Below, piece after piece: positions 1 to 64,000 of a DNA stretch of 64,000 nucleotides. The stretch is taken from positions 62,001-126,000 of the forward strand of contig JAKAJL010000004.1 in NCBI GenBank assembly GCA_021813805.1. The letters run 5' to 3'. The position numbers and the translations under genes were made by a program. Numbering within the stretch: the first letter of the stretch is position 1; each line of letters starts with the position of its first letter. Source of the stretch: Pseudomonadota bacterium. GTDB taxonomy: Bacteria; Pseudomonadota; Alphaproteobacteria; Rhizobiales; Beijerinckiaceae. The notes beneath the pieces are model-generated. The model was given only the letters and a program-made list of their open reading frames with translations, did no database searches and was not told the DNA's origin.

Positions 1-600
1 GCGGGAAGCAGCGAGTCCCAGCCCGCCGCAAGCCAGCCTTCCGCGCCCGTTCTGACCGGCTTCTGGACCGCTTATAACGACGATGGCAAGCCGGGCGGCG
101 TCTTTTATTTCTACGAGAACAACGGCCTCTACGAGGGCCGGCTGGTCAAGGAGATCGCCTATCCTGGAGACCCGCCGGAAAATCCGCTCTGCACTCGTTG
201 TCCCGGAGAGAAGAAGGACAAGCCGATGCTGGGGCTTGTCATTGTCTGGGGCATGAAGAAGCACGGCGAGGCGAAATATGAGAATGGCCACGTTCTCGAT
301 CCGCGCAACGGATCGGTGTGGAGCGCGCAACTCGAAGTGACGCCGGACAATCAGAAGCTCAATCTGCGCGGCTATCTCGGCACGCCTTTGCTGGGCCAGA
401 CCCGGGTGTGGACCCGCCTGCCCGACGACACCATGGCGTTGGCCGATATCCCGGGCGACCCGATTCCGGGGCTTGTTCCGCCGCCGGCCGCGCCGCTGGC
501 CAAAAAGCACGCGCCGCACCACGCCCCGCACGGCGGCGCGCACGCTTCACCCGACCATCTCGCCCCGGCGCCCCGCGTCGCCACGCCCGACGTCCAATAG
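1..600 (+). CDS. DUF2147 family protein, 3' part (start outside window)
   Basis: The reading frame is open from base 1 and ends at TAG 598-600, so the gene begins before the window. The visible 199 residues match DUF2147: a GFW motif followed by YNDDGKPGGVFYFYE, then a conserved C-x-x-C pair (CTRCPG), a GLVIVWGM segment, and a RGYLGTPLLGQTRVWTR core near residues 122-138. Family members are small exported beta-rich proteins of unknown function. The last ~45 residues are a low-complexity Pro/Ala/His tail (HAPHHAPHGG) that is not part of the domain. The signal peptide expected at the N terminus is not in view. A function beyond the family cannot be given. Confidence 0.85.
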   Translation, partial: AGSSESQPAASQPSAPVLTGFWTAYNDDGKPGGVFYFYENNGLYEGRLVKEIAYPGDPPENPLCTRCPGEKKDKPMLGLVIVWGMKKHGEAKYENGHVLDPRNGSVWSAQLEVTPDNQKLNLRGYLGTPLLGQTRVWTRLPDDTMALADIPGDPIPGLVPPPAAPLAKKHAPHHAPHGGAHASPDHLAPAPRVATPDVQ

Positions 601-616
601 GGCCGCGTCGCCGTTT

Positions 617-1222
617 TCAGGCTCCGATATCGGCGCCTTCGGCAAGCAGCGAGATACGGATCAGTTCAGGCAGGCTCTGCGAGTTGGTCTTGGTCATCAG
701 ATTGGCGCGATGGGACTCCACCGTGCGTACGCTGACGCCGAGTTCATGGGCGATGGTCTTGTTGAGCTTGCCTTGGAGCAGACCTTGGAGGACGTCCCTT
801 TCGCGGGTGGTGAGCTTGTCGAGCTTTTCCCGCGCCGCGACGGCGCTGTCGCCGCCGCTTTTCGCGAGCGCCGCGCGCACGGAGGACACCATCAATTCGT
901 CGTCGAAGGGCTTCTCGATGAAATCGACGGCGCCGAGCTTCATGGCCTTGACGGCTTGCGGCACGTCGGCGAACGCGGTCATCAGCAGGATCGGCTGAGG
1001 CATGCGCCGCTTTTTCATTTCGCCGATCAGCTCAAGCCCGGTCATGCCCGGCATGCGCACGTCGCTGACCACGCAGCCGGCGGACGGCGGGTCGGAGTCG
1101 AGAAAATCCGACGCCGAGCCATAAAGTCTGGTCTCGAACCCGGCGCTTTGCAGAAGCAACGAAAGCGATTCGCCCACCCCCGCGTCGTCCTCGATGATGT
1201 GAACGATCTGGCCAGTGCACAT
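617..1222 (-). CDS. fixJ: FixJ-type response regulator (receiver + LuxR/NarL HTH)
   Basis: 201 residues, close to the ~205 of FixJ. The receiver domain (about 1-125) has the acidic pair E11-D12, phosphoacceptor Asp54 (SDVRMPG) and the switch Lys in FIEKPFDDE. The C-terminal LuxR-type helix-turn-helix (about 135-195) contains LTTRERDVLQGL and VSVRTVESHRANLM. The start is fixed by a strong AAAGGAGG site about 7 bases before ATG 1222-1220; the open frame upstream is an artefact. It lies divergent from the FixL-like kinase at 1483, its expected partner. By homology it would activate fixK/nif-type or microaerobic genes when phosphorylated. The exact regulon here is not visible. Confidence 0.88.
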   Translation of the reverse strand: MCTGQIVHIIEDDAGVGESLSLLLQSAGFETRLYGSASDFLDSDPPSAGCVVSDVRMPGMTGLELIGEMKKRRMPQPILLMTAFADVPQAVKAMKLGAVDFIEKPFDDELMVSSVRAALAKSGGDSAVAAREKLDKLTTRERDVLQGLLQGKLNKTIAHELGVSVRTVESHRANLMTKTNSQSLPELIRISLLAEGADIGA

Positions 1223-1336
1223 AACGCGGCCTCCTTTCCGGCCGATCCGGCTTTGCTCCTTCGCCTCTTGAGCCACGCCGGAGCGGCGCGAGCGTCGATT
1301 TTGAACATAGAATGCATCCAAATTCGAGCGAATGGG

Positions 1337-1350
1337 TTGATCTGAAGCAA
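1337..1350. promoter_or_regulatory. Near-match to a FixK/FNR box between fixJ and fixL
   Basis: The 14 bases TTGATCTGAAGCAA differ at one position from the FNR/FixK consensus TTGAT-N4-ATCAA. The site lies in the 260-base divergent promoter region of the fixJ and fixL genes, 115 bases upstream of the fixJ start codon. FixK feedback on fixLJ-linked genes is known in related bacteria. Its use here is inference from one imperfect match. Confidence 0.35.
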
Positions 1351-1482
1351 AAAAAACGCGCCGCCTTGAGTCGTTGGTCGAGCGGTCGAAAAGGTGTAAA
1401 AGGGTAGGCGGCAAGTTTTGCCCGGCTTTTGCCGGGGTGTTTTGCGTCGGTCGCGAGCCGCCGTGGATGTGAGGGGCAGAGG

Positions 1483-3438
1483 GTGAACATCCGCTCGGAC
1501 GTCGAAAAGGCGCCACGCGCGGTCTCGACGTTCGAGGCGCGCGTGCTGAGCTTTTTCGACGCCATTGCCGCAACTCCGCGTGTCGCGAGGGCGTCTGTCT
1601 CAATTCTGGTCGTCCTCGTTTCGATCGCCCTCGTCGTGACTCTTCCCGCTTCGGTCGCTCATTACGCCTGGCGCGATATCGCTTTCTATTCGGCTGTCGT
1701 GCTGTCGGCCTTGCTGTGCGGCGTGACCGGCGGGGTCGTAGCGGCTGCGGTTTTCCTGCTTTTCGGTCATTTCGGCGCCGCCGCCGAGTTGCTGTCGCGG
1801 CCGGTCCTTCCCATCGTTTACCCGTCGGCCTATTTCGACTTCCTGTTCGATTCCGCGGCTTATATCGCGCTCGCCCGGCTGCCGTTCCTGCTGGTTCGCG
1901 CGCGCCGCGCCGGAGAAACATTGCTGCGCGCCGAGGCCGAGCAGCTTCGCTATTTCGTCGAACAGACGCCGGCGGCCATGGCGATGTTCGACAGCGACTT
2001 TCGCTATCTCGCGACCAGCGCCCGTTGGCGCGAAATTTTCGAGCTCGGTCGCGACATTCTCGGGAAATCCCATTTCGATGTCGCGCCTGGCGCTCCGGAG
2101 GAATGGCGGCAGATTTTCCAACGCGCGCTCGCGGGCGGGAACGTGCGCGCCGAGCAGGATCGCTATGTGCGGGTGGATGGCCGCCATCGTTGGCTCAGGT
2201 GGGAGGCCCAGCCCTGGCGCCTGGGCGATCGCCGCATTGGCGGCGCCGTCATCTTCGTCGAGGACGTCACGGAGCGCGTCAATATCCGGCACAATCTCCA
2301 GAAAAACGAAAAGCGGCTCAAGGCCATTTTCGAAACCGCGATGGACGCCATCGTGACCTTCGGCCGGGACGGGACGATCCGGTCGGCCAATCCCGCCGCG
2401 CGGGAAATTTTCGGCTATGGCGGCGAAGAATTGATCGGACGCGGGGTTGAGACGCTGGCGCAGGAATTCATGGCCGCCCGTCATGATTCTCGCCTCGCCG
2501 AACTCGGCGGCGACGGATGGGCGAGGATCGTGGGACAGCGCCGGGTGGTCAGGGGCCGGCGCAGGGATGGCGAAACCTTCCCGCTGGAGCTGACCCTGAG
2601 CGAGGCGGGCCTCGACGCCGACCAGCTTTTCGTCTGCATCATGCGCGACCTGAGCCCGATCGAGGCGGAGCGGCGGCGCGTGAACCTGCTGCGCGCCGAG
2701 TTGGCCCATGTCAGCCGTCTCAACGATATGGGCGAAATGGTCGCCGGCCTCGCCCACGAGGTCGCCCAGCCCATCGCCTCGATCCGCAACTTCGCCGCCG
2801 CATGGCGCCGGGCGCTGGCGACGGCCGGCAAGCCGCCCGACGCCAATCTGGTCGGCAAGATCGAGGAGCAGGCGAGGCGCGCCAGCGAAATTCTGACGAG
2901 GCTGCGCGGCTTCATCGAGAAGCGGCCGCCGGAACGGCGCGCGGTCGAACTGGCGGCCCTGATCGACGACGCGTTGAAACTTGTGGTCCTGCGTTCCCCG
3001 GCGAAGATCGTCCGAGCGCCGGTCCCAGCCGGCCTCGCCGCCGCCCGCGTCCACGCCGATCCGATCGAAATCGAGCAGGTCCTGGTCAATCTCCTGCGCA
3101 ACGCCGACGATGCGGTGATCGGCTTCGAGGGGGCGAATATCGTTGTCGAAATCGGCGCCGCTGGCCTGGAGCGGGTTCGCATCGCCATAGCCGACAATGG
3201 CGTCGGCGTGCCGGCCGACGTGGCGGCGGAACTGTTCTCGCCTTTTTTCACCACCAAGCACGACGGCATGGGCGTGGGCCTGTCCATCAGCAAGAGCGTC
3301 ATTGAGAGCCATGGCGGGACGATCGCCTACCGCCCGAACGCGCCGCGGGGGTCGATTTTCGAAATCGAACTGCCGCTTTGCGCCGGCGACGGACGCGCCG
3401 ACGACGCGGTTCCGGAGCAAACCGCCACGACGACCTAA
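1483..3438 (+). CDS. fixL: FixL-like haem-PAS sensor histidine kinase, membrane-bound
   Basis: 651 residues from GTG 1483, which has GAGGGG six bases upstream; an ATG at 1429 is possible but lacks such a site. Three hydrophobic segments (about 37-57, 66-95, 115-138) resemble the membrane anchor of Sinorhizobium FixL. Two PAS domains follow (about 155-275 and 287-405). In the second, the FixL haem ligand aligns with His334 (ARHDS) and the distal oxygen-contacting Arg with Arg354, with the same 20-residue spacing. The kinase core has the H-box His425 (LAHEVAQP), N-box (NLLRNADDAV), DNGVGVP, FFTTK and GMGVGLS motifs. Its divergent neighbour is the FixJ-type regulator. The product probably senses oxygen or redox state at the membrane. 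The 3' end overlaps the convergent AsmA gene by four bases. Confidence 0.85.
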   Translation: MNIRSDVEKAPRAVSTFEARVLSFFDAIAATPRVARASVSILVVLVSIALVVTLPASVAHYAWRDIAFYSAVVLSALLCGVTGGVVAAAVFLLFGHFGAAAELLSRPVLPIVYPSAYFDFLFDSAAYIALARLPFLLVRARRAGETLLRAEAEQLRYFVEQTPAAMAMFDSDFRYLATSARWREIFELGRDILGKSHFDVAPGAPEEWRQIFQRALAGGNVRAEQDRYVRVDGRHRWLRWEAQPWRLGDRRIGGAVIFVEDVTERVNIRHNLQKNEKRLKAIFETAMDAIVTFGRDGTIRSANPAAREIFGYGGEELIGRGVETLAQEFMAARHDSRLAELGGDGWARIVGQRRVVRGRRRDGETFPLELTLSEAGLDADQLFVCIMRDLSPIEAERRRVNLLRAELAHVSRLNDMGEMVAGLAHEVAQPIASIRNFAAAWRRALATAGKPPDANLVGKIEEQARRASEILTRLRGFIEKRPPERRAVELAALIDDALKLVVLRSPAKIVRAPVPAGLAAARVHADPIEIEQVLVNLLRNADDAVIGFEGANIVVEIGAAGLERVRIAIADNGVGVPADVAAELFSPFFTTKHDGMGVGLSISKSVIESHGGTIAYRPNAPRGSIFEIELPLCAGDGRADDAVPEQTATTT

Positions 3439-5240
3439 TTCTGCGCCGGCTTCGGCAGGAGAGGCGCCGCGGCGTCCGAGCGCTGGATCAGGCCGAGGGC
3501 GTCGGGCGCAAGAACGGCGTCATCCCAGCCTCCCGACAGGGTGAGGCCGATCTGCAAAGGTTTGGCGTCGGGGTTGGAAGGCGGCGCCACGCGGGTGGCG
3601 ACCGCGTGCAGGTCCAGCGTGCGGTCGGCGAGCTGGGCGCGACCGGAAAAAGCGAGGGCGAGGCCGCCGCCGCGCGCCACGCCCTCCTCGATCTCGACCT
3701 GTCCCTGGACGACGTTGAATTTGGCGCCCAGACGGTCGAAAGCGGTGCGGCCGGAGCGCAATTCAACGCCCGCCGTCAGGGGGTGGCGCTCCATCCGGCG
3801 AAAGGCGAGGCCGAGATCAAGACCGTAAACCTCGCCGTTGGCGACGTTGAAATCGCCACGCGCGTCGAGGTTATCGGCGAGATCGTAAAAGGACTGGCCA
3901 CTGGTCTCGAAACTGACCGAGGCGTCAGCGGTTCCCGAAAGCGTCTGGCGGCGGAACATGTCCCAGAGAAAAACCGCGGCGTCGATCTTGTCGGTCGAGG
4001 CGGATCCGCGCACATCGAGGCTCCCGTCGTTTTCAGCGATGATCGCCCGCGCGTGAATCTGGCCGGAATAGGCCGAAGCCCCTGCGATCGACAGATCGAG
4101 GCGGCCATTCCTGAGGATCGCCGAAACCGCGGCGTTGTCGGCCTGGAACTCGCCAAGGCGCACGCGGTTCGCGGAAAGCCGCAGGTCGAGATCGGCGGCG
4201 GCGAGATCGGAAGGCGGGAAAACGTCGCGGCTCCATTGGCCGTTGAAGGAAGGCGCCGGCGAATCTTCGAACATCGGGTTCAGATCGACGTCGGCGCCGG
4301 CGAGCGTGGCGGAAATCAGCGGACGAGGCGTATCGAGGCGCACCGAGGCCGCGCCTTCGAGGGCGTTCCCGTCGATCGAGATCGAAAGTTGGGAAAAGGA
4401 CAGCGCGCTGGGGTCGATCGAGGCTTCGCCTTTCACCGTCGCGTCGCGATAGCGTCCGGGCAAGGGGATGGTCAGGCCGAACCAGCCCGCGGCCTGGCGC
4501 AGCGAAGGCGCGAGACCGGCGACCTGCCCATGGAAATGCGGCTGGGGCCGCAGCGCGAAGCCGCCGTTGAGCCTGAGCTGGAAATCCTCGCCGCGAAGGC
4601 GCAGGTTGATCTGGCTTTCGCCGCCGCTGCGCAGGTCGCCGGATCTGGCGACCCACAAAGCGAATTGGGTCGCGGAATCGCCATCGTCGAGGACGGGCAG
4701 GACACAGCGCCCGATCAGCGAGATCGGCGCGCTGTCGCGCCCTATGTCGAGCCGCGCGTCGCATTTTTCAGCGAAAGGCCTGGTTTCGCCGTCTGGGAGT
4801 TTCAGCACGGCCTTGGCGTTGGTCGCCCGGACCTCGTCAGGCGCCGCGTCCGCGCGGGGCGTGACGGCGCCGGCCGCGTCGCTGAGCCGCGCACGCGCGG
4901 GATCGATGGCGATCACGGCGTCGGCGAGCGTCGCGCGCGCAAGATTGAGGCGGCCGGTGAAAAGCCCGGAAAAGCCGAGATCGACCTTCAGGCTGGAGGC
5001 CGTGACCTTCGCGGCGCCGCCACGATAGTCGAGATTGACGTCGTAGATGCGGATATGCGGGCGGGGCAGAACGGCGAAGACCGAGCGGCCATGAGAGGTT
5101 AGGCGCAGATCGGATACGGATCTGACGCCCTTCTCGATGGCGTCGATCTGGGCTTGCTGCGACACCGTCCACGGCGCGGCGGCGAGCGCGACGACCACGC
5201 CGGCGCCCGCAGCGAGGACCCACTTGAGCTTGTGTTTCAT
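3435..5240 (-). CDS. AsmA-family protein
   Basis: 601 residues. An N-terminal hydrophobic segment (about 6-24, WVLAAGAGVVVALAAAPW) anchors a long beta-rich periplasmic region. The C-terminal half has the AsmA signature region of repeated short strands (for example GVELRSGRTAFDRLGAKFNV and GRAQLADRTLDLHAVATR). AsmA-like proteins belong to the group of bridge-like lipid transport proteins that affect outer-membrane composition. The start ATG 5240 is the first in-frame start and precedes the membrane segment directly. It stands alone, convergent with fixL (4-base overlap). No substrate can be inferred. Confidence 0.8.
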   Translation of the reverse strand: MKHKLKWVLAAGAGVVVALAAAPWTVSQQAQIDAIEKGVRSVSDLRLTSHGRSVFAVLPRPHIRIYDVNLDYRGGAAKVTASSLKVDLGFSGLFTGRLNLARATLADAVIAIDPARARLSDAAGAVTPRADAAPDEVRATNAKAVLKLPDGETRPFAEKCDARLDIGRDSAPISLIGRCVLPVLDDGDSATQFALWVARSGDLRSGGESQINLRLRGEDFQLRLNGGFALRPQPHFHGQVAGLAPSLRQAAGWFGLTIPLPGRYRDATVKGEASIDPSALSFSQLSISIDGNALEGAASVRLDTPRPLISATLAGADVDLNPMFEDSPAPSFNGQWSRDVFPPSDLAAADLDLRLSANRVRLGEFQADNAAVSAILRNGRLDLSIAGASAYSGQIHARAIIAENDGSLDVRGSASTDKIDAAVFLWDMFRRQTLSGTADASVSFETSGQSFYDLADNLDARGDFNVANGEVYGLDLGLAFRRMERHPLTAGVELRSGRTAFDRLGAKFNVVQGQVEIEEGVARGGGLALAFSGRAQLADRTLDLHAVATRVAPPSNPDAKPLQIGLTLSGGWDDAVLAPDALGLIQRSDAAAPLLPKPAQN

Positions 5241-5286
5241 GTCCGGAGAATAGCTGTCTGCATCATCGGGGCAAACAGCAAAACTT

Positions 5287-6435
5287 TCAGGCGGAATTTG
5301 GCCGCCACGCGGCGGCTTGCGCCATTTCCTTGTCCACGATGGCTTTGAAGCGCGCGCGGAAGGCCTCGCGCGAGAAACGCTCGGCGTTGGCGCGGCAGGC
5401 CTGTGGCGTGAAACGCGCCGCTTCCGCTTCGAAACGCCGGACCGCCGCGACGATCGCCTCCTCGCTCTGGCGGTCGAAAAACAGGCCGGTCGGCCTGTCG
5501 CTCTCGGGGGGCGCGACCGTTTCCAGGGCGCCGCCGCGCCCGAAGGCGATCACCGGGGCCCCGCAGGCCTGCGCCTCGACCGGCATGATGCCGAAATCCT
5601 CCTCTGCCGCGAAAACGAAGGCTTTGGCGCGGCGCATGAAAGCGCGCAAGGCGCCGTCGTCCTGATAGCCGAGCACCTCGATATTGGCGGCGGTGCCCGC
5701 GATGCGTCGCACCAGCGGCAGTTCCGGGCCATCGCCGATGACGACGAGCTTCCTGTCCGGCATGAGGGCGAAAGCGCTGGCGATCAGCGACATGCGCTTG
5801 TAGGGCGTCATGCGCGAGGCGGCGAGATAGAAGTCCTCGCGCTCGGCCGAAAAAGGCATGGCGGCGATGTCCACGGGCGGGAACACCACCTCCGCCTCGC
5901 GGCGATAGACCTTGGCGATGCGCCGCGCGATATAGGCCGAATTGGCCACCATGCGGTCGGGGCCGTTGGCGGTGCGCATGTCCCAGATACGCAGGTAATG
6001 CAGCAGGACGCGCGCCAGCGCCGAGCGCAGCCCGCGCGTGAGCCCGGATTCCGCGAGATAGGTGTGCTGCAGGTCCCAGGCGTAGCGCATCGGCGAATGG
6101 ATGTAGGAAACATGAACCTGGTTCGGTCCGGTGATCACGCCCTTGGCGACCGCATGGGAGGAGGAAATAACCAGATCGTAACCGGAAACGTCGAATTGCT
6201 CGATCGCCATCGGCATCAGGGGCATGAAGGCGCGATGTTTGGTTCGCGCGCCCCAGAGATGCTGAAGGAAGGAGGTGGTGACTTTACGGCCCCGGATCAT
6301 GCTGTCCTGGCCGGGCGGCAGGGCGCAGATCAGCGTGAAGAGATCGGCGTCCGGATAAAGCCCGAGGATTTCCTCGACGACCTTTTCCGAGCCCGCGCGC
6401 GTCACCAGCCATTCGTGAACGATTGCGACCTTCAT
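5287..6435 (-). CDS. Glycosyltransferase family 4
   Basis: 382 residues from ATG 6435; a much longer open frame upstream is read-through over other genes. The N terminus (KVAIVHEWLVTRAGSEKVVEEI) and the C-terminal EDFGIMPVEAQACG region, with the E-x7-E motif of retaining GT-B enzymes, place it in GT4. The middle includes a loop (SRMTPYKRM) typical of the nucleotide-sugar domain. It probably transfers a hexose or similar sugar from an NDP-sugar to a lipid-linked glycan on the cytoplasmic face. It is the outermost member of the exopolysaccharide locus that continues to 18.6 kb. Donor and acceptor cannot be told. Confidence 0.85.
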   Translation of the reverse strand: MKVAIVHEWLVTRAGSEKVVEEILGLYPDADLFTLICALPPGQDSMIRGRKVTTSFLQHLWGARTKHRAFMPLMPMAIEQFDVSGYDLVISSSHAVAKGVITGPNQVHVSYIHSPMRYAWDLQHTYLAESGLTRGLRSALARVLLHYLRIWDMRTANGPDRMVANSAYIARRIAKVYRREAEVVFPPVDIAAMPFSAEREDFYLAASRMTPYKRMSLIASAFALMPDRKLVVIGDGPELPLVRRIAGTAANIEVLGYQDDGALRAFMRRAKAFVFAAEEDFGIMPVEAQACGAPVIAFGRGGALETVAPPESDRPTGLFFDRQSEEAIVAAVRRFEAEAARFTPQACRANAERFSREAFRARFKAIVDKEMAQAAAWRPNSA

Positions 6436-6485
6436 CCCAGACCCGCGCGCCAAAATCGTGTCGCAGCATAGGGAAGCGGCGTTAA

Positions 6486-6866
6486 TTAAGGGTAGCCCCG
6501 GAACAGGTCGGCGAGGCCGGCGACGCTGGCGATCAGCCAGCCGAGGATCATGGCCGTTCCCCCGGCAGGGGCGGCAAACGGGAAGAGGCGGGCGCCGCGC
6601 AGGGTCAGCCGCGCGACATCGGCGGAAAACAGGGCGGCGCCCAAAGCGGTGGCCAGGGCGGCGGCGAGCCAGAGCCGCCCGCCCGCCGAGCTTTCCCGCG
6701 CGCGGGCCGTCAGGCCGGGCAAAGCGGCGGCGTGGACGAGCAGGACGAGCGCGACCGAGCGCAGGCTTTCGCCGCCTGGCATATGGGCGGCCGCCGCGGC
6801 GGCGGCGACGCCGCAGGCTCCGAGGAGTCCGGCCCAGGCGTTGAGCGCGTCGAGGGTTTTTCTCAT
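6486..6866 (-). CDS. DUF423 family small membrane protein
   Basis: 126 residues. Four hydrophobic segments (about 8-28, 38-54, 64-84, 99-120) and the pattern GLLGACGVAAAAAAAH near the N terminus, followed by a central ALFSADVARLTL, match DUF423 (YgdD/TMEM256-like) proteins. Function is unknown. It lies 50 bases upstream of, and in line with, the GT4 gene ending at 5287, and is divergent from the next glycosyltransferase with a 70-base gap. The link to polysaccharide synthesis is positional only. Confidence 0.75.
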   Translation of the reverse strand: MRKTLDALNAWAGLLGACGVAAAAAAAHMPGGESLRSVALVLLVHAAALPGLTARARESSAGGRLWLAAALATALGAALFSADVARLTLRGARLFPFAAPAGGTAMILGWLIASVAGLADLFRGYP

Positions 6867-6936
6867 GTCCCGTCAGTCTTCCGAAAGGTTTTTCGCGCCA
6901 AACTCGCACCGTCGTTTTCCAAGTCGAGACGCATTC

Positions 6937-8247
6937 ATGAGCGCAAAAGGGCCGGGCGGCAATATTGTCATCGCGATCGATCACGCCTCGATCACCGGCG
7001 GGCAGGCCAAGGTGGCGCTGGAGAGCGCGCTCGGGCTGAAGGAAGCCGGCTACAATCCGATCGTTTTCGCCGCCGCCGCGCCGGTCGATCCGCGCCTTGC
7101 CGGGGCGGGGATCGAGGTCGTCTGCCTCGGTCAGGCCGACCTGCTCGGCAATTCCTCGAAGGCCGTCGCCGCCGTGCAGGGAACCTGGAATTTCCTGGCC
7201 GAGGCCGAAATGCGCAAGCTGCTGGCCCGCCTCCCGCGCGAAAAAACGATCGTCCATGTTCACGGCTGGGCCAAGGCGCTTTCGGCTTCGATCGCCCGGC
7301 CGATCCGGCAATCGGGCCTGCCGGCCGTCTATACGATGCATGAATATTTCATGTTTTGCCCCAATGGCGGCTTCTACAACTACCAGAAGAACCATGTCTG
7401 CAAGCTGGCGCCGCTCTCGGCGGCCTGCTGGGCGACTCATTGCGATTCCCGCACTTATCCGCGAAAGGTCTGGCGCAGCCTGCGCCAGACGGTGATGGAG
7501 CGCGCCGCCCGCCTGCCGCAAATCTTTGACGACTTCATCCTGATTTCGCGTTTCCAGGCCGGCGTGGTCGAACATCGGCTGCCGAAAGGCGCGCGGGTCC
7601 ATCCGGTCTCCAATCCGATCGACTGCGACGACCTCGGCCGCAAGCCGGAACCTGCGCGCGGGGATTTCCTGTTCGTCGGCCGGATGTCGACGGAAAAGGG
7701 CCCCCAGCTGTTCGCCGAGGCAGCGCGCCGCGCGGGGGTGATCCCCGTCTTCGCCGGCGATGGGCCGGCGGCGGCGGCTTTGCGCGAGGCCTATCCCGAG
7801 GCGCGGCTGCTGGGCTGGAAATCGCCGGACGAGGTCAAGCGCCTGATGCGCGCCGCCCGCGTCCTGGTCTTTCCCTCGCTGTGGTTCGAGGGTCAGCCGC
7901 TCACGGTGCTGGAGGCCAAGGCCATGGGCACGCCGATCGTCGTCTCGGACGGCTGCGCCGGGCGCGAGGAGGTGGAGAACGGCGTCAGCGGCCTGTGGTT
8001 CGAAAGCGCCAACGCCGATTCGCTCGCTCAAGCCCTGGTCAGGGCCAGGGACGACGCTCTGGTCGCCTCGATGTCCAACGCCTGTTACGACGCCTTCTGG
8101 GCCGATCCGCCGACGCTGGCGCGCCATGTCGAGCGGCTCGGCGCGGTCTATGCGGAAATTCTGGCGCGTCGCGGCGTGGCGGCGGAAAGCGCCGCTCTCA
8201 ATTCCGGGCCCGATCGAGATTCCATTCCCGCTGCGGCGCGGGCCTGA
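6937..8247 (+). CDS. Glycosyltransferase family 4
   Basis: 436 residues from ATG 6937 (MSAKGPGGNIVIAIDHAS). The in-frame extension to 6550 is antisense to the DUF423 gene and is rejected. The N-terminal GT-B domain carries VHVHGWAKALSASIA and MHEYFMFCPNGG. The C-terminal domain has FLFVGRMSTEKGPQLFAEA and the SLWFEGQPLTVLEAKAMG E-x7-E motif. It is the only plus-strand gene in this half of the exopolysaccharide locus, and its last 50 bases overlap the convergent acyltransferase gene, so both C termini are encoded in the same DNA. Confidence 0.85.
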   Translation: MSAKGPGGNIVIAIDHASITGGQAKVALESALGLKEAGYNPIVFAAAAPVDPRLAGAGIEVVCLGQADLLGNSSKAVAAVQGTWNFLAEAEMRKLLARLPREKTIVHVHGWAKALSASIARPIRQSGLPAVYTMHEYFMFCPNGGFYNYQKNHVCKLAPLSAACWATHCDSRTYPRKVWRSLRQTVMERAARLPQIFDDFILISRFQAGVVEHRLPKGARVHPVSNPIDCDDLGRKPEPARGDFLFVGRMSTEKGPQLFAEAARRAGVIPVFAGDGPAAAALREAYPEARLLGWKSPDEVKRLMRAARVLVFPSLWFEGQPLTVLEAKAMGTPIVVSDGCAGREEVENGVSGLWFESANADSLAQALVRARDDALVASMSNACYDAFWADPPTLARHVERLGAVYAEILARRGVAAESAALNSGPDRDSIPAAARA

Positions 8248-9340
8248 GCGCGTCGCGGCGATCCTGGAGACGCCGGCGCAGGCTCTTTCCCATGGAGATC
8301 GCGGGCTTTTCGACGAGACGATAGGTCGTCGCCGAGATCGGTAGGGTGAGGACCATCGCGAGCGCCACGGCCAGGAGAGCCGGCGCGCCTTTGGGAAGGT
8401 AGGGGTGCGCCTTCATGGCCAGTTCCTGGCCGAGCGGCCCGAACAGATAGACCGAATAGCTGATCCGGCCCAGAAACAGGGCGGACGGCGCGTCGATTTT
8501 GATCCTGGTCGTGAAGAGAATGAAAAGGGTCAGGGCCAGAAGGTATGAATTCATATAGCGCCACCAGGTTTCGTGGAAGCCGTGGTCGGTGGAATAGGCC
8601 ATGACCGAGATCGGCGGAATGGCGGCGTAGATCAAAGGGGTCAGCCGGGCGACCCAGGCGCGGGCGTCTGGCGCGTGGTCGACCGTGGCGCGGCGCCACA
8701 GGAAACCCCAGAACATGATCGAGAGCGCCAGCGGCAAAGCGACCGGCAGCTTTTCGTCGAGAAAGCTCCGCGCGGCGGCCAGCGCCAGAGCGCAGGCGAG
8801 CGACACGATCGAGGCCCAGGCGATCTGGCGCGGGGTTCTCAACCAGCCCCCGGCGAAAAGAGCCGCGCAAAGGACATAGAAGACCAGTTCGATCTGCAGC
8901 GTCCAGAAGAGTTCGATGACGTTTCTCACGCCGACGAATTGCTGGAGCATGGTGAGATTGACGAGAACCTCGCGCGCCGGCGTGCTCTCGCCGCGAGAGA
9001 AATAGGAATAGCCGACCCAGACGAAAATGCTGAGCCAGTAAACCGGATAAAGGCGGAAAAGCCGCGTGATCGCGAAGCTTTGCAGCGGCGCTTTCGTCTC
9101 CCTAAACAGGGAAAAAGGAATGACGAAGCCGGAAATGGCGAAAAAGAGGATGACGGCGACCTTGCCGGCGTCGAGATAGACCAGGGTGAATTTGGCGATC
9201 TCATTCTCGACGCGATAATGCAGGCCGCCGTTCAACATGAATTGCGCGGTCGAATGCGCATAGATGACGGCGAGCGCGGCGACGCCACGCAAGGCGTCCA
9301 CATATCCGAGGCGTTTTTCCATTGTTTCGTTTAGCCGCAT
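8198..9340 (-). CDS. Acyltransferase 3 family membrane protein (OafA/WecH-like)
   Basis: 380 residues with about ten transmembrane segments. The acyltransferase-3 hallmarks are present: an N-terminal GYVDALRGVAALAVIYAH (Arg and His in the first segment), then FFAISGFVIPFSLF, and RLFRLYPVYWLSI. The C-terminal SYSVYLFGPLGQELA and TYRLVEKP motifs are also typical. Such enzymes O-acetylate or otherwise acylate exported glycans. ATG 9340 is used; an internal ATG at 9322 is also possible, and neither has a strong ribosome-binding site. The 3' 50 bases overlap the convergent glycosyltransferase. In context it probably decorates the exopolysaccharide. Confidence 0.85.
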   Translation of the reverse strand: MRLNETMEKRLGYVDALRGVAALAVIYAHSTAQFMLNGGLHYRVENEIAKFTLVYLDAGKVAVILFFAISGFVIPFSLFRETKAPLQSFAITRLFRLYPVYWLSIFVWVGYSYFSRGESTPAREVLVNLTMLQQFVGVRNVIELFWTLQIELVFYVLCAALFAGGWLRTPRQIAWASIVSLACALALAAARSFLDEKLPVALPLALSIMFWGFLWRRATVDHAPDARAWVARLTPLIYAAIPPISVMAYSTDHGFHETWWRYMNSYLLALTLFILFTTRIKIDAPSALFLGRISYSVYLFGPLGQELAMKAHPYLPKGAPALLAVALAMVLTLPISATTYRLVEKPAISMGKSLRRRLQDRRDALRPAPQREWNLDRARN

Positions 9341-9533
9341 GCCTTCAGGCGTCGATCCTTGAGCCTAGTCGCCGCGGATGAAATCAATGGGTGCAAATTG
9401 CATCAAAATTTAACGGAAGGCGTCGGTTGACGGTTTCGCCGCAAGCGCGCCGGAGCGGAGCCAGCTTTAATGGTTTCGGATCGCGATGGTCGGGCTCCTT
9501 GCCGAAGCTCGGCGCAACTTTTGGGATCGGTTC

Positions 9534-11114
9534 CTAAAAGGCGTAGTTCACGCCAATGGCGACGACCGGATAGGGCTTGTCGGCTTTGAGATCGTCTTTC
9601 GCCTCCCCGTAATCCCGGCCGTCGTCCTCGGTCCTCGTTCCGTCGTTGGGGGATCCGGAGGGGCTCAGCGCCATGATGGCGCCGCGCGACGAACCGGCGA
9701 TCATGTTGCCCTGAATGAAGGTGAACCCGCGCGCCGGGTCCGAGCCTTTCCAGAATCCGACGCCCCATCGCGCGCCTTTGACGATATTGCCGGTCACATT
9801 CGCGGCGGTCTTGATCGCGCTGTTCTGGATCGCCATGGGCGCGACGTAAATTCCGCAGCCGTCGCAGTCCTCGACGATGTTGCCGACGATGTCGACATCC
9901 GCCTCCGCGTAGATCCCGTCGCCAAAGGTCGCGTAGCGCGGCCAGTTGGGATCGCTGGTGCGGAAAATCCGCCGCGTGATCGATCTGACCTGGTTGCCGG
10001 TGATCGACACCCGCCGTCCGCCATACCAGCCATTGGTGGCCGACACGCCTTCGGCGGCGCCGGAGACGATATTGCCGGCGATGACGCCGCCCTCGTAGCC
10101 CAGGCCGTTCGGCGTCTTGCCGTCGGTCTGCGGACATTCGACCATGATCGCGGTCTCGCCGGACCGGTCGATGGCGTTGTTCGCGATCTGAACATCGGAA
10201 CAGCCGTTCGCGCGCACGCCGGAAAAGGCGGAATCGGAAATGCGGTTGCCTTCGACCGTCATGTGATGGGCGTAAAGACCGAAAACGCCATTGCCGTACG
10301 GTCCGCTGCCACCAAGGATTCCGCGCGCCGGGTCGGCGCCGAAGCTCGCCGCCGTCTTGGCGATTCTGTTGTTGCGCACGGTGGTGTAATCCGGCCCCGG
10401 CGGCCATTGCTCCACCATGATCGCGAAATTCGCATTATCATGGATGTGGTTGTCGGCGAAGAGATTGTTCTCGCCCTGCGCCGAATAGATCGAAATATTG
10501 TTGTTCATGAATTCGTTGCGCGTCACCGCGGCGTCGCGGCAGCGCCACATTGCCAGCCCTCCGGCCCGCGAGCCGCCGATGGAGCAGTTCTCGACGATGA
10601 GAGTCCGGACGCGGAAGGCGGTGATCAACGCGTTGAAACGGGGCATAGCCGCTTCGAGAAACGGATTGACCGGCCGATCGCCGGGACTCAAACCGGCCGG
10701 CGACACGGCGTCATTGCCGCGAAAGCCGATTCCTCTGATCGTCACGCCCTCGAGCCCGTCCGAATCCGCGGCGGGCCTGATGTCGATATTGAAAGATTCT
10801 CTTCCGGCGGGTTCGATGACGACCGTTCCGGGGGCGGCGAATATCTCCAGCGGCGCGGCGATCGAAAAGCCCGAGGTGCGATAGACGCCCGGCAGGATGT
10901 TGAGGGGCTTGCCGGCCTTCATGGCGGCGGCGGCCGCGCCGGCGAGCGAAAGGCTCCGCGTCCGCGACGCCGAGGACAGGGGCGAGGGGCTGACCAGCAC
11001 GGCGGAATCGTTCGTGGCGACGAAATAGGCCGGGTCCGCCGCGCAGGCCGGCGGTACGGAAAACAGACCCGTCGCCGCGAGCGGAAAAGTCTGGATAAAC
11101 TGGCGCCTGTCCAT
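9534..11114 (-). CDS. Tat-exported parallel beta-helix repeat protein
   Basis: 526 residues. The N terminus MDRRQFIQTF, followed by a hydrophobic stretch and an AxA cleavage site near residue 25, is a twin-arginine signal. The rest consists of right-handed beta-helix (PbH1) repeats rich in Asn ladders, for example NNNISIYSAQGENNLFADNHI and TVEGNRISDSAFSGV. It resembles the uncharacterised twin-arginine repeat family TIGR03808 of Hyphomicrobiales, recalled, not searched. Such folds often bind or cleave polysaccharides, so a role in processing the exported polymer is reasonable but unproven. GAGGA lies five bases before ATG 11114. It follows the O-antigen ligase gene by 18 bases. Confidence 0.75.
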   Translation of the reverse strand: MDRRQFIQTFPLAATGLFSVPPACAADPAYFVATNDSAVLVSPSPLSSASRTRSLSLAGAAAAAMKAGKPLNILPGVYRTSGFSIAAPLEIFAAPGTVVIEPAGRESFNIDIRPAADSDGLEGVTIRGIGFRGNDAVSPAGLSPGDRPVNPFLEAAMPRFNALITAFRVRTLIVENCSIGGSRAGGLAMWRCRDAAVTRNEFMNNNISIYSAQGENNLFADNHIHDNANFAIMVEQWPPGPDYTTVRNNRIAKTAASFGADPARGILGGSGPYGNGVFGLYAHHMTVEGNRISDSAFSGVRANGCSDVQIANNAIDRSGETAIMVECPQTDGKTPNGLGYEGGVIAGNIVSGAAEGVSATNGWYGGRRVSITGNQVRSITRRIFRTSDPNWPRYATFGDGIYAEADVDIVGNIVEDCDGCGIYVAPMAIQNSAIKTAANVTGNIVKGARWGVGFWKGSDPARGFTFIQGNMIAGSSRGAIMALSPSGSPNDGTRTEDDGRDYGEAKDDLKADKPYPVVAIGVNYAF

Positions 11115-11132
11115 GTTTTCCTCGAATTCGTT

Positions 11133-12383
11133 CTACGATTTTCCCTCCTGCGCCAGCCAGCGCCGCCGCGCCGCCTCGATTCCCCAAAGCCCGCCGAGCG
11201 AAACGAAGAACATGCGCCAATGGCCGATGTCGATCTGCAGGGCCTGCAGGAAAAAGACGAAGGTAGCGGCGAACAGGACCTGCGACTCGCGCATCCAGGG
11301 GTGGCGGGTCAGGCTCTGCCGGAAGCCGACGAAAATGGTCGAAGCGGCGAGCGAAAGAAAGCAGAAGCCGCCAAGCCAGCCTTCGGAGGCGAAGGCGTCG
11401 ATATAGGAATTATGCGGCTCCAGCCCGAAGGTGAGGCGGAAGCGCAAGGGTCCGAAGCCGTTGGGCCGTTCGATCAGCATGGGGATCGAGCGCGCCTGGT
11501 TGCCGAAGCGTCCGTTCGGCCCGCTGTCGTAATCCTGTTCGGCATGGGCGCGCTGGAAGAAGAAGTCGCGGACGTCGGGCTGGCTCAGCGCGCCCACGAT
11601 CCCGACGAGCACGGTGAGGACGACGCCCGCCGCGCCCGCGGCGATCCGCAGGCGCATGCGGCGCGAATCCGCGGTCTTGACGAGGAATCCGACGATCATC
11701 GCCGTCGAGATCACCGCCGCGCCCCAGGAGCCGCGCGAGAAGGACAGGAACAGGGCGGCGAGACACAATGCGAGGCCAGGGGCGACCGCCCACCAGTAGC
11801 GGACGCGGCCAAGCAGCAGGCGCTGGATCAGGTAAAGGACGCCCAGGACCATGTAGGAGCCAAGCACGTTCGGGTCCTTGAACGGCGCCATGGCGCGCCC
11901 GTCCTTGACCCAGTCGCCGCTGCCGTCGAAAGCCGCGAACCAGGTCGTCAACGCGATCGCGGAGGCGAGAACGCAAGAGACGGCGTAGGCCGAGAGCAGC
12001 AGTTCCGCCCGGCGCGTGGTCCGCTCGCTCAGGAAAAGCGCGAAGAACACGCCGGTGGTGATGATGAAGGTCGTATGGAACATGTAGTCGACCGGGTCGG
12101 CTTCGTTCCAATAGGGGACGAGGGCGATATAGCCGCCGAGCGTCCAAAGCAGGAGCAGGAGAACGAAAGGCAGGACGGCGCGGTGGATGGTGAAGCCGCC
12201 GAAAGTCCAGAGCGCGATGGTGATCAGGATGAGAATGTCATAGGGCGCCGGTTCGATGAACACGACCGAGCCGCTGGCCACGGTCAGCCAGAAGAAGCCG
12301 TTGACGAGCTTACGATAATCAATGGTCGGGCGGGGGGAGGCGAGCGGCGACGGCCCGCCCGGAGCGAGGCCGGTCCAGGTCAT
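11133..12383 (-). CDS. O-antigen ligase / Wzy-type polymerase family protein
   Basis: 416 residues with about ten to twelve transmembrane segments. The signature region in the central periplasmic loop (ALFLSFSRGSWGAAVISTAM, then EPHNSYIDAFASEGWLGG with its conserved His) matches the Wzy_C/O-antigen ligase family. In this locus, which has a Wza-like and a Wzc-like protein, it most probably polymerises exopolysaccharide repeat units instead of ligating O-antigen. Its ATG (12383) overlaps the stop of the upstream glycosyltransferase by four bases, so the two are translationally coupled. Confidence 0.8.
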   Translation of the reverse strand: MTWTGLAPGGPSPLASPRPTIDYRKLVNGFFWLTVASGSVVFIEPAPYDILILITIALWTFGGFTIHRAVLPFVLLLLLWTLGGYIALVPYWNEADPVDYMFHTTFIITTGVFFALFLSERTTRRAELLLSAYAVSCVLASAIALTTWFAAFDGSGDWVKDGRAMAPFKDPNVLGSYMVLGVLYLIQRLLLGRVRYWWAVAPGLALCLAALFLSFSRGSWGAAVISTAMIVGFLVKTADSRRMRLRIAAGAAGVVLTVLVGIVGALSQPDVRDFFFQRAHAEQDYDSGPNGRFGNQARSIPMLIERPNGFGPLRFRLTFGLEPHNSYIDAFASEGWLGGFCFLSLAASTIFVGFRQSLTRHPWMRESQVLFAATFVFFLQALQIDIGHWRMFFVSLGGLWGIEAARRRWLAQEGKS

Positions 12384-13552
12384 GAAGCGGCCCCGGAAAC
12401 GCGTTCTTGCGCGCGGCCCTTGCGCGCCAAGCCGGCGCGATAGCCGGCGAGAACCGAATCCGTCATCGCCTCGACGCTGAAATGGGCCGCGACATGGCGG
12501 GACAATTGCGCGCGTTCGGCGGCGGCCTCCCGCGCGTCGCGCCGAAGGGCGGCGGCCATGGCCCGAGCCAGGGCCTTGGCGTCGTCGCGCGGGATCAGGC
12601 GGTCGCTCAAGGGGCCGAAAATCTCCGCGACGCCGCCGACATTGGTGGCGAGGACGGTCTTGTCCGCGGCGATCGCCTCCATGACGAGATAGGGCAGGGA
12701 TTCGGCTCGGCTCGGCGCGACGACGATATGGCCGAGCTGGAAGGCTTCGCGGGCGGGCAGGGCGCCGAAAAAGGCGACCGCGCGGTTCAGGCCGAGACGT
12801 TCGACCATGGCGGCGAGCCGCTCGAGTTCGCAGCCCGCGCCGACGATGGCGAGACGCGCCTCTTCATGTTCCGCGCGGTGGAGATCGGCGAGGGCGCCGA
12901 TCAGGGTGTCGACCCCTTTGTAGACGGAGAGTTCGCCGACATACAGAAACTCCGCCGCGCCCGGCTGGGCCGCGACGGGGGTGAACTCCTCGGGCCGCAG
13001 CCCGTTTCTGGAGACCCATTGGAGCGCGGGCGTCGGCCCGACGCCTCTGGAATATTCTCCGGCGATGAAATCGCTCTCGAACGACAGGACGTCGGTCTGG
13101 CCGGCGACGAGTCGCTCGACCGCCATATAGAGCCGATAACCCGGCTGCTGGTGGAAGCTGCCGCCATGGGGCGTATAGACGCGCAAGGGGTCGCCCAGGC
13201 CCGGAAGGAAGCCCGAGGCTCTGGCGTAGAAGCCGCCCTTCGAACCATGGCCGTGAACGATGTCGGGTTTGAGTCGCGCGATTTCCCGGCGCACGTGGGC
13301 GAGCGCCCGGAGATCGCTGGGATGGGGCTTGCGGCGCATCGGCAGCCGCGCGACGCCGAGCCCCAGCAGCGGCGCGATCTGCGCGATCTCGCGCTTCGCG
13401 GCGTCGCCGCCGGTGAGCGAGTCCACGATCATCCCGACGGCGTGGCCGCGCGCCGACTGTTCCCGCGCAAGATCGAGCACATGACGAAAGAGGCCGCCGA
13501 CAGGCGACCTGAGCACATGGAGGATGCGCAGGCTCGGTTCGTTCGAAAACAT
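12380..13552 (-). CDS. Glycosyltransferase family 4
   Basis: 390 residues from ATG 13552 (MFSNEPSLRILHVLRSPVGG); a TTG 18 bases upstream is an alternative. The N-terminal GGLFRHVLDLAREQSARGH and VHGHGSKGGFYAR motifs, with the C-terminal FLYVGELSVYKGVDTLI and APSRAESLPYLVMEAIA segment, make it a GT-B family 4 enzyme. It is coupled to the downstream polymerase gene by a four-base overlap. It probably adds a sugar of the exopolysaccharide repeat unit. Donor and linkage are unknown. Confidence 0.85.
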   Translation of the reverse strand: MFSNEPSLRILHVLRSPVGGLFRHVLDLAREQSARGHAVGMIVDSLTGGDAAKREIAQIAPLLGLGVARLPMRRKPHPSDLRALAHVRREIARLKPDIVHGHGSKGGFYARASGFLPGLGDPLRVYTPHGGSFHQQPGYRLYMAVERLVAGQTDVLSFESDFIAGEYSRGVGPTPALQWVSRNGLRPEEFTPVAAQPGAAEFLYVGELSVYKGVDTLIGALADLHRAEHEEARLAIVGAGCELERLAAMVERLGLNRAVAFFGALPAREAFQLGHIVVAPSRAESLPYLVMEAIAADKTVLATNVGGVAEIFGPLSDRLIPRDDAKALARAMAAALRRDAREAAAERAQLSRHVAAHFSVEAMTDSVLAGYRAGLARKGRAQERVSGAAS

Positions 13553-13786
13553 TTGGCCGTCATTCCGCAATGGCGCATTTCTAAATGATGAGTGTTAACA
13601 AAGAGGACGGGCGCTTGACCCGCATTTTTCACACGGCGCCTGGCGCTGGCCCTCCGGGTTCCATTTCGACGGCCGCCCGCCGCGTCGGGCGCCTCAACCA
13701 TATGACGCCATACGCATTTGGCCGCCCTCCTCGCATTCGACTCGTCGAAAATGCAACGCAGGCCGGCCTCGTGTGAGAAACGCGGG

Positions 13787-15232
13787 TCAATAGGCGTTGC
13801 GACCGCTTGCGAGAGCGAAGGGCGTGAGGGCGAGGACGCGGAGGTCGAGCCAGATCGACCAGTTCTCGATATAGTCGAGATCGTAATCGACCCGGCGCTG
13901 GATTTTCTCCAGCGTGTCGGTCTCGCCGCGCCAGCCGTTGATCTGGGCCCAGCCGGTGAGGCCCGGCTTGACCTTGTGGCGCGCGAAATAGCCGTCGACG
14001 ACTTCTTCATAGGCCCGGCCCGCGACCGTGGCGTTGACCACATGAGGCCGCGGCCCGACCAGCGAAAGCTCGCCTTTGAGCACATTGAACAATTGCGGCA
14101 GTTCATCGAGCGACGTGCGCCGGATGAAGCGGCCGAACGGGGTCACGCGCGGATCGTCGCGCGTCACCTGACGGCGGGCCCCGTAATCGCACTGCTCGAC
14201 ATAAAGCGAGCGGAACTTGTAGATCGTGATCTTCTCGTTGTTGAAGCCGAACCTTTCCTGCCGGAACAGAACCGGCCCGCGCGACGACAGTTTAACGCCA
14301 GCCGCCACCGCCAGCATCACCGGCGCGAGCAGCGCGATCAGGGCCATGCCGACGACTCGGTCGAACATTGCCTTGACGACGACGCCGGTGTCCGACATCG
14401 GCTTGTCGATCAGGTCGAACAGAGGCACGTCGCCGAGGAAAGAATAGGCGCGTGGACGGAAGCGCAGGCGGTTGGCGTGGGCCGCCAGCCTGATGTCGAT
14501 CGGCAGCACCCAAAGACGACGCAGGATTTCGAGAATGCGCGCCTCGGCGTGGACCGGCAGCGCGAACAGGATCTGGTCGATGCGGACATTGCGGGCGAAG
14601 GCGATCAGGTCGTCGATCGTCCCCAGCTTGGGGAATCCGGCGACCATGTCAGGGGCGCGGTCGTCGCCGCGATCGTCGAACAGGCCGAGAATGCGCACGT
14701 CGGACAGGGATTCATTGGCGAGTTCGCCAAGCAGCTCCTCGGCCAGCGGACCGCCGCCGACGATGACGACATAACGGTCGAGCTTTCCCAGCCGCGAAAG
14801 CTGGGAGGCGGCGAAAGCGGCCAGAAGGCGAAGCCCCAGCAGCCAAAACAGGCCCGCCGCCAGCCAGAGGCCGAGCCAGCCGCGCGGCGAAAGGCCCGGC
14901 GCGCCGAAGACGAAGCCCAGCGCCCAGGCGGCGAGCGCGGCGCCGGTCCAGGCGCTCGCGGCGTGCAGAAAACCCTGAACGGGCGAGCGCAGGATGGCGA
15001 GCCCATAGGCGCCGTTCGCGCGCGCGAGAAGAGTGAAGGCGGTGGCGACAAAAGGCGCGACGAAGATCGGCGCGGCCTGTTCGCCGGCGGGGAGATCCTG
15101 GCGCAGGGCGAGGCCGAGGGCCAGAAGCGCGGCCAATTCCCCAAGGCGCGCCGTGTTGGTCAAGGCAAAGCCGTAAAATGCCGTCTTGCGCGGTTGGGCT
15201 ATGACGGTTTCCGCCGGCGGTCCGTGTCGCAT
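13787..15232 (-). CDS. Undecaprenyl-phosphate sugar phosphotransferase (initiating, WcaJ/ExoY type)
   Basis: 481 residues from ATG 15232; a TTG at 15277 would add 15 residues. Four or five N-terminal membrane segments precede a nucleotide-binding-like domain (VVIVGGGPLAEELLGELA). The C-terminal catalytic domain has FDRVVGMALIALLAPVML, the GPVLFRQERFG and YKFRS motifs, and RRTSLDELPQLFNVLKGELSLVGPRPH. This is the polyisoprenyl-phosphate hexose-1-phosphate transferase family that starts a repeat unit by moving sugar-1-phosphate to undecaprenyl phosphate. It marks the locus as a Wzx/Wzy-type polysaccharide system. No Wzx flippase is visible in the window. Confidence 0.88.
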   Translation of the reverse strand: MRHGPPAETVIAQPRKTAFYGFALTNTARLGELAALLALGLALRQDLPAGEQAAPIFVAPFVATAFTLLARANGAYGLAILRSPVQGFLHAASAWTGAALAAWALGFVFGAPGLSPRGWLGLWLAAGLFWLLGLRLLAAFAASQLSRLGKLDRYVVIVGGGPLAEELLGELANESLSDVRILGLFDDRGDDRAPDMVAGFPKLGTIDDLIAFARNVRIDQILFALPVHAEARILEILRRLWVLPIDIRLAAHANRLRFRPRAYSFLGDVPLFDLIDKPMSDTGVVVKAMFDRVVGMALIALLAPVMLAVAAGVKLSSRGPVLFRQERFGFNNEKITIYKFRSLYVEQCDYGARRQVTRDDPRVTPFGRFIRRTSLDELPQLFNVLKGELSLVGPRPHVVNATVAGRAYEEVVDGYFARHKVKPGLTGWAQINGWRGETDTLEKIQRRVDYDLDYIENWSIWLDLRVLALTPFALASGRNAY

Positions 15233-15471
15233 GTCGATCACCGTCTTTGCCGGCGGGTTCTTCCAGCGCCGATTCAAGGCAGGATCATATAACCTTAAGG
15301 AAGCGTGAATAAGCGCCGAAACGCGTCGTTGCGCGGCTTTCGGATATTTACCTTTATTTAAGAATTTGCTTGCGTTTCATGCAATCGCCGCAAGATTGCT
15401 CCGCAATCCACCGCGGCGCAATGGCGCGAAATCCCTCTGCGCCGCGAGCGGATTTTCGCGCCGGCGGAACG

Positions 15472-15491
15472 CGAATTCCCGCGGGAATTCG
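15472..15491. repeat. Perfect 20-base palindrome after the export gene
   Basis: CGAATTCCCGCGGGAATTCG is fully self-complementary. It begins two bases after the stop codon of the polysaccharide export lipoprotein gene (minus strand). No T-run follows on that strand, so it is not a standard intrinsic terminator. It could be an mRNA-stabilising hairpin or a protein-binding site. Confidence 0.6.
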
Positions 15492-15493
15492 TA

Positions 15494-16051
15494 TCAGAAA
15501 TACCGCTCGGGGATGTAGATCGTGTCGCCGGGGCGGACCGGCACGGTCACCGGGACGTCGGCGGTCACGGTGCGCCCGCCTTCGGTGCGGGTGAGCTGGG
15601 CGTCGTCCTTGCGGGCGCGCGGCGTATAGCCGCCGGCGATCGCGACCGCCGTCTCGACGCTCATGCCGTTGACGAAGGGATATTGCCCGGCGGTGGTGAC
15701 CTCGCCGAGGATGAAGAAGGGGCGATAGGCCTCGACCTCGGCCGAGACGCGCGGTTCGCGGATGTAGCCGGCGCGCAGCCGGGCCTCGATCTCGCCCGCG
15801 AGCTGGGACGGCGTTCGCCCGGCGGCGTGGACCGAGCCGATCAGCGGCATGGCGATATTGCCGGAGCTTTCCACCGCATAGGAATTGCTGAGCGAATCCT
15901 GCCCGAACACGATCACCCGCACCCGGTCGCCCGAGCCAAGCGTATAGGGCGTGTCGGCATAGGCCTGGAATTCCGCCGGAATCCGCCGTTCGGCGCAACC
16001 CTGGAGGGCGAGCGGAAGGACGAGGCAGGCGAGCAGCAGGATTCGGCGCAT
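15494..16051 (-). CDS. Polysaccharide export outer-membrane lipoprotein (Wza/ExoF-like)
   Basis: 185 residues. The N terminus is a lipoprotein signal with lipobox LALQGC (Cys19). The poly-export domain (about 35-110) contains YTLGSGDRVRVIVFGQDSLSNSYAVESSGNIAMPLIG, and an SLBB-like domain follows (FFILGEVTTAGQYPF). At 185 residues it is shorter than E. coli Wza (~380) but typical of alphaproteobacterial export proteins. It probably forms or contributes to the outer-membrane channel for the polymer. It is divergent from the Wzc-like gene across about 180 bases. Confidence 0.85.
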   Translation of the reverse strand: MRRILLLACLVLPLALQGCAERRIPAEFQAYADTPYTLGSGDRVRVIVFGQDSLSNSYAVESSGNIAMPLIGSVHAAGRTPSQLAGEIEARLRAGYIREPRVSAEVEAYRPFFILGEVTTAGQYPFVNGMSVETAVAIAGGYTPRARKDDAQLTRTEGGRTVTADVPVTVPVRPGDTIYIPERYF

Positions 16052-16229
16052 GACAAGAGACCCGACGAGCGCGCGCGGCGGCGCGGCGCTGCGAGCGAAA
16101 CTAGGCTTTCATGGTTAACAAAGCCTTGCATTCGGCCTTTTCCGTCCCCCCTTCGGCCTGTGGGAAATGGCCAGTTAACATTGCTTCAACCATAAATGAC
16201 CTAAAGTCCCGGCGTTGCGGGAGCAGGGA

Positions 16230-18563
16230 ATGAACGCACGGGAAAGCGATTTCAAATGGGATGACGGGGGCGACGAGATCGACCTCGGCGGCGTCGCGGC
16301 CGCGCTGGGGCGCCGCAAGCGGTTCATCCTGAGCGTCATGCTCGGCGCGGCGGCGGCGGCGTCGCTGTTCGTGACGGTGGTGAAACCGCGCTATGTCGCG
16401 GAATCGCGCATTCTGGTCGAGAATCAGGAGAGCTATTTCACCAGCGCGGGGCCGGAGGGATCGCGCGGGGAAACGAGCGACGCGGTCGACGAATCGGCGA
16501 TCAACAGCCAGATCCAGATTCTCACCTCGCGCGATCTCGCGCGCAGGGTGGTCCAGACGCTTCATCTTCAGGGCAATCCGGAATTCGACCCGGCGGCCGG
16601 AGGTTTGAGCCTCCTGGCCCGGCCGCTGATCCTGCTGGGCCTCGTGCGCGGTCCGGCCGACCAGCCGGTCGGCGACCGCCTGCTGACCAAATTCATCGAC
16701 CATCTGACGGTGATGTCGCCGCCCAAGTCGCGGGTGCTGCAGGTCGAGTTTTCGTCGCGCGACCCCGATCTCGCCGCGCGCGGCGCCAACGCCGTGGCCG
16801 AACTGTATATCGACATGAAGTCGCAGGCCAAGCGCGCGGAGGCGCATCAGGCGGCCGAGGCGCTCAAGCCCCTGATCGCCTCGCTGGAGACCAAGGTGGC
16901 CGACGCCGACGCGAAGGTCGAGGCCTTCCGCGCTAGGACCGGGCTTTACGAGAGCGTCGGACAGACCACCGTCCCGACCCAGCAGCTCGGCGAGATCGCC
17001 ACGAAACTCGCGGAGGCGCGCGCCGCGCAATCCGACGCGCAGGCCAAGGCGCATACCCTGCGCGACCTGCTGCAAATGGGCCGCCTCTCGGACGCCGGCG
17101 ACATCGCCAGGAGCGATCTGGTGCGGCGAATCTCAGACCAGCGCGTGGCGGTGCGCGCGCAACTCGCGGCGCAGTCGCGCACGCTTCTGCCCGGCCATCC
17201 GCGCATCAAGGAGCTTCAAGGCCAGCTGAGCGACCTCGACGCGCAGTTGCGCGGCGCGGTGGACAAGGCGGCGCGCGGCTATGAGGACGACGCCCGCGTC
17301 GCCGCGGCTCGCGTCGCCAATCTCGAAGCTCTGCTCGAAGCGCAGAAGAGCGCGGTCGGCGCCTCGAACGCCGACGCTGCGAAACTGCTCGAACTTCAGC
17401 GCGACTCCAAGATCCTGAAGGATCAGCTCGCCAGCCTCTCCGCCAAATATCAGGCGGCGCTCGCCCGCGACCTCGCCGATTCCGCGCCGGCCGACGCCCG
17501 CATCATTTCGCGCGCCCTGGCGCCGAGCCAGCCGGCCTTTCCCAAGAAATTGCCGATCATCATTTTCGCAGCCCTGGCCGGCCTGTTCTTCCCCGGCGCT
17601 TTCGTGATCGCCGGCGAACTCTCGGGCGGGCGGCGGCGGAGGCCGAGCGAGCCGGCGCCCGTCGCCCGGAAGGGATCCGGCTCGATCGGCGACCTCCAGC
17701 GCGCGCTCGCCGATTTCGGCGAAGGCGCCGCGGCGGACACGCCGAAGGCCGGCTTTTTCGACCGCGTCCGTCAGGCGGCTTCGGAATTCGCGGCGCCCGC
17801 CGTCCCGCTGGAGGAGGAGGAGATGGAGTCCGCGCCGGCGCGGGCGCCGGAACATGACGCGGCGGCCGACGTCGTCGCCGTTTTCGCGCCGGCGCCCGAG
17901 GACGCGCCGGAGCCCCACGGTCGGTTCGAGATGGCCGGCGCGCCGGCTTCGCCGCCCCAGGCCCGGACCGGCGCCGCGCGGGCCCTCGTCCAGCGCATCG
18001 CCGAAACCGCCGGACCCGCCGGAGCCAAGATCCTGGTGGTCAGCGATCCGGAGTCGTCCCACGCCTGCGCCGCGCTGGCGCTCGCCCGGGCGCTGGCCCG
18101 CGAAGGCCGCGCCATCCTGGTCCAGACTGACGATTCCGATTCGGCTCTGACGGCCGAACTCGAATCGGCTCAGGACAGCGATCCCGCCGACGATCTTTTC
18201 GACGAGGGCCAGCCGGGGCTGGCGCAACTCCTGTCGGGCGAAGCCTCGTTTGCCGAAACCATATACCGCGACGGCGCGTCGCGTCTGCATATCATCCACT
18301 CGGGCGGGCCGGTCGAGGCCGCGCCGGCCGACATCGATCTTGTGCTCGACGCGCTCCAGGCGACCTATGATCTCGCCCTTGTCGCCGCGGGCGCCGGCGA
18401 GGAAGCGGTCCGGATCGCGCGGGAGGCCGATCTCACCTTGATCTACGCCGAAGACCCCCGGACCCGCGCCTTTCTGTCCGACGATTTCGCCGCCGCCGGG
18501 GCGCGCCTGGTCATGCTTGCCGGGCGCGATTCCCTTGGCGAAATCGCCGAAATGGCGGCATGA
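16230..18563 (+). CDS. Wzc/GumC-like polysaccharide co-polymerase with degenerate kinase domain
   Basis: 777 residues from ATG 16230, with GGGAG seven bases before it. Order: cytoplasmic N-terminal tail, TM1 (about 31-51), a periplasmic Wzz domain with long coiled coil (about 200-420), TM2 (about 440-465) and a cytoplasmic C-terminal domain. The C-terminal domain (about 590-777) has the fold pattern of bacterial tyrosine autokinases, but the expected Walker A (GxGKS/T) reads SDPESSHAC and the Walker A' Asp motif is replaced by VQTDDSD. There is no terminal tyrosine cluster. It is probably not an active kinase and may only set chain length and assemble the export complex. A Pro/Glu-rich linker joins the parts. 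Confidence 0.82.
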   Translation: MNARESDFKWDDGGDEIDLGGVAAALGRRKRFILSVMLGAAAAASLFVTVVKPRYVAESRILVENQESYFTSAGPEGSRGETSDAVDESAINSQIQILTSRDLARRVVQTLHLQGNPEFDPAAGGLSLLARPLILLGLVRGPADQPVGDRLLTKFIDHLTVMSPPKSRVLQVEFSSRDPDLAARGANAVAELYIDMKSQAKRAEAHQAAEALKPLIASLETKVADADAKVEAFRARTGLYESVGQTTVPTQQLGEIATKLAEARAAQSDAQAKAHTLRDLLQMGRLSDAGDIARSDLVRRISDQRVAVRAQLAAQSRTLLPGHPRIKELQGQLSDLDAQLRGAVDKAARGYEDDARVAAARVANLEALLEAQKSAVGASNADAAKLLELQRDSKILKDQLASLSAKYQAALARDLADSAPADARIISRALAPSQPAFPKKLPIIIFAALAGLFFPGAFVIAGELSGGRRRRPSEPAPVARKGSGSIGDLQRALADFGEGAAADTPKAGFFDRVRQAASEFAAPAVPLEEEEMESAPARAPEHDAAADVVAVFAPAPEDAPEPHGRFEMAGAPASPPQARTGAARALVQRIAETAGPAGAKILVVSDPESSHACAALALARALAREGRAILVQTDDSDSALTAELESAQDSDPADDLFDEGQPGLAQLLSGEASFAETIYRDGASRLHIIHSGGPVEAAPADIDLVLDALQATYDLALVAAGAGEEAVRIAREADLTLIYAEDPRTRAFLSDDFAAAGARLVMLAGRDSLGEIAEMAA

Positions 18564-18590
18564 TCCGCCTTTCGGCACGGAGGCTGCGCC

Positions 18591-19073
18591 TTGACCGGGT
18601 TATCAGACATAGAAGTCCGGACCATCGATGGTTCGGTGCGGACGATCGCCGATTTCGGCTCCAAGGTGCTGCTGATCGTCAATGTCGCCAGCAAATGCGG
18701 CTTCACCCCGCAATATGCCGGGCTGGAGGCGCTGCAGAGGCGTTTTTCCGCGCGCGGCTTCGACGTGCTCGGCTTTCCCTGCGACCAGTTCGGCCATCAG
18801 GAGCCAGGCGACGAGGCCGAGATCAAGAATTTCTGCGCGCTCCATTACGGCGTGACCTTTCCGATGTTCGCCAAGATCGAAGTCAATGGCGACAACGCCC
18901 ATCCGCTCTACCGCGCTCTGAAAAAGGCGGCGCCGGGCCTTCTGGGAACGCAAGCGATCAAATGGAATTTCACCAAATTTCTGGTGGGTCGCGACGGCAG
19001 AGTTTTGCGGCGCTATGCGCCGAACGAAAAGCCGGAGGATATTGCCGGCGACATCGAAAAGGCGCTCGGCTAG
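18591..19073 (+). CDS. Glutathione peroxidase family protein
   Basis: 160 residues from TTG 18591, with CGGAGG seven bases upstream. The peroxidatic Cys36 lies in NVASKCGFTPQY, followed by the FPCDQFGHQEPG segment with the conserved Gln and by KWNFTKF with the catalytic Trp and Asn. These residues define the GPx/BtuE family of thiol peroxidases; in bacteria many use thioredoxin in preference to glutathione. It follows the co-polymerase gene by 27 bases on the same strand, so co-transcription is possible but the functional link is unclear. Confidence 0.9.
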   Translation: MTGLSDIEVRTIDGSVRTIADFGSKVLLIVNVASKCGFTPQYAGLEALQRRFSARGFDVLGFPCDQFGHQEPGDEAEIKNFCALHYGVTFPMFAKIEVNGDNAHPLYRALKKAAPGLLGTQAIKWNFTKFLVGRDGRVLRRYAPNEKPEDIAGDIEKALG

Positions 19074-19321
19074 CGGCCGAGAACACATGACCCGGGCTCC
19101 CGCGCGATGACGGGCTTCGGTTCCAGGGAGACCTTCAGCCCGCGCTGTGCGCGTCGCCTCATAACCGAGAAGATTCCGACGACTTCGGCGCGTCGCTCGG
19201 TTTCGCCGATGAGACGCTTGACCGGATCCCCGAAGGAAGCGGCGATCACGCGCCTGGTTGGCGCAATTTTGCTGGAGGACGCTTGACCAGCCCGGTCCTG
19301 GCCGGCGATGATGGCCACCAT
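19070..19321 (-). pseudogene. IS256-family transposase remnant
   Basis: A short frame contains DPVKRLIGETERRAEVVGIF, which lines up well with the conserved P-L-E-R-L-N-x-E-I-K-R-R-T-x-V-V-G-I-F block near the C terminus of IS256 transposases. Upstream and downstream parts of the enzyme are absent or unrecognisable, and the segment that should follow (PNEAAI...LLEQNDEWA) is missing. No terminal inverted repeats were found. I read it as a decayed fragment. It overlaps the gpx stop by four bases. Confidence 0.5.
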
Positions 19322-19516
19322 GTCGCTTCAGTTGCGCCAGGTCACGAGACATGATCGTCCGCGCGGCGCTCCAGGTCATGGCAAGTGGTGATTCGGCCGA
19401 GGCAGAAGTGGGGTTTGTTGTGGATCAAGGCCCCATGTGGCGCCGATGGCATGATCGATAAGAAAATTTGAGTACTTGGTAGTCGCGCTTTTTCGTGAAA
19501 TCAGGAGATGACGGCG
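19322..19516. other. Intergenic stretch without a recognisable gene
   Basis: Together with the IS remnant, this separates gpx from the CxxCH protein gene by about 440 bases. I see no convincing reading frame. The last 50 bases are less GC-rich and probably contain the promoter of the downstream gene. AGGAG at 19503-19507 is its ribosome-binding site. Confidence 0.4.
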
Positions 19517-19999
19517 ATGCGCAATGCTCTCGCAAAAATCTTGGCCGCCTCCGTCCTCGCGATCGCGCTATGCGTGGAAGGATCGGCGCTTCGCGCCGCT
19601 GACGGGGAGCCCAATGCCCTTCGTCCGACCCTGAGCGATCTGATGGTGCTCACGCAGATGCGGCACTTCAAGCTCTGGTATGCCGAACGGGTCAACAATT
19701 GGAAACTCGCCTCCTACGAATTGAACCAGATGGAAACGACCCTGGGGCGGATCGCGCAATTGTACCCCACCGCCTCCGCCGTCGCGCAGGCGACCCTCAT
19801 CCACGACAAGACGGAGCCAATCTTGTCCGACATTCGCCACGCTATCGACGCCAAGAGCAACGCCCGTTTTGAAACTGCATTCAAGCATATGACAGGACTA
19901 TGCAATCAGTGCCATGAGGCGGCGGGCGTCGGTTTCATTGTCGTGCGAGTTCCCACCAGGTCGCCATTTGGAAATCAAATCTTCGAGCAGCAGCCATAA
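19517..19999 (+). CDS. Exported CxxCH (cytochrome c-like) protein
   Basis: 160 residues from ATG 19517. An ATG at 19508 touches the AGGAG site directly and is a poorer start. A signal peptide (about 1-27, cleavage near ALRA-AD) is followed by a helical domain beginning QMRHFKLWYAERVNNWKLASYELNQME, and then a single haem-binding CNQCH at 129-133 with FIVVRVPTRSPFGNQIF. I recognise the pattern of a widespread small periplasmic family with one CxxCH and a helical RHxKLW motif, annotated as hypothetical or cytochrome c-like. It may be an electron carrier or haem sensor. No axial second ligand is obvious. Confidence 0.7.
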   Translation: MRNALAKILAASVLAIALCVEGSALRAADGEPNALRPTLSDLMVLTQMRHFKLWYAERVNNWKLASYELNQMETTLGRIAQLYPTASAVAQATLIHDKTEPILSDIRHAIDAKSNARFETAFKHMTGLCNQCHEAAGVGFIVVRVPTRSPFGNQIFEQQP

Positions 20000-20387
20000 C
20001 TGCAGACGCCGAGTTAAATATGCTTTAGATATTCTTGAGGCCCGTCGTAAGTTCTGCTTACCGTGTTCGGAATTAGTGTTGCGGCGGCCAGGTTTCGCTT
20101 CTCCGGCCGGAAATTCGGGGACAGGAGCCGAATTGCGCCCTCACGCCCCGTTGCGAAACGCCAAACGGCCGCCTTGCGCAATTCAGTCCGTTCCCCAGAT
20201 TTCTGTGTCCTTCCACGCCCCGGAGCCAATTCGCGCGCTGGCCGCTATGGCGAGCGATCGCCCTGGCCGCGCTCTCCCATCTCGCCCCGATCCGGGTCGC
20301 GCATATCGAAGCCGGCCGGCTTCTCGGCGAGGGGCTGGGCGATTCAGCGGCATTCGGCGCCGCCGATCCGGGATGGCGGCCTGGCGA
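20000..20387. other. Intergenic region with a possible coding remnant
   Basis: No gene with a start codon and ribosome-binding site is visible. From about 20190 a plus-strand frame without stops runs into the mipZ 3' end. Its codons have strong third-position G/C and it reads ALAALSHLAPIRVAHIEAG, ending at a TAA inside mipZ. It has no start codon and matches nothing I recognise. It could be the 3' scar of a lost gene. Confidence 0.3.
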
Positions 20388-21311
20388 TCACTCCGCCTTC
20401 TTGGCCGTCAATTCGCGGTAATAACCGGAAATGGCCTCGAACCAGATGTGGCGGGACTGGAGATAATTCGCGCCTTCCACGCGTTCGGGCAGCATCAGGT
20501 CGCCGAGCAGGGTTTCGATCTCGCGCCGGGCGGAAAGCTGTGACGGCGTCAGGGTGTGATTCGCGTCTTCCAGCGCGTCGAGCGCGGTCAGGCCGAGGGG
20601 GAAAAGCTCGCGGAAGATGACGCGGTCATGCAGGCCTTCGGCGACGCGGAACTGCAATTCGACCGCAAGTTTGCGCAAGGCCTGATCGACCTGCCGCGCA
20701 TTGTTGCTCTGCAGGCTGGCGATGCGGTTGCGCACCAGCACCCAGTCGATCAGGCCGTTGTCCACCAGCCGGCGCTTGCGCCGCGCCTCGATCACGATCT
20801 CGGCGTATTGCGACACCATGCCTCGTCGCGCGCGGTCGTGATGGACCCGCGACAGCACGTCCATGTCGATGAAACTGTCGTTCATCGGCGAAATCAGGGT
20901 GTCGGCGAGCGAATGGGCGAGCCGCATCAGATAGGAATCGCTGGCCGGCGTATCGATCACCACGAATTCATATTCGTGTTCGACCTCGCCGATCGCCTCG
21001 GCGAAAATCGCGAATTCCGCCGATTCGTTCTCATGGACATTGGCGCCTTCGGCGCGGTCTGGCGCGAAATGGCGCGGCAACTCCACCCGCCAGGGCGCGG
21101 TATTGGCGAAAGAGGCGCGATTCTCGAAAAAGCGGGTCAGGCTGCGCTGGCGGATGTCGAGGTCGATGGTGGCGACGCGATAGCCGGCCTTCAGCAGCGC
21201 GACGGCGAGATGGATCGACAGGGTGGACTTGCCCGAGCCGCCCTTTTCATTGGCGACGACGATCACATGCGCGGTTCGCAGTTCGGGCGCGTCGCAGGCT
21301 TCAAAGATCAT
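20388..21311 (-). CDS. mipZ: Division-plane positioning ATPase MipZ
   Basis: 307 residues from ATG 21311; a TTG at 21329 is upstream. The deviant Walker A motif NEKGGSGKST (Lys23, Lys28) and TIDLDIRQRSLTRFFENR are diagnostic of MipZ within the ParA/MinD ATPases, followed by FVVIDTPASDSYLMRLAHS and SPMNDSFIDMDVL. In Caulobacter MipZ forms a gradient from the ParB-bound poles and inhibits FtsZ, so division occurs at mid-cell. Length matches the family. It stands as a single gene 42 bases from the FAD monooxygenase end, on the same strand. Confidence 0.92.
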   Translation of the reverse strand: MIFEACDAPELRTAHVIVVANEKGGSGKSTLSIHLAVALLKAGYRVATIDLDIRQRSLTRFFENRASFANTAPWRVELPRHFAPDRAEGANVHENESAEFAIFAEAIGEVEHEYEFVVIDTPASDSYLMRLAHSLADTLISPMNDSFIDMDVLSRVHHDRARRGMVSQYAEIVIEARRKRRLVDNGLIDWVLVRNRIASLQSNNARQVDQALRKLAVELQFRVAEGLHDRVIFRELFPLGLTALDALEDANHTLTPSQLSARREIETLLGDLMLPERVEGANYLQSRHIWFEAISGYYRELTAKKAE

Positions 21312-21353
21312 CGGGCAGGCGCTCTCCAAGCGTCGCGCGCGGCTGGGCGACAG

Positions 21354-22553
21354 TCACTGCGCATAAATCCAATCCTGGCGCCCGCGCAACATGCCTGGGG
21401 TTGAAAACCGCAAGGCGAGGTCGCGGGCGAAGGCCTTGACGCCGGAAAGATGGTAGATTTGCCCTTGTGCGCGCGCCCCCTCCTGCACCTTGCGCGAACG
21501 GATGACGCGGGCGACCGAATAGGCCGTCAAGGCGGCGGCGGGATTGTCGCGGTCAGCGGCGACGGCGGCGGCGAGCGCGGCGGCGTCCTCGATCGCCTGC
21601 GCCGCGCCCTGCGCCAGATAGGGCAGCATGGGATGGGCGGCGTCGCCGAGCAAACCGACGCGCCCCTGGGCGAAGGAGTCGAGTGGCGGCCGGTCGAACA
21701 GGGGCCAGCGCAGCCAGGTCTCGCCGGCCTCGATCAGGTCGCGGGCTTCGCTGCGCCAGCTCTTGAAACGGTTGAGCAGGAACTTGCGATCGCCCTCGTT
21801 GTCCCAGAACTCCGGATCGCTTTCCGGCTCGCCGCGCCAGCTGTCTTCGACCAGGGCCACGACATTGACGATCGAACCGCCGCGCAGCGGATAATGGACG
21901 AGATGGGCGCGCTCGCCGAACCAGAGATTGGCGACGGGGCGCCGAAATGTTTCGGGCAGGGTGGCGGCGGGCAGGATGGCGCGCCAGGCGGTGTGGCCGG
22001 TAAAGGCCGGCATGTCGGCGCCATTCTGGATCAGCCGGCTGCGCGTCATCGAACGCACGCCGTCGGCGCCGATCAGGGCGGCGCCGGAGGCGCGGCGGAA
22101 CTCGCCGTCGAAACGATAGGTGACGGCGACGCCCTTTTCGTCCTGGATGAAGCCCGTCAGCGACGAATCATTGCTGATCTGGATGAGATTTTCCGCGCGG
22201 GCGCGTTCGACCAGAGCGGCGAGCAGGTCGGCGCGATGGACGGCGATATAGGGCGCGCCCCAGCGCTTTTCGGCGTCGTCGAGCGGCACGCGCGCCAGGT
22301 CGGCGCCGTCCGAGCCCCGCCGAAGCCGCACATATTGCGGCTGGACCGCCAGCTCCATCAGGGCCTCGAGCACGCCGAGGCGGCGGAGGACGCGGCAGGC
22401 GTTGGGGGAAAGCTGGAGTCCGGCGCCGACTTCTCGAAAGGCCGAGGCGCGCTCGAACAAAAGACTGGGGACGCCGATTTGCGCGAGCGCCAGCGCGGCG
22501 GTCAGGCCGCCGACGCCGCCTCCGGCGATCACGAAGGGCTCTTGCGTGGTCAC
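21354..22553 (-). CDS. FAD-dependent aromatic-ring monooxygenase (salicylate hydroxylase/UbiH-like)
   Basis: 399 residues from GTG 22553, with GGGAG eight bases upstream. The N-terminal Rossmann motif GGGVGGLTAALALAQIG binds FAD, the DG motif appears as LIGADGVRSMTRSRL, and the second FAD motif as GRVGLLGDAAHPMLPYLAQGAAQAIEDA. This is the class A flavoprotein monooxygenase family, here close to 3-hydroxybenzoate or salicylate hydroxylases. Substrate cannot be set from sequence; no aromatic-degradation genes are nearby. It follows a small zinc-finger protein by 42 bases. Confidence 0.8.
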   Translation of the reverse strand: MTTQEPFVIAGGGVGGLTAALALAQIGVPSLLFERASAFREVGAGLQLSPNACRVLRRLGVLEALMELAVQPQYVRLRRGSDGADLARVPLDDAEKRWGAPYIAVHRADLLAALVERARAENLIQISNDSSLTGFIQDEKGVAVTYRFDGEFRRASGAALIGADGVRSMTRSRLIQNGADMPAFTGHTAWRAILPAATLPETFRRPVANLWFGERAHLVHYPLRGGSIVNVVALVEDSWRGEPESDPEFWDNEGDRKFLLNRFKSWRSEARDLIEAGETWLRWPLFDRPPLDSFAQGRVGLLGDAAHPMLPYLAQGAAQAIEDAAALAAAVAADRDNPAAALTAYSVARVIRSRKVQEGARAQGQIYHLSGVKAFARDLALRFSTPGMLRGRQDWIYAQ

Positions 22554-22595
22554 GTCGTCAACTCCCGCCGCGCGCTGAAAAGTTTGGCGCGGGCG

Positions 22596-22838
22596 TCAGG
22601 CGGCTTGCGCCGGAACCTCGCAGGCGGCGGGGTCGGCATGGCCATGCAGCGAGGCGTCGAAAACGTAAAGGGTCGAGCAATAGGGGCAGATCGCCTCGTC
22701 GTCCGCGCCCATGTCGATGTAAATGTGGGGGTGATCGAAGGGCGGCAGCGCCCCGATGCACATGAATTTCCTAGCGCCGATACGAATTTTCGGCAGTCCG
22801 GGCTGGTTGTGGAAATGCGGAATGGCGTGGTCCGACAT
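22596..22838 (-). CDS. Zinc-finger (zf-CHCC) domain protein, complex I NDUFS6-like
   Basis: 80 residues from ATG 22838 (MSDHAIPHFHNQPG). The pattern of HPHIYIDMG followed by AICPYCSTLYVFD, preceded by KFMCIGALPPFDHPH, gives the C-x(n)-H-x(n)-C-x2-C ligands of the zf-CHCC family. In alphaproteobacteria and mitochondria this domain occurs as the small NDUFS6-like accessory protein of complex I. It lies just upstream of the FAD monooxygenase on the same strand. A function in assembly or zinc binding is inferred from the family. Confidence 0.8.
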   Translation of the reverse strand: MSDHAIPHFHNQPGLPKIRIGARKFMCIGALPPFDHPHIYIDMGADDEAICPYCSTLYVFDASLHGHADPAACEVPAQAA

Positions 22839-22915
22839 GAAGGCTGGTTCCCAAAGGGGCGGCTGGCTGGCGACGCGGCGCACCATAATCAATGCCGCCC
22901 CGTTTGGGTAGGGGC

Positions 22916-23401
22916 TTAACTCCGCGTTCCGCCCAACATTTTTGCCAATAGAGCGTCGAGCGAAATCTTTCCGGGCCCATGGAGGAAAATGGCGAGCGCC
23001 GCCGCCGCCCAGATCAGGTGGAAATTGGCCCAGGCGTCCGGTTCGGTGAGCTGGATGATCGCGGTCATGCCCAGGAGTCCGAGCGCCGCAAGCCGCGTCC
23101 CGAGGCCGAAGACGAGGAGAATCGGCAGCAGAACTTCCATGAGTCCCGAGGCGAAAGCCATGAGATGCGGGGCGGGGAAGGGATATTGCGCGCCCAGGAT
23201 ATGCAGCTTGAACTCGTCGGTGAACAGGGCGTCGGCGCTGTCGCTCAAGCTGAGAAAGGCGTCCCATTTGGTCATGCCCGACCGGTAGAAGGGAATGGCG
23301 AGCGCGCAGCGCAGGCCCAGTTGCGCGGCGCTTTCAAGAAAAGGCCGCAAAACGCGCGGGAGAGGCGGTTCGATCAGTAGAGCCGGAATCGACAGTGTCA
23401 T
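22916..23401 (-). CDS. DoxX family membrane protein (bufferin-cluster member)
   Basis: 161 residues, four transmembrane segments (about 26-43, 68-94, 98-117, 121-143). The pattern of a conserved Arg-Ser-Gly-x-x-K in segment one (FYRSGMTKWDAF) and PAPHLMAFASGLMEVLLPILLVFGLGTRLAAL fits DoxX. Genes of this type are the usual last member of DUF2282-DUF692-DUF2063 clusters. The start ATG 23401 lies 15 bases after the stop of the fused MNIO-DUF2063 gene. The upstream frame is unrelated read-through. It is probably co-transcribed with the cluster and may serve a redox or transport role in the inner membrane. Confidence 0.82.
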   Translation of the reverse strand: MTLSIPALLIEPPLPRVLRPFLESAAQLGLRCALAIPFYRSGMTKWDAFLSLSDSADALFTDEFKLHILGAQYPFPAPHLMAFASGLMEVLLPILLVFGLGTRLAALGLLGMTAIIQLTEPDAWANFHLIWAAAALAIFLHGPGKISLDALLAKMLGGTRS

Positions 23402-23415
23402 GGGGCGCTCCAATT

Positions 23416-25101
23416 TCAGTTGCTTTCGAGGATGAAGGCGGCGAAGGCGCCGGCCTCGGTCAAAGCGACCAGCGTCTGGCCGAAGTCGAAGCCTGGCTCG
23501 GCGGAGTCGCCGGCCTCGGCGGCTTCCCCGAGCGTCGCGCCGCCGCCGCAGGCGGACAGAAAGGCCGCGGCGCCGGGCGCGAGCGCCATCAGTCGCGATT
23601 CGGCGTCGGGCCGCAGAACCAGGATCGTTGCGCCGCGCCAGTCGGCGATCTTGCGGCCTTCCGGGTCGCGCAAGGCGAGCAGCGGCCAGTCCGAGGCGAC
23701 GAGCGCGAGCGAGGGATGGAGTTTTACCCGCGCCACGACGATGGCCGCGAGGTCGAGCGCCGCGAGTCGCGCCAGCGGGCAGGGCTCGGTTTGGGGCGCG
23801 CGGAGGGCTTGCAGCACGGCCCAGTCGAGCCGGGCGACATCGGGGAGGTAAGGAACTTCGGTGACGTCCTGATTTTCGAGAAATCGGGCGAGAAAATCGG
23901 GGAATTCTCGGCCATAGTCTGCCAGAATCGGCGAAACCGGCGGGGTCTCTTGCGCAAAAGCCCGCGCCGCGCCGCGAAAGGCCTCGTCGCCGACGAGTCG
24001 CGACACGGTCGGAAACTGCGCCTTCAGCGCCTCGATGGCGGCGACCGCCGAATTGTTGCGATAGACGGCGAAACGCGCCGGCGCGTCGCAATGGGCGAAC
24101 AGGGGAGGCACAGTCGCGGCGGGGTCTTGCAGGGCGGCTGCGAAGGCGCGCTGCCATCGGGCGTCGCTTTGCGCGGCGGCGCGCTCGTCGCCGGAAGGCG
24201 CCGCGCGAGAAGGGCTTCGGTCGGCCTGCCGGCAGGGAAGGGGCGCGTCGGCGCGATCAAAGCGCAGAATTTTCCGCGCTTTCGCCGTTTCCGTCCAAAG
24301 CTCCTCCCAATCGGGGACGTTATTGTCCCATTCGACCAGGGTCGGGCGTGGGCCGGCGCCTGCGATCACATGGCGGTAGAGCGCCCACACGTCTTCGCTG
24401 ACCGGGCCGCCGTGATCGTCGATCAGGAAGGCGCCGTTTTTGTCCTCGGCCCGCGCGTGTCCGGCGAGGTGGATTTCGCCAACCCGCCGATAGGGAAAGC
24501 TGTCGAGATAAGCGCGGGCGTTAAAGCCGTGGTTGACCGCGCTGACAAAGACATTGTTGACGTCGAGCAGCAGGCCGCAGCCGGTCCGCGCGCAAAGCTC
24601 GGCCAGGAAGCGCGGCTCGGCCAGGGTATCGCCGGCGAAGCGCAGATAGGTCGCGGGGTTTTCGATCAGGATCGGGCGGCGGAGAACGTCCTGAACGATC
24701 TCGATTTTTGCCGCGACGCGGGCGAGCGCGGCGTCGTCATAGGGCAGGGGCAGGAGGTCGGGAAAGGCTTGGTCGGCAAAATGGCTCCAGGCGAGATGTT
24801 CGGACACCAGCGCCGGGGCGGCGAAATCCACGACGTCCTTCAGCCGCGCCAGATGGCCGAGATCGAGTTTTTCGGTCGAGCCGAGCGACAGTCCGACGCC
24901 ATGGACGGAAATCGGAAAGATCTCGCGGATGGCGGCGAGCAGGCGGCGGTTGGGGCCGCCCGCGTTCATGTAATTCTCGGCATGGATTTCGAAAAAGCCG
25001 ACGTCGGGCCGCGCCGCCAGAATGTCCGCGCCATGGGCCGGCTTGAATCCGGCGCCCACGGCGTCCGGCGCGATGTCACAGCTTTGAACGCAAAGCGTCA
25101 T
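23416..25101 (-). CDS. Fused MNIO (DUF692, BufB-type) and DUF2063 (BufC-type) protein
   Basis: 561 residues. Residues ~14-282 are a DUF692/MNIO domain with its metal-site motifs: EIHAENY (38-44), VHGVGLS (His67), SEHLAWS (His102), IENPATYL (Glu147), LLDVNNV (Asp180), HLAGH (His211/His215), IDDHG (228-231) and VEWDNN (Glu257). A linker (~283-312) leads to a DUF2063 domain (~315-420) with [21 protein letters not shown] and [16 protein letters not shown], then a C-terminal region to 561. In the clusters I know, these two are separate adjacent genes. By family the MNIO domain oxidatively modifies Cys residues in the precursor encoded next to it, with DUF2063 as its recognition partner. It lies 24 bases after the precursor gene. 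Confidence 0.85.
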
Positions 25102-25125
25102 GGCGGCGCGGCTCCATTCGAGAAA

Positions 25126-25419
25126 TCAGGATTTCGGACGGTCGCGGTCGAGTGCGGTGAGCGAGCCGGTCCGTCCGCCGGGCAGTTTCATCGCCGCGCA
25201 GGTTCCCGCCGGCACGAATTTCCATTCATTGCCCTGGTAATCGAGGGCGGAGGTTCCGGCGCAGGTGGTTCCGGCGCCTGCCGCGCAATCGTTGGTTCCC
25301 TTCAGCGCGACGCCGAAGCACTTTTCCTGCTTGGACCCCGCATGGGCGGGCACGGCGGCCAAGGCCGACGCCAGCGAGGCGGCGAGGGCGAGCGGGCGGG
25401 AAAAACTGGACTTGCTCAT
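25126..25419 (-). CDS. Bufferin-type precursor peptide (DUF2282)
   Basis: 97 residues with a signal peptide (cleavage near AHA-GS, residue 27) and four cysteines: Cys34 ([10 protein letters not shown]), Cys45 (NDCAAG), Cys53 (TTCAG) and Cys74 (AGTCAAM). This matches DUF2282, the exported precursor family recently described as bufferins: RiPPs whose cysteines are modified by an MNIO enzyme and which chelate copper in the periplasm. AAGGAGGAG precedes ATG 25419. It heads an operon with the fused MNIO-DUF2063 gene and the DoxX gene, and faces the SigF-type sigma factor gene. Expression under that sigma factor is inferred from the shared -35 motif. Confidence 0.85.
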
Positions 25420-25463
25420 GTTGAATTCTCCTCCTTCGGCGGGCGCTCCCGCCTGTTCTGCCT

Positions 25464-25488
25464 TACGGAGGCGGGGCGGCTCCGTTAC
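25464..25488 (-). promoter_or_regulatory. Putative SigF-type promoter of the bufferin operon
   Basis: On the minus strand GTAACG (25488-25483) is followed after 15 bases by CGTA (25467-25464), 45 bases upstream of the precursor ATG. This resembles the Caulobacter SigF consensus GTAAC-N16-CGAA. The -10 is imperfect. The call rests on the match and on the neighbouring sigma factor gene. Confidence 0.5.
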
Positions 25489-25557
25489 GCGGCGGGCCAA
25501 AAAAAATCGCGGCGGCGAAAAATGCGCATGGGACGGTGCAATTTCGACCTTTCCGAT

Positions 25558-25583
25558 GTAACAATCCGCCGCGCTTGCGCGAA
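25558..25583 (+). promoter_or_regulatory. Putative autoregulatory SigF-type promoter of the sigma factor gene
   Basis: GTAACA (25558-25563), then exactly 16 bases, then CGAA (25580-25583). This agrees with the SigF promoter motif known from Caulobacter. If used, transcription would begin only about 6 bases before the ATG at 25596, giving an almost leaderless mRNA, so an alternative upstream start site should be considered. Confidence 0.5.
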
Positions 25584-25595
25584 AAAGGATTTTGG

Positions 25596-26168
25596 ATGCC
25601 GGATATTCTGGCGCGGGATCGGGAATGGAGCGCGGCCATGCGGGCGGCGCTTGCCGGCGACGGCGCGGCCTATCGGCGCCTGCTCGCCGAACTCGTTCCT
25701 TTCCTGCGCAGGATTTGCTTGAATTCATGCGCGCGCGCCGGCCTTTCGGCGAGCGAGGCGGAGGACGCCGTGCAGGAAACCCTGCTCGCCATCCATCTTA
25801 AGCGGCACACCTGGGATCAGAATCAGCCGCTGAGGCCATGGCTTGCGGCCATCGCGCGCAATAAGATGATCGACGCGGCGCGCCGGCGCGGGCGCCGCGC
25901 GGAGATGGACATCGCCGATTTCGAGGATGTCCTGGCCGCCCCCGTCGAGGCGGACAATTTCGAGCGGGAGATGGACCGTCAGGGCGCCTTGCGCCTGCTC
26001 GACCTTTTGAGCGCCAAACAGCGCGAGGCGATCGAGGCGGTGTCGATCAGGGGAGAAAGCCTGCGCGACGCCGCGAAAAATCTGGGCGTCAGCGAGGGCG
26101 CCCTGCGGGTGTCGGTGCATCGTGGCCTCAAGGCGCTTGCGGAACTCTATCGAAAATTGAACGCGTGA
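25596..26168 (+). CDS. sigF: ECF RNA polymerase sigma factor, SigF type
   Basis: 190 residues from ATG 25596 ([11 protein letters not shown]). Region 2 has [46 protein letters not shown] and [24 protein letters not shown]. Region 4 has [45 protein letters not shown]. The short linker and the adjoining DUF1109 gene identify the SigF/NrsF subgroup, which in Caulobacter responds to heavy-metal and oxidative stress and controls DUF2282-DUF692 operons. Here the candidate target operon is divergent, 176 bases away. The stop lies four bases before the anti-sigma gene. Confidence 0.87.
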
Positions 26169-26172
26169 AGAC

Positions 26173-26811
26173 ATGAAGACCGAGGACCTCATCTCCGCTC
26201 TGGCGGCGGACAACGACACCAAGCAGGCGACCCTGTCGCGGGCCTTCGGGCTCGATCTCGGCCTGGGTTTCTGCGTCTCGGCCCTTTTCTTCTTCAGCTT
26301 CCTCGGTCTGCGACCGACCTTTTTCGCGTCGCTTGACGAACCGCGCTTCCTGTTCAAATTCCTGTTCAGCGCGACCATGGCGGCGAGCGGTCTGGTTCTG
26401 GCCTGGCGGCTATCGCGGCCGGGCGCCGATCCCGGCCTCGCCCGCCGCGCGGTTTTCCTCGCGCCCGCGCTTGTCGCCGTCGCCAGCCTGATCGAAATGG
26501 CGGTCGTTCCGCCGGATCAATGGGCGACGCGGATGATCGGCCATAACGCCGTTCACTGCCTGACGCTCATTCCCTTCATGTCGCTGGCGCCGCTGGCCGG
26601 CCTGTTCCTGGCCTTGCGCCACGGCGCGCCGAGCGATCCGCATCGCGCGGGCGCGGCGGCGGCCCTTGCCTCCGCAGGTCTCGCGGCTCTGCTTTACGCC
26701 GCCAATTGTCCCGACGATTCGCCTTTCTTCGTCGCGGTCTGGTATATGATCGCGGCTTCGATCGTCGTCGCCTTCGGCTGGTTCGCCGGCGGGCGGCTGC
26801 TGCGCTGGTAA
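26173..26811 (+). CDS. nrsF: Anti-sigma factor NrsF (DUF1109), six-pass membrane protein
   Basis: 212 residues, six hydrophobic segments spread from about residue 28 to 208, a short cytoplasmic N terminus (KTEDLISALAADND) and the DUF1109 pattern. Cys129 (VHCLTL) and Cys179 (ANCPDDSP) are 50 residues apart, the same spacing as the two conserved NrsF cysteines that are important for metal sensing in Caulobacter; an additional Cys34 is present. It is co-transcribed with the sigma factor (4-base gap). It probably holds SigF at the membrane until metal or thiol stress. Confidence 0.85.
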   Translation: MKTEDLISALAADNDTKQATLSRAFGLDLGLGFCVSALFFFSFLGLRPTFFASLDEPRFLFKFLFSATMAASGLVLAWRLSRPGADPGLARRAVFLAPALVAVASLIEMAVVPPDQWATRMIGHNAVHCLTLIPFMSLAPLAGLFLALRHGAPSDPHRAGAAAALASAGLAALLYAANCPDDSPFFVAVWYMIAASIVVAFGWFAGGRLLRW

Positions 26812-26836
26812 GCGCGGCATCGCTCCGGATCAATCG

Positions 26837-27601
26837 ATGCAGGAATTTCTCTCCGATGGCGTGCGTCTCGCCTTTCTCGATTTCGCGCCGACGACGACGG
26901 ATCGGGGCGAGCCGATCCTGCTCATCCACGGCTTCGCCTCGAACCATGGTGTCAACTGGGTGTTTCCGCAATGGGTCAAGACCCTGACGGGCGCAGGGCG
27001 GCGCACCATCGTTTTCGACAATCGCGGCCATGGGCGCAGCGAAAAGCTTTATGATCCCGCGCGGTACACGCCCTGGATCATGGCGCGCGACGCGGTCAAC
27101 CTGCTCGACCATATGGGAGTCCCCCGCGCCGACGTGATGGGCTATTCCATGGGCGCGCGCATCGCCGCTCATATGGCTTTGGCGAGCCCGGACAAGGTCC
27201 GGGGCCTTGTGCTGGCGGGATTGGGTTTCCATCTGGTGGACGGAGAAGGACTGCCGGCGGGCTTGGCCGCCGCCATGGAGGCGGCGTCGCTTGAGGCTCT
27301 GTCCGACCCGACGCAACGCATGTTCCGCGCTTTCGCCGAGGCGACCAAGAGCGATCTGCGGGCGCTGGCGGCCTGCATGCGCGGCTCGCGCCATGCGATG
27401 AGCAAGGCCGAGGTGGCGACGATTTTCGCGCCGACGCTGATCTGCGTCGGGTCGCAGGACCATATCGCGGGGCCGCCCGAAAGGCTCGCCCGGCTCATGC
27501 CGAACGCCCGCGTCCTGGTCATTCCGGGACGCGATCACAACAAGGCGGTCGGCGACAAGACTTTCAAGGACGGCGTTCTCGCCTTTCTTGACGACCTGTA
27601 G
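26837..27601 (+). CDS. Alpha/beta-fold hydrolase
   Basis: 254 residues. The family landmarks are ILLIHGFASNHG (oxyanion region), FDNRGHGRSEK, nucleophile Ser104 in GYSMG, acid Asp208 in GSQDHIAG and base His234 in GRDHNKAVG. This is a complete Ser-Asp-His triad. The cap region (about 135-190) is short and helical. Esterase or lactonase chemistry is likely but substrate is unknown. It lies 25 bases after nrsF on the same strand and so may be read with it, though no functional link to metal stress is evident. Confidence 0.85.
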   Translation: MQEFLSDGVRLAFLDFAPTTTDRGEPILLIHGFASNHGVNWVFPQWVKTLTGAGRRTIVFDNRGHGRSEKLYDPARYTPWIMARDAVNLLDHMGVPRADVMGYSMGARIAAHMALASPDKVRGLVLAGLGFHLVDGEGLPAGLAAAMEAASLEALSDPTQRMFRAFAEATKSDLRALAACMRGSRHAMSKAEVATIFAPTLICVGSQDHIAGPPERLARLMPNARVLVIPGRDHNKAVGDKTFKDGVLAFLDDL

Positions 27602-27726
27602 GCTTTCCGATTTGGCGGGGTTTTGTCCGAAAACGGGCGATCATTTTTCGGAAATTCCGCCCCGGCCCGACAACGGGCCGGAAACATGCTAATATCTCGC
27701 GCCCGCGCATGCGGCAGGAGTTCTGG

Positions 27727-28557
27727 ATGACGACGACCGGCAATGTTTTGGCGCTGCGCAAGAGCGAAGCCGATCCGATCTTCGAGCAGATTCGGCGCGA
27801 AGCCGAGGAGGCCTTGCGTCGCGAGCCGGAACTCGGGTGCTTCTTCGCGTCCTCGATCCTCAATCACGCCACTCTGGAGCAGGCGGTCGGCCATCGCCTC
27901 GCCGCGCGCCTCGCCCATCCGGATTTCTCCGGCGATCTGATCCGCCAGAATTTCCTCGACCTCGTCGCCCGCGATCCTTCCGTCGGCGAGGCGATGCGCG
28001 CTGACATTCTCGCGTTCGCCGACCGCGATCCGGCCTGCCAGCGGCTGATCGAGCCGGTGCTCTATTTCAAGGGTTTTCACGCGCTTCAGACTCACAGGCT
28101 GGCTCACGCCTTGTGGAACGCTGGACGCAAGGATTTCGCGCTTTATCTGCAAAGCCGGTCCTCGGCGGCCTTTCAGACCGACATCAGTCCGGCGGCGCGC
28201 ATCGGCAAGGGCCTGTTCCTCGACCACGCCACCGGGCTGGTGGTCGGCGCCACGGCGGTGATCGACGACGACGTGTCGATCCTGCACAGCGTGACCCTGG
28301 GCGGCACCGGTCACGAGCGCGGCGATCGTCACCCGAAAATCCGCCATGGCGTGCTGATCGGCGCCGGCGCCAAGATCATCGGCAATATCGAGATCGGACA
28401 TTGCTCGCGCATCGCGGCGGGCTCGGTGGTCCTGAAGCCCGTGCCCGCCAATGTCACGGTGGCCGGCGTGCCGGCGAAAGTCGTCGGCGCCTCGGGCTGC
28501 GCGGAGCCCGCGCGCGAAATGGACCAGGTGCTCGCCGCCAAGGCCGAAGAGGACTGA
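27727..28557 (+). CDS. cysE: Serine O-acetyltransferase
   Basis: 276 residues from ATG 27727, with CAGGAG six bases before it; the ATG at 27709 lacks this spacing. An N-terminal helical domain is followed by left-handed beta-helix hexapeptide repeats. The catalytic region DHATGLVVGATAVIDDDVSILHSVTLGGTG carries the two conserved His, and the C-terminal part has IGAGAKIIGNIEIG and AGVPAKVVG. It makes O-acetylserine from serine and acetyl-CoA, the first step of cysteine synthesis. The following gene is the DUF3126 protein, an arrangement common in Hyphomicrobiales. Confidence 0.93.
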   Translation: MTTTGNVLALRKSEADPIFEQIRREAEEALRREPELGCFFASSILNHATLEQAVGHRLAARLAHPDFSGDLIRQNFLDLVARDPSVGEAMRADILAFADRDPACQRLIEPVLYFKGFHALQTHRLAHALWNAGRKDFALYLQSRSSAAFQTDISPAARIGKGLFLDHATGLVVGATAVIDDDVSILHSVTLGGTGHERGDRHPKIRHGVLIGAGAKIIGNIEIGHCSRIAAGSVVLKPVPANVTVAGVPAKVVGASGCAEPAREMDQVLAAKAEED

Positions 28558-28654
28558 CTTTCGTCTCCCCGCCGCCCACACAACTTTCGCGCCCCTTGCG
28601 CGCCGCGCGTCTTTTTGGCAAGCCTCCGGGTGTGGACGGAAGCGGAGTCGAATC

Positions 28655-29050
28655 TTGAACAAGACCGAATTGCGCAAGCTGCAGGAATTCCTGCGTCAAT
28701 CCTTCGGCGCGCCGGGGCTCAAGGTGGGGCTCGATCCCAAGAATACGGAGGAGGCTGTCGTCAGCTTCGGCGAACGCGCTCTGGGCCGGATCAGTGTGGA
28801 TGACGAGGACGGCGATCGCTCCTTCTCCTTCGCCATGAAGATTCCGGTCGAGCGGCCGGTGCTGCAGGACTATTTGCGCCGCCTGTTCGATAATGACGAA
28901 CTCAGGATCGTCGCCCGCGCCAAAAAGACCGATTCGGTTGAACTCAACCGGGGCGAGGATTTCCTTGGCGTGATTTCCGCCGACGATCCCAAGGGCAAGT
29001 CCTACACCCTGCAGATGGCGATCCTTGATTTCGACCTCGACGATCTGTGA
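28655..29050 (+). CDS. DUF3126 protein with tandem-duplicated domain
   Basis: 131 residues from TTG 28655 (MNKTELRKLQEFLRQSFG), with AGCGGAG about seven bases upstream. DUF3126 proteins are normally about 70 residues. Here two copies can be aligned: residues ~4-63 (LRKLQEFLRQSF ... GRISVDDEDGDRSFSFAMKI) and ~67-131 (LQDYLRRLFDN ... GVISADDPKGKSYTLQMAIL). The second copy is closer to the family consensus. Function is unknown; it commonly sits beside cysE, as here. The start context and the duplication argue for a real protein, not a read-through. Confidence 0.75.
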   Translation: MNKTELRKLQEFLRQSFGAPGLKVGLDPKNTEEAVVSFGERALGRISVDDEDGDRSFSFAMKIPVERPVLQDYLRRLFDNDELRIVARAKKTDSVELNRGEDFLGVISADDPKGKSYTLQMAILDFDLDDL

Positions 29051-29931
29051 ACCAACGTATCGGATCATTTCGCGAGCGAAAACGATGAGCAGCGTGGCGA
29101 GTTGAAACAATCCGGTTGCTCCGCTGGCGAGGATCTCGACCATTAACGAGCGCCGAGTTCTGATTCATGGCGTCAGTATTTTGTGACGGCGAAAGACATC
29201 GGCAATGAGTATTTGAGGGAATGTTTTTACGCGAGGCAATAGCATGCTATATTTAGATCATATATTTAATTAACTCACTGTTATGCCGACAGTGAATAGG
29301 ATATTGTAAGTAACAGTAAGGTACAATTAAAATTATATGCAGAAAATAATAATGACTAACGTCCGCGTTTTGTAATTATGCTAAGTTTACACGATTACGT
29401 GAGCGTGCTGAAATGTTATGTTAATTTATATTGTTTAGTGATTAATTATACTTACTGCTATCTTTGCCAGGCAAAGAGAGTTGCTACAGGTTGGTTGAGA
29501 TAAATTCTATTTCCGTTCTGAGAGCCGCAATTCGTGCTGCGCGAATACTATCATCCCTCGTAGCGCATTACGGGTCCTTTGCGTCCAGCGGCATCGAACA
29601 TGCCGGTCTTAAGGCGCGTTGCGCGACGGAGAGGGGATCGATCTTGCCAGGCCTAATGCAGACGCATTGTTCCACGTTGACAGCCCGGCGTGGCCGCAAA
29701 GCCGCGATTTCCGGCGGCGAACTGGCAGGGGACGCAATCGGTAGGAAAATTCTGGGCTTCCGGTGAGGACGAAGTCAGCGTCTCGGGCGGCAGCGGCGGC
29801 GCGGGGCCGAGAAGGAAGACTATCCTGCGCCACATATTGAAACGAAAGGCGGAGGAAAAAGCGCGGGCTTTTTTTCAGCAGCGCACTATCTTGGAGCCGG
29901 TTGCGCCGGTTTTGGCATGGGAATCGTGAGG
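29051..29931. other. Long intergenic region with an AT-rich island
   Basis: 881 bases without a convincing gene. From about 29200 to 29470 the G+C content falls to about 30% by eye count, against well over 60% around it. Within this, CACTGT (29276-29281) and ACAGTG (29289-29294) form a perfect 6-base hairpin with a 7-base loop. Frames at 29464-29766 and 29609-29833 (minus) show no recognisable product. Close to the downstream gene, AAAAAGC (29856-29862) and GCTTTTT (29867-29873) pair around GCGG, a weak terminator-like hairpin. The island looks like foreign or decayed DNA. Confidence 0.5.
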
Positions 29932-30462
29932 ATGAGTCTCTTTTCGCTCGATGGCGTCGCGCCGGAACTGCCGCCCGAGGGCCGCTTTTTCGTGGCGCCC
30001 GACGCCGATCTGATTGGCCGGGTGCGGCTGCGCCAGGACGCCAATGTCTGGTTTGGCGCGATCCTGCGCGGCGACAACGAATGGATCGACATCGGCGAAC
30101 GCACGAATATCCAGGACCATTCGGTTCTGCATACCGACATGGGATGCCCCCTGAGCATCGGCGCCGACGTCACCGTCGGGCATGGCGTGATACTCCATGG
30201 TTGCGTCATCGGCGACGGCGCCCTGATCGGCATGGGCGCGACGATCATGAACAACGCGCGGATCGGCAGGTTCTGCATCGTCGGGGCCAACGCCCTGATC
30301 CCCGAAGGCAAGGAATATCCCGATTATTCGCTGATCGTCGGCGCGCCGGCCAAGGTTTCGCGCATGCTTGAACCTTCGGTGGCGGAAGGCCTGCTGAAAA
30401 GCGCGCGCCATTATGTCGAGAACGGCCGCCGTTACGCCGCCGGGTTGCAGAAAATCGGATGA
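29932..30462 (+). CDS. Gamma-class carbonic anhydrase family protein (YrdA/CaiE-like)
   Basis: 176 residues from ATG 29932 (MSLFSLDG, the usual family start); ATG 29917 is an alternative with no clear ribosome-binding site. The left-handed beta helix shows NVWFGAILRGDNEWIDIGERTNIQDHSVLHT and VGHGVILHGCVIGDGALIGMGA, which supply the metal-binding His of gamma carbonic anhydrases (QDHSVLH, GH, LHG). A C-terminal helix (AKVSRMLEPSVAEGL) is present. Many such proteins lack proven carbonic anhydrase activity. It stands alone and is convergent with the PilZ gene. Confidence 0.85.
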   Translation: MSLFSLDGVAPELPPEGRFFVAPDADLIGRVRLRQDANVWFGAILRGDNEWIDIGERTNIQDHSVLHTDMGCPLSIGADVTVGHGVILHGCVIGDGALIGMGATIMNNARIGRFCIVGANALIPEGKEYPDYSLIVGAPAKVSRMLEPSVAEGLLKSARHYVENGRRYAAGLQKIG

Positions 30463-30469
30463 GGGATCG

Positions 30470-30490
30470 TTGAGCGCCGAGGGCGCTCAA
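30470..30490. terminator. Hairpin between convergent carbonic-anhydrase and PilZ genes
   Basis: TTGAGCGCC (30470-30478) and GGCGCTCAA (30482-30490) form a perfect 9-base stem with a 3-base loop. It begins eight bases after the gamma carbonic anhydrase stop and overlaps the PilZ stop. There is no strong T-run, but the position suits a bidirectional terminator. Confidence 0.5.
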
Positions 30491-31119
30491 AGCACGACGT
30501 TCTCGTCGAACTGGTCGAAGGACAGCGGCAAGGCGAATTCCACCGCCATGCCGTAATCGAACACGCGCACGACCCGCGCGCGCCGCCGGCCGATATGGAT
30601 CAGGCTGCCGAGCGGCGCGCTTTTGGCGCAGGTGACCGCCGCCCCGGAGATCGAAACATCGACGATCCTGGCCGGGGTCGATGTGGCGTCGGGCAACCGG
30701 ATGGTTGTGTTGACTTCCTTGGGAGTGATTCGTTCGTGGCGGCGGTCTTCGGGCAAGCCGAGCGCCTTGCTGTTGACCAGCCAGGTCAACTGGTTCACCA
30801 GTTTTTCCTGCTTGGCCTGGGGCAGCATGGTCGACATCGCGAATCCCTGGTCGAGATGACGCACGATGACGCCCTCTATCCGACCGAGAGCGTCGAAATA
30901 GGCGACGACCCGCTCGCCGATTTCGCCCTTGACCGGCGCCGTCAGAGCCAGGCCGCCGACCGACACATCGATGGTCTGGCAGGGAAACTCGCGCCGATCC
31001 GCAAGCATGTAGCGCCCGATGAGCGAAAGTTTGACGCGCCGGTAACGGCGCCGCTCATGGGGATCGGTGATGATTTTCGCCTGAAGTTGCATTGCGATCG
31101 CCAAACGGTCCGCCTCCAT
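30487..31119 (-). CDS. Tandem PilZ domain protein
   Basis: 210 residues. The first PilZ domain (about 20-110) has the c-di-GMP motifs RRRYRR and DVSVGG. The second (about 125-205) has RRHERITP and DVSISG, a more divergent RxxxR/DxSxxG set. PilZ proteins bind cyclic di-GMP and regulate motility, polysaccharide synthesis or secretion; a control point for the exopolysaccharide locus is possible but only inferred. ATG 31119 has no clear ribosome-binding site; ATG 31092 (MQLQ) is an alternative. It is followed 89 bases upstream by the PAS protein, same strand. Confidence 0.82.
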   Translation of the reverse strand: MEADRLAIAMQLQAKIITDPHERRRYRRVKLSLIGRYMLADRREFPCQTIDVSVGGLALTAPVKGEIGERVVAYFDALGRIEGVIVRHLDQGFAMSTMLPQAKQEKLVNQLTWLVNSKALGLPEDRRHERITPKEVNTTIRLPDATSTPARIVDVSISGAAVTCAKSAPLGSLIHIGRRRARVVRVFDYGMAVEFALPLSFDQFDENVVL

Positions 31120-31208
31120 CGCGGTTAATATAGCCGATCGCCTGTTAATTCATTGTTACATGCGGGTTTATGGCCCGCCGCCGCAGTCTTGCGCAAATAT
31201 CGGGCAGA

Positions 31209-31829
31209 TCAAATGGGTCGCCCGCCGCGAATGACAAAGAAGGACCGGCGTCGCGTCTTGACCCGGTTGACGAGATCCGAGGGCCTGAGGATGCGCTCGC
31301 CGCCGGCTCCGGCCATCAGGTCCGGATCGGCCTCCCGTTGGTCGTCGATGAACCGCATGGCGATCATGCGAAGGCAGTCGGCGGGGCGAAGACCGAACCA
31401 GGAGGGAAGGCCGGTCGGAGTCAGCATCCCCAGGACGCGCGAGTGGGTCTGGCCATGGCAGCGCAGCGGAAGCAGCAGCAGCTCCATATGCGCCGGCGGT
31501 TCGTCGGACTGTTCGGCGACCAGTCCGGCCACGATGGGGCGGGCGCCGTCCACCACCGCGGCCGCCATTTCGCTTGCGGTCGCCCTTTCGTCGGGGGCGA
31601 AAAGCCCCACGAAGGAATGTCCCTTGAGTTCGTCGAGGAACACGGCGTTCAGCCGCGAGCCTGAGACGCGGACAGGAAACTGACGCGCTTCGTCCACCTC
31701 CAGAATCATGGTGTCAGCCAGGATGTGACGGATTTCGCTCGGATCGATGTCTTCGCGCGCCGGCGAGAGCCGCGCGCCGCGAAGTTTGTTCCAATAGCTG
31801 TACAGCTCCTGGGTTGCCGCCTGTCTCAT
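31209..31829 (-). CDS. PAS-domain protein (PAS_5 / DUF1488-like family)
   Basis: 206 residues from ATG 31829 (MRQAATQELYSYWNKLRG), with AAGGGA upstream; the longer frame to 31868 is less likely. The region LYSYWNKLRGARLSPAREDIDPSEIRHILADTMILEVD, then FPVRVSGSRLNAVFLDELKGHSF, matches the PAS_5 family of alphaproteobacteria. Members are small cytoplasmic sensors of unknown ligand. The first 90 residues form the PAS core; the C-terminal part has a positively charged end (VKTRRRSFFVIRGG). Neighbouring PilZ gene suggests signalling, but no output domain is present. Confidence 0.7.
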   Translation of the reverse strand: MRQAATQELYSYWNKLRGARLSPAREDIDPSEIRHILADTMILEVDEARQFPVRVSGSRLNAVFLDELKGHSFVGLFAPDERATASEMAAAVVDGARPIVAGLVAEQSDEPPAHMELLLLPLRCHGQTHSRVLGMLTPTGLPSWFGLRPADCLRMIAMRFIDDQREADPDLMAGAGGERILRPSDLVNRVKTRRRSFFVIRGGRPI

Positions 31830-31963
31830 CCGCCCGTCCCTTTCTTTTTTGGGCCAGCGGCGTTTCATTATGGGGCAATGCGCCGGGCCCGGCGGTTCAT
31901 GGAAGATTAACCAGCGAAATTCGCGCCGCGGCGCGGCGCGCGGAAATTAATCTTAACAGGATG

Positions 31964-32229
31964 TTGACATTGCAAAGGCATTAGGAATTTGGCAATGTTT
32001 CTTCATCGAAGCGGCGCTGAAACGACAAAACGAATCAGCCGCCGGCACGGAAGGATGCGAACAACAAACTGATATTGAATGTGTTTTTGGTCCGCTGCGT
32101 TCTTGCTCGGGATTGCCGGCGGATAACGGGCTCCAGTATGGGTCGGAGGTTCCCGGCCGACGCGGGAGGCCGGACGGTTAACGTCATTGCAGGAAGGGGG
32201 AGAGCCTGCTCCAGCTCTCCCCCTTTTTT
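31964..32229 (+). ncRNA. Structured leader of the rhomboid gene or small RNA
   Basis: A stretch without a reading frame holds three hairpins. Stem 1 pairs CCGCCGGCA (32039-32047) with TGCCGGCGG (32114-32122); stem 2 pairs CCGGCC (32153-32158) with GGCCGG (32168-32173); the third is the terminator at 32196-32229. A TTGACA lies at 31964-31969, but no good -10 follows. ACATTGC and GCAATGT form a dyad near it (31968-31974 and 31991-31997). The terminator ends 11 bases before the rhomboid ribosome-binding site, so this is either a terminated small RNA or a leader with premature termination control. Confidence 0.5.
32196..32229 (+). terminator. Strong intrinsic terminator upstream of the rhomboid gene
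   Basis: GGGGGAGAGC (32196-32205), an 8-base loop, GCTCTCCCCC (32214-32223), then TTTTTT. The 10-base perfect stem with T-run is a textbook Rho-independent terminator on the plus strand. No plus-strand protein gene precedes it, and the rhomboid ATG follows at 32258. Confidence 0.85.
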
Positions 32230-32257
32230 CTGCGGTCGAAAGGGGAGGGCGCGGGCG

Positions 32258-33025
32258 ATGCGCGAACGCGAGCCGATCTTCAATCTGCCGCCGGTGATCG
32301 TCGTTCTTCTGGCGATCCTGACCCTGATCCAAGTCGTCCGCGGCATGATTCCGCCTGAACTCGACGGCGCAATCGTCGCGACTTTCGGCTTCACGCCGGC
32401 GCGAGTGGCCTTTCTCTTCGATCAGAAGGCGGTGCTCCAACACCTGAACGAGATCGCCGGCCAATCCGAGGTTCAGGCCCAGATCGGGGCCTTTTTCCTG
32501 ACCTATGCTTCGCCGTCCTGGCTGTGGTTCACGCCCTTGTCCTACGCCTTCCTGCATGGTGGCGCGACCCATCTGGTTTTCAACGGGATCTGGCTCGCGG
32601 CTTTCGGCTCCCCGGTGGCGCGGCGCTTCGGAACGGCTCGTTTTCTGCTCCTGGGCGGCCTGGGGGCGGTCGTCGGGGCGGCGGCCTATCTGGCGGCTCA
32701 TCCGCTTGAGTTGGCGCCGATGATCGGCGCCTCGGCCGCGATTTCCGCGTATATGGGGGCGGCGGCGCGTTTCGTTTTTCCCCTCCGCGGACCTTATCGA
32801 GCGGAAACGGCATTCGAAGCGCCAATGCAGAGCGTTGGGGACATGCTCGCCAGCGTCCAGACCATGGCCTTTGTCGCCTTCTGGTTCCTCTCCAACCTGC
32901 TCATCGGCCTCGGCGGCCAGACCTTGGGTTTTTCGCAGGCCCCGATTGCCTGGCAGGCTCATATCGGCGGCTTCGCCGCCGGTCTGTTTCTCGCGCCGAT
33001 ATTCGACCAAAGGCGCAAAAAATGA
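32258..33025 (+). CDS. Rhomboid family intramembrane serine protease
   Basis: 255 residues from ATG 32258, with AGGGGAGG about nine bases before it. Six transmembrane segments. The catalytic Ser159 is in GASAAISAYMG and His235 in AWQAHIGGFAAG; the family motif SYAFLHGGATHLVFNGIWLAAFGSPVARRFG with its His-Gly-Gly and Asn oxyanion residue is present. The product cleaves within membrane-spanning segments of other proteins; substrates are unknown. It is preceded by a terminator-bearing leader and followed by the CBS protein gene 95 bases downstream. Confidence 0.88.
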   Translation: MREREPIFNLPPVIVVLLAILTLIQVVRGMIPPELDGAIVATFGFTPARVAFLFDQKAVLQHLNEIAGQSEVQAQIGAFFLTYASPSWLWFTPLSYAFLHGGATHLVFNGIWLAAFGSPVARRFGTARFLLLGGLGAVVGAAAYLAAHPLELAPMIGASAAISAYMGAAARFVFPLRGPYRAETAFEAPMQSVGDMLASVQTMAFVAFWFLSNLLIGLGGQTLGFSQAPIAWQAHIGGFAAGLFLAPIFDQRRKK

Positions 33026-33120
33026 AGGCGAAGCCCTCGCTTGCGCTCTGTCGTGAACGGGGGCATCCTCCATTCAATAAAGGGGTTAAGAAAAACTCCA
33101 GATACAAAGGGAGGAAATCG

Positions 33121-33552
33121 ATGAGCGTGGCTTTCATTCTTGCGGCCAAGGGTCACGACGTGGCCACGACGCAGCCGCATCGCACGATGCAGGAAGCGGC
33201 GGCCGTGCTCGCCGACAAGGGAATCGGCGCGCTGATCGTCACCGGCGGCGGCGGGGAGGTTCTGGGCGTTCTGTCGGAGCGCGACATCGTTCGCACTGTC
33301 GGGCGCCACGGCGCCGGCGCCCTTCAGGATCCGGTGTCGAAACACATGACCGCCAAGGTCGCGACGGCCAGCATGGAGGAATCGATGGAAAGCGTGATGG
33401 AGCGGATGACCAACGGACGCTTCCGCCACCTACCCGTCCTCGACAACGGACGGCTCGCCGGCGTGATCTCGATTGGCGATGTCGTCAAGAACCGGCTCGA
33501 AGGGCTCGAGTCCGAACATCGCGCCATGCGCGAATATATCGCCACCGCCTGA
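33121..33552 (+). CDS. CBS-domain pair protein
   Basis: 143 residues from ATG 33121 (MSVAFILAAKGHDV), with GGGAGG upstream; the frame open from 33022 is not used. Two CBS motifs are visible: VLADKGIGALIVTGGGGEVLGVLSERDIVRTV (about 25-62) and RMTNGRFRHLPVLDNGRLAGVISIGDVVKNRLEGLE (about 92-130). A paired CBS unit forms a Bateman module that binds adenosyl nucleotides. Such stand-alone proteins modulate partner enzymes or channels by energy state. Partner unknown. Confidence 0.85.
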   Translation: MSVAFILAAKGHDVATTQPHRTMQEAAAVLADKGIGALIVTGGGGEVLGVLSERDIVRTVGRHGAGALQDPVSKHMTAKVATASMEESMESVMERMTNGRFRHLPVLDNGRLAGVISIGDVVKNRLEGLESEHRAMREYIATA

Positions 33553-33561
33553 GCAAGTGCT

Positions 33562-34608
33562 TCAGGGTTTCACGACGGGGCCTTCGTAGCGGCGCTCCAG
33601 CGCCGCGATTTCGGCGATGTCGTTAAGCGCGCGGCGCGCCGCCTCGCGGCCGAGCGCGATCAGTTCGTCGGCGCGGTGGAAGTCGAAAAAGCCGATCCTG
33701 GACAGCCGCGCGGCGATCAGCACGTCGGGCGGGTCGCCCGCAAGCCGCGAGCGCGCGATCCGATCCTGGGTGATGTTGAACGCGTCGAACATGGCCGCCG
33801 CGATGCCGGGCGCTCCATTGGCGGCGCGCCCGAACTGCCGGCGCAACTGGCGCGCGTCGGTCGCGCGCCAGGATGTTTCTTCCGCGGCTGAGGCGGGGGG
33901 CTGCGGCTCCGTCGCCAAGCTGGCGGCGTCGGCGATCAAGGTTCCGCGATAGGCGGCGTCGCCGACCAGATTGACTGCGATCACCAGTTCGGCCCCCATG
34001 GCGCGGCACAGAGTGACGGGAACCGGATTGACCAGGGCGCCGTCGAACAGCCACCGTCCGCCGATTTGCAAGGGTTCGAAGACGCCCGGCAGGGCGTAGG
34101 AGGCGCGGATGGCGTGGACGAGATCGCCCTTGCGCAGCCAAACCTCGTGACCGGCTCCGATTTCCGTCGCCACGGCGCCGAAGACGACGGGCAAGTCCTC
34201 GATGCGGCGGCCTTCAAGCTCGCGATAAAGCTCGTCCCGGAGTTTGCCGCCCGACATCATGCCGCCGCCGGACAGGGACAGGTCCATCAGTGAAAAGACG
34301 CGGCGGCGCGTCAGCGAACGGGCGAACGCCTCCAGTCCCGCGAGCTTTCCGGCGGCGTAGCAGCCGCCGACCACCGCGCCGATCGATGATCCGGCAATGA
34401 CGTCGATAGGAATTTGGCGCGCCGCAAGTTCCTGAAGCACGCCGATATGCGACCAGCCGCGCGCGGCGCCGGAGCCGAGCGCCAGACCGATGCGCGGCCG
34501 CCGACGCGCGCCGCTTCGGCCATCCCAGGGCGGGTGGCCGTCGCCGTCGCGCGCCGCCGAAAATGACTCGCCGGATCTATCGAAGGTCTTCCAATTAAAA
34601 CCGAACAT
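33562..34608 (-). CDS. Patatin-like phospholipase
   Basis: 348 residues from ATG 34608, with GAGGA upstream; the longer frame from 34692 is rejected. The glycine-rich oxyanion motif GLALGSGAARGWSHIG precedes nucleophile Ser75 in GSSIG, and the catalytic Asp189 is in FDGALVNPVP. This Ser-Asp dyad is that of bacterial patatins (RssA/YchK group). Likely a lipid acyl hydrolase associated with the membrane. It ends nine bases past the CBS stop on the opposite strand, so the two genes are convergent. Confidence 0.86.
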   Translation of the reverse strand: MFGFNWKTFDRSGESFSAARDGDGHPPWDGRSGARRRPRIGLALGSGAARGWSHIGVLQELAARQIPIDVIAGSSIGAVVGGCYAAGKLAGLEAFARSLTRRRVFSLMDLSLSGGGMMSGGKLRDELYRELEGRRIEDLPVVFGAVATEIGAGHEVWLRKGDLVHAIRASYALPGVFEPLQIGGRWLFDGALVNPVPVTLCRAMGAELVIAVNLVGDAAYRGTLIADAASLATEPQPPASAAEETSWRATDARQLRRQFGRAANGAPGIAAAMFDAFNITQDRIARSRLAGDPPDVLIAARLSRIGFFDFHRADELIALGREAARRALNDIAEIAALERRYEGPVVKP

Positions 34609-34664
34609 GGCCCGGTCCTCAATTGAGACGCCCGCCTGAATTCGCTTCCCGATGCAAAGCTTTT

Positions 34665-34696
34665 GCCAATGCCCGCGCTTGCGCCGGGACATTGGC
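34665..34696. terminator. Hairpin in the patatin-argS intergenic region
   Basis: GCCAATG (34665-34671) pairs with CATTGGC (34690-34696), and inner bases CCCG/CGGG extend the stem with one bulge. GTTTT follows on the plus strand. It lies upstream of both divergent genes (patatin and argS), in a 373-base gap without another gene. It may end a short transcript or lie in the patatin leader. Confidence 0.35.
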
Positions 34697-34857
34697 GTTT
34701 TCGTTAATGTCGAGGCTGCGCGCGAATTCTTGCGGAAGGTTTAATCGTCTTCTCCCCGATATGGTCGTTTCGGGCGGGGATTTGTAGTCCCGTCGTCTGG
34801 CGCCGGCGCCAATCCGCCCTTGCCGATCCCCCAAGCCGCACGCCCCAAGCCCCCAAC

Positions 34858-34913
34858 TCATTCAGGCCAAGTCATTCAGGCCAAGTCATCCAGGCCAAGT
34901 CATCCAGGCCAAG
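34858..34913. repeat. Four tandem 14-base repeats upstream of argS
   Basis: Units TCATTCAGGCCAAG (x2) and TCATCCAGGCCAAG (x2) follow each other without spacing. They end 68 bases before the argS ATG. The sequence is not coding in a credible gene. Identical units suggest recent slippage, so copy number may vary between strains. Confidence 0.8.
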
Positions 34914-34981
34914 CTCGCGCGGCTTTGACCTCGGCGGCGAATTGGGCTAGCCCCTCGGCGCAAGGAAAACCGGGGTTAGCC

Positions 34982-36760
34982 ATGAACATTTTTGCCGAAT
35001 TCCACGCCCGCATCGCCGCGCTTTTGCAGAAGATGGGCGCGGAGGGGCGTCTGCCGGCGTCGCTCGATATGGCGCGTTTCGTGGTCGAACCGCCCCGCGA
35101 GGCGAGCCTCGGCGACCTCGCCTGCAACGCCGCCATGGTCTTCGCAAAAGAGGTCAAGGCCTCATTTTCCAACCCGCGGCAGCTCGCCATCGAACTCGCG
35201 GCGGCTCTGAGCGAAATGCCGGACGTCGACCAGGCCGAGGTCGCGGGGCCGGGCTTTCTCAACATCCGCCTCAAGATCGAGGTCTATGCCGACATTTTGC
35301 GCGCGATCCTGCGCGAGGGGCAAAATTACGGGCGAGGAGCGTCCGGCAGGTTCAAGGCTACCAAGGTCAATGTGGAATATGTCTCGGCCAACCCGACCGG
35401 GCCGATGCATGTCGGCCACGGCCGCGGCGCCGTGTTCGGCGACGCCCTCGCCAATCTGCTCGAATTTGCCGGCTCGCAGGTCACCCGCGAATATTACATC
35501 AACGACGCCGGCGCCCAGGTCGACGTGCTCGCCCGCTCGGCTTATCTGCGCTATCTCGAAGCCCTCGGCGAGGCCGTCACCGTGCCGGAAGGCCTTTACC
35601 CCGGCGATTATCTGAAACCCGTCGGCGCGGCGCTCGTGGCGAAATTCGGGGAAAGCCTGCGCGGCAAGGCGGAAGGCGAATGGCTGGCGCCGGTGCGCGC
35701 CTTCGCCATCGAGGCGATGATGGACATGATCCGCGACGATCTCGCCGCGCTGAACATCACCCACGAGGTTTTCTTCTCCGAACGCAGCCTGCACGACACG
35801 TCGAACGGCCCGTCGGACGTCGCGACCGCCATCGAGGACTTGCGCCAAAAGGGACTGATCTATGAGGGCCGCCTGCCGCCGCCCAAGGGCCAATTACCGG
35901 AGGATTGGGAGGATCGCGAGCAGACCCTGTTCCGCTCGACGCGGTTCGGCGACGACGTCGATCGCCCGCTGAGGAAATCCGACGGCGCCTTCACCTATTT
36001 CGCCTCCGACATCGCCTATCACAGCAAGAAGATCGCGGCCGGCTATGACGTGCTGGTCGATGTCTGGGGCGCGGACCACGGCGGCTATGTCAAGCGCATG
36101 AGCGCGGCGGTCGCGGCGCTTTCTGACGGCAAGGTCGCGCTCGACGTCAAATTGTGCCAGCTCGTCAAGCTGATGCGCGACGGCGAGCCGGTGAAAATGT
36201 CGAAACGTTCGGGCGATTTCGTCACCTTGCGCGAGGTGGTGGACGAGGTCGGCGTGGACGCCGCGCGCTTCATGATGATCTACCGCAAGAACGACGCGCC
36301 GCTCGAATTCGATCTCGCCAAGGTGATCGAGCAATCGAAGGACAACCCGGTCTTCTATGTGCAATATGCTCACGCCCGGGCCCATTCCGTGCTGCGCCAG
36401 GCGCTGGCGGTCTTCCCCGGTCTCGACGTCTCGCCGGCGCGTCTCGCTGAAGCCGACCTTGCGCTGCTGGACGATGAGAACGAATGGGCGCTGATCAAAT
36501 TATTGGCGCAATATCCGCGCGTTGTCGAAAGCGCCGCGAGCGCGCACGAGCCGCATCGGTTGGCTTTTTACCTGCACGATGTGGCGAGTTTTTTCCATTC
36601 ACACTGGAACCGTGGCAAAGATCAGCCACAATTACGCTTTGTTAATCAAGATCGTAGAGATTTGACCTGCGCCAGGCTCGCCCTCGTGACAGGGTTAATG
36701 AATGTTCTGGCGTCTGGATTGTCGGTTTTGGGTGTTAAAGCGCCGGAAGAGATGCGCTAA
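34982..36760 (+). CDS. argS: Arginyl-tRNA synthetase
   Basis: 592 residues from ATG 34982 ([15 protein letters not shown]). The class I motifs are present: HIGH-type [12 protein letters not shown] after SANPTGPM and [12 protein letters not shown]. The N-terminal Arg-specific additional domain (about 1-110) and C-terminal DALR anticodon-binding domain ([16 protein letters not shown]...) are complete. It charges tRNA-Arg. It starts the conserved Hyphomicrobiales block argS-SPOR-nagZ-scpA-scpB, all on the plus strand with short gaps. Confidence 0.95.
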
Positions 36761-36833
36761 TCTTCGCGCATGGGCCCGTCCTGAAGGAGGGGCGCTCCCC
36801 CGCGGCGCTTTGCGTCGAGAGTGAGGGTTGGCC

Positions 36834-38261
36834 ATGGGTGAGTTTGCCGCCAAGTTTCGTCCGGAGGTCGATCTGGACGAGTTCGAACGTCGTCTGCGCG
36901 CCGCGGCGCCCACGCATCAGCCACACCAAGAGGAAGCCGATCCGCTCGCGGAACTCGCCCGCCTCGTCAACAGCGAGGCGATGACGGGGCGCAAGGATCC
37001 CTTCGAGGCCCTGTTCCGCGCCCAGTCCGCGATCGCCGAAGAACGCGACGCCGCGCAGGCGCGTCCCGCGGAGGAACCGCCGCCGGTCGCGCCCTTCGGT
37101 CTGCGGGATCCTTATTTCGCCCAGTTGCGGGGCAGCGACGCCCACCTCGCCCCCGAGGCGGGACACGACGAATACGCCCATTCCGAAGAGACCTATGGCT
37201 ATGCGAACGAGGCCTATGCGGCTGAACCGCTGCCTTACCAGGAATCGGAGCCGGCCTGGGCCGAAGCGCCCCGCCAGCAGGGGCGCGACGAGCAGGGGCG
37301 CGACGAGCAGGTTTGGCCGGCGGCCTTCGGCGAGGCCGCGCCGGCCGAGCCGGCGCCCCGCATCCGCCGCAAGGCGATGTATGGCATGGCCATGATCATG
37401 GCGATCGGCGTCGTCGGCGTCGCCGGTCTCCTGACCATGCGTCATCGGGTGGCAAATCATGAGGTCGTGACGATCCAGCCCGACAGCGCGCCGGCGCGTG
37501 TCGCGCCCGCCCAGGTCGAAAGCGCTTCGGCGCCGGAGGGGCAGGCTCTATTCGACCGTAAAGGCGGCAATGGCGTCGCCAAGGTCGTCGCCGGCGCCGA
37601 ACAGCCGGCGGATTTGAAAGCCGCCGTGAAAAGCGCGCAGACTGCGGCCGGAGCGGCAGGCGTCGCGATGCCCGCCCCGCCGGCGCCGTCGGACCAGGCG
37701 GCCCAGGGATCCCAGACCGAATCCCTGTTCCCACCGGCCCGGAAAGTCAGAACCGTCGCGGTGCGCGCCGATGGCAGTGTCATAGGAGCCGCCGGCCCCG
37801 CCGCGCCACCGCCCGCGGCCGCCGCCTTGCCGAGCCTGGCCGCCAGCGCTCCGCCGCCCGATGTGACGCCCGCGCCGACGAGCGAGCCGGCCGCCAAGTC
37901 GACCCAGCGAGCCGCCGCGCTGACCACGTCCGCCCCTGCGGCCGCCGCCCACGGAAAGGCGCCCAAGGCGCCGAAGCCGGCCCGGGCGGAAGCCGTCCAG
38001 GCCGCTGCCGGCGCAAGCGGGGGCTATGCCGTCCAGCTTTCCGGCGAGCCGAACGAGGCAGACGCCCGCGCCGCGGCGAAGCGCCTCTCGGCCAAATATT
38101 CCGGCGCGCTGGAGGGCCGTCACGCCGTTCCCGTCAAGGCCAGCGTCGGCGGCCGGACGGTCTGGCGCGTGCGCGTCGGCCATCTCTCCGAGGAAAAGGC
38201 CAAGAGCATGTGCTCGGCGGTGAAAAACGCGGGCGGCACCTGCTTCATCGCCAGGGATTGA
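36834..38261 (+). CDS. SPOR-domain membrane protein
   Basis: 475 residues from ATG 36834, with GAGGG seven bases upstream; TTG 36828 is upstream in frame. A cytoplasmic acidic N terminus (~1-180, with a short QGRDEQ repeat), a transmembrane helix (YGMAMIMAIGVVGVAGLLTM, ~184-203), a long Pro/Ala-rich periplasmic linker and a C-terminal SPOR domain (~398-475; YAVQLSGEPNEADARAAAKRL, TVWRVRVGHLSEEKAKSMC). SPOR domains bind denuded peptidoglycan at the septum. In this locus it lies between argS and nagZ, a common order in the group. Confidence 0.85.
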   Translation: MGEFAAKFRPEVDLDEFERRLRAAAPTHQPHQEEADPLAELARLVNSEAMTGRKDPFEALFRAQSAIAEERDAAQARPAEEPPPVAPFGLRDPYFAQLRGSDAHLAPEAGHDEYAHSEETYGYANEAYAAEPLPYQESEPAWAEAPRQQGRDEQGRDEQVWPAAFGEAAPAEPAPRIRRKAMYGMAMIMAIGVVGVAGLLTMRHRVANHEVVTIQPDSAPARVAPAQVESASAPEGQALFDRKGGNGVAKVVAGAEQPADLKAAVKSAQTAAGAAGVAMPAPPAPSDQAAQGSQTESLFPPARKVRTVAVRADGSVIGAAGPAAPPPAAAALPSLAASAPPPDVTPAPTSEPAAKSTQRAAALTTSAPAAAAHGKAPKAPKPARAEAVQAAAGASGGYAVQLSGEPNEADARAAAKRLSAKYSGALEGRHAVPVKASVGGRTVWRVRVGHLSEEKAKSMCSAVKNAGGTCFIARD

Positions 38262-38297
38262 GAACGCAGGGATTCGACGGGCAAGGATTCGAGGAGA

Positions 38298-39320
38298 TTG
38301 AGTTTTCGCGCCTTCATCGCCGGCTGCGCCGGCCCCGTCCTCAGCGCCGACGAATGCGCTTTCCTCAGGGAGACGCGGCCGTGGGGGCTGATCCTTTTTC
38401 GCCGCAACGTGGAGACGCCGGATCAGCTCCGCGCGCTGACCGACTCCTTCCGCGACCTTCTCGGGGCGGACGCCGCCGTGTTGGTCGATCAGGAGGGCGG
38501 CAGGGTGCAGCGGCTCAGTCAGCCGCACTGGCCGGTCTATCCTCCGGCCGCCGTTTTCGGGCGCATGGGTAGCGAAGGCGCGCGCCTGGCCGGGATTTGC
38601 GCGCGGCTCATCGCTTTGGACCTACGCGCCGTGGGGATCGACGTCGATTGCCTGCCGGTGCTGGATTCCCCGGCGCCGGGCGCGCATCAGGTGATCGGCG
38701 ACCGCGCCTATGCCGACAATCCGGACGATGTCGCGCGTCTCGGCCGCGCCGCCGCGCGGGGCCTCATGGCCGGCGGTGTCATGCCGGTGATGAAACATAT
38801 TCCCGGCCACGGCCGCGCCCTGGCCGACAGCCATCTGGAGCTTCCCCGCGTCAAAGCCGCGCGGGCGGAACTGGAGCGGGATTTCGCGCCCTTCCGCGCC
38901 AACGCCGACCTTCCGGCGGCGATGACCGCCCATGTCGTCTACGAGGCGCTCGATCCTGTTTTTCCCGCGACTCTTTCACGCGAGACGCTGCAGAATGTCG
39001 TGCGCGGGGAGATCGGCTTCGACGGTCTGCTGATGACCGACGATCTTTCGATGAAGGCGCTCGAAGGGCGCTTCTTCGAGCGGGCGGCGCGGGCCTTCGG
39101 CGCCGGCGTCGATCTCGCTTTGCATTGCAACGGCGACCTGGCCGAGGCCGGCGCGGTGGCCCATGCCTCGCCGATGCTCGCCGGGCTTTCGCTGGCGCGC
39201 GTGGAGCGCGCGCGTGCGGCTGTCGCGGCGGAAGTCGTGGCGGCGGAGCAGGCGGCGGAGCCCTTCGATCCTGTGGAAGCGCGGGCGGAATTGTTCGCGG
39301 CGCTTGCGGCGGTCGCTTGA
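38298..39320 (+). CDS. nagZ: Beta-N-acetylhexosaminidase NagZ (GH3)
   Basis: 340 residues, starting at TTG 38298 (family starts agree: SFRAFIAGCAGPVL). The ribosome-binding GAGGAG lies unusually close. The GH3 markers are GLILFRRNVET, LVDQEGGRVQRL, KHIPGHGRALADSHLELP (with the Asp-His dyad) and the nucleophile Asp in LMTDDLSMKALEG. It removes GlcNAc from muropeptides during peptidoglycan recycling. It stands 36 bases after the SPOR gene and 42 bases before scpA. Confidence 0.9.
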   Translation: MSFRAFIAGCAGPVLSADECAFLRETRPWGLILFRRNVETPDQLRALTDSFRDLLGADAAVLVDQEGGRVQRLSQPHWPVYPPAAVFGRMGSEGARLAGICARLIALDLRAVGIDVDCLPVLDSPAPGAHQVIGDRAYADNPDDVARLGRAAARGLMAGGVMPVMKHIPGHGRALADSHLELPRVKAARAELERDFAPFRANADLPAAMTAHVVYEALDPVFPATLSRETLQNVVRGEIGFDGLLMTDDLSMKALEGRFFERAARAFGAGVDLALHCNGDLAEAGAVAHASPMLAGLSLARVERARAAVAAEVVAAEQAAEPFDPVEARAELFAALAAVA

Positions 39321-39362
39321 TTCCCGCAGGCTGTACACCTGATTCGTTTCGAGTTGAGGGGA

Positions 39363-40199
39363 ATGGAACGGAATCACGACGCTCCGCCGGAAGAGGCGAC
39401 GCCGGTTCTGGAGCCGGCCGACGCGGCTTTCGAGGCGGAGGGCGGAAAACAGGACGAAGAGGCGGAGTTCCGGGTCGATGTCGATGGCTATGAAGGCCCG
39501 CTTGACCTGCTGCTGGAGCTTGCCCGCCGCCAGAAGGTTGACCTGAGCCGTATTTCGGTGCTCGCGCTCGCCGAGCAATATCTGGAGTTCATCGAGGCGG
39601 CGCGCCGCGTCCGGCTGGATCTGGCCGCCGATTATCTCGTCATGGCGGCCTGGCTCGCCTATCTGAAATCGCGCCTGCTGCTGCCGGCGCCGCCAAAAGC
39701 CCAGGAGCCCGACCCCAAGGATCTCGCCGCCAATCTCGCCCGCCGGCTGAGGCGGCTCCAGGCGATCCGCGTCGCTGCGGAACGGCTGATGAATCGCCCG
39801 CGCCTCGGTCGCGACCTGTTCACACGCGGCGCGCCGGAAGGGCTCGACATCGTCAATGCGCCGATTTTCCAGGCGAGCCTGTTCGATCTGCTCTCCGCTT
39901 ACGCCCTGCAGCGCCAGAAACAGGCCATGTCCCACATTTCGGTCAGGACGCGGCAGGTGTGGTCGCTGGCCGAAGCGCGCGAGGCCCTTGAACGCATTCT
40001 CGGCATGGCGGTCGAATGGACCGCGCTCGACAATTATCTGATAGACTGGGTCGCGACCCCGGCCCAGGCCCGCACCGCCCGCGCCTCGACTTTTTCCGCG
40101 TCGCTGGAAATGGTCAAGGAGGGGCTGATCGATCTGCGCCAGGACCGCGCCTTCGCGCCGCTGATGCTGCGTCGGCGCCAGGCGCTGGCGGCTGAGTAA
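39363..40199 (+). CDS. scpA: Segregation and condensation protein A
   Basis: 278 residues from ATG 39363; TTG 39354 is possible. The kleisin pattern is clear: FRVDVDGYEGPLDLLLELARRQKVDLSRISVLALAEQYLEFIEAA near the N terminus, then LAADYLVMAAWLAYLKSRLLLP, and a C-terminal winged-helix region (HISVRTRQVWSLAEAREALERILG). It forms the SMC-ScpAB condensin with ScpB and SMC. The stop lies inside a tandem 16-base repeat that also forms the scpB leader. Confidence 0.93.
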   Translation: MERNHDAPPEEATPVLEPADAAFEAEGGKQDEEAEFRVDVDGYEGPLDLLLELARRQKVDLSRISVLALAEQYLEFIEAARRVRLDLAADYLVMAAWLAYLKSRLLLPAPPKAQEPDPKDLAANLARRLRRLQAIRVAAERLMNRPRLGRDLFTRGAPEGLDIVNAPIFQASLFDLLSAYALQRQKQAMSHISVRTRQVWSLAEAREALERILGMAVEWTALDNYLIDWVATPAQARTARASTFSASLEMVKEGLIDLRQDRAFAPLMLRRRQALAAE

Positions 40200-40238
40200 G
40201 TTCTTGGCTGAGTAAGTTCTTGGCGGAGTGAGCTTTTG
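40191..40238 (+). repeat. Tandem 16-base repeat across the scpA-scpB junction
   Basis: GCTGAGTAAGTTCTTG occurs at 40191-40206 and 40207-40222, and a third, diverged copy (GCGGAGTGAGCTTTTG) at 40223-40238. The scpA stop is in unit 1 and the scpB TTG start is the end of unit 3. Each unit thus ends with a TTG that reads Met-Ala-Glu; in the first two cases this runs into TAA or TGA, and only the third continues as ScpB. Confidence 0.8.
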
Positions 40239-40952
40239 GCGGAACAGGAGTCCTTGTTCGATCTCAAGGCGGCGGACGTCGCCGCCCTTCTCGCGCGTGG
40301 GCCGGGGCAGGCGCAGCGCGAGGTGATGCGGCTATGCGAGGCGATGATCTTCGCCTCGGCTGCGCCATTGAGCGAGGAGGAAATGCTCAAGCGCCTGCCG
40401 GACGGCGCGGAGCTCGGGGCGGCGCTGGCCTATCTCAAGGCCGAATATTTCGCGCGCGGCGTGAACCTGGTCAAGGTCGGCAAGAAATGGCTGTTCCGCA
40501 CCGCGCCGGACCTCGCCTTCGTGCTGCAGCGCGAGCAGCAGGAGCCGAAAAAACTGTCGCGCGCCGCGTTGGAGACGCTGGCGATCGTCGCCTATCACCA
40601 GCCCGTGACCCGCGCCGAGATCGAGGACATTCGCGGCGTGGCGATCTCCAAGGGCACGATGGACGTGCTGCTGGAGACCGGCTGGGTGCGGTTGCGCGGC
40701 CGCCGCCGCGCGCCGGGTCGCCCGGTGACCTATGGCACGACCGATGCTTTCCTGTTGCATTTCGGACTGGAGCAGATTTCCGACCTGCCCGGCCTCGACG
40801 AACTGAAAGGCGCGGGCCTGTTCGACGGCCGCCTGCCCAAGGGTTTTGGCGTGCCGCAGCCGCGCGACGATTCGGCTTTGATGGAAGACGAGGAGGCTTT
40901 GGGCGACGATCCGCTCAACGAGTCTTTCGCTTCGGATTTGCCCGAGGAATAG
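40236..40952 (+). CDS. scpB: Segregation and condensation protein B
   Basis: 238 residues from TTG 40236 (MAEQESLFDLKAADVAALL), with GGAG about eight bases upstream. Two winged-helix domains are evident: REVMRLCEAMIFASAAPLSEEEMLKRLP ... LVKVGKKWLFRT and LSRAALETLAIVAYHQPVTRAEIEDIRGVAISKGTMDVLLETGWVRLRGRRRAPGRPVTYGTTDAFLLHFGL. The C-terminal tail is acidic. It works with ScpA in the condensin complex. In most relatives tatA follows; here the downstream DNA is unrelated. Confidence 0.92.
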   Translation: MAEQESLFDLKAADVAALLARGPGQAQREVMRLCEAMIFASAAPLSEEEMLKRLPDGAELGAALAYLKAEYFARGVNLVKVGKKWLFRTAPDLAFVLQREQQEPKKLSRAALETLAIVAYHQPVTRAEIEDIRGVAISKGTMDVLLETGWVRLRGRRRAPGRPVTYGTTDAFLLHFGLEQISDLPGLDELKGAGLFDGRLPKGFGVPQPRDDSALMEDEEALGDDPLNESFASDLPEE

Positions 40953-41391
40953 CCGCCGGCCTGAAAGCTTCGCGCAAGGCAAAGGCCGTGAAACAGGCCG
41001 TCCTCCATAATGGCGGACGAAGGCCCCAGGGGCGGCGATGCAAAAATTACATTTCTCTCGTTCCCAGGTCGCCAAGCTCTTCGCCGCGCCGCCCTCGACG
41101 GCCAGGCTGACGCTGATTCAGCAGGAAAGGCGACTGCCTTTTTCGCCCAATGGTGACAATTCTAAATTGCGGAAAAAGACTTCTTTAATTTGTGCCGACA
41201 GTTCCTCGTCTATGTCGCAGAACGGCGGACTCCGGACCGTCGCCAAAGTCGCCGGCGACGGAAAAGTTGGCTGGATTCCGTTGGCGGGAGGGCAAGGATA
41301 AGTCAATCAGCGGCCCGAACCACCAGGCAAGGTTTTTTGCCCACTGTATCACCCACCTCTGACCGGTTATGACTGCCTGAAGGAAGCAAAA
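40953..41391. other. Intergenic region after scpB without a recognisable gene
   Basis: About 440 bases. A plus frame of 87 codons (41038-41301) and its antisense are open but show no known domain, no signal peptide and mixed base composition. The part from about 41160 is more AT-rich than flanking DNA. It begins a stretch of atypical sequence that runs to about 42.05 kb, where relatives would be expected to have tat genes. Confidence 0.4.
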
Positions 41392-41521
41392 ATGAAAATG
41401 ACTTTAGTGGCCGCAACCCTCGCGCTGGCCGCCCTGACCGCGCCCGAAGGCGCAGCAGACCAAGCCCGCGGGTAGCCGTCAGCCCGAGCGTCAGAGCCTC
41501 AATTCGGCGAATGTCGATTAA
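41392..41521 (+). pseudogene. Possible frameshifted small secreted peptide
   Basis: AAGGAAG lies just before ATG 41392, which starts a signal-peptide-like MKMTLVAATLALAALT, but the frame stops at TAG 41473-41475 after 27 residues. From about 41441 another frame reads RPKAQQTKPAGSRQPERQS and ends at TAA 41519-41521. The two halves together would make a plausible small exported peptide of about 43 residues. One indel near 41440 would explain this. It could also be a genuine 27-residue ORF. Confidence 0.35.
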
Positions 41522-41549
41522 TCGGACATCAAGTGTCTGGAGCGTGTTG

Positions 41550-42056
41550 ATGAAGTGGGGCGCAATTAGTCGATCCAATTTGCATTGGTATGATATCCCA
41601 TTAATTTTTGTTGGGACAATCGCCATTTTGCCGGGCCTTATTGCGGGCACTGTGGCGCTAATATACATGATTTTCACGGTGAATCCTTTCGGTACCGATC
41701 CACAAGATCAAATAAGAATTCCAACTATAGTTGATTTTGCGGCAATCACTGTGGCGATGCTTATCGGAAACTGGCTGTATTTTCTATTATATTATATTGC
41801 TCATAAGGCGAAGAATCGAAATGACAAAAATTTATATTGGTACAAATCAGCAGTCATATTATCGTGTTGTCTCTTATCGCTACCGAATCTATTGATGATA
41901 TTGGCAGCTGTGGGAGCCATGCTCAGCTCTGCGCCCGACGCCGGTCAGGCCATGGAAATCGGAATGGTCATCAACATGCTCATTCTTGGCCCTATTTTCG
42001 GAACGATAGGTTGGCTTTTCGGTTGGTTTTTCGGTTTGGGTTCCGAATACGAATAA
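41550..42056 (+). CDS. Uncharacterised four-pass membrane protein, AT-rich
   Basis: 168 residues from ATG 41550 (MKWGAISRSNLHW), with GGAG seven bases before it; the frame also opens at 41511. Four hydrophobic segments: WYDIPLIFVGTIAILPGLIA onwards (~13-42), FAAITVAMLIGNWLYFLLYY (~63-83), SAVILSCCLLSLPNLLMILA (~100-123) and MEIGMVINMLILGPIFGTIG (~134-160). Codons favour A/T at third positions, unlike all neighbours, which suggests recent acquisition. No family is recognised. Confidence 0.65.
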   Translation: MKWGAISRSNLHWYDIPLIFVGTIAILPGLIAGTVALIYMIFTVNPFGTDPQDQIRIPTIVDFAAITVAMLIGNWLYFLLYYIAHKAKNRNDKNLYWYKSAVILSCCLLSLPNLLMILAAVGAMLSSAPDAGQAMEIGMVINMLILGPIFGTIGWLFGWFFGLGSEYE

Positions 42057-42153
42057 CCAGTTGAGCCGCTCGGAGTCATCGCGCTTCCTAGGCGCCGCCT
42101 GTTTGCTTTGAGGGGCCATTTGAAACCATCACCTTCTTCCGCGCCGACGACTG

Positions 42154-42192
42154 CTTCGAGCCGAACGCGGTCGTCCGCCCGAGGGCTCGAAG
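42154..42192. terminator. Hairpin between convergent membrane-protein and helicase genes
   Basis: CTTCGAGCC (42154-42162) pairs perfectly with GGCTCGAAG (42184-42192). It lies in the 151-base gap where the plus-strand membrane protein gene and the minus-strand helicase gene converge. No strong T-run is attached. A terminator role is inferred from position. Confidence 0.4.
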
Positions 42193-42207
42193 TTCGGATT
42201 TTGATCC

Positions 42208-43866
42208 CTATCCCTTTCTTTTGGGCTTGCGGGGCTTGCGCTCCTTCGGGCCGTCGCCTTCCCCCGGCGATGCGGCCCGCTCGACCCGGATCGCATCGCC
42301 GCCCGGCTTGCGCATGTTCTGCAAAAAGGCCTCGGCGACGGAGGCGGCGATCTCGACCTTGCTGTCCTTGGGAAAAATGCGGATCGCGCCGATGTCGGCG
42401 CGGGTCACGCCGCCCTTGCGGCACAGCATCGGCAGCATCCATTTGGGGTCGGCGTTGCGCTCGCGGCCGATGTCGAGCCGGAACCACACCCCGCCCGCCA
42501 GGGGCTGGCGCCCTTCGCGCTTTGGCTTGGCGGCGGGAGAAAAATCGGAGGCCGCGCCGGGGTCGGAGACTTCCTCGGCTTCGGGCAGCCGGGCGCGCAA
42601 CAGCCGGGCCAGCGCCTGGGCGCATTTTTCCGGACCCAGTTCGGCGAGCAGGGCGGCGGCGATCTCGCTGTCCTCCTCGCCGGGTTCGCCGGAAAAGACT
42701 TCATCGCGGGTCATGCGCTCGCGGTCGAGCTTGCGGATGTCCTCCGCGCTTGGCGGCGCCTGCCAGTCGGGGACGACCCTGGCCGCGGCGAAAAGGCTTT
42801 CGGCGCGACGGCGCGCCTTGGGCGGGATGAGCAATACGCTCACGCCTTTTCGCCCGGCGCGGCCGGTGCGGCCCGAGCGATGCTGCAAAGCTTCGGCGTC
42901 GTGCGGCAGGTCGGCGTGGATCACCAGCCCGACGCTGGGCAGGTCGAGGCCGCGCGCCGCGACATCGGTGGCGACGCAGACCCTTGCGCGGCCGTCGCGC
43001 AGGGCCTGGATCGAGAGATTTCGCTCGTGCTGGCCGAGTTCGCCGGACAGCAAAGCGGCGGAAAAGCCGCGCTCCTGCAGCATGGCCTGCAAGTGGCGCG
43101 AGGCTTCGCGGGTGTTGCAGAAGACGATCGCCGTGGGCGAGTCGAAATAGCGCAGCAGGTTGATGACGGCCTTTTCGCTCTCGCGCGGATCGACCCGCAC
43201 CGCGCGGTAGTCGATGTCGGCATGGCCGGATTCCGCGCCTTTCGCCTCGATGCGGAGAGCGTTGCGCTGGTACTTTTTCGCCAGCGCGACGATTTGCTTG
43301 GGCATGGTCGCGGAAAAGAGCAGGGTCCGGCGGTCTTGCGGCGTCGCGTCGAGGATGAATTCGAGGTCCTCGCGAAAGCCCATGTCGAGCATCTCGTCGG
43401 CCTCGTCGAGCGCGACCGCCGCAAGGCGCGACAGGTCGAGGGCGCGGCGTTCGAGATGGTCGCGCAGCCGGCCCGGCGTGCCGACGACGATGTGCGCGCC
43501 GGCTGCAAGCGCGCGGCGCTCGACATGGGGACTCATGCCGCCGACGCAGGCGACGATCCGCGCGCCGGTCTGGGCGTAGAGCCAGCGCAATTCCTGAGCT
43601 ACCTGGAGCGCCAGTTCGCGGGTCGGCGCGATGACGAGGCCGAGCGGCGCGCCTCCGTCGGGAGCCTTTTCGCCGGCGCCGAGAATGTCGGACGCCATGG
43701 CGAGGCCGAAGGCCACGGTCTTGCCGGAGCCGGTCTGGGCCGAAACCAGAATGTCGCGCCCTTGCGTTTCCGGCTTGAGCACGGCGGCCTGGACGAGGGT
43801 CGGCGCGCCGAAACCTTGCTCGGCAAGGGCGCGCGCCAGCGGCGGGCTGGCGTTTTCGAAGGTCAA
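42208..43866 (-). CDS. DEAD-box RNA helicase with DbpA-type RNA-binding domain
   Basis: 552 residues from TTG 43866 (TFENASPPLARALAEQGF, typical first motif); upstream in-frame codons overlap trpE. Helicase motifs: Q motif APTLVQAAVL, Walker A AQTGSGKT, APTRELALQV, GTPGRLRDHL, DEADEMLDMGF, FSATMPKQI, VCVATDVAARGLDLPSV and HRSGRTGRAG. The C terminus (~455-525) has the DbpA/CsdA-like fold with VWFRLDIGRERNADPKWML and IRIFPKDSKVEI. This suggests ribosome assembly or cold-shock RNA remodelling. A basic tail (KERKPRKPKRKG) ends it. It lies 38 bases after trpE on the same strand. Confidence 0.85.
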   Translation of the reverse strand: MTFENASPPLARALAEQGFGAPTLVQAAVLKPETQGRDILVSAQTGSGKTVAFGLAMASDILGAGEKAPDGGAPLGLVIAPTRELALQVAQELRWLYAQTGARIVACVGGMSPHVERRALAAGAHIVVGTPGRLRDHLERRALDLSRLAAVALDEADEMLDMGFREDLEFILDATPQDRRTLLFSATMPKQIVALAKKYQRNALRIEAKGAESGHADIDYRAVRVDPRESEKAVINLLRYFDSPTAIVFCNTREASRHLQAMLQERGFSAALLSGELGQHERNLSIQALRDGRARVCVATDVAARGLDLPSVGLVIHADLPHDAEALQHRSGRTGRAGRKGVSVLLIPPKARRRAESLFAAARVVPDWQAPPSAEDIRKLDRERMTRDEVFSGEPGEEDSEIAAALLAELGPEKCAQALARLLRARLPEAEEVSDPGAASDFSPAAKPKREGRQPLAGGVWFRLDIGRERNADPKWMLPMLCRKGGVTRADIGAIRIFPKDSKVEIAASVAEAFLQNMRKPGGDAIRVERAASPGEGDGPKERKPRKPKRKG

Positions 43867-43904
43867 TGCGTTTCCGATCAAGTGTTGAAGCGAGCGGGGG
43901 CGCC

Positions 43905-45425
43905 TTACTGTCCCCGTCTCGCCGAGGACGCGAAGCGCAAGGCTTCCTCCGCGGCGCGGAACAGGGCGCGGGATTTGTTCACGCATTCGCGCTGTTCGTT
44001 CGCCGGGTCGGAATCATAGACGATTCCGGCGCCCGCCTGAACGTGCATCTGGCCGTTCTTCACGACGGAGGTGCGCAGCACGATGCAGGTGTCCATCTCG
44101 CCCGAGGCGCCGAAATAGCCGATGCAGCCGCCATAGATGCCGCGCTTGTCCACTTCGAGTTCATCGATGATCTCCATGGCGCGCACTTTTGGCGCGCCCG
44201 AGACCGTGCCCGCGGGAAAACCGGCGGACAAGGCGTCGATCAGGTCGTGGTTGGGGTCGAGCCTGCCTTCGACATTGGAGACGATGTGCATGACATGGCT
44301 GTATCGCTCGATGACGAATTGCTCGGTGACGCGCACCGTGCCGATTTCGGCGACGCGGCCGACATCGTTGCGCCCCAGGTCGAGCAGCATCAGATGTTCG
44401 GCGCGCTCCTTCTCGTCGGCGAGCAGTTCGCGCTCCAGCGCCTCGTCCTCCTCGCGGGTCGCGCCGCGCCAGCGGGTGCCGGCGATCGGGCGGATCGTGA
44501 CCTTGCCGTCGCGCACGCGGACCAGGATTTCCGGGCTGGAGCAGACGATCTGGAAATCGGCGAAATCGAGATAGCACAGGAAGGGCGCCGGATTGACGCG
44601 GCGCAGCGCGCGATAGAGCGAAAAGGCCGGCAGCTGGAACGGCGAGGTGAACCGCTGCGACAGCACGACCTGGAAAATGTCGCCGGCGCGGATATAGGAC
44701 TTGGCCGCCTCGACCATGCGCTTGTATCGCGCTTCGCCGGTGTTGGAGACGGGCTCGTGCGCCTGGAGCAGGAGCGCGTCGTCATATTGGCCGTCATGCC
44801 GCAGCGGGCCTTCGAGCGCGGCCACCGCGCCGTCGAGGCGGGCGAGCGCCGCCTCATAGGCCGCGCGGGCGGCGATATGGGCCTGGGGGCGCACCGGCGT
44901 CACCAGCCAGATTTCGTCTCGCACCGAATCGAACACGGCCATCAGGGTCGGGCGCACCAGAAGCGCGTCTGGCGTGCCGATCGGATCTGGCTTGGGTGGC
45001 GCGAGACGCTCCATCTCGCGCACCATGTCATAGCCGAGATAGCCGAACACGCCCGCCGCCATCGGAGGCATGCCGGCGACGGCGGGAATGGACGATTCGT
45101 CCAGAAGAGCGCGCAGGGCGTCGAGCGGCTTGCCCTCGCAGGGCGCGAATTTATCGCGGTCGTGACGCGCCGCGCGATTGATCTCGGCCTTGCCGTCGCG
45201 CACCCGGAAGACCACGTCGGGATCGAGGCCGATCATCGAATAACGGCCGCGCGTCGCGCCGCCTTCCACCGATTCGAGCAGGAAAACGTCGCCATTGCGG
45301 CCGTGCGACAATTTGAGAAAGGCCGAGACGGGGGTTTCGAGATCTGCGACCAGGGTCAGGCTGATCAGCGACGGCTCGCCGGCCTCGTAACGCGCGGCGA
45401 AAGCGTCGAATTCAGGCGTGAACAT
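43905..45425 (-). CDS. trpE: Anthranilate synthase component I
   Basis: 506 residues from ATG 45425 (MFTPEFDAFAARY), with AGGGG eight bases upstream. The N-terminal domain carries the feedback-binding LLES motif (DVFLLESVEGG). The chorismate-binding domain has FQVVLSQRF, PFLCYLDF, IRPIAGTRWRG, LLDLGRNDVGRV, FPAGTVSGAPKVRAM and YGGCIGYFG. It converts chorismate and ammonia or glutamine to anthranilate. trpG, trpD and trpC do not follow; the helicase gene does. It is 10 bases after ppiD, so both are likely in one transcript. No leader peptide or attenuator is visible between them. Confidence 0.94.
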   Translation of the reverse strand: MFTPEFDAFAARYEAGEPSLISLTLVADLETPVSAFLKLSHGRNGDVFLLESVEGGATRGRYSMIGLDPDVVFRVRDGKAEINRAARHDRDKFAPCEGKPLDALRALLDESSIPAVAGMPPMAAGVFGYLGYDMVREMERLAPPKPDPIGTPDALLVRPTLMAVFDSVRDEIWLVTPVRPQAHIAARAAYEAALARLDGAVAALEGPLRHDGQYDDALLLQAHEPVSNTGEARYKRMVEAAKSYIRAGDIFQVVLSQRFTSPFQLPAFSLYRALRRVNPAPFLCYLDFADFQIVCSSPEILVRVRDGKVTIRPIAGTRWRGATREEDEALERELLADEKERAEHLMLLDLGRNDVGRVAEIGTVRVTEQFVIERYSHVMHIVSNVEGRLDPNHDLIDALSAGFPAGTVSGAPKVRAMEIIDELEVDKRGIYGGCIGYFGASGEMDTCIVLRTSVVKNGQMHVQAGAGIVYDSDPANEQRECVNKSRALFRAAEEALRFASSARRGQ

Positions 45426-45435
45426 GGATGAGCCC

Positions 45436-47343
45436 CTATTCCTGTCCGATGACCGCGGCATAGGCGGCCTGGTTCAGTTGCAGGCCCAGTTGCGTCTGCA
45501 ATCCGGAAACATATTGGCTGAAGACGTCTTCGCCGAGCGCCGATTCGAGCTGCGGCGCGATCGCGGCCATGGCGGGGTTCTTCATGTCGAGCGGGGGCGT
45601 CGTGGCGCCGGCCACCTTGAACACGACGCGGCCGCCGTTGTCGGTCAGAGCGACGCCGGCGCTGCCGACCGGCGCGCCGAAAATCTGCTCGACGGCGGCG
45701 GGCGACAGGCCTGGCGCGCCGGAGCGCTTGATCGGCGGGCTGTGGAACAGGGCGACGCCATTGGCGGCGGCGAGCTTGTCCGGGTCCTGGCCGGCGTCGA
45801 TCTGGCGCGCCAGTTCATTGGCCTTGGCCGCGACCTGCTTCTGCGCATCGTTGTCGCGCATCGCCTTGAGAATCTGCGTCCGGACCTCGTCGAGCGGCAA
45901 CTGGCGCGAGGGCTGGACGGAATTGATCTCGAACCAGTCATAGCCACCGTCCCGGCGCGAGACCGCGTCATTGTCCACGCCGACGTCGGAGGCGAAAATC
46001 GCCTTGAGCAGGTCTTGATCGCCGGCGAGGGCCGAGATGCGCGCGCCGGGCTGGCCGGCTTCCCCTTTTCCGGCGCCTGAGGCGTCGGTCACGTAAGTCT
46101 GCGGCGTCAGCCCGACGGCTTTCGCCGCGTCGGCCAGGTTCTTGCCGGCGGAGCGCTGGTCCTCGATCTGGTCGTGCAGCTTCTGGATCGCGACCCGCGC
46201 CTGGGCGTTGGCCAGTTGCGCCTTGATCTGGCCCTTGACCTCGTCGAAGGATTTTGTCGCGCCGGGCTCGATGCGGGAAACCTTGGCGAGCACGGTCCCG
46301 AACTTGCCGGCGATGGGCTGGGTGACTCCCGGCTGTTTCAGCGCGAAGGCGGCCTTCGCGACCGCCGGGTCGAACATCGCGGCTTCGGTGGTTTCGCCGA
46401 TGTCGGCTAACACGCCCCCGGCCGACTTGTCGGCGGCGACCTTGTCGAAACTCTCGCCAGCGTCGATCCGCGCCCGCGCCTTGGCCGCGTCGGCGGCGTT
46501 GGCGAAGGTGAGCAGCGCCAGGGCGCGCTTTTCCGGCGTCGAATAAAGGCGCGCGGCGTCCCGGTCATAAATCTTGCGGGCTTCGTCGTCGCTGACGGCG
46601 ATGGTTTTGGCGACCGCGTCCGGGGTCACGATCAGGACATTGGCGGCGCGATATTCGGGGCTGCGGTAAATGTCCTTGTGGAGGTCGTACCACGCGTTGA
46701 CTGCGTCATCCGCTGGCGGCGGCGCCTTGGAGAGATCGGGCGCCGGCAGGATGAAATAATCGGCCGTGCGGGTCTGGTTGGCGTAAGTGTTGACGGCGGC
46801 GAGCAGGACCTCGGGGGGCTTGAGGCCTCCGGTCAGCGCCGCGCCGATCTGCTTGCGCAGGACGAACTGGCGCTGCTCGCGGATGAAGCTGGTTTCGCTA
46901 TAGCCGTTCTGGCGCAGGATCTGGTCCATCCGCGCCTGATCGAAGCCGGCGGGGCCGGCAAAAGTCTTGTCGGCGCGGATGATCGCGGCCATTTCCGTGT
47001 CGGACAGCGCGAGGCCGAGGCGCCTGGCGTCCTGATCGAGCGCGGAGCCGGTCACCAATTCCGCCAGAACCTGGCGGTCGAGGCCGATCTGGCGCGCCTC
47101 CTGGCTAGTGATGGCGCGCCGCGCCTGTTGCTGGAGCCGCTGCAGGTCGGTCTGGTAGGCGTTGCGATAGTCCTGGACGGTGATTTCCCGGTCGCCGATG
47201 GTCGCGAGCTGGTTGGCGCGGAAATTGGTGAACATGTCGCGGATGCCCCACAGGCCGAATCCGACCACGATCAAGGCGGCGAAAGCCGCGAGGATGAGCC
47301 GGCCGAAAATATTCTTCGACATGACCCGCAGACCATCGAGCAT
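45436..47343 (-). CDS. PpiD-type peptidyl-prolyl isomerase / SurA-N chaperone, membrane-anchored
   Basis: 635 residues. A single N-terminal membrane helix (ILAAFAALIVVGFGLWGIRDMF, ~17-38) anchors the protein in the inner membrane. The SurA-N-like region (~40-200; TIGDREITVQDYRNAYQTDLQRLQQQ) precedes a rotamase-like PPIC region (~265-370). The C-terminal half is helical and mixed. Like E. coli PpiD it probably helps newly translocated envelope proteins to fold; isomerase activity is often weak in this group. It is divergent from tpiA and precedes trpE by 10 bases, a conserved pairing in Hyphomicrobiales. Confidence 0.85.
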   Translation of the reverse strand: MLDGLRVMSKNIFGRLILAAFAALIVVGFGLWGIRDMFTNFRANQLATIGDREITVQDYRNAYQTDLQRLQQQARRAITSQEARQIGLDRQVLAELVTGSALDQDARRLGLALSDTEMAAIIRADKTFAGPAGFDQARMDQILRQNGYSETSFIREQRQFVLRKQIGAALTGGLKPPEVLLAAVNTYANQTRTADYFILPAPDLSKAPPPADDAVNAWYDLHKDIYRSPEYRAANVLIVTPDAVAKTIAVSDDEARKIYDRDAARLYSTPEKRALALLTFANAADAAKARARIDAGESFDKVAADKSAGGVLADIGETTEAAMFDPAVAKAAFALKQPGVTQPIAGKFGTVLAKVSRIEPGATKSFDEVKGQIKAQLANAQARVAIQKLHDQIEDQRSAGKNLADAAKAVGLTPQTYVTDASGAGKGEAGQPGARISALAGDQDLLKAIFASDVGVDNDAVSRRDGGYDWFEINSVQPSRQLPLDEVRTQILKAMRDNDAQKQVAAKANELARQIDAGQDPDKLAAANGVALFHSPPIKRSGAPGLSPAAVEQIFGAPVGSAGVALTDNGGRVVFKVAGATTPPLDMKNPAMAAIAPQLESALGEDVFSQYVSGLQTQLGLQLNQAAYAAVIGQE

Positions 47344-47516
47344 CTTTTCTTTCCTGTTCCGGCGCCGTGTGAGAAATGTGGACCATCGCTTTTGACCTCA
47401 GTCCGGCGGCGAAAACAAGCCATTTGTCGCCTGCGCGCGCCGCCCGTTTCGTTCCACCCCATTTCCAAGCGGCGCGGGCTCTGCTATTCGGGCGCGAAAT
47501 TCTGGGGGGAACGAAC

Positions 47517-48266
47517 ATGACGACGAAGATCCGTCCGCTCGCCGCGGGCAACTGGAAAATGAACGGCCTCAGCGCCTCTATTGGCGAAATCAAGGCCATC
47601 GCGCAAGCCGCGGCGCAGATCGGCGGCGCCGATGTGCTGATCTGCCCGCCGGCGACCCTGATCGCCGCCGCGACCGCCGCCGCCTCGGGGCGAATCGCCA
47701 TCGGCGGCCAGGATTGCCACGCCAAGGCTTCAGGCGCCCATACCGGCGACATTTCCGCCGAACAGCTCAAGGACGCCGGCGCGACCTTCGTCATCGTCGG
47801 CCATTCCGAGCGCCGCGCCGATCATGGCGAAAGCGACGAAGTGGTGCGCGCCAAGGCCGAAGCGGCGCTGCGCGCCGGTCTGACCGTCATCGTCTGCGTC
47901 GGCGAAACCCATCTCCAGCGCGAGGCCGGCCAGACTTTGGCGGTGGTCGGCGGCCAGCTTTCCGGCTCCCTGCCGCATGGCGCGACCGCGAAGAACATGG
48001 TGATCGCCTATGAGCCGGTCTGGGCGATCGGCACCGGCCTCACCCCGACGCCGGCCGATGTCGCCGAAGTCCACGGCTTCATCCGTCACGAACTGGTCGA
48101 TCTGATGCCGGGCGAGGGCGCCGCCGTGCGCATTCTCTATGGCGGCTCGGTCAAGCCCTCCAACGCCGCCGAACTGATGGCGGTCGAGAACGTCAATGGC
48201 GCGCTGGTCGGCGGCGCCAGCCTGACCGCCAAGGATTTTCTCGGCATCGCCTCTGTCTATAAGTAG
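47517..48266 (+). CDS. tpiA: Triosephosphate isomerase
   Basis: 249 residues from ATG 47517, with GGGGGGA before it. Active-site residues are visible: Lys14 in GNWKMNG, the His of VGHSERR and the catalytic Glu of [11 protein letters not shown], then the phosphate-binding [10 protein letters not shown] and LVGGASL. It interconverts dihydroxyacetone phosphate and glyceraldehyde 3-phosphate. The order tpiA-secG-pyrG is characteristic of Hyphomicrobiales. Confidence 0.95.
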
Positions 48267-48318
48267 GCGCCGCGCCGGGGTTCCCATCGGGTTCGTTTTG
48301 CGCTAAGACGCGCCGACT

Positions 48319-48349
48319 AGCCGCCGCGGCCCTGTCGCGGCGGCTTTAT
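48319..48349 (+). terminator. Intrinsic terminator after tpiA
   Basis: AGCCGCCGCG (48319-48328) pairs perfectly with CGCGGCGGCT (48336-48345), seven-base loop, followed by TTATGGTTTT. It stands 53 bases after the tpiA stop and 65 bases before secG. Confidence 0.75.
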
Positions 48350-48413
48350 GGTTTTCCAAGCTTTGAACAGCCTCTCCGGGAAGGGTTTTCGGACAAGGCG
48401 CGAAGGACGAACA

Positions 48414-48809
48414 ATGCAGACGATTCTCATCGTCATTCATCTTCTCATCGTGGTGGCGCTGATCACCGTGGTTCTGTTGCAGCGCTCGGAAGGCGGCGCC
48501 CTGGGCATGGGCGGCGGCGCGGGCAGCTTTTTCACCGGGCGCGGCCAGGCCAACGCGCTGACCCGGGCGACGGCGATTCTCGCGACGCTGTTCTTCATGA
48601 CCAGCCTGGGCCTGACCATCCTCTCGACCCTGACGCATCCGAAGAAATCGATCTTCGAAACGCCCGCGTCGGCGCCGGCTTCCCAGCAGAACGCCCCCGC
48701 GCAGCCCAAGGGCACGGTGCTCGACCAGCTGAAGCAAATGGAAAAGAAAAAGGCGTCGTCCGCGCCGCAGGCTCCCGAGCCCGCCCAAGCGCCGCCGCGT
48801 TCACAGTAA
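48414..48809 (+). CDS. secG: Preprotein translocase subunit SecG
   Basis: 131 residues from ATG 48414 (MQTILIVIHLLIVVALITVVLLQRSEGG). Two transmembrane segments (~3-21 and ~54-73) with the SecG signature GGALGMGGGAGSFFTGRGQANALTRATAILATLF between them. The C-terminal ~50 residues are a Gln/Pro/Ala/Lys-rich tail, longer than in E. coli (110 residues) but usual in alphaproteobacteria. It assists SecYE in protein export. A ribosome-binding GAAGGA lies eight bases upstream. Confidence 0.93.
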   Translation: MQTILIVIHLLIVVALITVVLLQRSEGGALGMGGGAGSFFTGRGQANALTRATAILATLFFMTSLGLTILSTLTHPKKSIFETPASAPASQQNAPAQPKGTVLDQLKQMEKKKASSAPQAPEPAQAPPRSQ

Positions 48810-48831
48810 GGCGCCGCCGCGCTCGGAATAA

Positions 48832-50586
<1,755 letters not shown>

Positions 50587-50685
50587 GACCGCTCAGGGCC
50601 TTGCGGACGCTCCTCGTCTCCCCGGCGCTGTCTGTGTCTCGATTATGCCTTACAATCTGGCGGGCACGACAACGGGGCGTCAACC

Positions 50686-51795
50686 ATGCGGAATGGCTTT
50701 TTCCTGTTTTTTGGGATCGCGCTGGCGGTCGGAGCGTCGCTTCTGACCGGCTCCGAGGCGGCGGTCGGGATGGAACCGCGGACTCTGCAGCAGATACGCG
50801 CCGCAAATGCATTCATGTCGGCGACAGACTTTCTTGATATCTGCCGATCCGCGGAGACGGAGAAGTTGGCCTACTGCATGGGGTATCTCCGTGGCGCGGT
50901 GTTCTTCTGGCAGGAGAAAACTGCCTGCGGGATGGCGGCGCCTGATGCGCAGGCGTTCTGTGCCGGCGCCAGGGACGCGCGGACGAAGGCGGCAGAAGTC
51001 ATGGATTCGATGGCGGCCCTGAAAAATCCGCGTGGTCTCAATCCGGATGAGGAAAAAGCCGAAGAAAAACGTCTCCGCGCCGCGCGTGCGAACGCCGTGC
51101 GCGAAATGAGGGAGAAACTTGGGACCTGCGCGCCGGGTCCGGAACATAGCGCCTTGTATTGCCAGGCCTACAACGCCCAGGCCGAGTTCCAGGTCATTTC
51201 GCCCGTGATGAACCCGCAGGGACCGGAGGCGGGACCGGACAGCGTGGGACTGGCGGACGCGGTGGGCGCCGAGTTTCCGTTCATGTTCGCGTCGAAAGAG
51301 GCCTACCGGTTCCGCCCGTGTCTTTCGCCGAATTTCACGGCTGCAGAGGCGCGCAACGCGCTGCTCGCGTTCATCGACGCGCATCCTGAACAGCAGAAGG
51401 GGAAAATTGCGTTCGAACTGATCGGCCGCGCGCTTTACTATACGGTTTGTCCGGCGCGGGTGAACATGCTACCGAACATGGAGCAATGCTTGGAATGGAC
51501 GTCGCCCGGCGGCATGTTCGGCGCGAAAAACACCTGCAGCCAGGCGATCACGATCCGCTTCATGACCATTCCCGACGAGCACATCGTCGAAGCGACGGTG
51601 CAGCCCGGCGAATTCTTTCGTTCCGGGCTCACCGTCGACCAGGAAAAGTCCACGCGTTGGCTCTTCACGGCCTGCCCAAAAGGCAGTCCCGCATCCATCC
51701 GATTCGACGCCGCCGACCCCGCCAAGCGGGGCAGGAACAGGCAGGACATAATTGACGGCGGCTATGAATGCGGACGTCATCCGTTGCTCCAATGA
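50686..51795 (+). CDS. Secreted protein with a Rap1a/Tai-like split domain
   Basis: 369 residues with a signal peptide (~1-26, ending SEA-AV). A segment TDFLDICRSAETEKLAYCMGYLRGAVFFWQEK (~47-78) with FCAGA, and a later segment NALLAFIDAHPEQQKGKIAFELIGRALYYTVCP (~229-261), resemble the two halves of the Rap1a/Tai domain, separated here by ~150 residues. The C-terminal part (~270-369) has cysteines in KNTCSQAITIRF and TACPKGSP and looks like a separate beta domain. Ten or more cysteines suggest disulphides. It is inserted between pyrG and kdsA, which are usually closer in relatives. Function unknown. Confidence 0.6.
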   Translation: MRNGFFLFFGIALAVGASLLTGSEAAVGMEPRTLQQIRAANAFMSATDFLDICRSAETEKLAYCMGYLRGAVFFWQEKTACGMAAPDAQAFCAGARDARTKAAEVMDSMAALKNPRGLNPDEEKAEEKRLRAARANAVREMREKLGTCAPGPEHSALYCQAYNAQAEFQVISPVMNPQGPEAGPDSVGLADAVGAEFPFMFASKEAYRFRPCLSPNFTAAEARNALLAFIDAHPEQQKGKIAFELIGRALYYTVCPARVNMLPNMEQCLEWTSPGGMFGAKNTCSQAITIRFMTIPDEHIVEATVQPGEFFRSGLTVDQEKSTRWLFTACPKGSPASIRFDAADPAKRGRNRQDIIDGGYECGRHPLLQ

Positions 51796-52036
51796 TGTCG
51801 CGCCCCGATCTGGCAGGCGCCCGATATCATATCGAAATCAAGCCCGGCCGGCTTCGGCGCCGACGCGGTTCGGCCGTATTCGATGGAGCGTGTCCCGTCG
51901 CTTCCCGTTGGGGGCGCCAAGGCGCGGGCCGAAACCTTGGCATGAAAATTCAAGGGGGGTGTCGTCGCTGTCTTGCCTGCGCAGGCCGATTGGTCGATAA
52001 GGTTGCGCGTCTCATCCGAGAATTTCCCAACATTCC

Positions 52037-52669
52037 ATGTCGCGCAAGCTCGTCCGCATATCTTTGACCGCCGCCAGCCGGGCCGACCTAGTCGGGGCCT
52101 GGACGCGGCTGGGCTTTGCGCTCGATGCGGATGGCGCGGGCGTTACGCTCGCCGATGGCGTTGTTCTGGCTTTTGCGGCGAGCGACGATCCGGCGCGACG
52201 GGCTTCGGTGGGGCTGAGCGCCGGTTCGGGCGAGACGCCTGCAATGCCGGCGAGCGCGGCGGCGGGCTGTTTTCAGCTGGTCGAGGCGGCGCCGGCGGCG
52301 GCTCCGGATCACGCCAATGGCGTCGTGGCCTTGCGCGAAGTCGTCGTCGTCGCGGATGAGCCCGCCGATCACGCCGAATTTCTTTCGGCGCTCACCGGCC
52401 AGCGGGAAATGCTGGCGACATCGGCGGGGCTGGACATCCCGCTGGGCGGCGCGAGCCTGGAAATTCTGAGCCCGCGGGCTTTCGCCTTCCGTTTCGGGAT
52501 CAATCCGCGCGCCGAAAAATTTCATATCGCCGGGCTGGTGTTCGGCGTGAAAAATCTGACTGAAACCGAGGCGGTTCTGGCCGCGAACGGCCTGATGACG
52601 ATCTTCCAGGTCGGACGCCTGGCGGCGGGCGAGGCCGAGGGCATGGCGGTCGCCTTTGAGCGGGCGTGA
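52037..52669 (+). CDS. VOC/glyoxalase-like domain protein
   Basis: 210 residues. Two halves each of beta-alpha-beta-beta-beta type can be read: [39 protein letters not shown] (~8-46) and [36 protein letters not shown] (~98-135), then [22 protein letters not shown]. This matches the glyoxalase-like (VOC superfamily) proteins that precede kdsA in many Hyphomicrobiales. Metal ligands are not obvious. Its stop lies 12 bases before the kdsA start, so the two are co-transcribed. Substrate unknown. Confidence 0.7.
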
Positions 52670-52680
52670 TGGGAGAAAAA

Positions 52681-53535
52681 ATGTCGGAAGCGCGCAAGAA
52701 TTCGGTTGTGGTGGTCGGCGAAGGTCCGCGCGCGGCAAAATTCGGCAAGGATCTGCCTTTTGCCCTGATCGCCGGCCCCTGCGCGCTGGAAAGCCGCGAC
52801 CATGCTCTGTTCATGGCCGAGCAAATGGCGGCGCTGACGCAAAAGCTCAGGCTTGATTACGTCTTCAAATCCTCCTTCGACAAGGCCAATCGCACCTCGG
52901 CGACAGGCCGGCGCGGCGTCGGACTCGACGCGGCGCTGAGAATTTTCGAGGAGATCAAGCAGAGCTTCGGCCTGCCGGTGGTCACCGACGTGCATGAGAA
53001 AGAGCAATGCGCCGCGGTCGCGGAAGTCGTGGACCTGTTGCAGATTCCCGCTTTTCTCTGCCGCCAGACCGATCTTCTGCTGGCGGCGGCGGCTACGGGA
53101 AAACCGGTCAATGTGAAAAAGGGCCAGTTTCTGGCGCCCTGGGACATGAAGAATGTCGCCGCAAAAATTTATGACGCGGGCAATCCGAACGTTCTGGTGA
53201 CCGAGCGCGGCGCGTCCTTCGGCTACAACACCCTGGTCACCGATTTTCGTGGCCTGCCGCTCATGGCGCGGGAGATTGGCGCGCCGGTGATCTTCGACGC
53301 CACCCACAGCGTCCAGCAGCCGGGCGGGCAGGGGACCTCTTCAGGCGGTCAGCGCGAGTTCGTCCCCGTTCTGGCGCGCGCGGCGGTGGCGGTCGGCGTC
53401 GCCGGCCTGTTCATCGAGACCCATGACGCGCCGGAAAAAGCCTTTTCCGACGGGCCGAACATGGTGCCTTTGTCCGAAATGCCGGCTCTGCTCGAAAAAT
53501 TGATGGCTTTCGACCGTCTGGCCAAGCGCGTTTGA
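52681..53535 (+). CDS. kdsA: 3-deoxy-D-manno-octulosonate 8-phosphate synthase
   Basis: 284 residues from ATG 52681, with GGGAG six bases before it. The motifs [58 protein letters not shown] and [11 protein letters not shown] are those of KdsA. It condenses arabinose 5-phosphate and phosphoenolpyruvate for lipopolysaccharide Kdo. Cys34 in AGPC occupies the position of Asn in E. coli KdsA, which is the mark of the metal-dependent class. Confidence 0.94.
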
Positions 53536-53625
53536 CGCTGGCCGCAAACCGGACGATTCGCACCCGTCCTGCATCCATTCGATTTGATAAAGCCAGGCCC
53601 GATATGGTTTCCCATGGGGCAATGG

Positions 53626-53663
53626 CCGGACGCCTTCAATCCTTTGATCGCGAAGGCGTCCGG
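53626..53663. terminator. Strong hairpin between kdsA and the His-rich peptide gene
   Basis: CCGGACGCCTTC (53626-53637) and GAAGGCGTCCGG (53652-53663) are perfectly complementary, with a 14-base loop; outer bases extend the stem with one wobble pair. The two flanking genes converge on it. No T-run follows in either direction, so it may act as a bidirectional terminator or mRNA 3' protector. Confidence 0.55.
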
Positions 53664-53700
53664 TCACGGCGCTGTTTCGGTAATGATAATGCCACCTGTG

Positions 53701-53907
53701 TCAGTAATAAGGGTGGTAGTGATGTCTGTGATAATACGGATGGTGATAATAGTGTCTGTGGTGATGATGATAATAATGATGGTGGTAGTAATGCCGGTGA
53801 TGGTAATGGCGATGTCCGTGGGCGTCGACCCAGTACGCCGCCGCCGGCGTTGACAGCGTCGCGAGAGAGGCGGCAAGCACGGCCGCCGCAAGAATCTTCC
53901 TCATCAT
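53701..53907 (-). CDS. His/Tyr-rich secreted peptide
   Basis: 68 residues. A signal peptide (MMRKILAAAVLAASLATLSTPAAA, cleavage after residue 24) is followed by a mature part of 44 residues, of which 20 are His and many others Tyr or Arg, in patterns such as HYYHHHYYHH. ATG 53907 is preceded by AAGGGGGA. The composition suggests binding of Ni, Zn, Cu or Co in the periplasm. No family is recognised beyond such low-complexity His-rich peptides. It is convergent with kdsA and separate from the TSUP gene downstream of its start. Confidence 0.7.
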   Translation of the reverse strand: MMRKILAAAVLAASLATLSTPAAAYWVDAHGHRHYHHRHYYHHHYYHHHHRHYYHHPYYHRHHYHPYY

Positions 53908-54018
53908 GGATGGATCCCCCTTCCCGCCAGCCGGTGAGGCTGGCGTCGCGTGGCCCCAACGTTCAGCCTGGCGGAAGGTTCCCGCATTGACCCTGCAGCA
54001 AGTACGCAGAGCGGCGTT

Positions 54019-54771
54019 TCATCGTCCGAAGGTGCGCCAGAAAATATAGACGGTCATGCCGGCGTTGAGGAAGGAAATGACGAGGCGCGCGCGCGCCGGG
54101 TCGATCCTTCGGGCGTAATGCGCGCCGAAATAACCGCCGATGATGGCCCCGGCGAATAAAGTGAACGTCTGGCGCCACCAAACCAATCCGCCCACCACGA
54201 AAAACAGGGTCGCGGTGGCGTTCATCGCGGCGTTGAGCAGGTTGCGCGCCGGCTGCATGGCGGCGATCGAGGCGGAGGTCATCAGGCTCCAGGCCGCCAG
54301 CATCATGACGCCCACGGCGCCGCCGAAATAGCCGCCGTAGATTCCGAGAACGAACTGGCTGACAAGCAGCATGCCCGGTGTGATGTGGATTCGTTCGCGC
54401 AGGAAAGCCCCGGCCTGCCGGCCGAAGGCGAAAGCGAGCGATCCGAACAGCAGCAGGAAAGGCACGAGGAAATTGAAAACGCTCTGCGGCGTATATTCCA
54501 GCAGCAGCGCGCCCGAAGCGCCCCCGGCCACGCTCAGCAGGGCCATGTCGCGGAAACGGACGCCGTCGAAATCCTGGAAATCGCGCCGGTAGGCATAGGC
54601 GCTGGCAAGTCCGCTCGGCACGAGAGCGACGGCCGACGATGCGTTGGCGTTGAGCGCCGGCACGCCGGCGGTGATGAGCGCCGGCAGGGTCACGAAGGAG
54701 CCGCCGCCGGCGATGGCGTTCATCGTCCCGCCGATCAGCCCGGCGCCGGCGACAAGCGCAATGTCGTTCAC
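54019..54771 (-). CDS. TSUP family (TauE/SafE) membrane permease
   Basis: 250 residues from GTG 54771, overlapping the purB stop by four bases. About eight transmembrane segments. The TauE/SafE motifs GGTMNAIAGGGSFVTLPALI in the first half and YGGYFGGAVGVMMLAAWSLM in the second are the internal repeat of the family. It probably exports a sulphite, sulphonate or other small organic anion. Substrate is not clear. Co-transcription with rpe and purB is likely. Confidence 0.85.
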   Translation of the reverse strand: MNDIALVAGAGLIGGTMNAIAGGGSFVTLPALITAGVPALNANASSAVALVPSGLASAYAYRRDFQDFDGVRFRDMALLSVAGGASGALLLEYTPQSVFNFLVPFLLLFGSLAFAFGRQAGAFLRERIHITPGMLLVSQFVLGIYGGYFGGAVGVMMLAAWSLMTSASIAAMQPARNLLNAAMNATATLFFVVGGLVWWRQTFTLFAGAIIGGYFGAHYARRIDPARARLVISFLNAGMTVYIFWRTFGR

Positions 54772-56078
54772 TCTTCCCGCCCGAACACGCGGTTGAAAAT
54801 CGTGTCCACATGCTTGAGGTGGTAGGAGAGATCGAATTTTTCTTCGAGTTCGGCGTCCGTCATCAGCCGTTTCACGTCGGGGTCTTTCTTCAGCAGGTCC
54901 AGAAAATCACCCTCGCCGCGCCACACCGGCATGGCGTTGCGCTGGACGAATTTATAGGCGTCTTCGCGCGAGGCGCCCTTCTGCGTCAGAGCGAGCAGCA
55001 CCCGCTGGGAATGGACGAGGCCGCCGAGGAGGTCGAGATTTTTCTGCATGTTCTTGGGATAGACCAGCAGTTTTTCCACCACGCCGGTGAGGCGATGAAG
55101 CGCGAAATCGAGCGTCACCGTGGCGTCGGGGCCGATCATGCGCTCGACCGAGGAATGGGAAATGTCGCGCTCATGCCACAAAGCCACATTTTCCAGCGCC
55201 GGCGTCACCATGCCGCGCACCAGCCGGGCGAGGCCGGTCAGGTTTTCGGTCAGCACCGGATTGCGCTTGTGCGGCATGGCCGACGAGCCCTTCTGGCCTT
55301 CGGAGAAATATTCCTCGGCCTCCAGCACTTCGGTGCGCTGCAAATGGCGGATTTCGATGGCGAGCCGCTCGATCGAGGAGGCGACGACGCCGAGGGTCGC
55401 GAAGAACATCGCGTGGCGGTCGCGCGGAATGACCTGGGTCGAAATCGGCTCCGGCTTCAGCCCCATCTTTTTCGCGACATGCTCCTCGACGCGCGGATCG
55501 ATATTGGCAAAAGTGCCGACCGCGCCGGAAATGGCGCAGGTGGCGATTTCTTCGCGCGCATCCACCAGCCTTTTACGGGCACGGGAGAATTCGGCGTAAG
55601 CCTCGGCCATTTTCAGCCCGAAAGTCACCGGCTCGGCGTGGATGCCATGCGAGCGGCCGATGGTCGGCGTCATTCTGTGTTCAAAAGCGCGGCGCTTCAG
55701 CGCGGCGAGCAGAGCGTCGACATCTTGCAAGAGAATGTCGGCGGCGCGCGCAAGCTGCACCGATAGGCAGGTGTCGAGCACGTCGGACGAGGTCATGCCC
55801 TGGTGAACGAAGCGCGAATCCGGGCCGATGAATTCGGCGAGATGGGTCAAAAAGGCGATCACGTCATGTTTGGTGACGCGCTCGATCTCGTCGATGCGGT
55901 CGACGTCGAAGGTGACGTTTCCCGCCTTGTCCCAAATGTTTTTCGCGCTTTCCTTGGGGATGACGCCAAGTTCGGCGAGCGCGTCGCAGGCGTGCGCCTC
56001 GATCTCGAACCAGATCTTGAACTTGGCCTGCGGCTCCCAGAGCGCGACCATTTCGGGGCGGGAATAACGGGGGATCAT
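54768..56078 (-). CDS. purB: Adenylosuccinate lyase
   Basis: 436 residues. Fumarase/aspartase family signature GSSAMPHKRNPVLTENL, with the catalytic His in RSHGIHAEPVTFG and the TSSDVLDTCLSVQL motif. It catalyses two steps of purine synthesis: SAICAR to AICAR and adenylosuccinate to AMP. It lies 48 bases after rpe in the same direction and overlaps the TSUP permease gene by four bases, forming a three-gene unit rpe-purB-TSUP. Confidence 0.95.
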   Translation of the reverse strand: MIPRYSRPEMVALWEPQAKFKIWFEIEAHACDALAELGVIPKESAKNIWDKAGNVTFDVDRIDEIERVTKHDVIAFLTHLAEFIGPDSRFVHQGMTSSDVLDTCLSVQLARAADILLQDVDALLAALKRRAFEHRMTPTIGRSHGIHAEPVTFGLKMAEAYAEFSRARKRLVDAREEIATCAISGAVGTFANIDPRVEEHVAKKMGLKPEPISTQVIPRDRHAMFFATLGVVASSIERLAIEIRHLQRTEVLEAEEYFSEGQKGSSAMPHKRNPVLTENLTGLARLVRGMVTPALENVALWHERDISHSSVERMIGPDATVTLDFALHRLTGVVEKLLVYPKNMQKNLDLLGGLVHSQRVLLALTQKGASREDAYKFVQRNAMPVWRGEGDFLDLLKKDPDVKRLMTDAELEEKFDLSYHLKHVDTIFNRVFGREE

Positions 56079-56126
56079 GGTTCTTCTCTTTGATCGACGG
56101 GCTAGGCGGGAAAGGGGCGGGTTGCG

Positions 56127-56807
56127 TCACACCACCTCGCCCCGCGCCATATGGGCGGCGAGGCGGATGGCGTCGATGTTCTTCCTGTAATGCTCGGGAC
56201 CGCCCTTGAAGACGGCGGAGCCGGCGACCAGCCAGTTGGCGCCGGCGCCAACGATATCCATGGCGTTTTCGGCGGTCACGCCGCCGTCCACTTCGAGGTC
56301 GATGGGGCGGTCGCCGATCATCGCCTTGAGGCGGCGCAGCTTTTCCAGCGTGGCGGGGATGAATTTCTGGCCGCCGAAGCCGGGATTGACCGACATCACC
56401 AGGACAAGATCGAGCTCGTCGAGCACATATTCGACCACATCTTCCGGCGTCGCCGGGTTGAGCGATACGCCGGCCTTCTTGCCCAGAGCGCGGATGGCTT
56501 GCAGCGAGCGGTGGAGGTGCGGGCCGGCCTCGGCGTGGACCACGATATAATCCGAGCCCGCCCTGGCGAAGGCCTCCAGATAGGGGTCGCAGGGCGAAAT
56601 CATCAGATGGACGTCGAAAATCCGGTCGGTATGGGGCCGCAGGCTCTTCACCACATCGGGGCCAATCGTGATATTGGGCACGAAATGGCCGTCCATGACA
56701 TCGACATGCACGATATCGGCGCCGGCGGCGATGATGGCGCGGACTTCCTCTCCGAGTTTGGAAAAATCGGCGGAAAGGATAGAGGGGGCGATTTTCAGCG
56801 GGCGCAT
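56127..56807 (-). CDS. rpe: Ribulose-phosphate 3-epimerase
   Basis: 226 residues from ATG 56807 ([22 protein letters not shown]); the longer open frame upstream is antisense to the dehydrogenase gene. The TIM-barrel motifs [47 protein letters not shown] and [12 protein letters not shown] carry the metal-binding His and Asp residues. It interconverts ribulose 5-phosphate and xylulose 5-phosphate in the pentose phosphate or Calvin cycle. It is the first gene of the unit with purB. Confidence 0.95.
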
Positions 56808-56933
56808 CTTCGTTGTCCTGAACGTTAAGGCCTTGGCTGGCTTTTGCCTGGAACCGCTCCTACATGAACTGAAGCCCGGCGTCCACCGGCCGCCGCGACG
56901 GGCCAAAAAGGCGTCAGGCCAAGGGAATTCGCG

Positions 56934-58166
56934 ATGCGTCGGACCGATGTGCTTGTGCTGGGCGCCGGAATCGTCGGCGTGGCGACGGCCTTGCAGATCC
57001 AGGCGCGGGGACGCGGGGTGGTTTTGGTGGACCGGCGCGGCGCTGGCGAGGAGACTTCCTTCGGCAATGCCGGACTGATCGAGCGCGCCTCGATCTTCCC
57101 CTATCTTTTTCCGCGCGACGTGCGGGCGCTGGCGCTCTATGCGGTCAATGGCGCCAATGAGGCGCGCTATCGCCTGCGCGACCTGCCATTCTTCGCGTCC
57201 TGGCTCGCGCGCTATTGGTGGGAGAGCGGGCCGGAGCGCGCTCTTCGTCACGCCATGGCCGTGCGGCCCTTGATCGAGCACAGCTTGAGCGAGCACGAAA
57301 AGCTGATGGCGGAAGCCGGCGCGCTCGGATTGATGCGCAAGCGCGGCTGGCTCAAGCTTTTTCGCGGGGAAAGAACCTTTGCCGCCGGCCGCGCGGCGGC
57401 CGAAAAAATCCTGCCTTTCGGGCTGAACGTCGCGCTCTACGATCAAGCCGGCCTGCGTGCGGTCGAACCGGCGCTCGACGGCGTTTTTGGCGCTGTCCAT
57501 TACCTCGACCCCGCCTCGATCAATGATCCTCTCGCCCTGACCCAAAGCTATCTGGATCTGTTCGAACGCCGCGGCGGCGTCTTTCTGCGCGGCGACGCGG
57601 GAACATTCCGGCCCGCGAGCGCGGGCTTTGGCGTCGAGACGCAACAGGGGGCGGTTGTGGCGCGCGAGGCGGCCGTCTGCCTCGGGCCATGGGCGGATGT
57701 CGTCACGAGGCCGCTTGGCTATGGCGTCCCGCTGGCGGTCAAGCGCGGCTATCACATGCATTACGCGCCGCGGGCGGCGCTCAATCATCCCGTGCTCGAC
57801 GCCGACAATGGCTTCCTGCTCGCGCCCATGGCGCGCGGAATCCGTCTGACCACCGGCGCCGAATTCGCGCGGCGGGACGCGCCGCCCGATGAGACCCAAG
57901 TCGAGACGAGCGAGACTTTCGCGCGGAAATTATTTCCTTTGGGCAAGCGGCTGGACGCCAAGCCCTGGCTGGGTTGCCGCCCCTGTCTGCCGGACATGCT
58001 GCCAGTCATCGGCCCCGCGCCGCGTCACAAAGGGCTGTGGTTCAATTTCGGCCACCAGCATCATGGTCTGACCCTGGCGGCGAGCACGGGCCGCCTGCTG
58101 GCGGAAATGATGACCGGCGAAGAAACCTTCGCCGATCCGAATCCATTTGCGATTACGCGGTTTTGA
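56934..58166 (+). CDS. FAD-dependent amino-acid dehydrogenase (DadA-like)
   Basis: 410 residues. The N-terminal FAD motif [21 protein letters not shown], then [17 protein letters not shown], and the C-terminal [47 protein letters not shown] are those of the DAO family, DadA group (D-amino acid dehydrogenase). It would oxidise a D-amino or related amino acid and pass electrons to the respiratory chain. Substrate uncertain. It is divergent from rpe across 126 bases. Confidence 0.82.
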
Positions 58167-58175
58167 CGTCAGCGC

Positions 58176-58466
58176 TCACCAATAATACGGGCGATAGTAA
58201 TGGCGGCGATAATAATGACGGCGCCAGTAGGGCCGGCCGTAGCCATAGCCGTAGCCGTAACCATAATAGCGGTTGGGAACGCAACGGCCCCAGGGATTCA
58301 TATGCCAGCCATAGCCGCAGCGCCAGCCGACGGTCTCGATGGGCGCCGTCGCGCCCTGGGCGCCGGCCGCGGGCGCGATCGGCATGGCGGTCGCCGCGCC
58401 CAGTCCGGCCAGTCCTCCACCGAACAGCGCGCCGGCGACAACAAGGCCTTTCACGAGATTTTTCAT
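58176..58466 (-). CDS. GCG_CRPN-type small secreted protein with Gly-Tyr repeat
   Basis: 96 residues. A signal-peptide-like N terminus (~1-27) and a core WRCGYGWHMNPWGRCVPN (the GCG_CRPN motif with two cysteines) are followed by a C-terminal tail of YGYGYGYG and RRHYYRRHYYRPYYW repeats. Proteins of this type are widespread in Hyphomicrobiales; function is unknown. The dehydrogenase gene ends 10 bases before its stop, so the genes converge. Confidence 0.75.
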   Translation of the reverse strand: MKNLVKGLVVAGALFGGGLAGLGAATAMPIAPAAGAQGATAPIETVGWRCGYGWHMNPWGRCVPNRYYGYGYGYGYGRPYWRRHYYRRHYYRPYYW

Positions 58467-58584
58467 TTCATGCCTCCCTCTTCAGCATCGCCCCACTCTA
58501 GTCAGGACAAATGAACCTAGCCTGAATCGGAACCGGGAGGAAATGTGTTGCGACGGCCGGTCGCGCCCGAGGAAATCGCGAATC

Positions 58585-58797
58585 TTATTTCCACAGTTTG
58601 ATCGGCGCGGGTGCGCATCTGGCGACGCCCTGTCCGCGGCGGGCCGATGTGACGAATTTCATCGCGGCGTCGCGGCTGACGAACAGGCCGCCTTCGCGGC
58701 CGTCGGCGCCCCGCGCGGTCCAGAACCCTTCGGCGTCGCGGCCGATCCAGAATTCGATCTGCGTTTCGTGGCGCCTTTGGCGTTGGGTTGGCGACAT
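58585..58797 (-). CDS. Small uncharacterised protein
   Basis: 70 residues from ATG 58797 (MSPTQRQRRHETQIEFWIGRDAEG), with AAGGA nine bases upstream. A single short domain: EFWIGRDAEGFWTARGADGREGGLFVSRDAAMKFV, a beta-rich pattern recalling DUF2188-like proteins, but not clear enough to name. It lies 87 bases after the hydrogenase protease start region on the same strand. Low G+C bias difference is absent. Function unknown. Confidence 0.5.
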   Translation of the reverse strand: MSPTQRQRRHETQIEFWIGRDAEGFWTARGADGREGGLFVSRDAAMKFVTSARRGQGVARCAPAPIKLWK

Positions 58798-58884
58798 GGT
58801 CCTGTTCCTTGCGATCCCTATTGGATCGGTCAGGCTTATGCTGGAAAATCGCGGCGTTTCCACAGCGGGGACATGAAATCCGCG

Positions 58885-59358
58885 TTACATTTCCGTCATG
58901 CGGGCGCGCCAGCTTTCCGGGCCGCGCGCGGTTTCGATCCGCTGCAGGAAGTCCCAGGCCGCCTCCAGCCGCGCCACGCCTTCCGCGCTCAATCCGGCGC
59001 CGAGATCGAAATTTTCCCCGCGAACGCACAGCAGGAAGGCGGGCGGCGCCCTGCGCCCGAGAGTCCGTTCGAAAATGGACAGCACGCTTTCAGGCGCGAG
59101 GGCGTGGCTCAAGGGGGGCAGTCCGTGGCGTGGAGAAATTTCCGCGAACGAAAAAGGTTTCCGCGTGTCCCGGCCGGCGTCGAGAAACAGCGCGAGATCG
59201 GCGCCTTCGAGATCGAGCGCATGTTCGATCTGGAGTTGGTAATCTTCGATCAGAATGCTGTCAGGCCATTTTGATTCGGCGATGTGCGCCAGCAGCAGCG
59301 GCCCGAGCGCATCGTCGCCGCGCGCGACATTGCCCCAGCCGAAGACGACAAGCTTCAT
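58885..59358 (-). CDS. hoxW: [NiFe] hydrogenase maturation endopeptidase (HoxW/HycI type)
   Basis: 157 residues from ATG 59358, overlapping the hoxH stop by four bases (ATGA). The conserved GWGNVARGDDALGPLLL at the N terminus and the central LDAGRD, with Asp residues that probe the nickel, mark the M52 peptidase family. After nickel insertion it would remove the C-terminal tail of HoxH. The last gene of the hox operon. Confidence 0.88.
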   Translation of the reverse strand: MKLVVFGWGNVARGDDALGPLLLAHIAESKWPDSILIEDYQLQIEHALDLEGADLALFLDAGRDTRKPFSFAEISPRHGLPPLSHALAPESVLSIFERTLGRRAPPAFLLCVRGENFDLGAGLSAEGVARLEAAWDFLQRIETARGPESWRARMTEM

Positions 59359-60830
59359 GCGCCGCCGAGATTCTTGCGCCGGCGATCGACCAGAGCGCCG
59401 TCGGCGTCCACCAGATCGACTTCCAGCGGCATCTGGCCGATGGCGTGGGTCGCGCAGGACAGACAGGGGTCGTAGGCGCGGATCGCGACTTCGATATGAT
59501 TGAGCAGGCCTTCGGTGAGCACTCTGCCATCGACATATTCGGAGGCCACGGCGCGGATCGCCTCGTTCATCGCCTGGTTGTTGTTGGTGGTCGAGACGAT
59601 CAGCCGGCAGAATTTGACCAGATCGTCCTCGCCGACGCGATAATGATGGAACAGGGTTCCACGCGGCGCTTCGATCACGCCGACCGCTTCTTGCTGACGT
59701 TCGCCGCGCTCGGCCATCAGCTCCGTTCCGGCAATGTCGGGGTCGTCGAGCAGGTCGCGGATGACCTCCGCGGCGTGCAGGGCCTCGATCATCCGCGCCC
59801 AATGATAGAGAAGGGCGCCATGAACCGGCTTGCCCGCGCCGAGCGCGAGAAAATCCCTGCGCTCGATTTCCGCCAGCTCCGAGGGCAGGTAGGCGCAGAT
59901 CTGGATCCGGGCGAGCGGTCCGACCCGGTACCATCCCGCCTCCGGCCCGAGAGCCCGGATGTGCGGGAATTTCATATACGTCCAGGGTTTGATCTCTTCG
60001 GTCAGCACCTTTTCGTAAGTCGAGTAATCGATATGGTCGAAAATTGGCCCGCCGTCCGCGTCGCGGGCGCGCAGGCTCCCGTGATAGAGATCAAGCGCGC
60101 CGTGGCGGTCGACAAGCCCCATCATGTTGGCGCGAAAGGCGCCGAAGCCGCTATAGAAGGCCGGATGGACCTCGTGGAGGCGAGCGATCATCCGCACGGC
60201 GTCGCGGGCCCAGAGAATCATTTGGTCGATTTCGCTGCGTAATGAATCGCGTTCGGGCTCTGACAGCGCCTTGTTGACGCCGCCGGGAATGGCGCCGACG
60301 CCATGGATGCGCTTGCCGGCGGTGTGGCGGATCACCTCCTGGCCGAATTTGCGCAGCAGCACGCCCTGTTTCGCGAGATCGGGGAATTCGGCGGCGACGC
60401 CGACGATGTTGCGCCGCGTGGGCTCGCTGTCGAAGCCGAGCAGCAGGTCGGGCGAGGCGAGATGGAAGAAATGCACCGCGTGCGATTGCAGAATCTGGCC
60501 ATAATGCATCAGCCGGCGCAGCTTTTCGGCGGTCGGAGTCAGATGCGAATAGCCGGCGATGGCGTCCATCGCCTTGATCGCCGCGAGATGGTGGCTGACC
60601 GGGCAGATGCCGCACAACCTTTGCACCGTCACGGGAACTTCCCAGTAAGGGCGCCCCTCGATGAAGGCTTCGAAGCCGCGGAACTCGACGATATGCAGCC
60701 GGACCTGATGGACCTTGTTTTCCGCGTCGAGCAGGAGGGTGACCTTGCCGTGGCCTTCGACGCGGGTCAGCGGGTCGATGGCGATGCGGCGGAGCTTTTC
60801 CGGGCTGGCGGCGGCTTCGAGAGATGCCAT
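59355..60830 (-). CDS. hoxH: NAD-reducing [NiFe] hydrogenase large subunit HoxH
   Basis: 491 residues. Nickel-binding motifs are L1 RLCGICPVSH (Cys73, Cys76) and L2 DPCLSCATHAIG (Cys456, Cys459). About 28 residues follow the final His-Ala and would be cut off by HoxW. The N-terminal IAIDPLTRVEGHGKV is conserved. The L1/L2 forms and the neighbouring HoxFUY place it in the bidirectional group 3d type. It holds the Ni-Fe(CN)2CO site where H2 is split. Confidence 0.95.
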   Translation of the reverse strand: MASLEAAASPEKLRRIAIDPLTRVEGHGKVTLLLDAENKVHQVRLHIVEFRGFEAFIEGRPYWEVPVTVQRLCGICPVSHHLAAIKAMDAIAGYSHLTPTAEKLRRLMHYGQILQSHAVHFFHLASPDLLLGFDSEPTRRNIVGVAAEFPDLAKQGVLLRKFGQEVIRHTAGKRIHGVGAIPGGVNKALSEPERDSLRSEIDQMILWARDAVRMIARLHEVHPAFYSGFGAFRANMMGLVDRHGALDLYHGSLRARDADGGPIFDHIDYSTYEKVLTEEIKPWTYMKFPHIRALGPEAGWYRVGPLARIQICAYLPSELAEIERRDFLALGAGKPVHGALLYHWARMIEALHAAEVIRDLLDDPDIAGTELMAERGERQQEAVGVIEAPRGTLFHHYRVGEDDLVKFCRLIVSTTNNNQAMNEAIRAVASEYVDGRVLTEGLLNHIEVAIRAYDPCLSCATHAIGQMPLEVDLVDADGALVDRRRKNLGGA

Positions 60831-60840
60831 GGCGGCGCCT

Positions 60841-61395
60841 TCAGTCGAAATGGAATTGCGGATAGTCGAGGCGCGGGGTGCGCCCCCCGATCAGATCGGT
60901 GAGGAATTTCCACAAGGCGTCGCCCGAAGGCGGACAGCCGGGAATGAAATAATCGACCCGCACCACGTCGTGGATCGGATAGACCTTGTCGAGCAACAGC
61001 GGCAGTTCGGGATCGTTGGGAACGCGCGAGCGCCCGTCCGGGGCGTCGCTGTATACCTTCTTGAGGATGTCGCCGACGTCGAAACGGTTGCGCTGCGCCG
61101 GCAGGCCGCCATTGATCGCGCAGGCGCCGACGGCCACCAGGAATTTGCAGTTGGCGCGGAATTCGCGCAGCACATGGACGTTCTCGGCGTTGCACAGGGC
61201 GCCTTCGATCAGGCCGATGTCGACCCCCGGGCCACAATGTTTGATGTCCGTGAGCGGCGAGCGGTCGAATTCTGCGATTTCCACCAGAGCGAGCAGGCGC
61301 TCGTCGATGTCGAGCAGCGACATGTGGCAGCCGAAGCACCCGCCCAGCGTCGCCGTGGCGATCCTGATCTTCCTTGGCGCGGACGGAGCGTTCAT
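60841..61395 (-). CDS. hoxY: NAD-reducing hydrogenase small subunit HoxY
   Basis: 184 residues. The proximal [4Fe-4S] ligands are Cys20/Cys23 of GGCFGCHMSLLD, the Cys of VGACAINGG and that of IPGCPPSGDALW. It is much shorter than uptake-hydrogenase small subunits and has no Tat signal, as expected of a cytoplasmic HoxY. It carries electrons from HoxH to HoxU. The start lies one base after the hoxU stop, and hoxH follows by 10 bases. Confidence 0.95.
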   Translation of the reverse strand: MNAPSAPRKIRIATATLGGCFGCHMSLLDIDERLLALVEIAEFDRSPLTDIKHCGPGVDIGLIEGALCNAENVHVLREFRANCKFLVAVGACAINGGLPAQRNRFDVGDILKKVYSDAPDGRSRVPNDPELPLLLDKVYPIHDVVRVDYFIPGCPPSGDALWKFLTDLIGGRTPRLDYPQFHFD

Positions 61396-61396
61396 C

Positions 61397-62125
61397 TCAC
61401 TTCTCCCGCCCGGGCAGATCGACCTGGAGGTCCACTTGGCTGATCGGCGCCTGGTCGTAAAGCCTTGCGCCGATCGGCGTCGCGAAGCCGACCTCCTTGC
61501 GCAATATGGCGCCGACCGGGCAGACCTCGGCCGCCTTGTCTGTCGCCGCGAAATCGGTGTCGCCGAGCCTTCCGCTCGGCGAATTCACGATGATATGCGA
61601 CTCGCGTCCTCGCCCGGCGAGGGCGAAAATATTCTTGCCATCCACGTCGCGGCTGGCGCGCACGCAGAGTTCGCACATGATGCAGCGGTTGAAGTCGAGA
61701 AAGAACTCTGGATGCGAGGCGTCGATCTCGCGATGGGGAAAGAACTGCACGAAATGCGGCGAGAGCATTTCGAGATCATAGGCCAGCGCCTGCAATTTGC
61801 AGCGGCCGCTCTTTTCGCACCCCGGGCAGAAATGATTGCCCTCGACGAACAGCATCTGCAGCAGCACGCGGCGGATTTCATGAAGCTCGGGCGTGTCGCT
61901 GCGCACCTCCTGGCCCGGCGCGGCTTCTATCGTGCAGGCTGAGCCGTCGCGGCCGTTGACGGTCACGGCGCACAGTTTGCACGAGCCGTGGGGCGGAAAA
62001 TCGGGATGGGCGCAGAGATGCGGAATATAGACTCCCGCCGCCGTCGCCGCCGTCAGAATGGTCTGGCCGGGGGCAAAGGCGATGACCTGGCCGTCGAGCG
62101 TGAAGCTGCCGCCGCCTTCGCTCAT
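61397..62125 (-). CDS. hoxU: NAD-reducing hydrogenase diaphorase subunit HoxU
   Basis: 242 residues. The N-terminal ferredoxin-like [2Fe-2S] domain has CAHPDFPPHGSCKLC. It is followed by the NuoG-type HFCPGCEKSGRC motif, and two further cluster motifs CIMCELCVRASR and CPVGAI. It relays electrons between HoxY and HoxF. ATG 62125 overlaps the hoxF stop by four bases. Confidence 0.95.
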   Translation of the reverse strand: MSEGGGSFTLDGQVIAFAPGQTILTAATAAGVYIPHLCAHPDFPPHGSCKLCAVTVNGRDGSACTIEAAPGQEVRSDTPELHEIRRVLLQMLFVEGNHFCPGCEKSGRCKLQALAYDLEMLSPHFVQFFPHREIDASHPEFFLDFNRCIMCELCVRASRDVDGKNIFALAGRGRESHIIVNSPSGRLGDTDFAATDKAAEVCPVGAILRKEVGFATPIGARLYDQAPISQVDLQVDLPGREK

Positions 62126-63909
62126 ATGTCTTCTCCCAGATGCGCGGCGGCGTCGTCACGGCCGGCGAGTTCGCGGGCGCGGGCCAAGGCGGCGTCGAGG
62201 TCGAAATCGGGCTCGAAATCCTTGGTGATCAGGCGCCGCTCAAAAGCGGGCTTGAATTTCTGCATCATGTCGCCCAGCGCCAGCATCGCCGCCTGTCCGA
62301 GTCCGCAATGGCTGGAGGCGCGCAGGATGTCATGCAGGCGCTTCAGGTCCAGAAATTCATATTGCGCCCCGTGGCCTGCGGCGATCTTGTCGATCATGCC
62401 GGCGACCAGCGACGTTCCGACCCGGCAAGGCGTGCAGAAGCCGCAGGATTCATGCGCGAAGAAGTGGGCGAAATTGCGCGCCGCCTCGATCGGGTCGCGC
62501 CGGTTGGCGAAGACCATGAAGGCGCCGGCGGTGGGCTGGTCCTCGAAGGCGATGCGGCGGCCGAATTCCTCCGGGATCAGGCAGTTTCCCGCCGCGCCGC
62601 CGATCTGGACCGCGCCGACGTCCGGCGCGCCGCAATCTTCGAGAACCTGCGCGACGGTCACGCCGAAGGGATATTCGTAAAGGCCGGGACGTTCACAATC
62701 GCCGGAGACGGACAGGATTTTCGTGCCGGTCGATCGCGTCGTACCCCGCCGCGCATAGGCGTCGCCGCCGACGACCGCGATCGCGGCGGCGTTGCACAAG
62801 GTCTCGACATTGTTGACCACGGTGGGAAAGCCGAGATAGCCGTGGGTGACCGGGAACGGCGGGCGGATGCGCGGCCGGCCTGGCTTGCCCTCGAGTGATT
62901 CGATCAGCGCGGTTTCCTCGCCGCAGACATAGGCGCCGGCGCCCATATGGATTTCGATGTCGAAATCGAAATTTTTGGCGCCGGCGATATTTCGGCCGAG
63001 AAGAGACTCGCGGCGCATCTTCTGAAGCGTCGCTTCAAGCGGCGCGCGCAAATATGAATATTCGCCGCGCAGATATAAAAAACCTTTTTGCGCCCCGGTG
63101 ACCAGGCCGGCGAGGGCCATGCCCTCGAACAGGCTTTGAGAAAAACTCTGCAGCAGCACGCGATCCTTGAACGTGCCGGGCTCGCCCTCGTCGGCGTTGC
63201 AGACGACGAAACGCCGCTCGCCCGGCGCATCGCGGCAGGATCGCCATTTGAGGGCGGTCGGAAAGCCGGCGCCGCCGCGTCCGCGCAGGTTGGACTTTTT
63301 CAGTTCGTCGAGAAAACCTTGCGCGCCGAGGGCGAGGGCGGCGCGGATCGCCTCGCCGGGCCTTTCAGCCGCGCCGAGCAGCAGATCGGCCCGACGGATA
63401 TGGTCCTCGACGCGAAAGAATTCTTCCGGCCATTGATCGAGCGGTGTGCGGGCGCGGATCAGGCCGCAGATTTCGTCGATGCGCCACGCGGTAAGGCGGG
63501 TCGCCGGCAGATTGTTGACGAGCAGGGCCGGGCCCTGGTCGCACATGCCGGTGCAGGAAGTGAAATCGACGCTGACGAGGCCGTCGGCGGAGAGCTTTCC
63601 CCGCTCCAGCTTCAGCTTTTTCAGCATCAGCTCCATCAAGGCGACGGAGCCGGCCATGCGGTCGGTGATATTGTCGGAAAACAGGATCCGGTATTTTCCG
63701 CGCGGCGCGTCGTAAAGATGGGCGTAGAACCGGGTGAGGCTGTCGATGCGGGTCGGCGCGATCTCCAACGCCGAGGCGACAGCGGCCCGGACTTCCGGCG
63801 AAATCCAGCCGAAAATCTCCTGCGTGTCGCGCAGGATTTGCAATAACGCGGTCGGGTCACGGCGGTGACGCCCGAGAATGGGGTCGAGGGCGGACTCGAT
63901 CGCGATCAT
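62122..63909 (-). CDS. hoxF: NAD-reducing hydrogenase diaphorase subunit HoxF
   Basis: 595 residues from ATG 63909 (MIAIESALDPILGRH). The N-terminal NuoE-like domain (~1-170) has CTGMC at 119-123, but the first cysteine pair of NuoE is absent (Ser78/Asp83 in its place). The NuoF-like part has GRGGAGFPTALKW (FMN/NADH), NADEGEPGTFKDR, GAGAYVCGEETALIESLEG and the [4Fe-4S] ligands ESCGFCTPCRVG plus a later Cys. It oxidises or reduces NAD(H). The frame also opens further up to 63999. This is the first gene of the visible operon hoxF-U-Y-H-W. Confidence 0.93.
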   Translation of the reverse strand: MIAIESALDPILGRHRRDPTALLQILRDTQEIFGWISPEVRAAVASALEIAPTRIDSLTRFYAHLYDAPRGKYRILFSDNITDRMAGSVALMELMLKKLKLERGKLSADGLVSVDFTSCTGMCDQGPALLVNNLPATRLTAWRIDEICGLIRARTPLDQWPEEFFRVEDHIRRADLLLGAAERPGEAIRAALALGAQGFLDELKKSNLRGRGGAGFPTALKWRSCRDAPGERRFVVCNADEGEPGTFKDRVLLQSFSQSLFEGMALAGLVTGAQKGFLYLRGEYSYLRAPLEATLQKMRRESLLGRNIAGAKNFDFDIEIHMGAGAYVCGEETALIESLEGKPGRPRIRPPFPVTHGYLGFPTVVNNVETLCNAAAIAVVGGDAYARRGTTRSTGTKILSVSGDCERPGLYEYPFGVTVAQVLEDCGAPDVGAVQIGGAAGNCLIPEEFGRRIAFEDQPTAGAFMVFANRRDPIEAARNFAHFFAHESCGFCTPCRVGTSLVAGMIDKIAAGHGAQYEFLDLKRLHDILRASSHCGLGQAAMLALGDMMQKFKPAFERRLITKDFEPDFDLDAALARARELAGRDDAAAHLGEDI

Positions 63910-64000
63910 TCGTCCCGTCCATGGTTGGCGCGTCGGGGAAGCTTCGCCCGGATCGGGCCGTCGATCAAGTCTCGCGGAAAGTCTTGCGGAAGGCCGCACC

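Follow-up and report, generated by a model that had tools for sequence, protein, structure and literature searches.

A bufferin gene cluster divergent from sigF and nrsF

The window, a 64,000-nucleotide stretch of a Beijerinckiaceae contig, contains two adjacent, divergently oriented gene blocks (Table 1). In one block bufA lies directly upstream of bufBC, whose end is 14 bases from the start of doxX, and the other block consists of sigF and nrsF. Pfam and NCBIfam matches and their coordinates bear out the initial annotation of a four-cysteine DUF2282 precursor and a DoxX protein divergent from a SigF/NrsF pair. The sigF start given in Table 1 is the ATG that we selected; the mechanically called reading frame begins at GTG 25536.

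Table 1. Genes, domains and promoter motifs of the locus in window coordinates.
Feature	Position	Strand	Description
doxX	22916..23401	-	161 aa; PF07681 E 9.4e-15
bufBC, fused MNIO-PME	23416..25101	-	561 aa, single frame; PF05114 + PF09836
PME-type 1 (BufC) half	23416..24156	-	residues 316-561; DUF2063 + C-terminal RRE-like domain
linker	24157..24264	-	residues 280-315, between Pfam matches
MNIO (BufB) domain	24265..25059	-	residues 15-279; PF05114 E 2.4e-101
bufA	25126..25419	-	DUF2282 (Buf1-type) bufferin precursor, 97 aa; Pfam PF10048 E 2.2e-23
SigF-like promoter of bufA	25464..25488	-	GTAACG-N15-CGTA
SigF-like promoter of sigF	25558..25583	+	GTAACA-N16-CGAA
sigF, ECF sigma factor	25596..26168	+	190 aa; NF009165 218 bits, cut-off 198
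nrsF, membrane anti-sigma factor	26173..26811	+	212 aa; PF06532 E 3e-52

BufA has cysteines at positions 34, 45, 53 and 74 and an N-terminus that we judged by eye to be a Sec-type signal peptide. With such a precursor adjoined by MNIO, PME and DoxX sequences, the locus has the composition of a Bufferin 1 cluster and is a Buf1-type bufferin cluster. As BufA falls below the cut-off of the NCBIfam BufA2 model (21.8 bits, cut-off 60), the cluster is not Buf2. The same four functions (DUF2282, DUF692, DUF2063 and DoxX) are found in the same order in Caulobacter CC3254-CC3257, and the SigF and NrsF genes (CC3253 and CC3252) adjoin that operon as they do here (PMC3511200). Caulobacter encodes CC3255 (DUF692, 280 aa) and CC3256 (DUF2063, 254 aa) as two proteins (PMC3511200), whereas bufBC encodes one protein of 561 aa.

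The MNIO and its partner in one polypeptide

The 561-residue frame contains no stop codon, including between residues 283 and 312, where a break had been considered, and the MNIO and DUF2063 domains proposed to share it are both recovered by Pfam. The MNIO domain scores 338.9 bits against PF05114 (cut-off 25) and 363.6 bits against the NCBIfam model MNIO_BufB (cut-off 310). PF09836 matches residues 316-404 above its cut-off (E 1.7e-25), and the same half carries a C-terminal RRE-like domain, making it a whole PME-type 1 partner protein in domain content (DUF2063 plus an RRE-type domain, about 250-260 aa). A PME-type 1 protein is otherwise a separate product encoded after the MNIO gene. Since the two parts of bufBC share a frame with no stop between them, we refer to a PME-like half and not to a free PME.

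Eleven positions of the MNIO half (His67, His102, Asp115, Glu147, Asp180, Asn183, His211, Asp228, His230, Glu257 and Asp259) are invariant in all covering rows of a 164-row alignment, and we take them to be putative iron ligands. Alignment of the D-x-H motif with the homologue 3bww suggests that Asp228 and His230 probably correspond to D242 and H244 of HvfB, which are named together with N175 in PMC13419390 and whose loss abolishes activity.

An AlphaFold model of the full protein (pLDDT 91.1, pTM 0.89) was built from an alignment in which 50 of the 54 rows are unfused. The fold of the MNIO half resembles TglH (Z 28.2, 2.6 A over 268), 3bww (Z 27.5, 1.9 A over 244) and MbnB. A separate model of residues 300-561 (262 aa, pLDDT 94.8) matches TglI (E 1.9e-5) and 3dee (E 1.5e-3, prob 1.00), with weak matches to the RRE of TbiB1 (E 1.9 and above). 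When the PME alignment was searched as a profile against the PDB, nothing matched at E 0.1, although the folds do match. Between the halves, model confidence falls below 50 at residues 290-300.

The heterodimers TglHI and MbnBC thus share the MNIO fold with the window protein, and TglI resembles its PME half, but both consist of two chains and act on other precursors with other chemistry.

Conservation within the genus

An MNIO gene is present in 7 of 11 genomes of the Rhodoblastus-type genus, and in all seven it is fused at the same locus. Comparing the window gene with the six others, dN/dS is 0.25-0.33 for the MNIO domain and 0.27-0.47 for the PME half, and 0.68-2.65 for the linker (17-28 codons), values that a simple method gave for seven sequences, with an unreliable alignment in the linker. 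Both halves look conserved by selection and the linker unconstrained. In one genome (G009) the linker is a dispersed repeat; the linker of the window gene is not supported as such a repeat, its own genome yielding only the self match and two weak partial matches. In G009 doxX is matched in two partial frames only, and it may be broken and dispensable there. A second, unfused MNIO accompanies the fusion in 6 of the 7 genomes, the exception being G006, which has none.

The SigF/NrsF pair and its promoters

NrsF has cysteines at positions 34, 129 and 179. The two spaced cysteines noted in the initial annotation are Cys129 and Cys179, 50 residues apart, as are C131 and C181 of Caulobacter NrsF (PMC3511200). 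The protein belongs to the NrsF family by its Pfam match (177.9 bits, cut-off 26.8); its score of 94.1 bits lies below the 300-bit cut-off of the NCBIfam equivalog AntiSigF_NrsF, and we assign it to the family without claiming strict orthology to the members of that model.

The published SigF motif from Caulobacter is GTAACC-N16-CGAA (PMC3511200). The motif upstream of sigF has one mismatch to it and is found in 6 of the 7 fusion-bearing genomes. The motif upstream of bufA reads CGTA in place of CGAA, has a spacer shorter by one base, and has a counterpart in all seven (with N16 in G009). A third motif in the window, at 45387, was set aside as it lies inside another gene.

NrsF is encoded in 11 of 11 genomes of the genus, and DUF2282, MNIO and DUF2063 in 7 of 11. 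The remaining four retain sigF-nrsF with its own motif and have no bufferin genes. The pair therefore does not serve the bufferin cluster exclusively, which weakens the earlier description of the locus as a self-contained metal-stress regulon.

In G003, sigF-nrsF adjoins genes for cytochrome b561 and a molybdopterin oxidoreductase, and the motif lies about 400 bases upstream. The Caulobacter SigF regulon includes a YedY-type gene of the same domain family as this oxidoreductase (PMC3511200).

Fusions in other groups

Outside the genus, fusions were found in Methylococcaceae UBA2778, in four small genomes from the same class and in one more genome of the phylum. Fusion is thus ordinary within the genus and rare but recurrent (three other groups) outside it; separate MNIO and DUF2063 proteins remain the rule, as had been stated, with these exceptions. 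The count outside the genus is a lower bound, other long-frame rows, mostly with in-frame stops, having been left out. When long frames in the family sample were examined as hidden fusions, L144-L147 and L149 proved unfused and L148 a truncated fusion. Twelve order, class and phylum loci with long frames or spanning matches included one fusion (L189, in G1190) and one locus with no PME (L194). Across the four groups, about 6 to 75 residues separate the two domain envelopes. Viral contigs yielded no relative, and 347 of 72,556 plasmid records matched; among the 20 plasmid matches listed, 14 have separate DUF692 and DNA-binding features by annotation and 6 are unannotated there.

On the tree, the fusion state requires four changes. 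The first tree skipped 17 loci (duplicates and overlapping fetches) and included the truncated G134 gene (455 aa), which was omitted from the later trees and the AU tests; from the later trees L146 and L147 were also excluded for their long branches, and the separate rows were thinned to one in three, with chosen rows added. With groups chosen after the tree was seen, a single origin of the Rhodoblastus, Methylococcaceae and small-genome fusions is rejected (AU p 0.001). One origin for the Rhodoblastus and Methylococcaceae fusions is not rejected by these sequences (p 0.554 for the MNIO alone, the constrained tree being slightly better; p 0.076 for both halves).

We considered whether fusion insulates the enzyme from cross-talk with a second MNIO system and did not adopt this idea, because G006 has no second MNIO, the four small-genome fused genomes have one MNIO match each at E 1e-60, and genomes of other genera in the family sample with 2-6 MNIO matches contain no intact fusion.

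Comparison with known fusions

MNIO enzymes install unusual cysteine-derived heterocycles, and most need a partner protein (PMC13419390). The closest counterpart of bufBC is man-made: in a 2026 preprint, weak HvfBC partner binding prompted the authors to fuse the Haemophilus oxazolin maturase HvfB to HvfC, MNIO C-terminus to PME N-terminus, in a single 1:1 chain with the domain order of bufBC, and the product yield of this fusion was markedly higher than that of co-expressed HvfB and HvfC (PMC13419390). That construct is linkerless and acts on another precursor type, whereas bufBC is natural, has 36 residues between its Pfam matches and accompanies a DUF2282 precursor. The suggestion that fusion would enforce 1:1 stoichiometry and simplify enzymology agrees with this preprint. 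MovX and ChrH are likewise MNIO proteins with a fused extra domain, but this is a C-terminal RRE in MovX and a domain of unknown function in ChrH, and the preprint text available describes a whole DUF2063-RRE fusion for neither (PMC13419390). The open-access main texts of the MNIO and RRE literature searched report no natural MNIO-DUF2063 fusion. The window protein is therefore a natural one-chain MNIO-PME whose engineered counterpart is already known.

A probable single-chain bufferin maturase

We consider it highly probable that bufBC is a naturally one-chain version of the bufferin maturase that otherwise consists of two proteins, and that it works in the following scheme, which is modelled on homologues. 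Metal or thiol stress would be sensed at the NrsF cysteines, releasing SigF, and freed SigF would transcribe its own gene and the divergent bufA-bufBC-doxX. BufB, the MNIO that would carry out cysteine oxidation, is tethered covalently to the PME-type 1 BufC through a floppy linker. The BufC half would bind the precursor by its RRE-like domain, dock on the barrel to present BufA, and support the active iron state. The two central cysteines of BufA would be oxidized, probably to 5-thiooxazoles, and the modified BufA would be exported by Sec and, by analogy with its family, bind copper in the periplasm.

An assembly or sequencing error that removed the stop between bufB and bufC is hardly credible. 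One wrong base could create such a fusion, given that elsewhere the two genes lie in the same frame one stop apart (8 places in 7 genomes; ten loci, L047-L056), but this is excluded by the same fusion, with differing linkers, in the other six genomes of the genus that have an MNIO. Cleavage in the linker, or re-initiation, would restore an ordinary BufB-BufC heterodimer. Such a course is suggested by a linker that is disordered in the model and unconserved, by the ATG kept where the PME half begins in Methylococcaceae UBA2778, and by in-frame start codons near the junction in L010, L011, L013, L015, L174, L175 and L176, with five in G1190. In the window gene, however, ATG, GTG and TTG are absent in frame from about residue 275 to 324, which makes a separate BufC through ordinary internal initiation unlikely; L008, L009 and L173 also have no such codon near the junction, and the engineered HvfB-HvfC fusion is active uncut (PMC13419390). 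We regard a working heterodimer as improbable.

The DUF2063 half might instead be a DNA-binding regulator that couples the enzyme to transcription, in keeping with the Pfam label of PF09836 ("Putative DNA-binding domain") and the transcriptional role suggested in the NGO1945 structure paper (PMC2954202). This is very improbable, as DUF2063-RRE proteins have since been assigned the role of MNIO partner (PMC12452194), SigF/NrsF already supplies regulation, and the fold of the half resembles that of TglI, which partners TglH. The product may act on a different metal from copper, or chiefly in sulfur or oxidative stress, with SigF/NrsF answering chromate, cadmium or oxidants instead of copper. The available text of PMC3511200 describes a response of Caulobacter SigF to chromium and cadmium, with no mention of copper in it, and the gene neighborhood of the pair in G003, with its YedY-type relative in the Caulobacter regulon, points the same way. 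We think this rather unlikely, since bufferins are reported to help cells grow under copper stress through chelation (PMC12452194).

For the single-chain maturase as a class, we tentatively propose that one-chain MNIO-PME proteins arose repeatedly, in four groups, because tethering would hold the iron enzyme partner-bound and competent and so speed maturation under stress; these may be the first MNIOs to be active as one natural chain that includes a whole DUF2063-RRE partner. The recurrence of fusion provides comparative (Rosetta-stone) evidence for the MNIO-PME pair as the functional unit, and the natural fusions of four bacterial groups offer single-chain enzymes that structural and mechanistic studies can use as they are.

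A single-frame bufBC gene common to the genus

The bufferin cluster (table) is ordinary in type and unusual in its architecture, which is conserved and recurrent. The initial annotation described a one-piece MNIO-DUF2063 enzyme, and this is borne out: a single frame, denoted bufBC, matches both PF05114 (MNIO, the BufB iron enzyme) and PF09836 (DUF2063, from the PME-type 1 partner BufC), and the same fusion occurs in seven genomes of the genus. The zf-CHCC protein downstream of doxX occurs at 6/7 of the fused loci; for G006, the sequence retrieved stops short of that position.

Features of the bufferin locus in the window
Feature	Position	Strand	Remark
zf-CHCC protein (small)	22596-22841		directly downstream of doxX
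doxX	22916-23401	minus	14-base gap from bufBC
bufBC (561 residues)	23416-25101	minus	PF05114 and PF09836 in one frame
bufA	25126-25419	minus	24-base gap to the 561-residue frame
SigF-type sigma factor	25596-26168		divergent from bufA-bufBC-doxX
NrsF	26173-26811		divergent from bufA-bufBC-doxX

Seven of the 11 sampled genomes of this Rhodoblastus-type genus have a PF05114 match and all seven carry the fused frame; the fusion is thus real, not confined to one genome, and common to the genus. One or two additional separate MNIO genes are found in six of the seven. One flank retains the SigF/NrsF pair plus a hydrolase, and the opposite flank DoxX, the zinc-finger protein, a MipZ-type ATPase and an FAD enzyme, some being absent where contigs or fetched stretches end. 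Mean identity among the seven fusions is 0.78 for the MNIO, 0.68 for the PME and 0.23 for the linker, and dN/dS between the window gene and the other genus fusions is well below 1 for both halves.

In G009 the linker of the fused enzyme (L156:3170-3297) is a dispersed element copied in frame: it carries inverted-repeat arms and has 54 matches within that genome. The adjacent G009 doxX (L156:2095-2493) matches in two partial frames only and may be frameshifted or broken in the assembly. The fused enzyme of G004 (L013/L151) has an N-terminus with about three tandem copies of a VGAGLKPAH-like motif.

Fusions outside the genus

We searched overlapping family, order, class and phylum samples. MNIO occurs in 77 of 199 family genomes, six of them fused and all of the window's genus, as called by frame length and then domain search of long frames. 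A 455-aa MNIO-DUF2063 frame in G134 (L179:5745-7109), which lacks the C-terminal part of the barrel and adjoins doxX, is probably a decayed fusion. At E 1e-20, 214 of 397 order genomes match; among the matches listed, only the window's own gene covers both halves stop-free, and spans whose halves are separated by exactly one in-frame stop (one-stop) occur at at least eight places in seven genomes. The class sample matches in 132 of 385 genomes (E 1e-60), and among the matches listed the one-frame fusions besides the window's own gene, confirmed by Pfam, are those of G586, G675, G881 and G934 (the small-genome group).

Phylum-wide, 104 of 398 genomes match the protein query (E 1e-60) and 87 of 398 a profile (E 1e-100), the latter finding one-frame genes in the window's genome (G000) and G1190 and one-stop genes in G275, G1227, G962 and G1187. 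G1190 seemed unfused by protein query, its match ending at residue 331, until its long frame revealed a Pfam-confirmed fusion. This enzyme (L201:4011-5891), from outside the window's class, has a long natural Gly/Ser/Ala/Thr-rich linker like engineered flexible linkers. The best 80 of at least 567 relatives in a contig search, kept by a score favouring one-frame and one-stop pairs, include three fused loci: L046 (Methylococcaceae UBA2778) and two contigs from the window's genus, L044 (G007) and L045 (G009). A DUF2282-type precursor lies near the fusion in L046 and three of the four small-genome loci, and a DUF2282-like one directly upstream of the G1190 gene; none was found near the fused gene of L175, a small-genome locus.

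Number of fusion origins

An MNIO tree of 164 rows, with the truncated G134 gene in and G1190 out, requires four label changes for its 13 fused rows, three of them forced by starred branches. The tree of both halves (67 rows, G134 left out) gives three changes, all forced; with G1190, which sits on a long branch, added (77 rows), it gives four, all forced. All are quick trees. A single clade of the 12 complete fused rows (Rhodoblastus, L046 and the small-genome group) is rejected (AU p 0.00104), ruling out one origin for these fusions, and joining Rhodoblastus and L046 alone is not (AU p 0.554 and 0.076). Given the tree changes and AU results, the sequences argue firmly for at least two origins, with four as the best count. 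The collected loci contain 145 unfused MNIO-PME pairs, a set skewed towards same-frame loci; 20 of the pairs share a frame and 125 do not, so that loss of a single stop would be an available but not dominant route.

The SigF/NrsF pair and the bufferin operon

Of the seven fused genomes, all but G009 have a motif like the published Caulobacter SigF promoter (GTAACC-N16-CGAA) upstream of sigF; a CGTA variant (GTAACG-N15-CGTA or GTAACG-N16-CGTA) precedes bufA in all seven. The 64-kb window contains three occurrences of the pattern, two of them at this locus. When the letters of the intergenic stretch were shuffled 5000 times, 46 shuffles contained it at least once. As the pattern was loosened after inspection, we take it only as supporting evidence for putative SigF control.

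NrsF is present in 11/11 genus genomes, whereas DUF2282, MNIO and DUF2063 are present in 7/11; in G001, G002, G003 and G010 (L202-L205) no match to these three was found and sigF-nrsF is kept, with the motif upstream of each sigF (CGAA in three, CGTA in G003). On this distribution, the sigma pair is the stable core; the bufferin operon would be a client, missing from some species. The locus had been proposed as a self-contained regulon: the SigF-like motifs fit a regulon, and the persistence of the sigma pair in bufferin-free genomes speaks against its being self-contained. In G003, where the motif is about 400 bases upstream, sigF-nrsF has a molybdopterin oxidoreductase and a cytochrome b561 nearby; a known Caulobacter SigF target belongs to the molybdopterin oxidoreductase domain family (PMC3511200).

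Predicted function and an unfused counterpart

Pfam places PF05114 at residues 15-279 and DUF2063 (PF09836) at 316-404, and the first half is BufB by NCBIfam, scoring over the cut-off. Residues 300-561, modelled separately, fold confidently (pLDDT 94.8) and resemble both TglI and 3dee, a DUF2063-RRE protein, so the whole partner protein, not DUF2063 alone, is fused. The full-chain model (pLDDT 91.1, pTM 0.89) has low confidence at 1-6 and 290-300, and the gene lacks in-frame start codons (ATG, GTG, TTG) between about residues 275 and 324. Since the domain order is that of the engineered HvfB-HvfC fusion (PMC13419390) and the residues invariant over 164 MNIO rows are all present, the likeliest predicted function is a tethered BufB-BufC, which would always be paired. 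Published studies assign 5-thiooxazoles to Caulobacter bufferin 1 and propose their formation broadly for MNIO-PME1 clusters (PMC13097082), and describe Buf1 as modified at the central Cys with the outer two in a disulphide (PMC12452194); by analogy with these homologues, we infer similar chemistry for the window system.

The same contig carries a second MNIO cluster outside the window (G000:C22 about 32651-34645; L150:2152-4146), with BufB and BufC in separate frames and a precursor judged by eye to be six-Cys Buf2-type. As this cluster is unfused, the two enzyme forms can be studied side by side within one organism, a built-in control.
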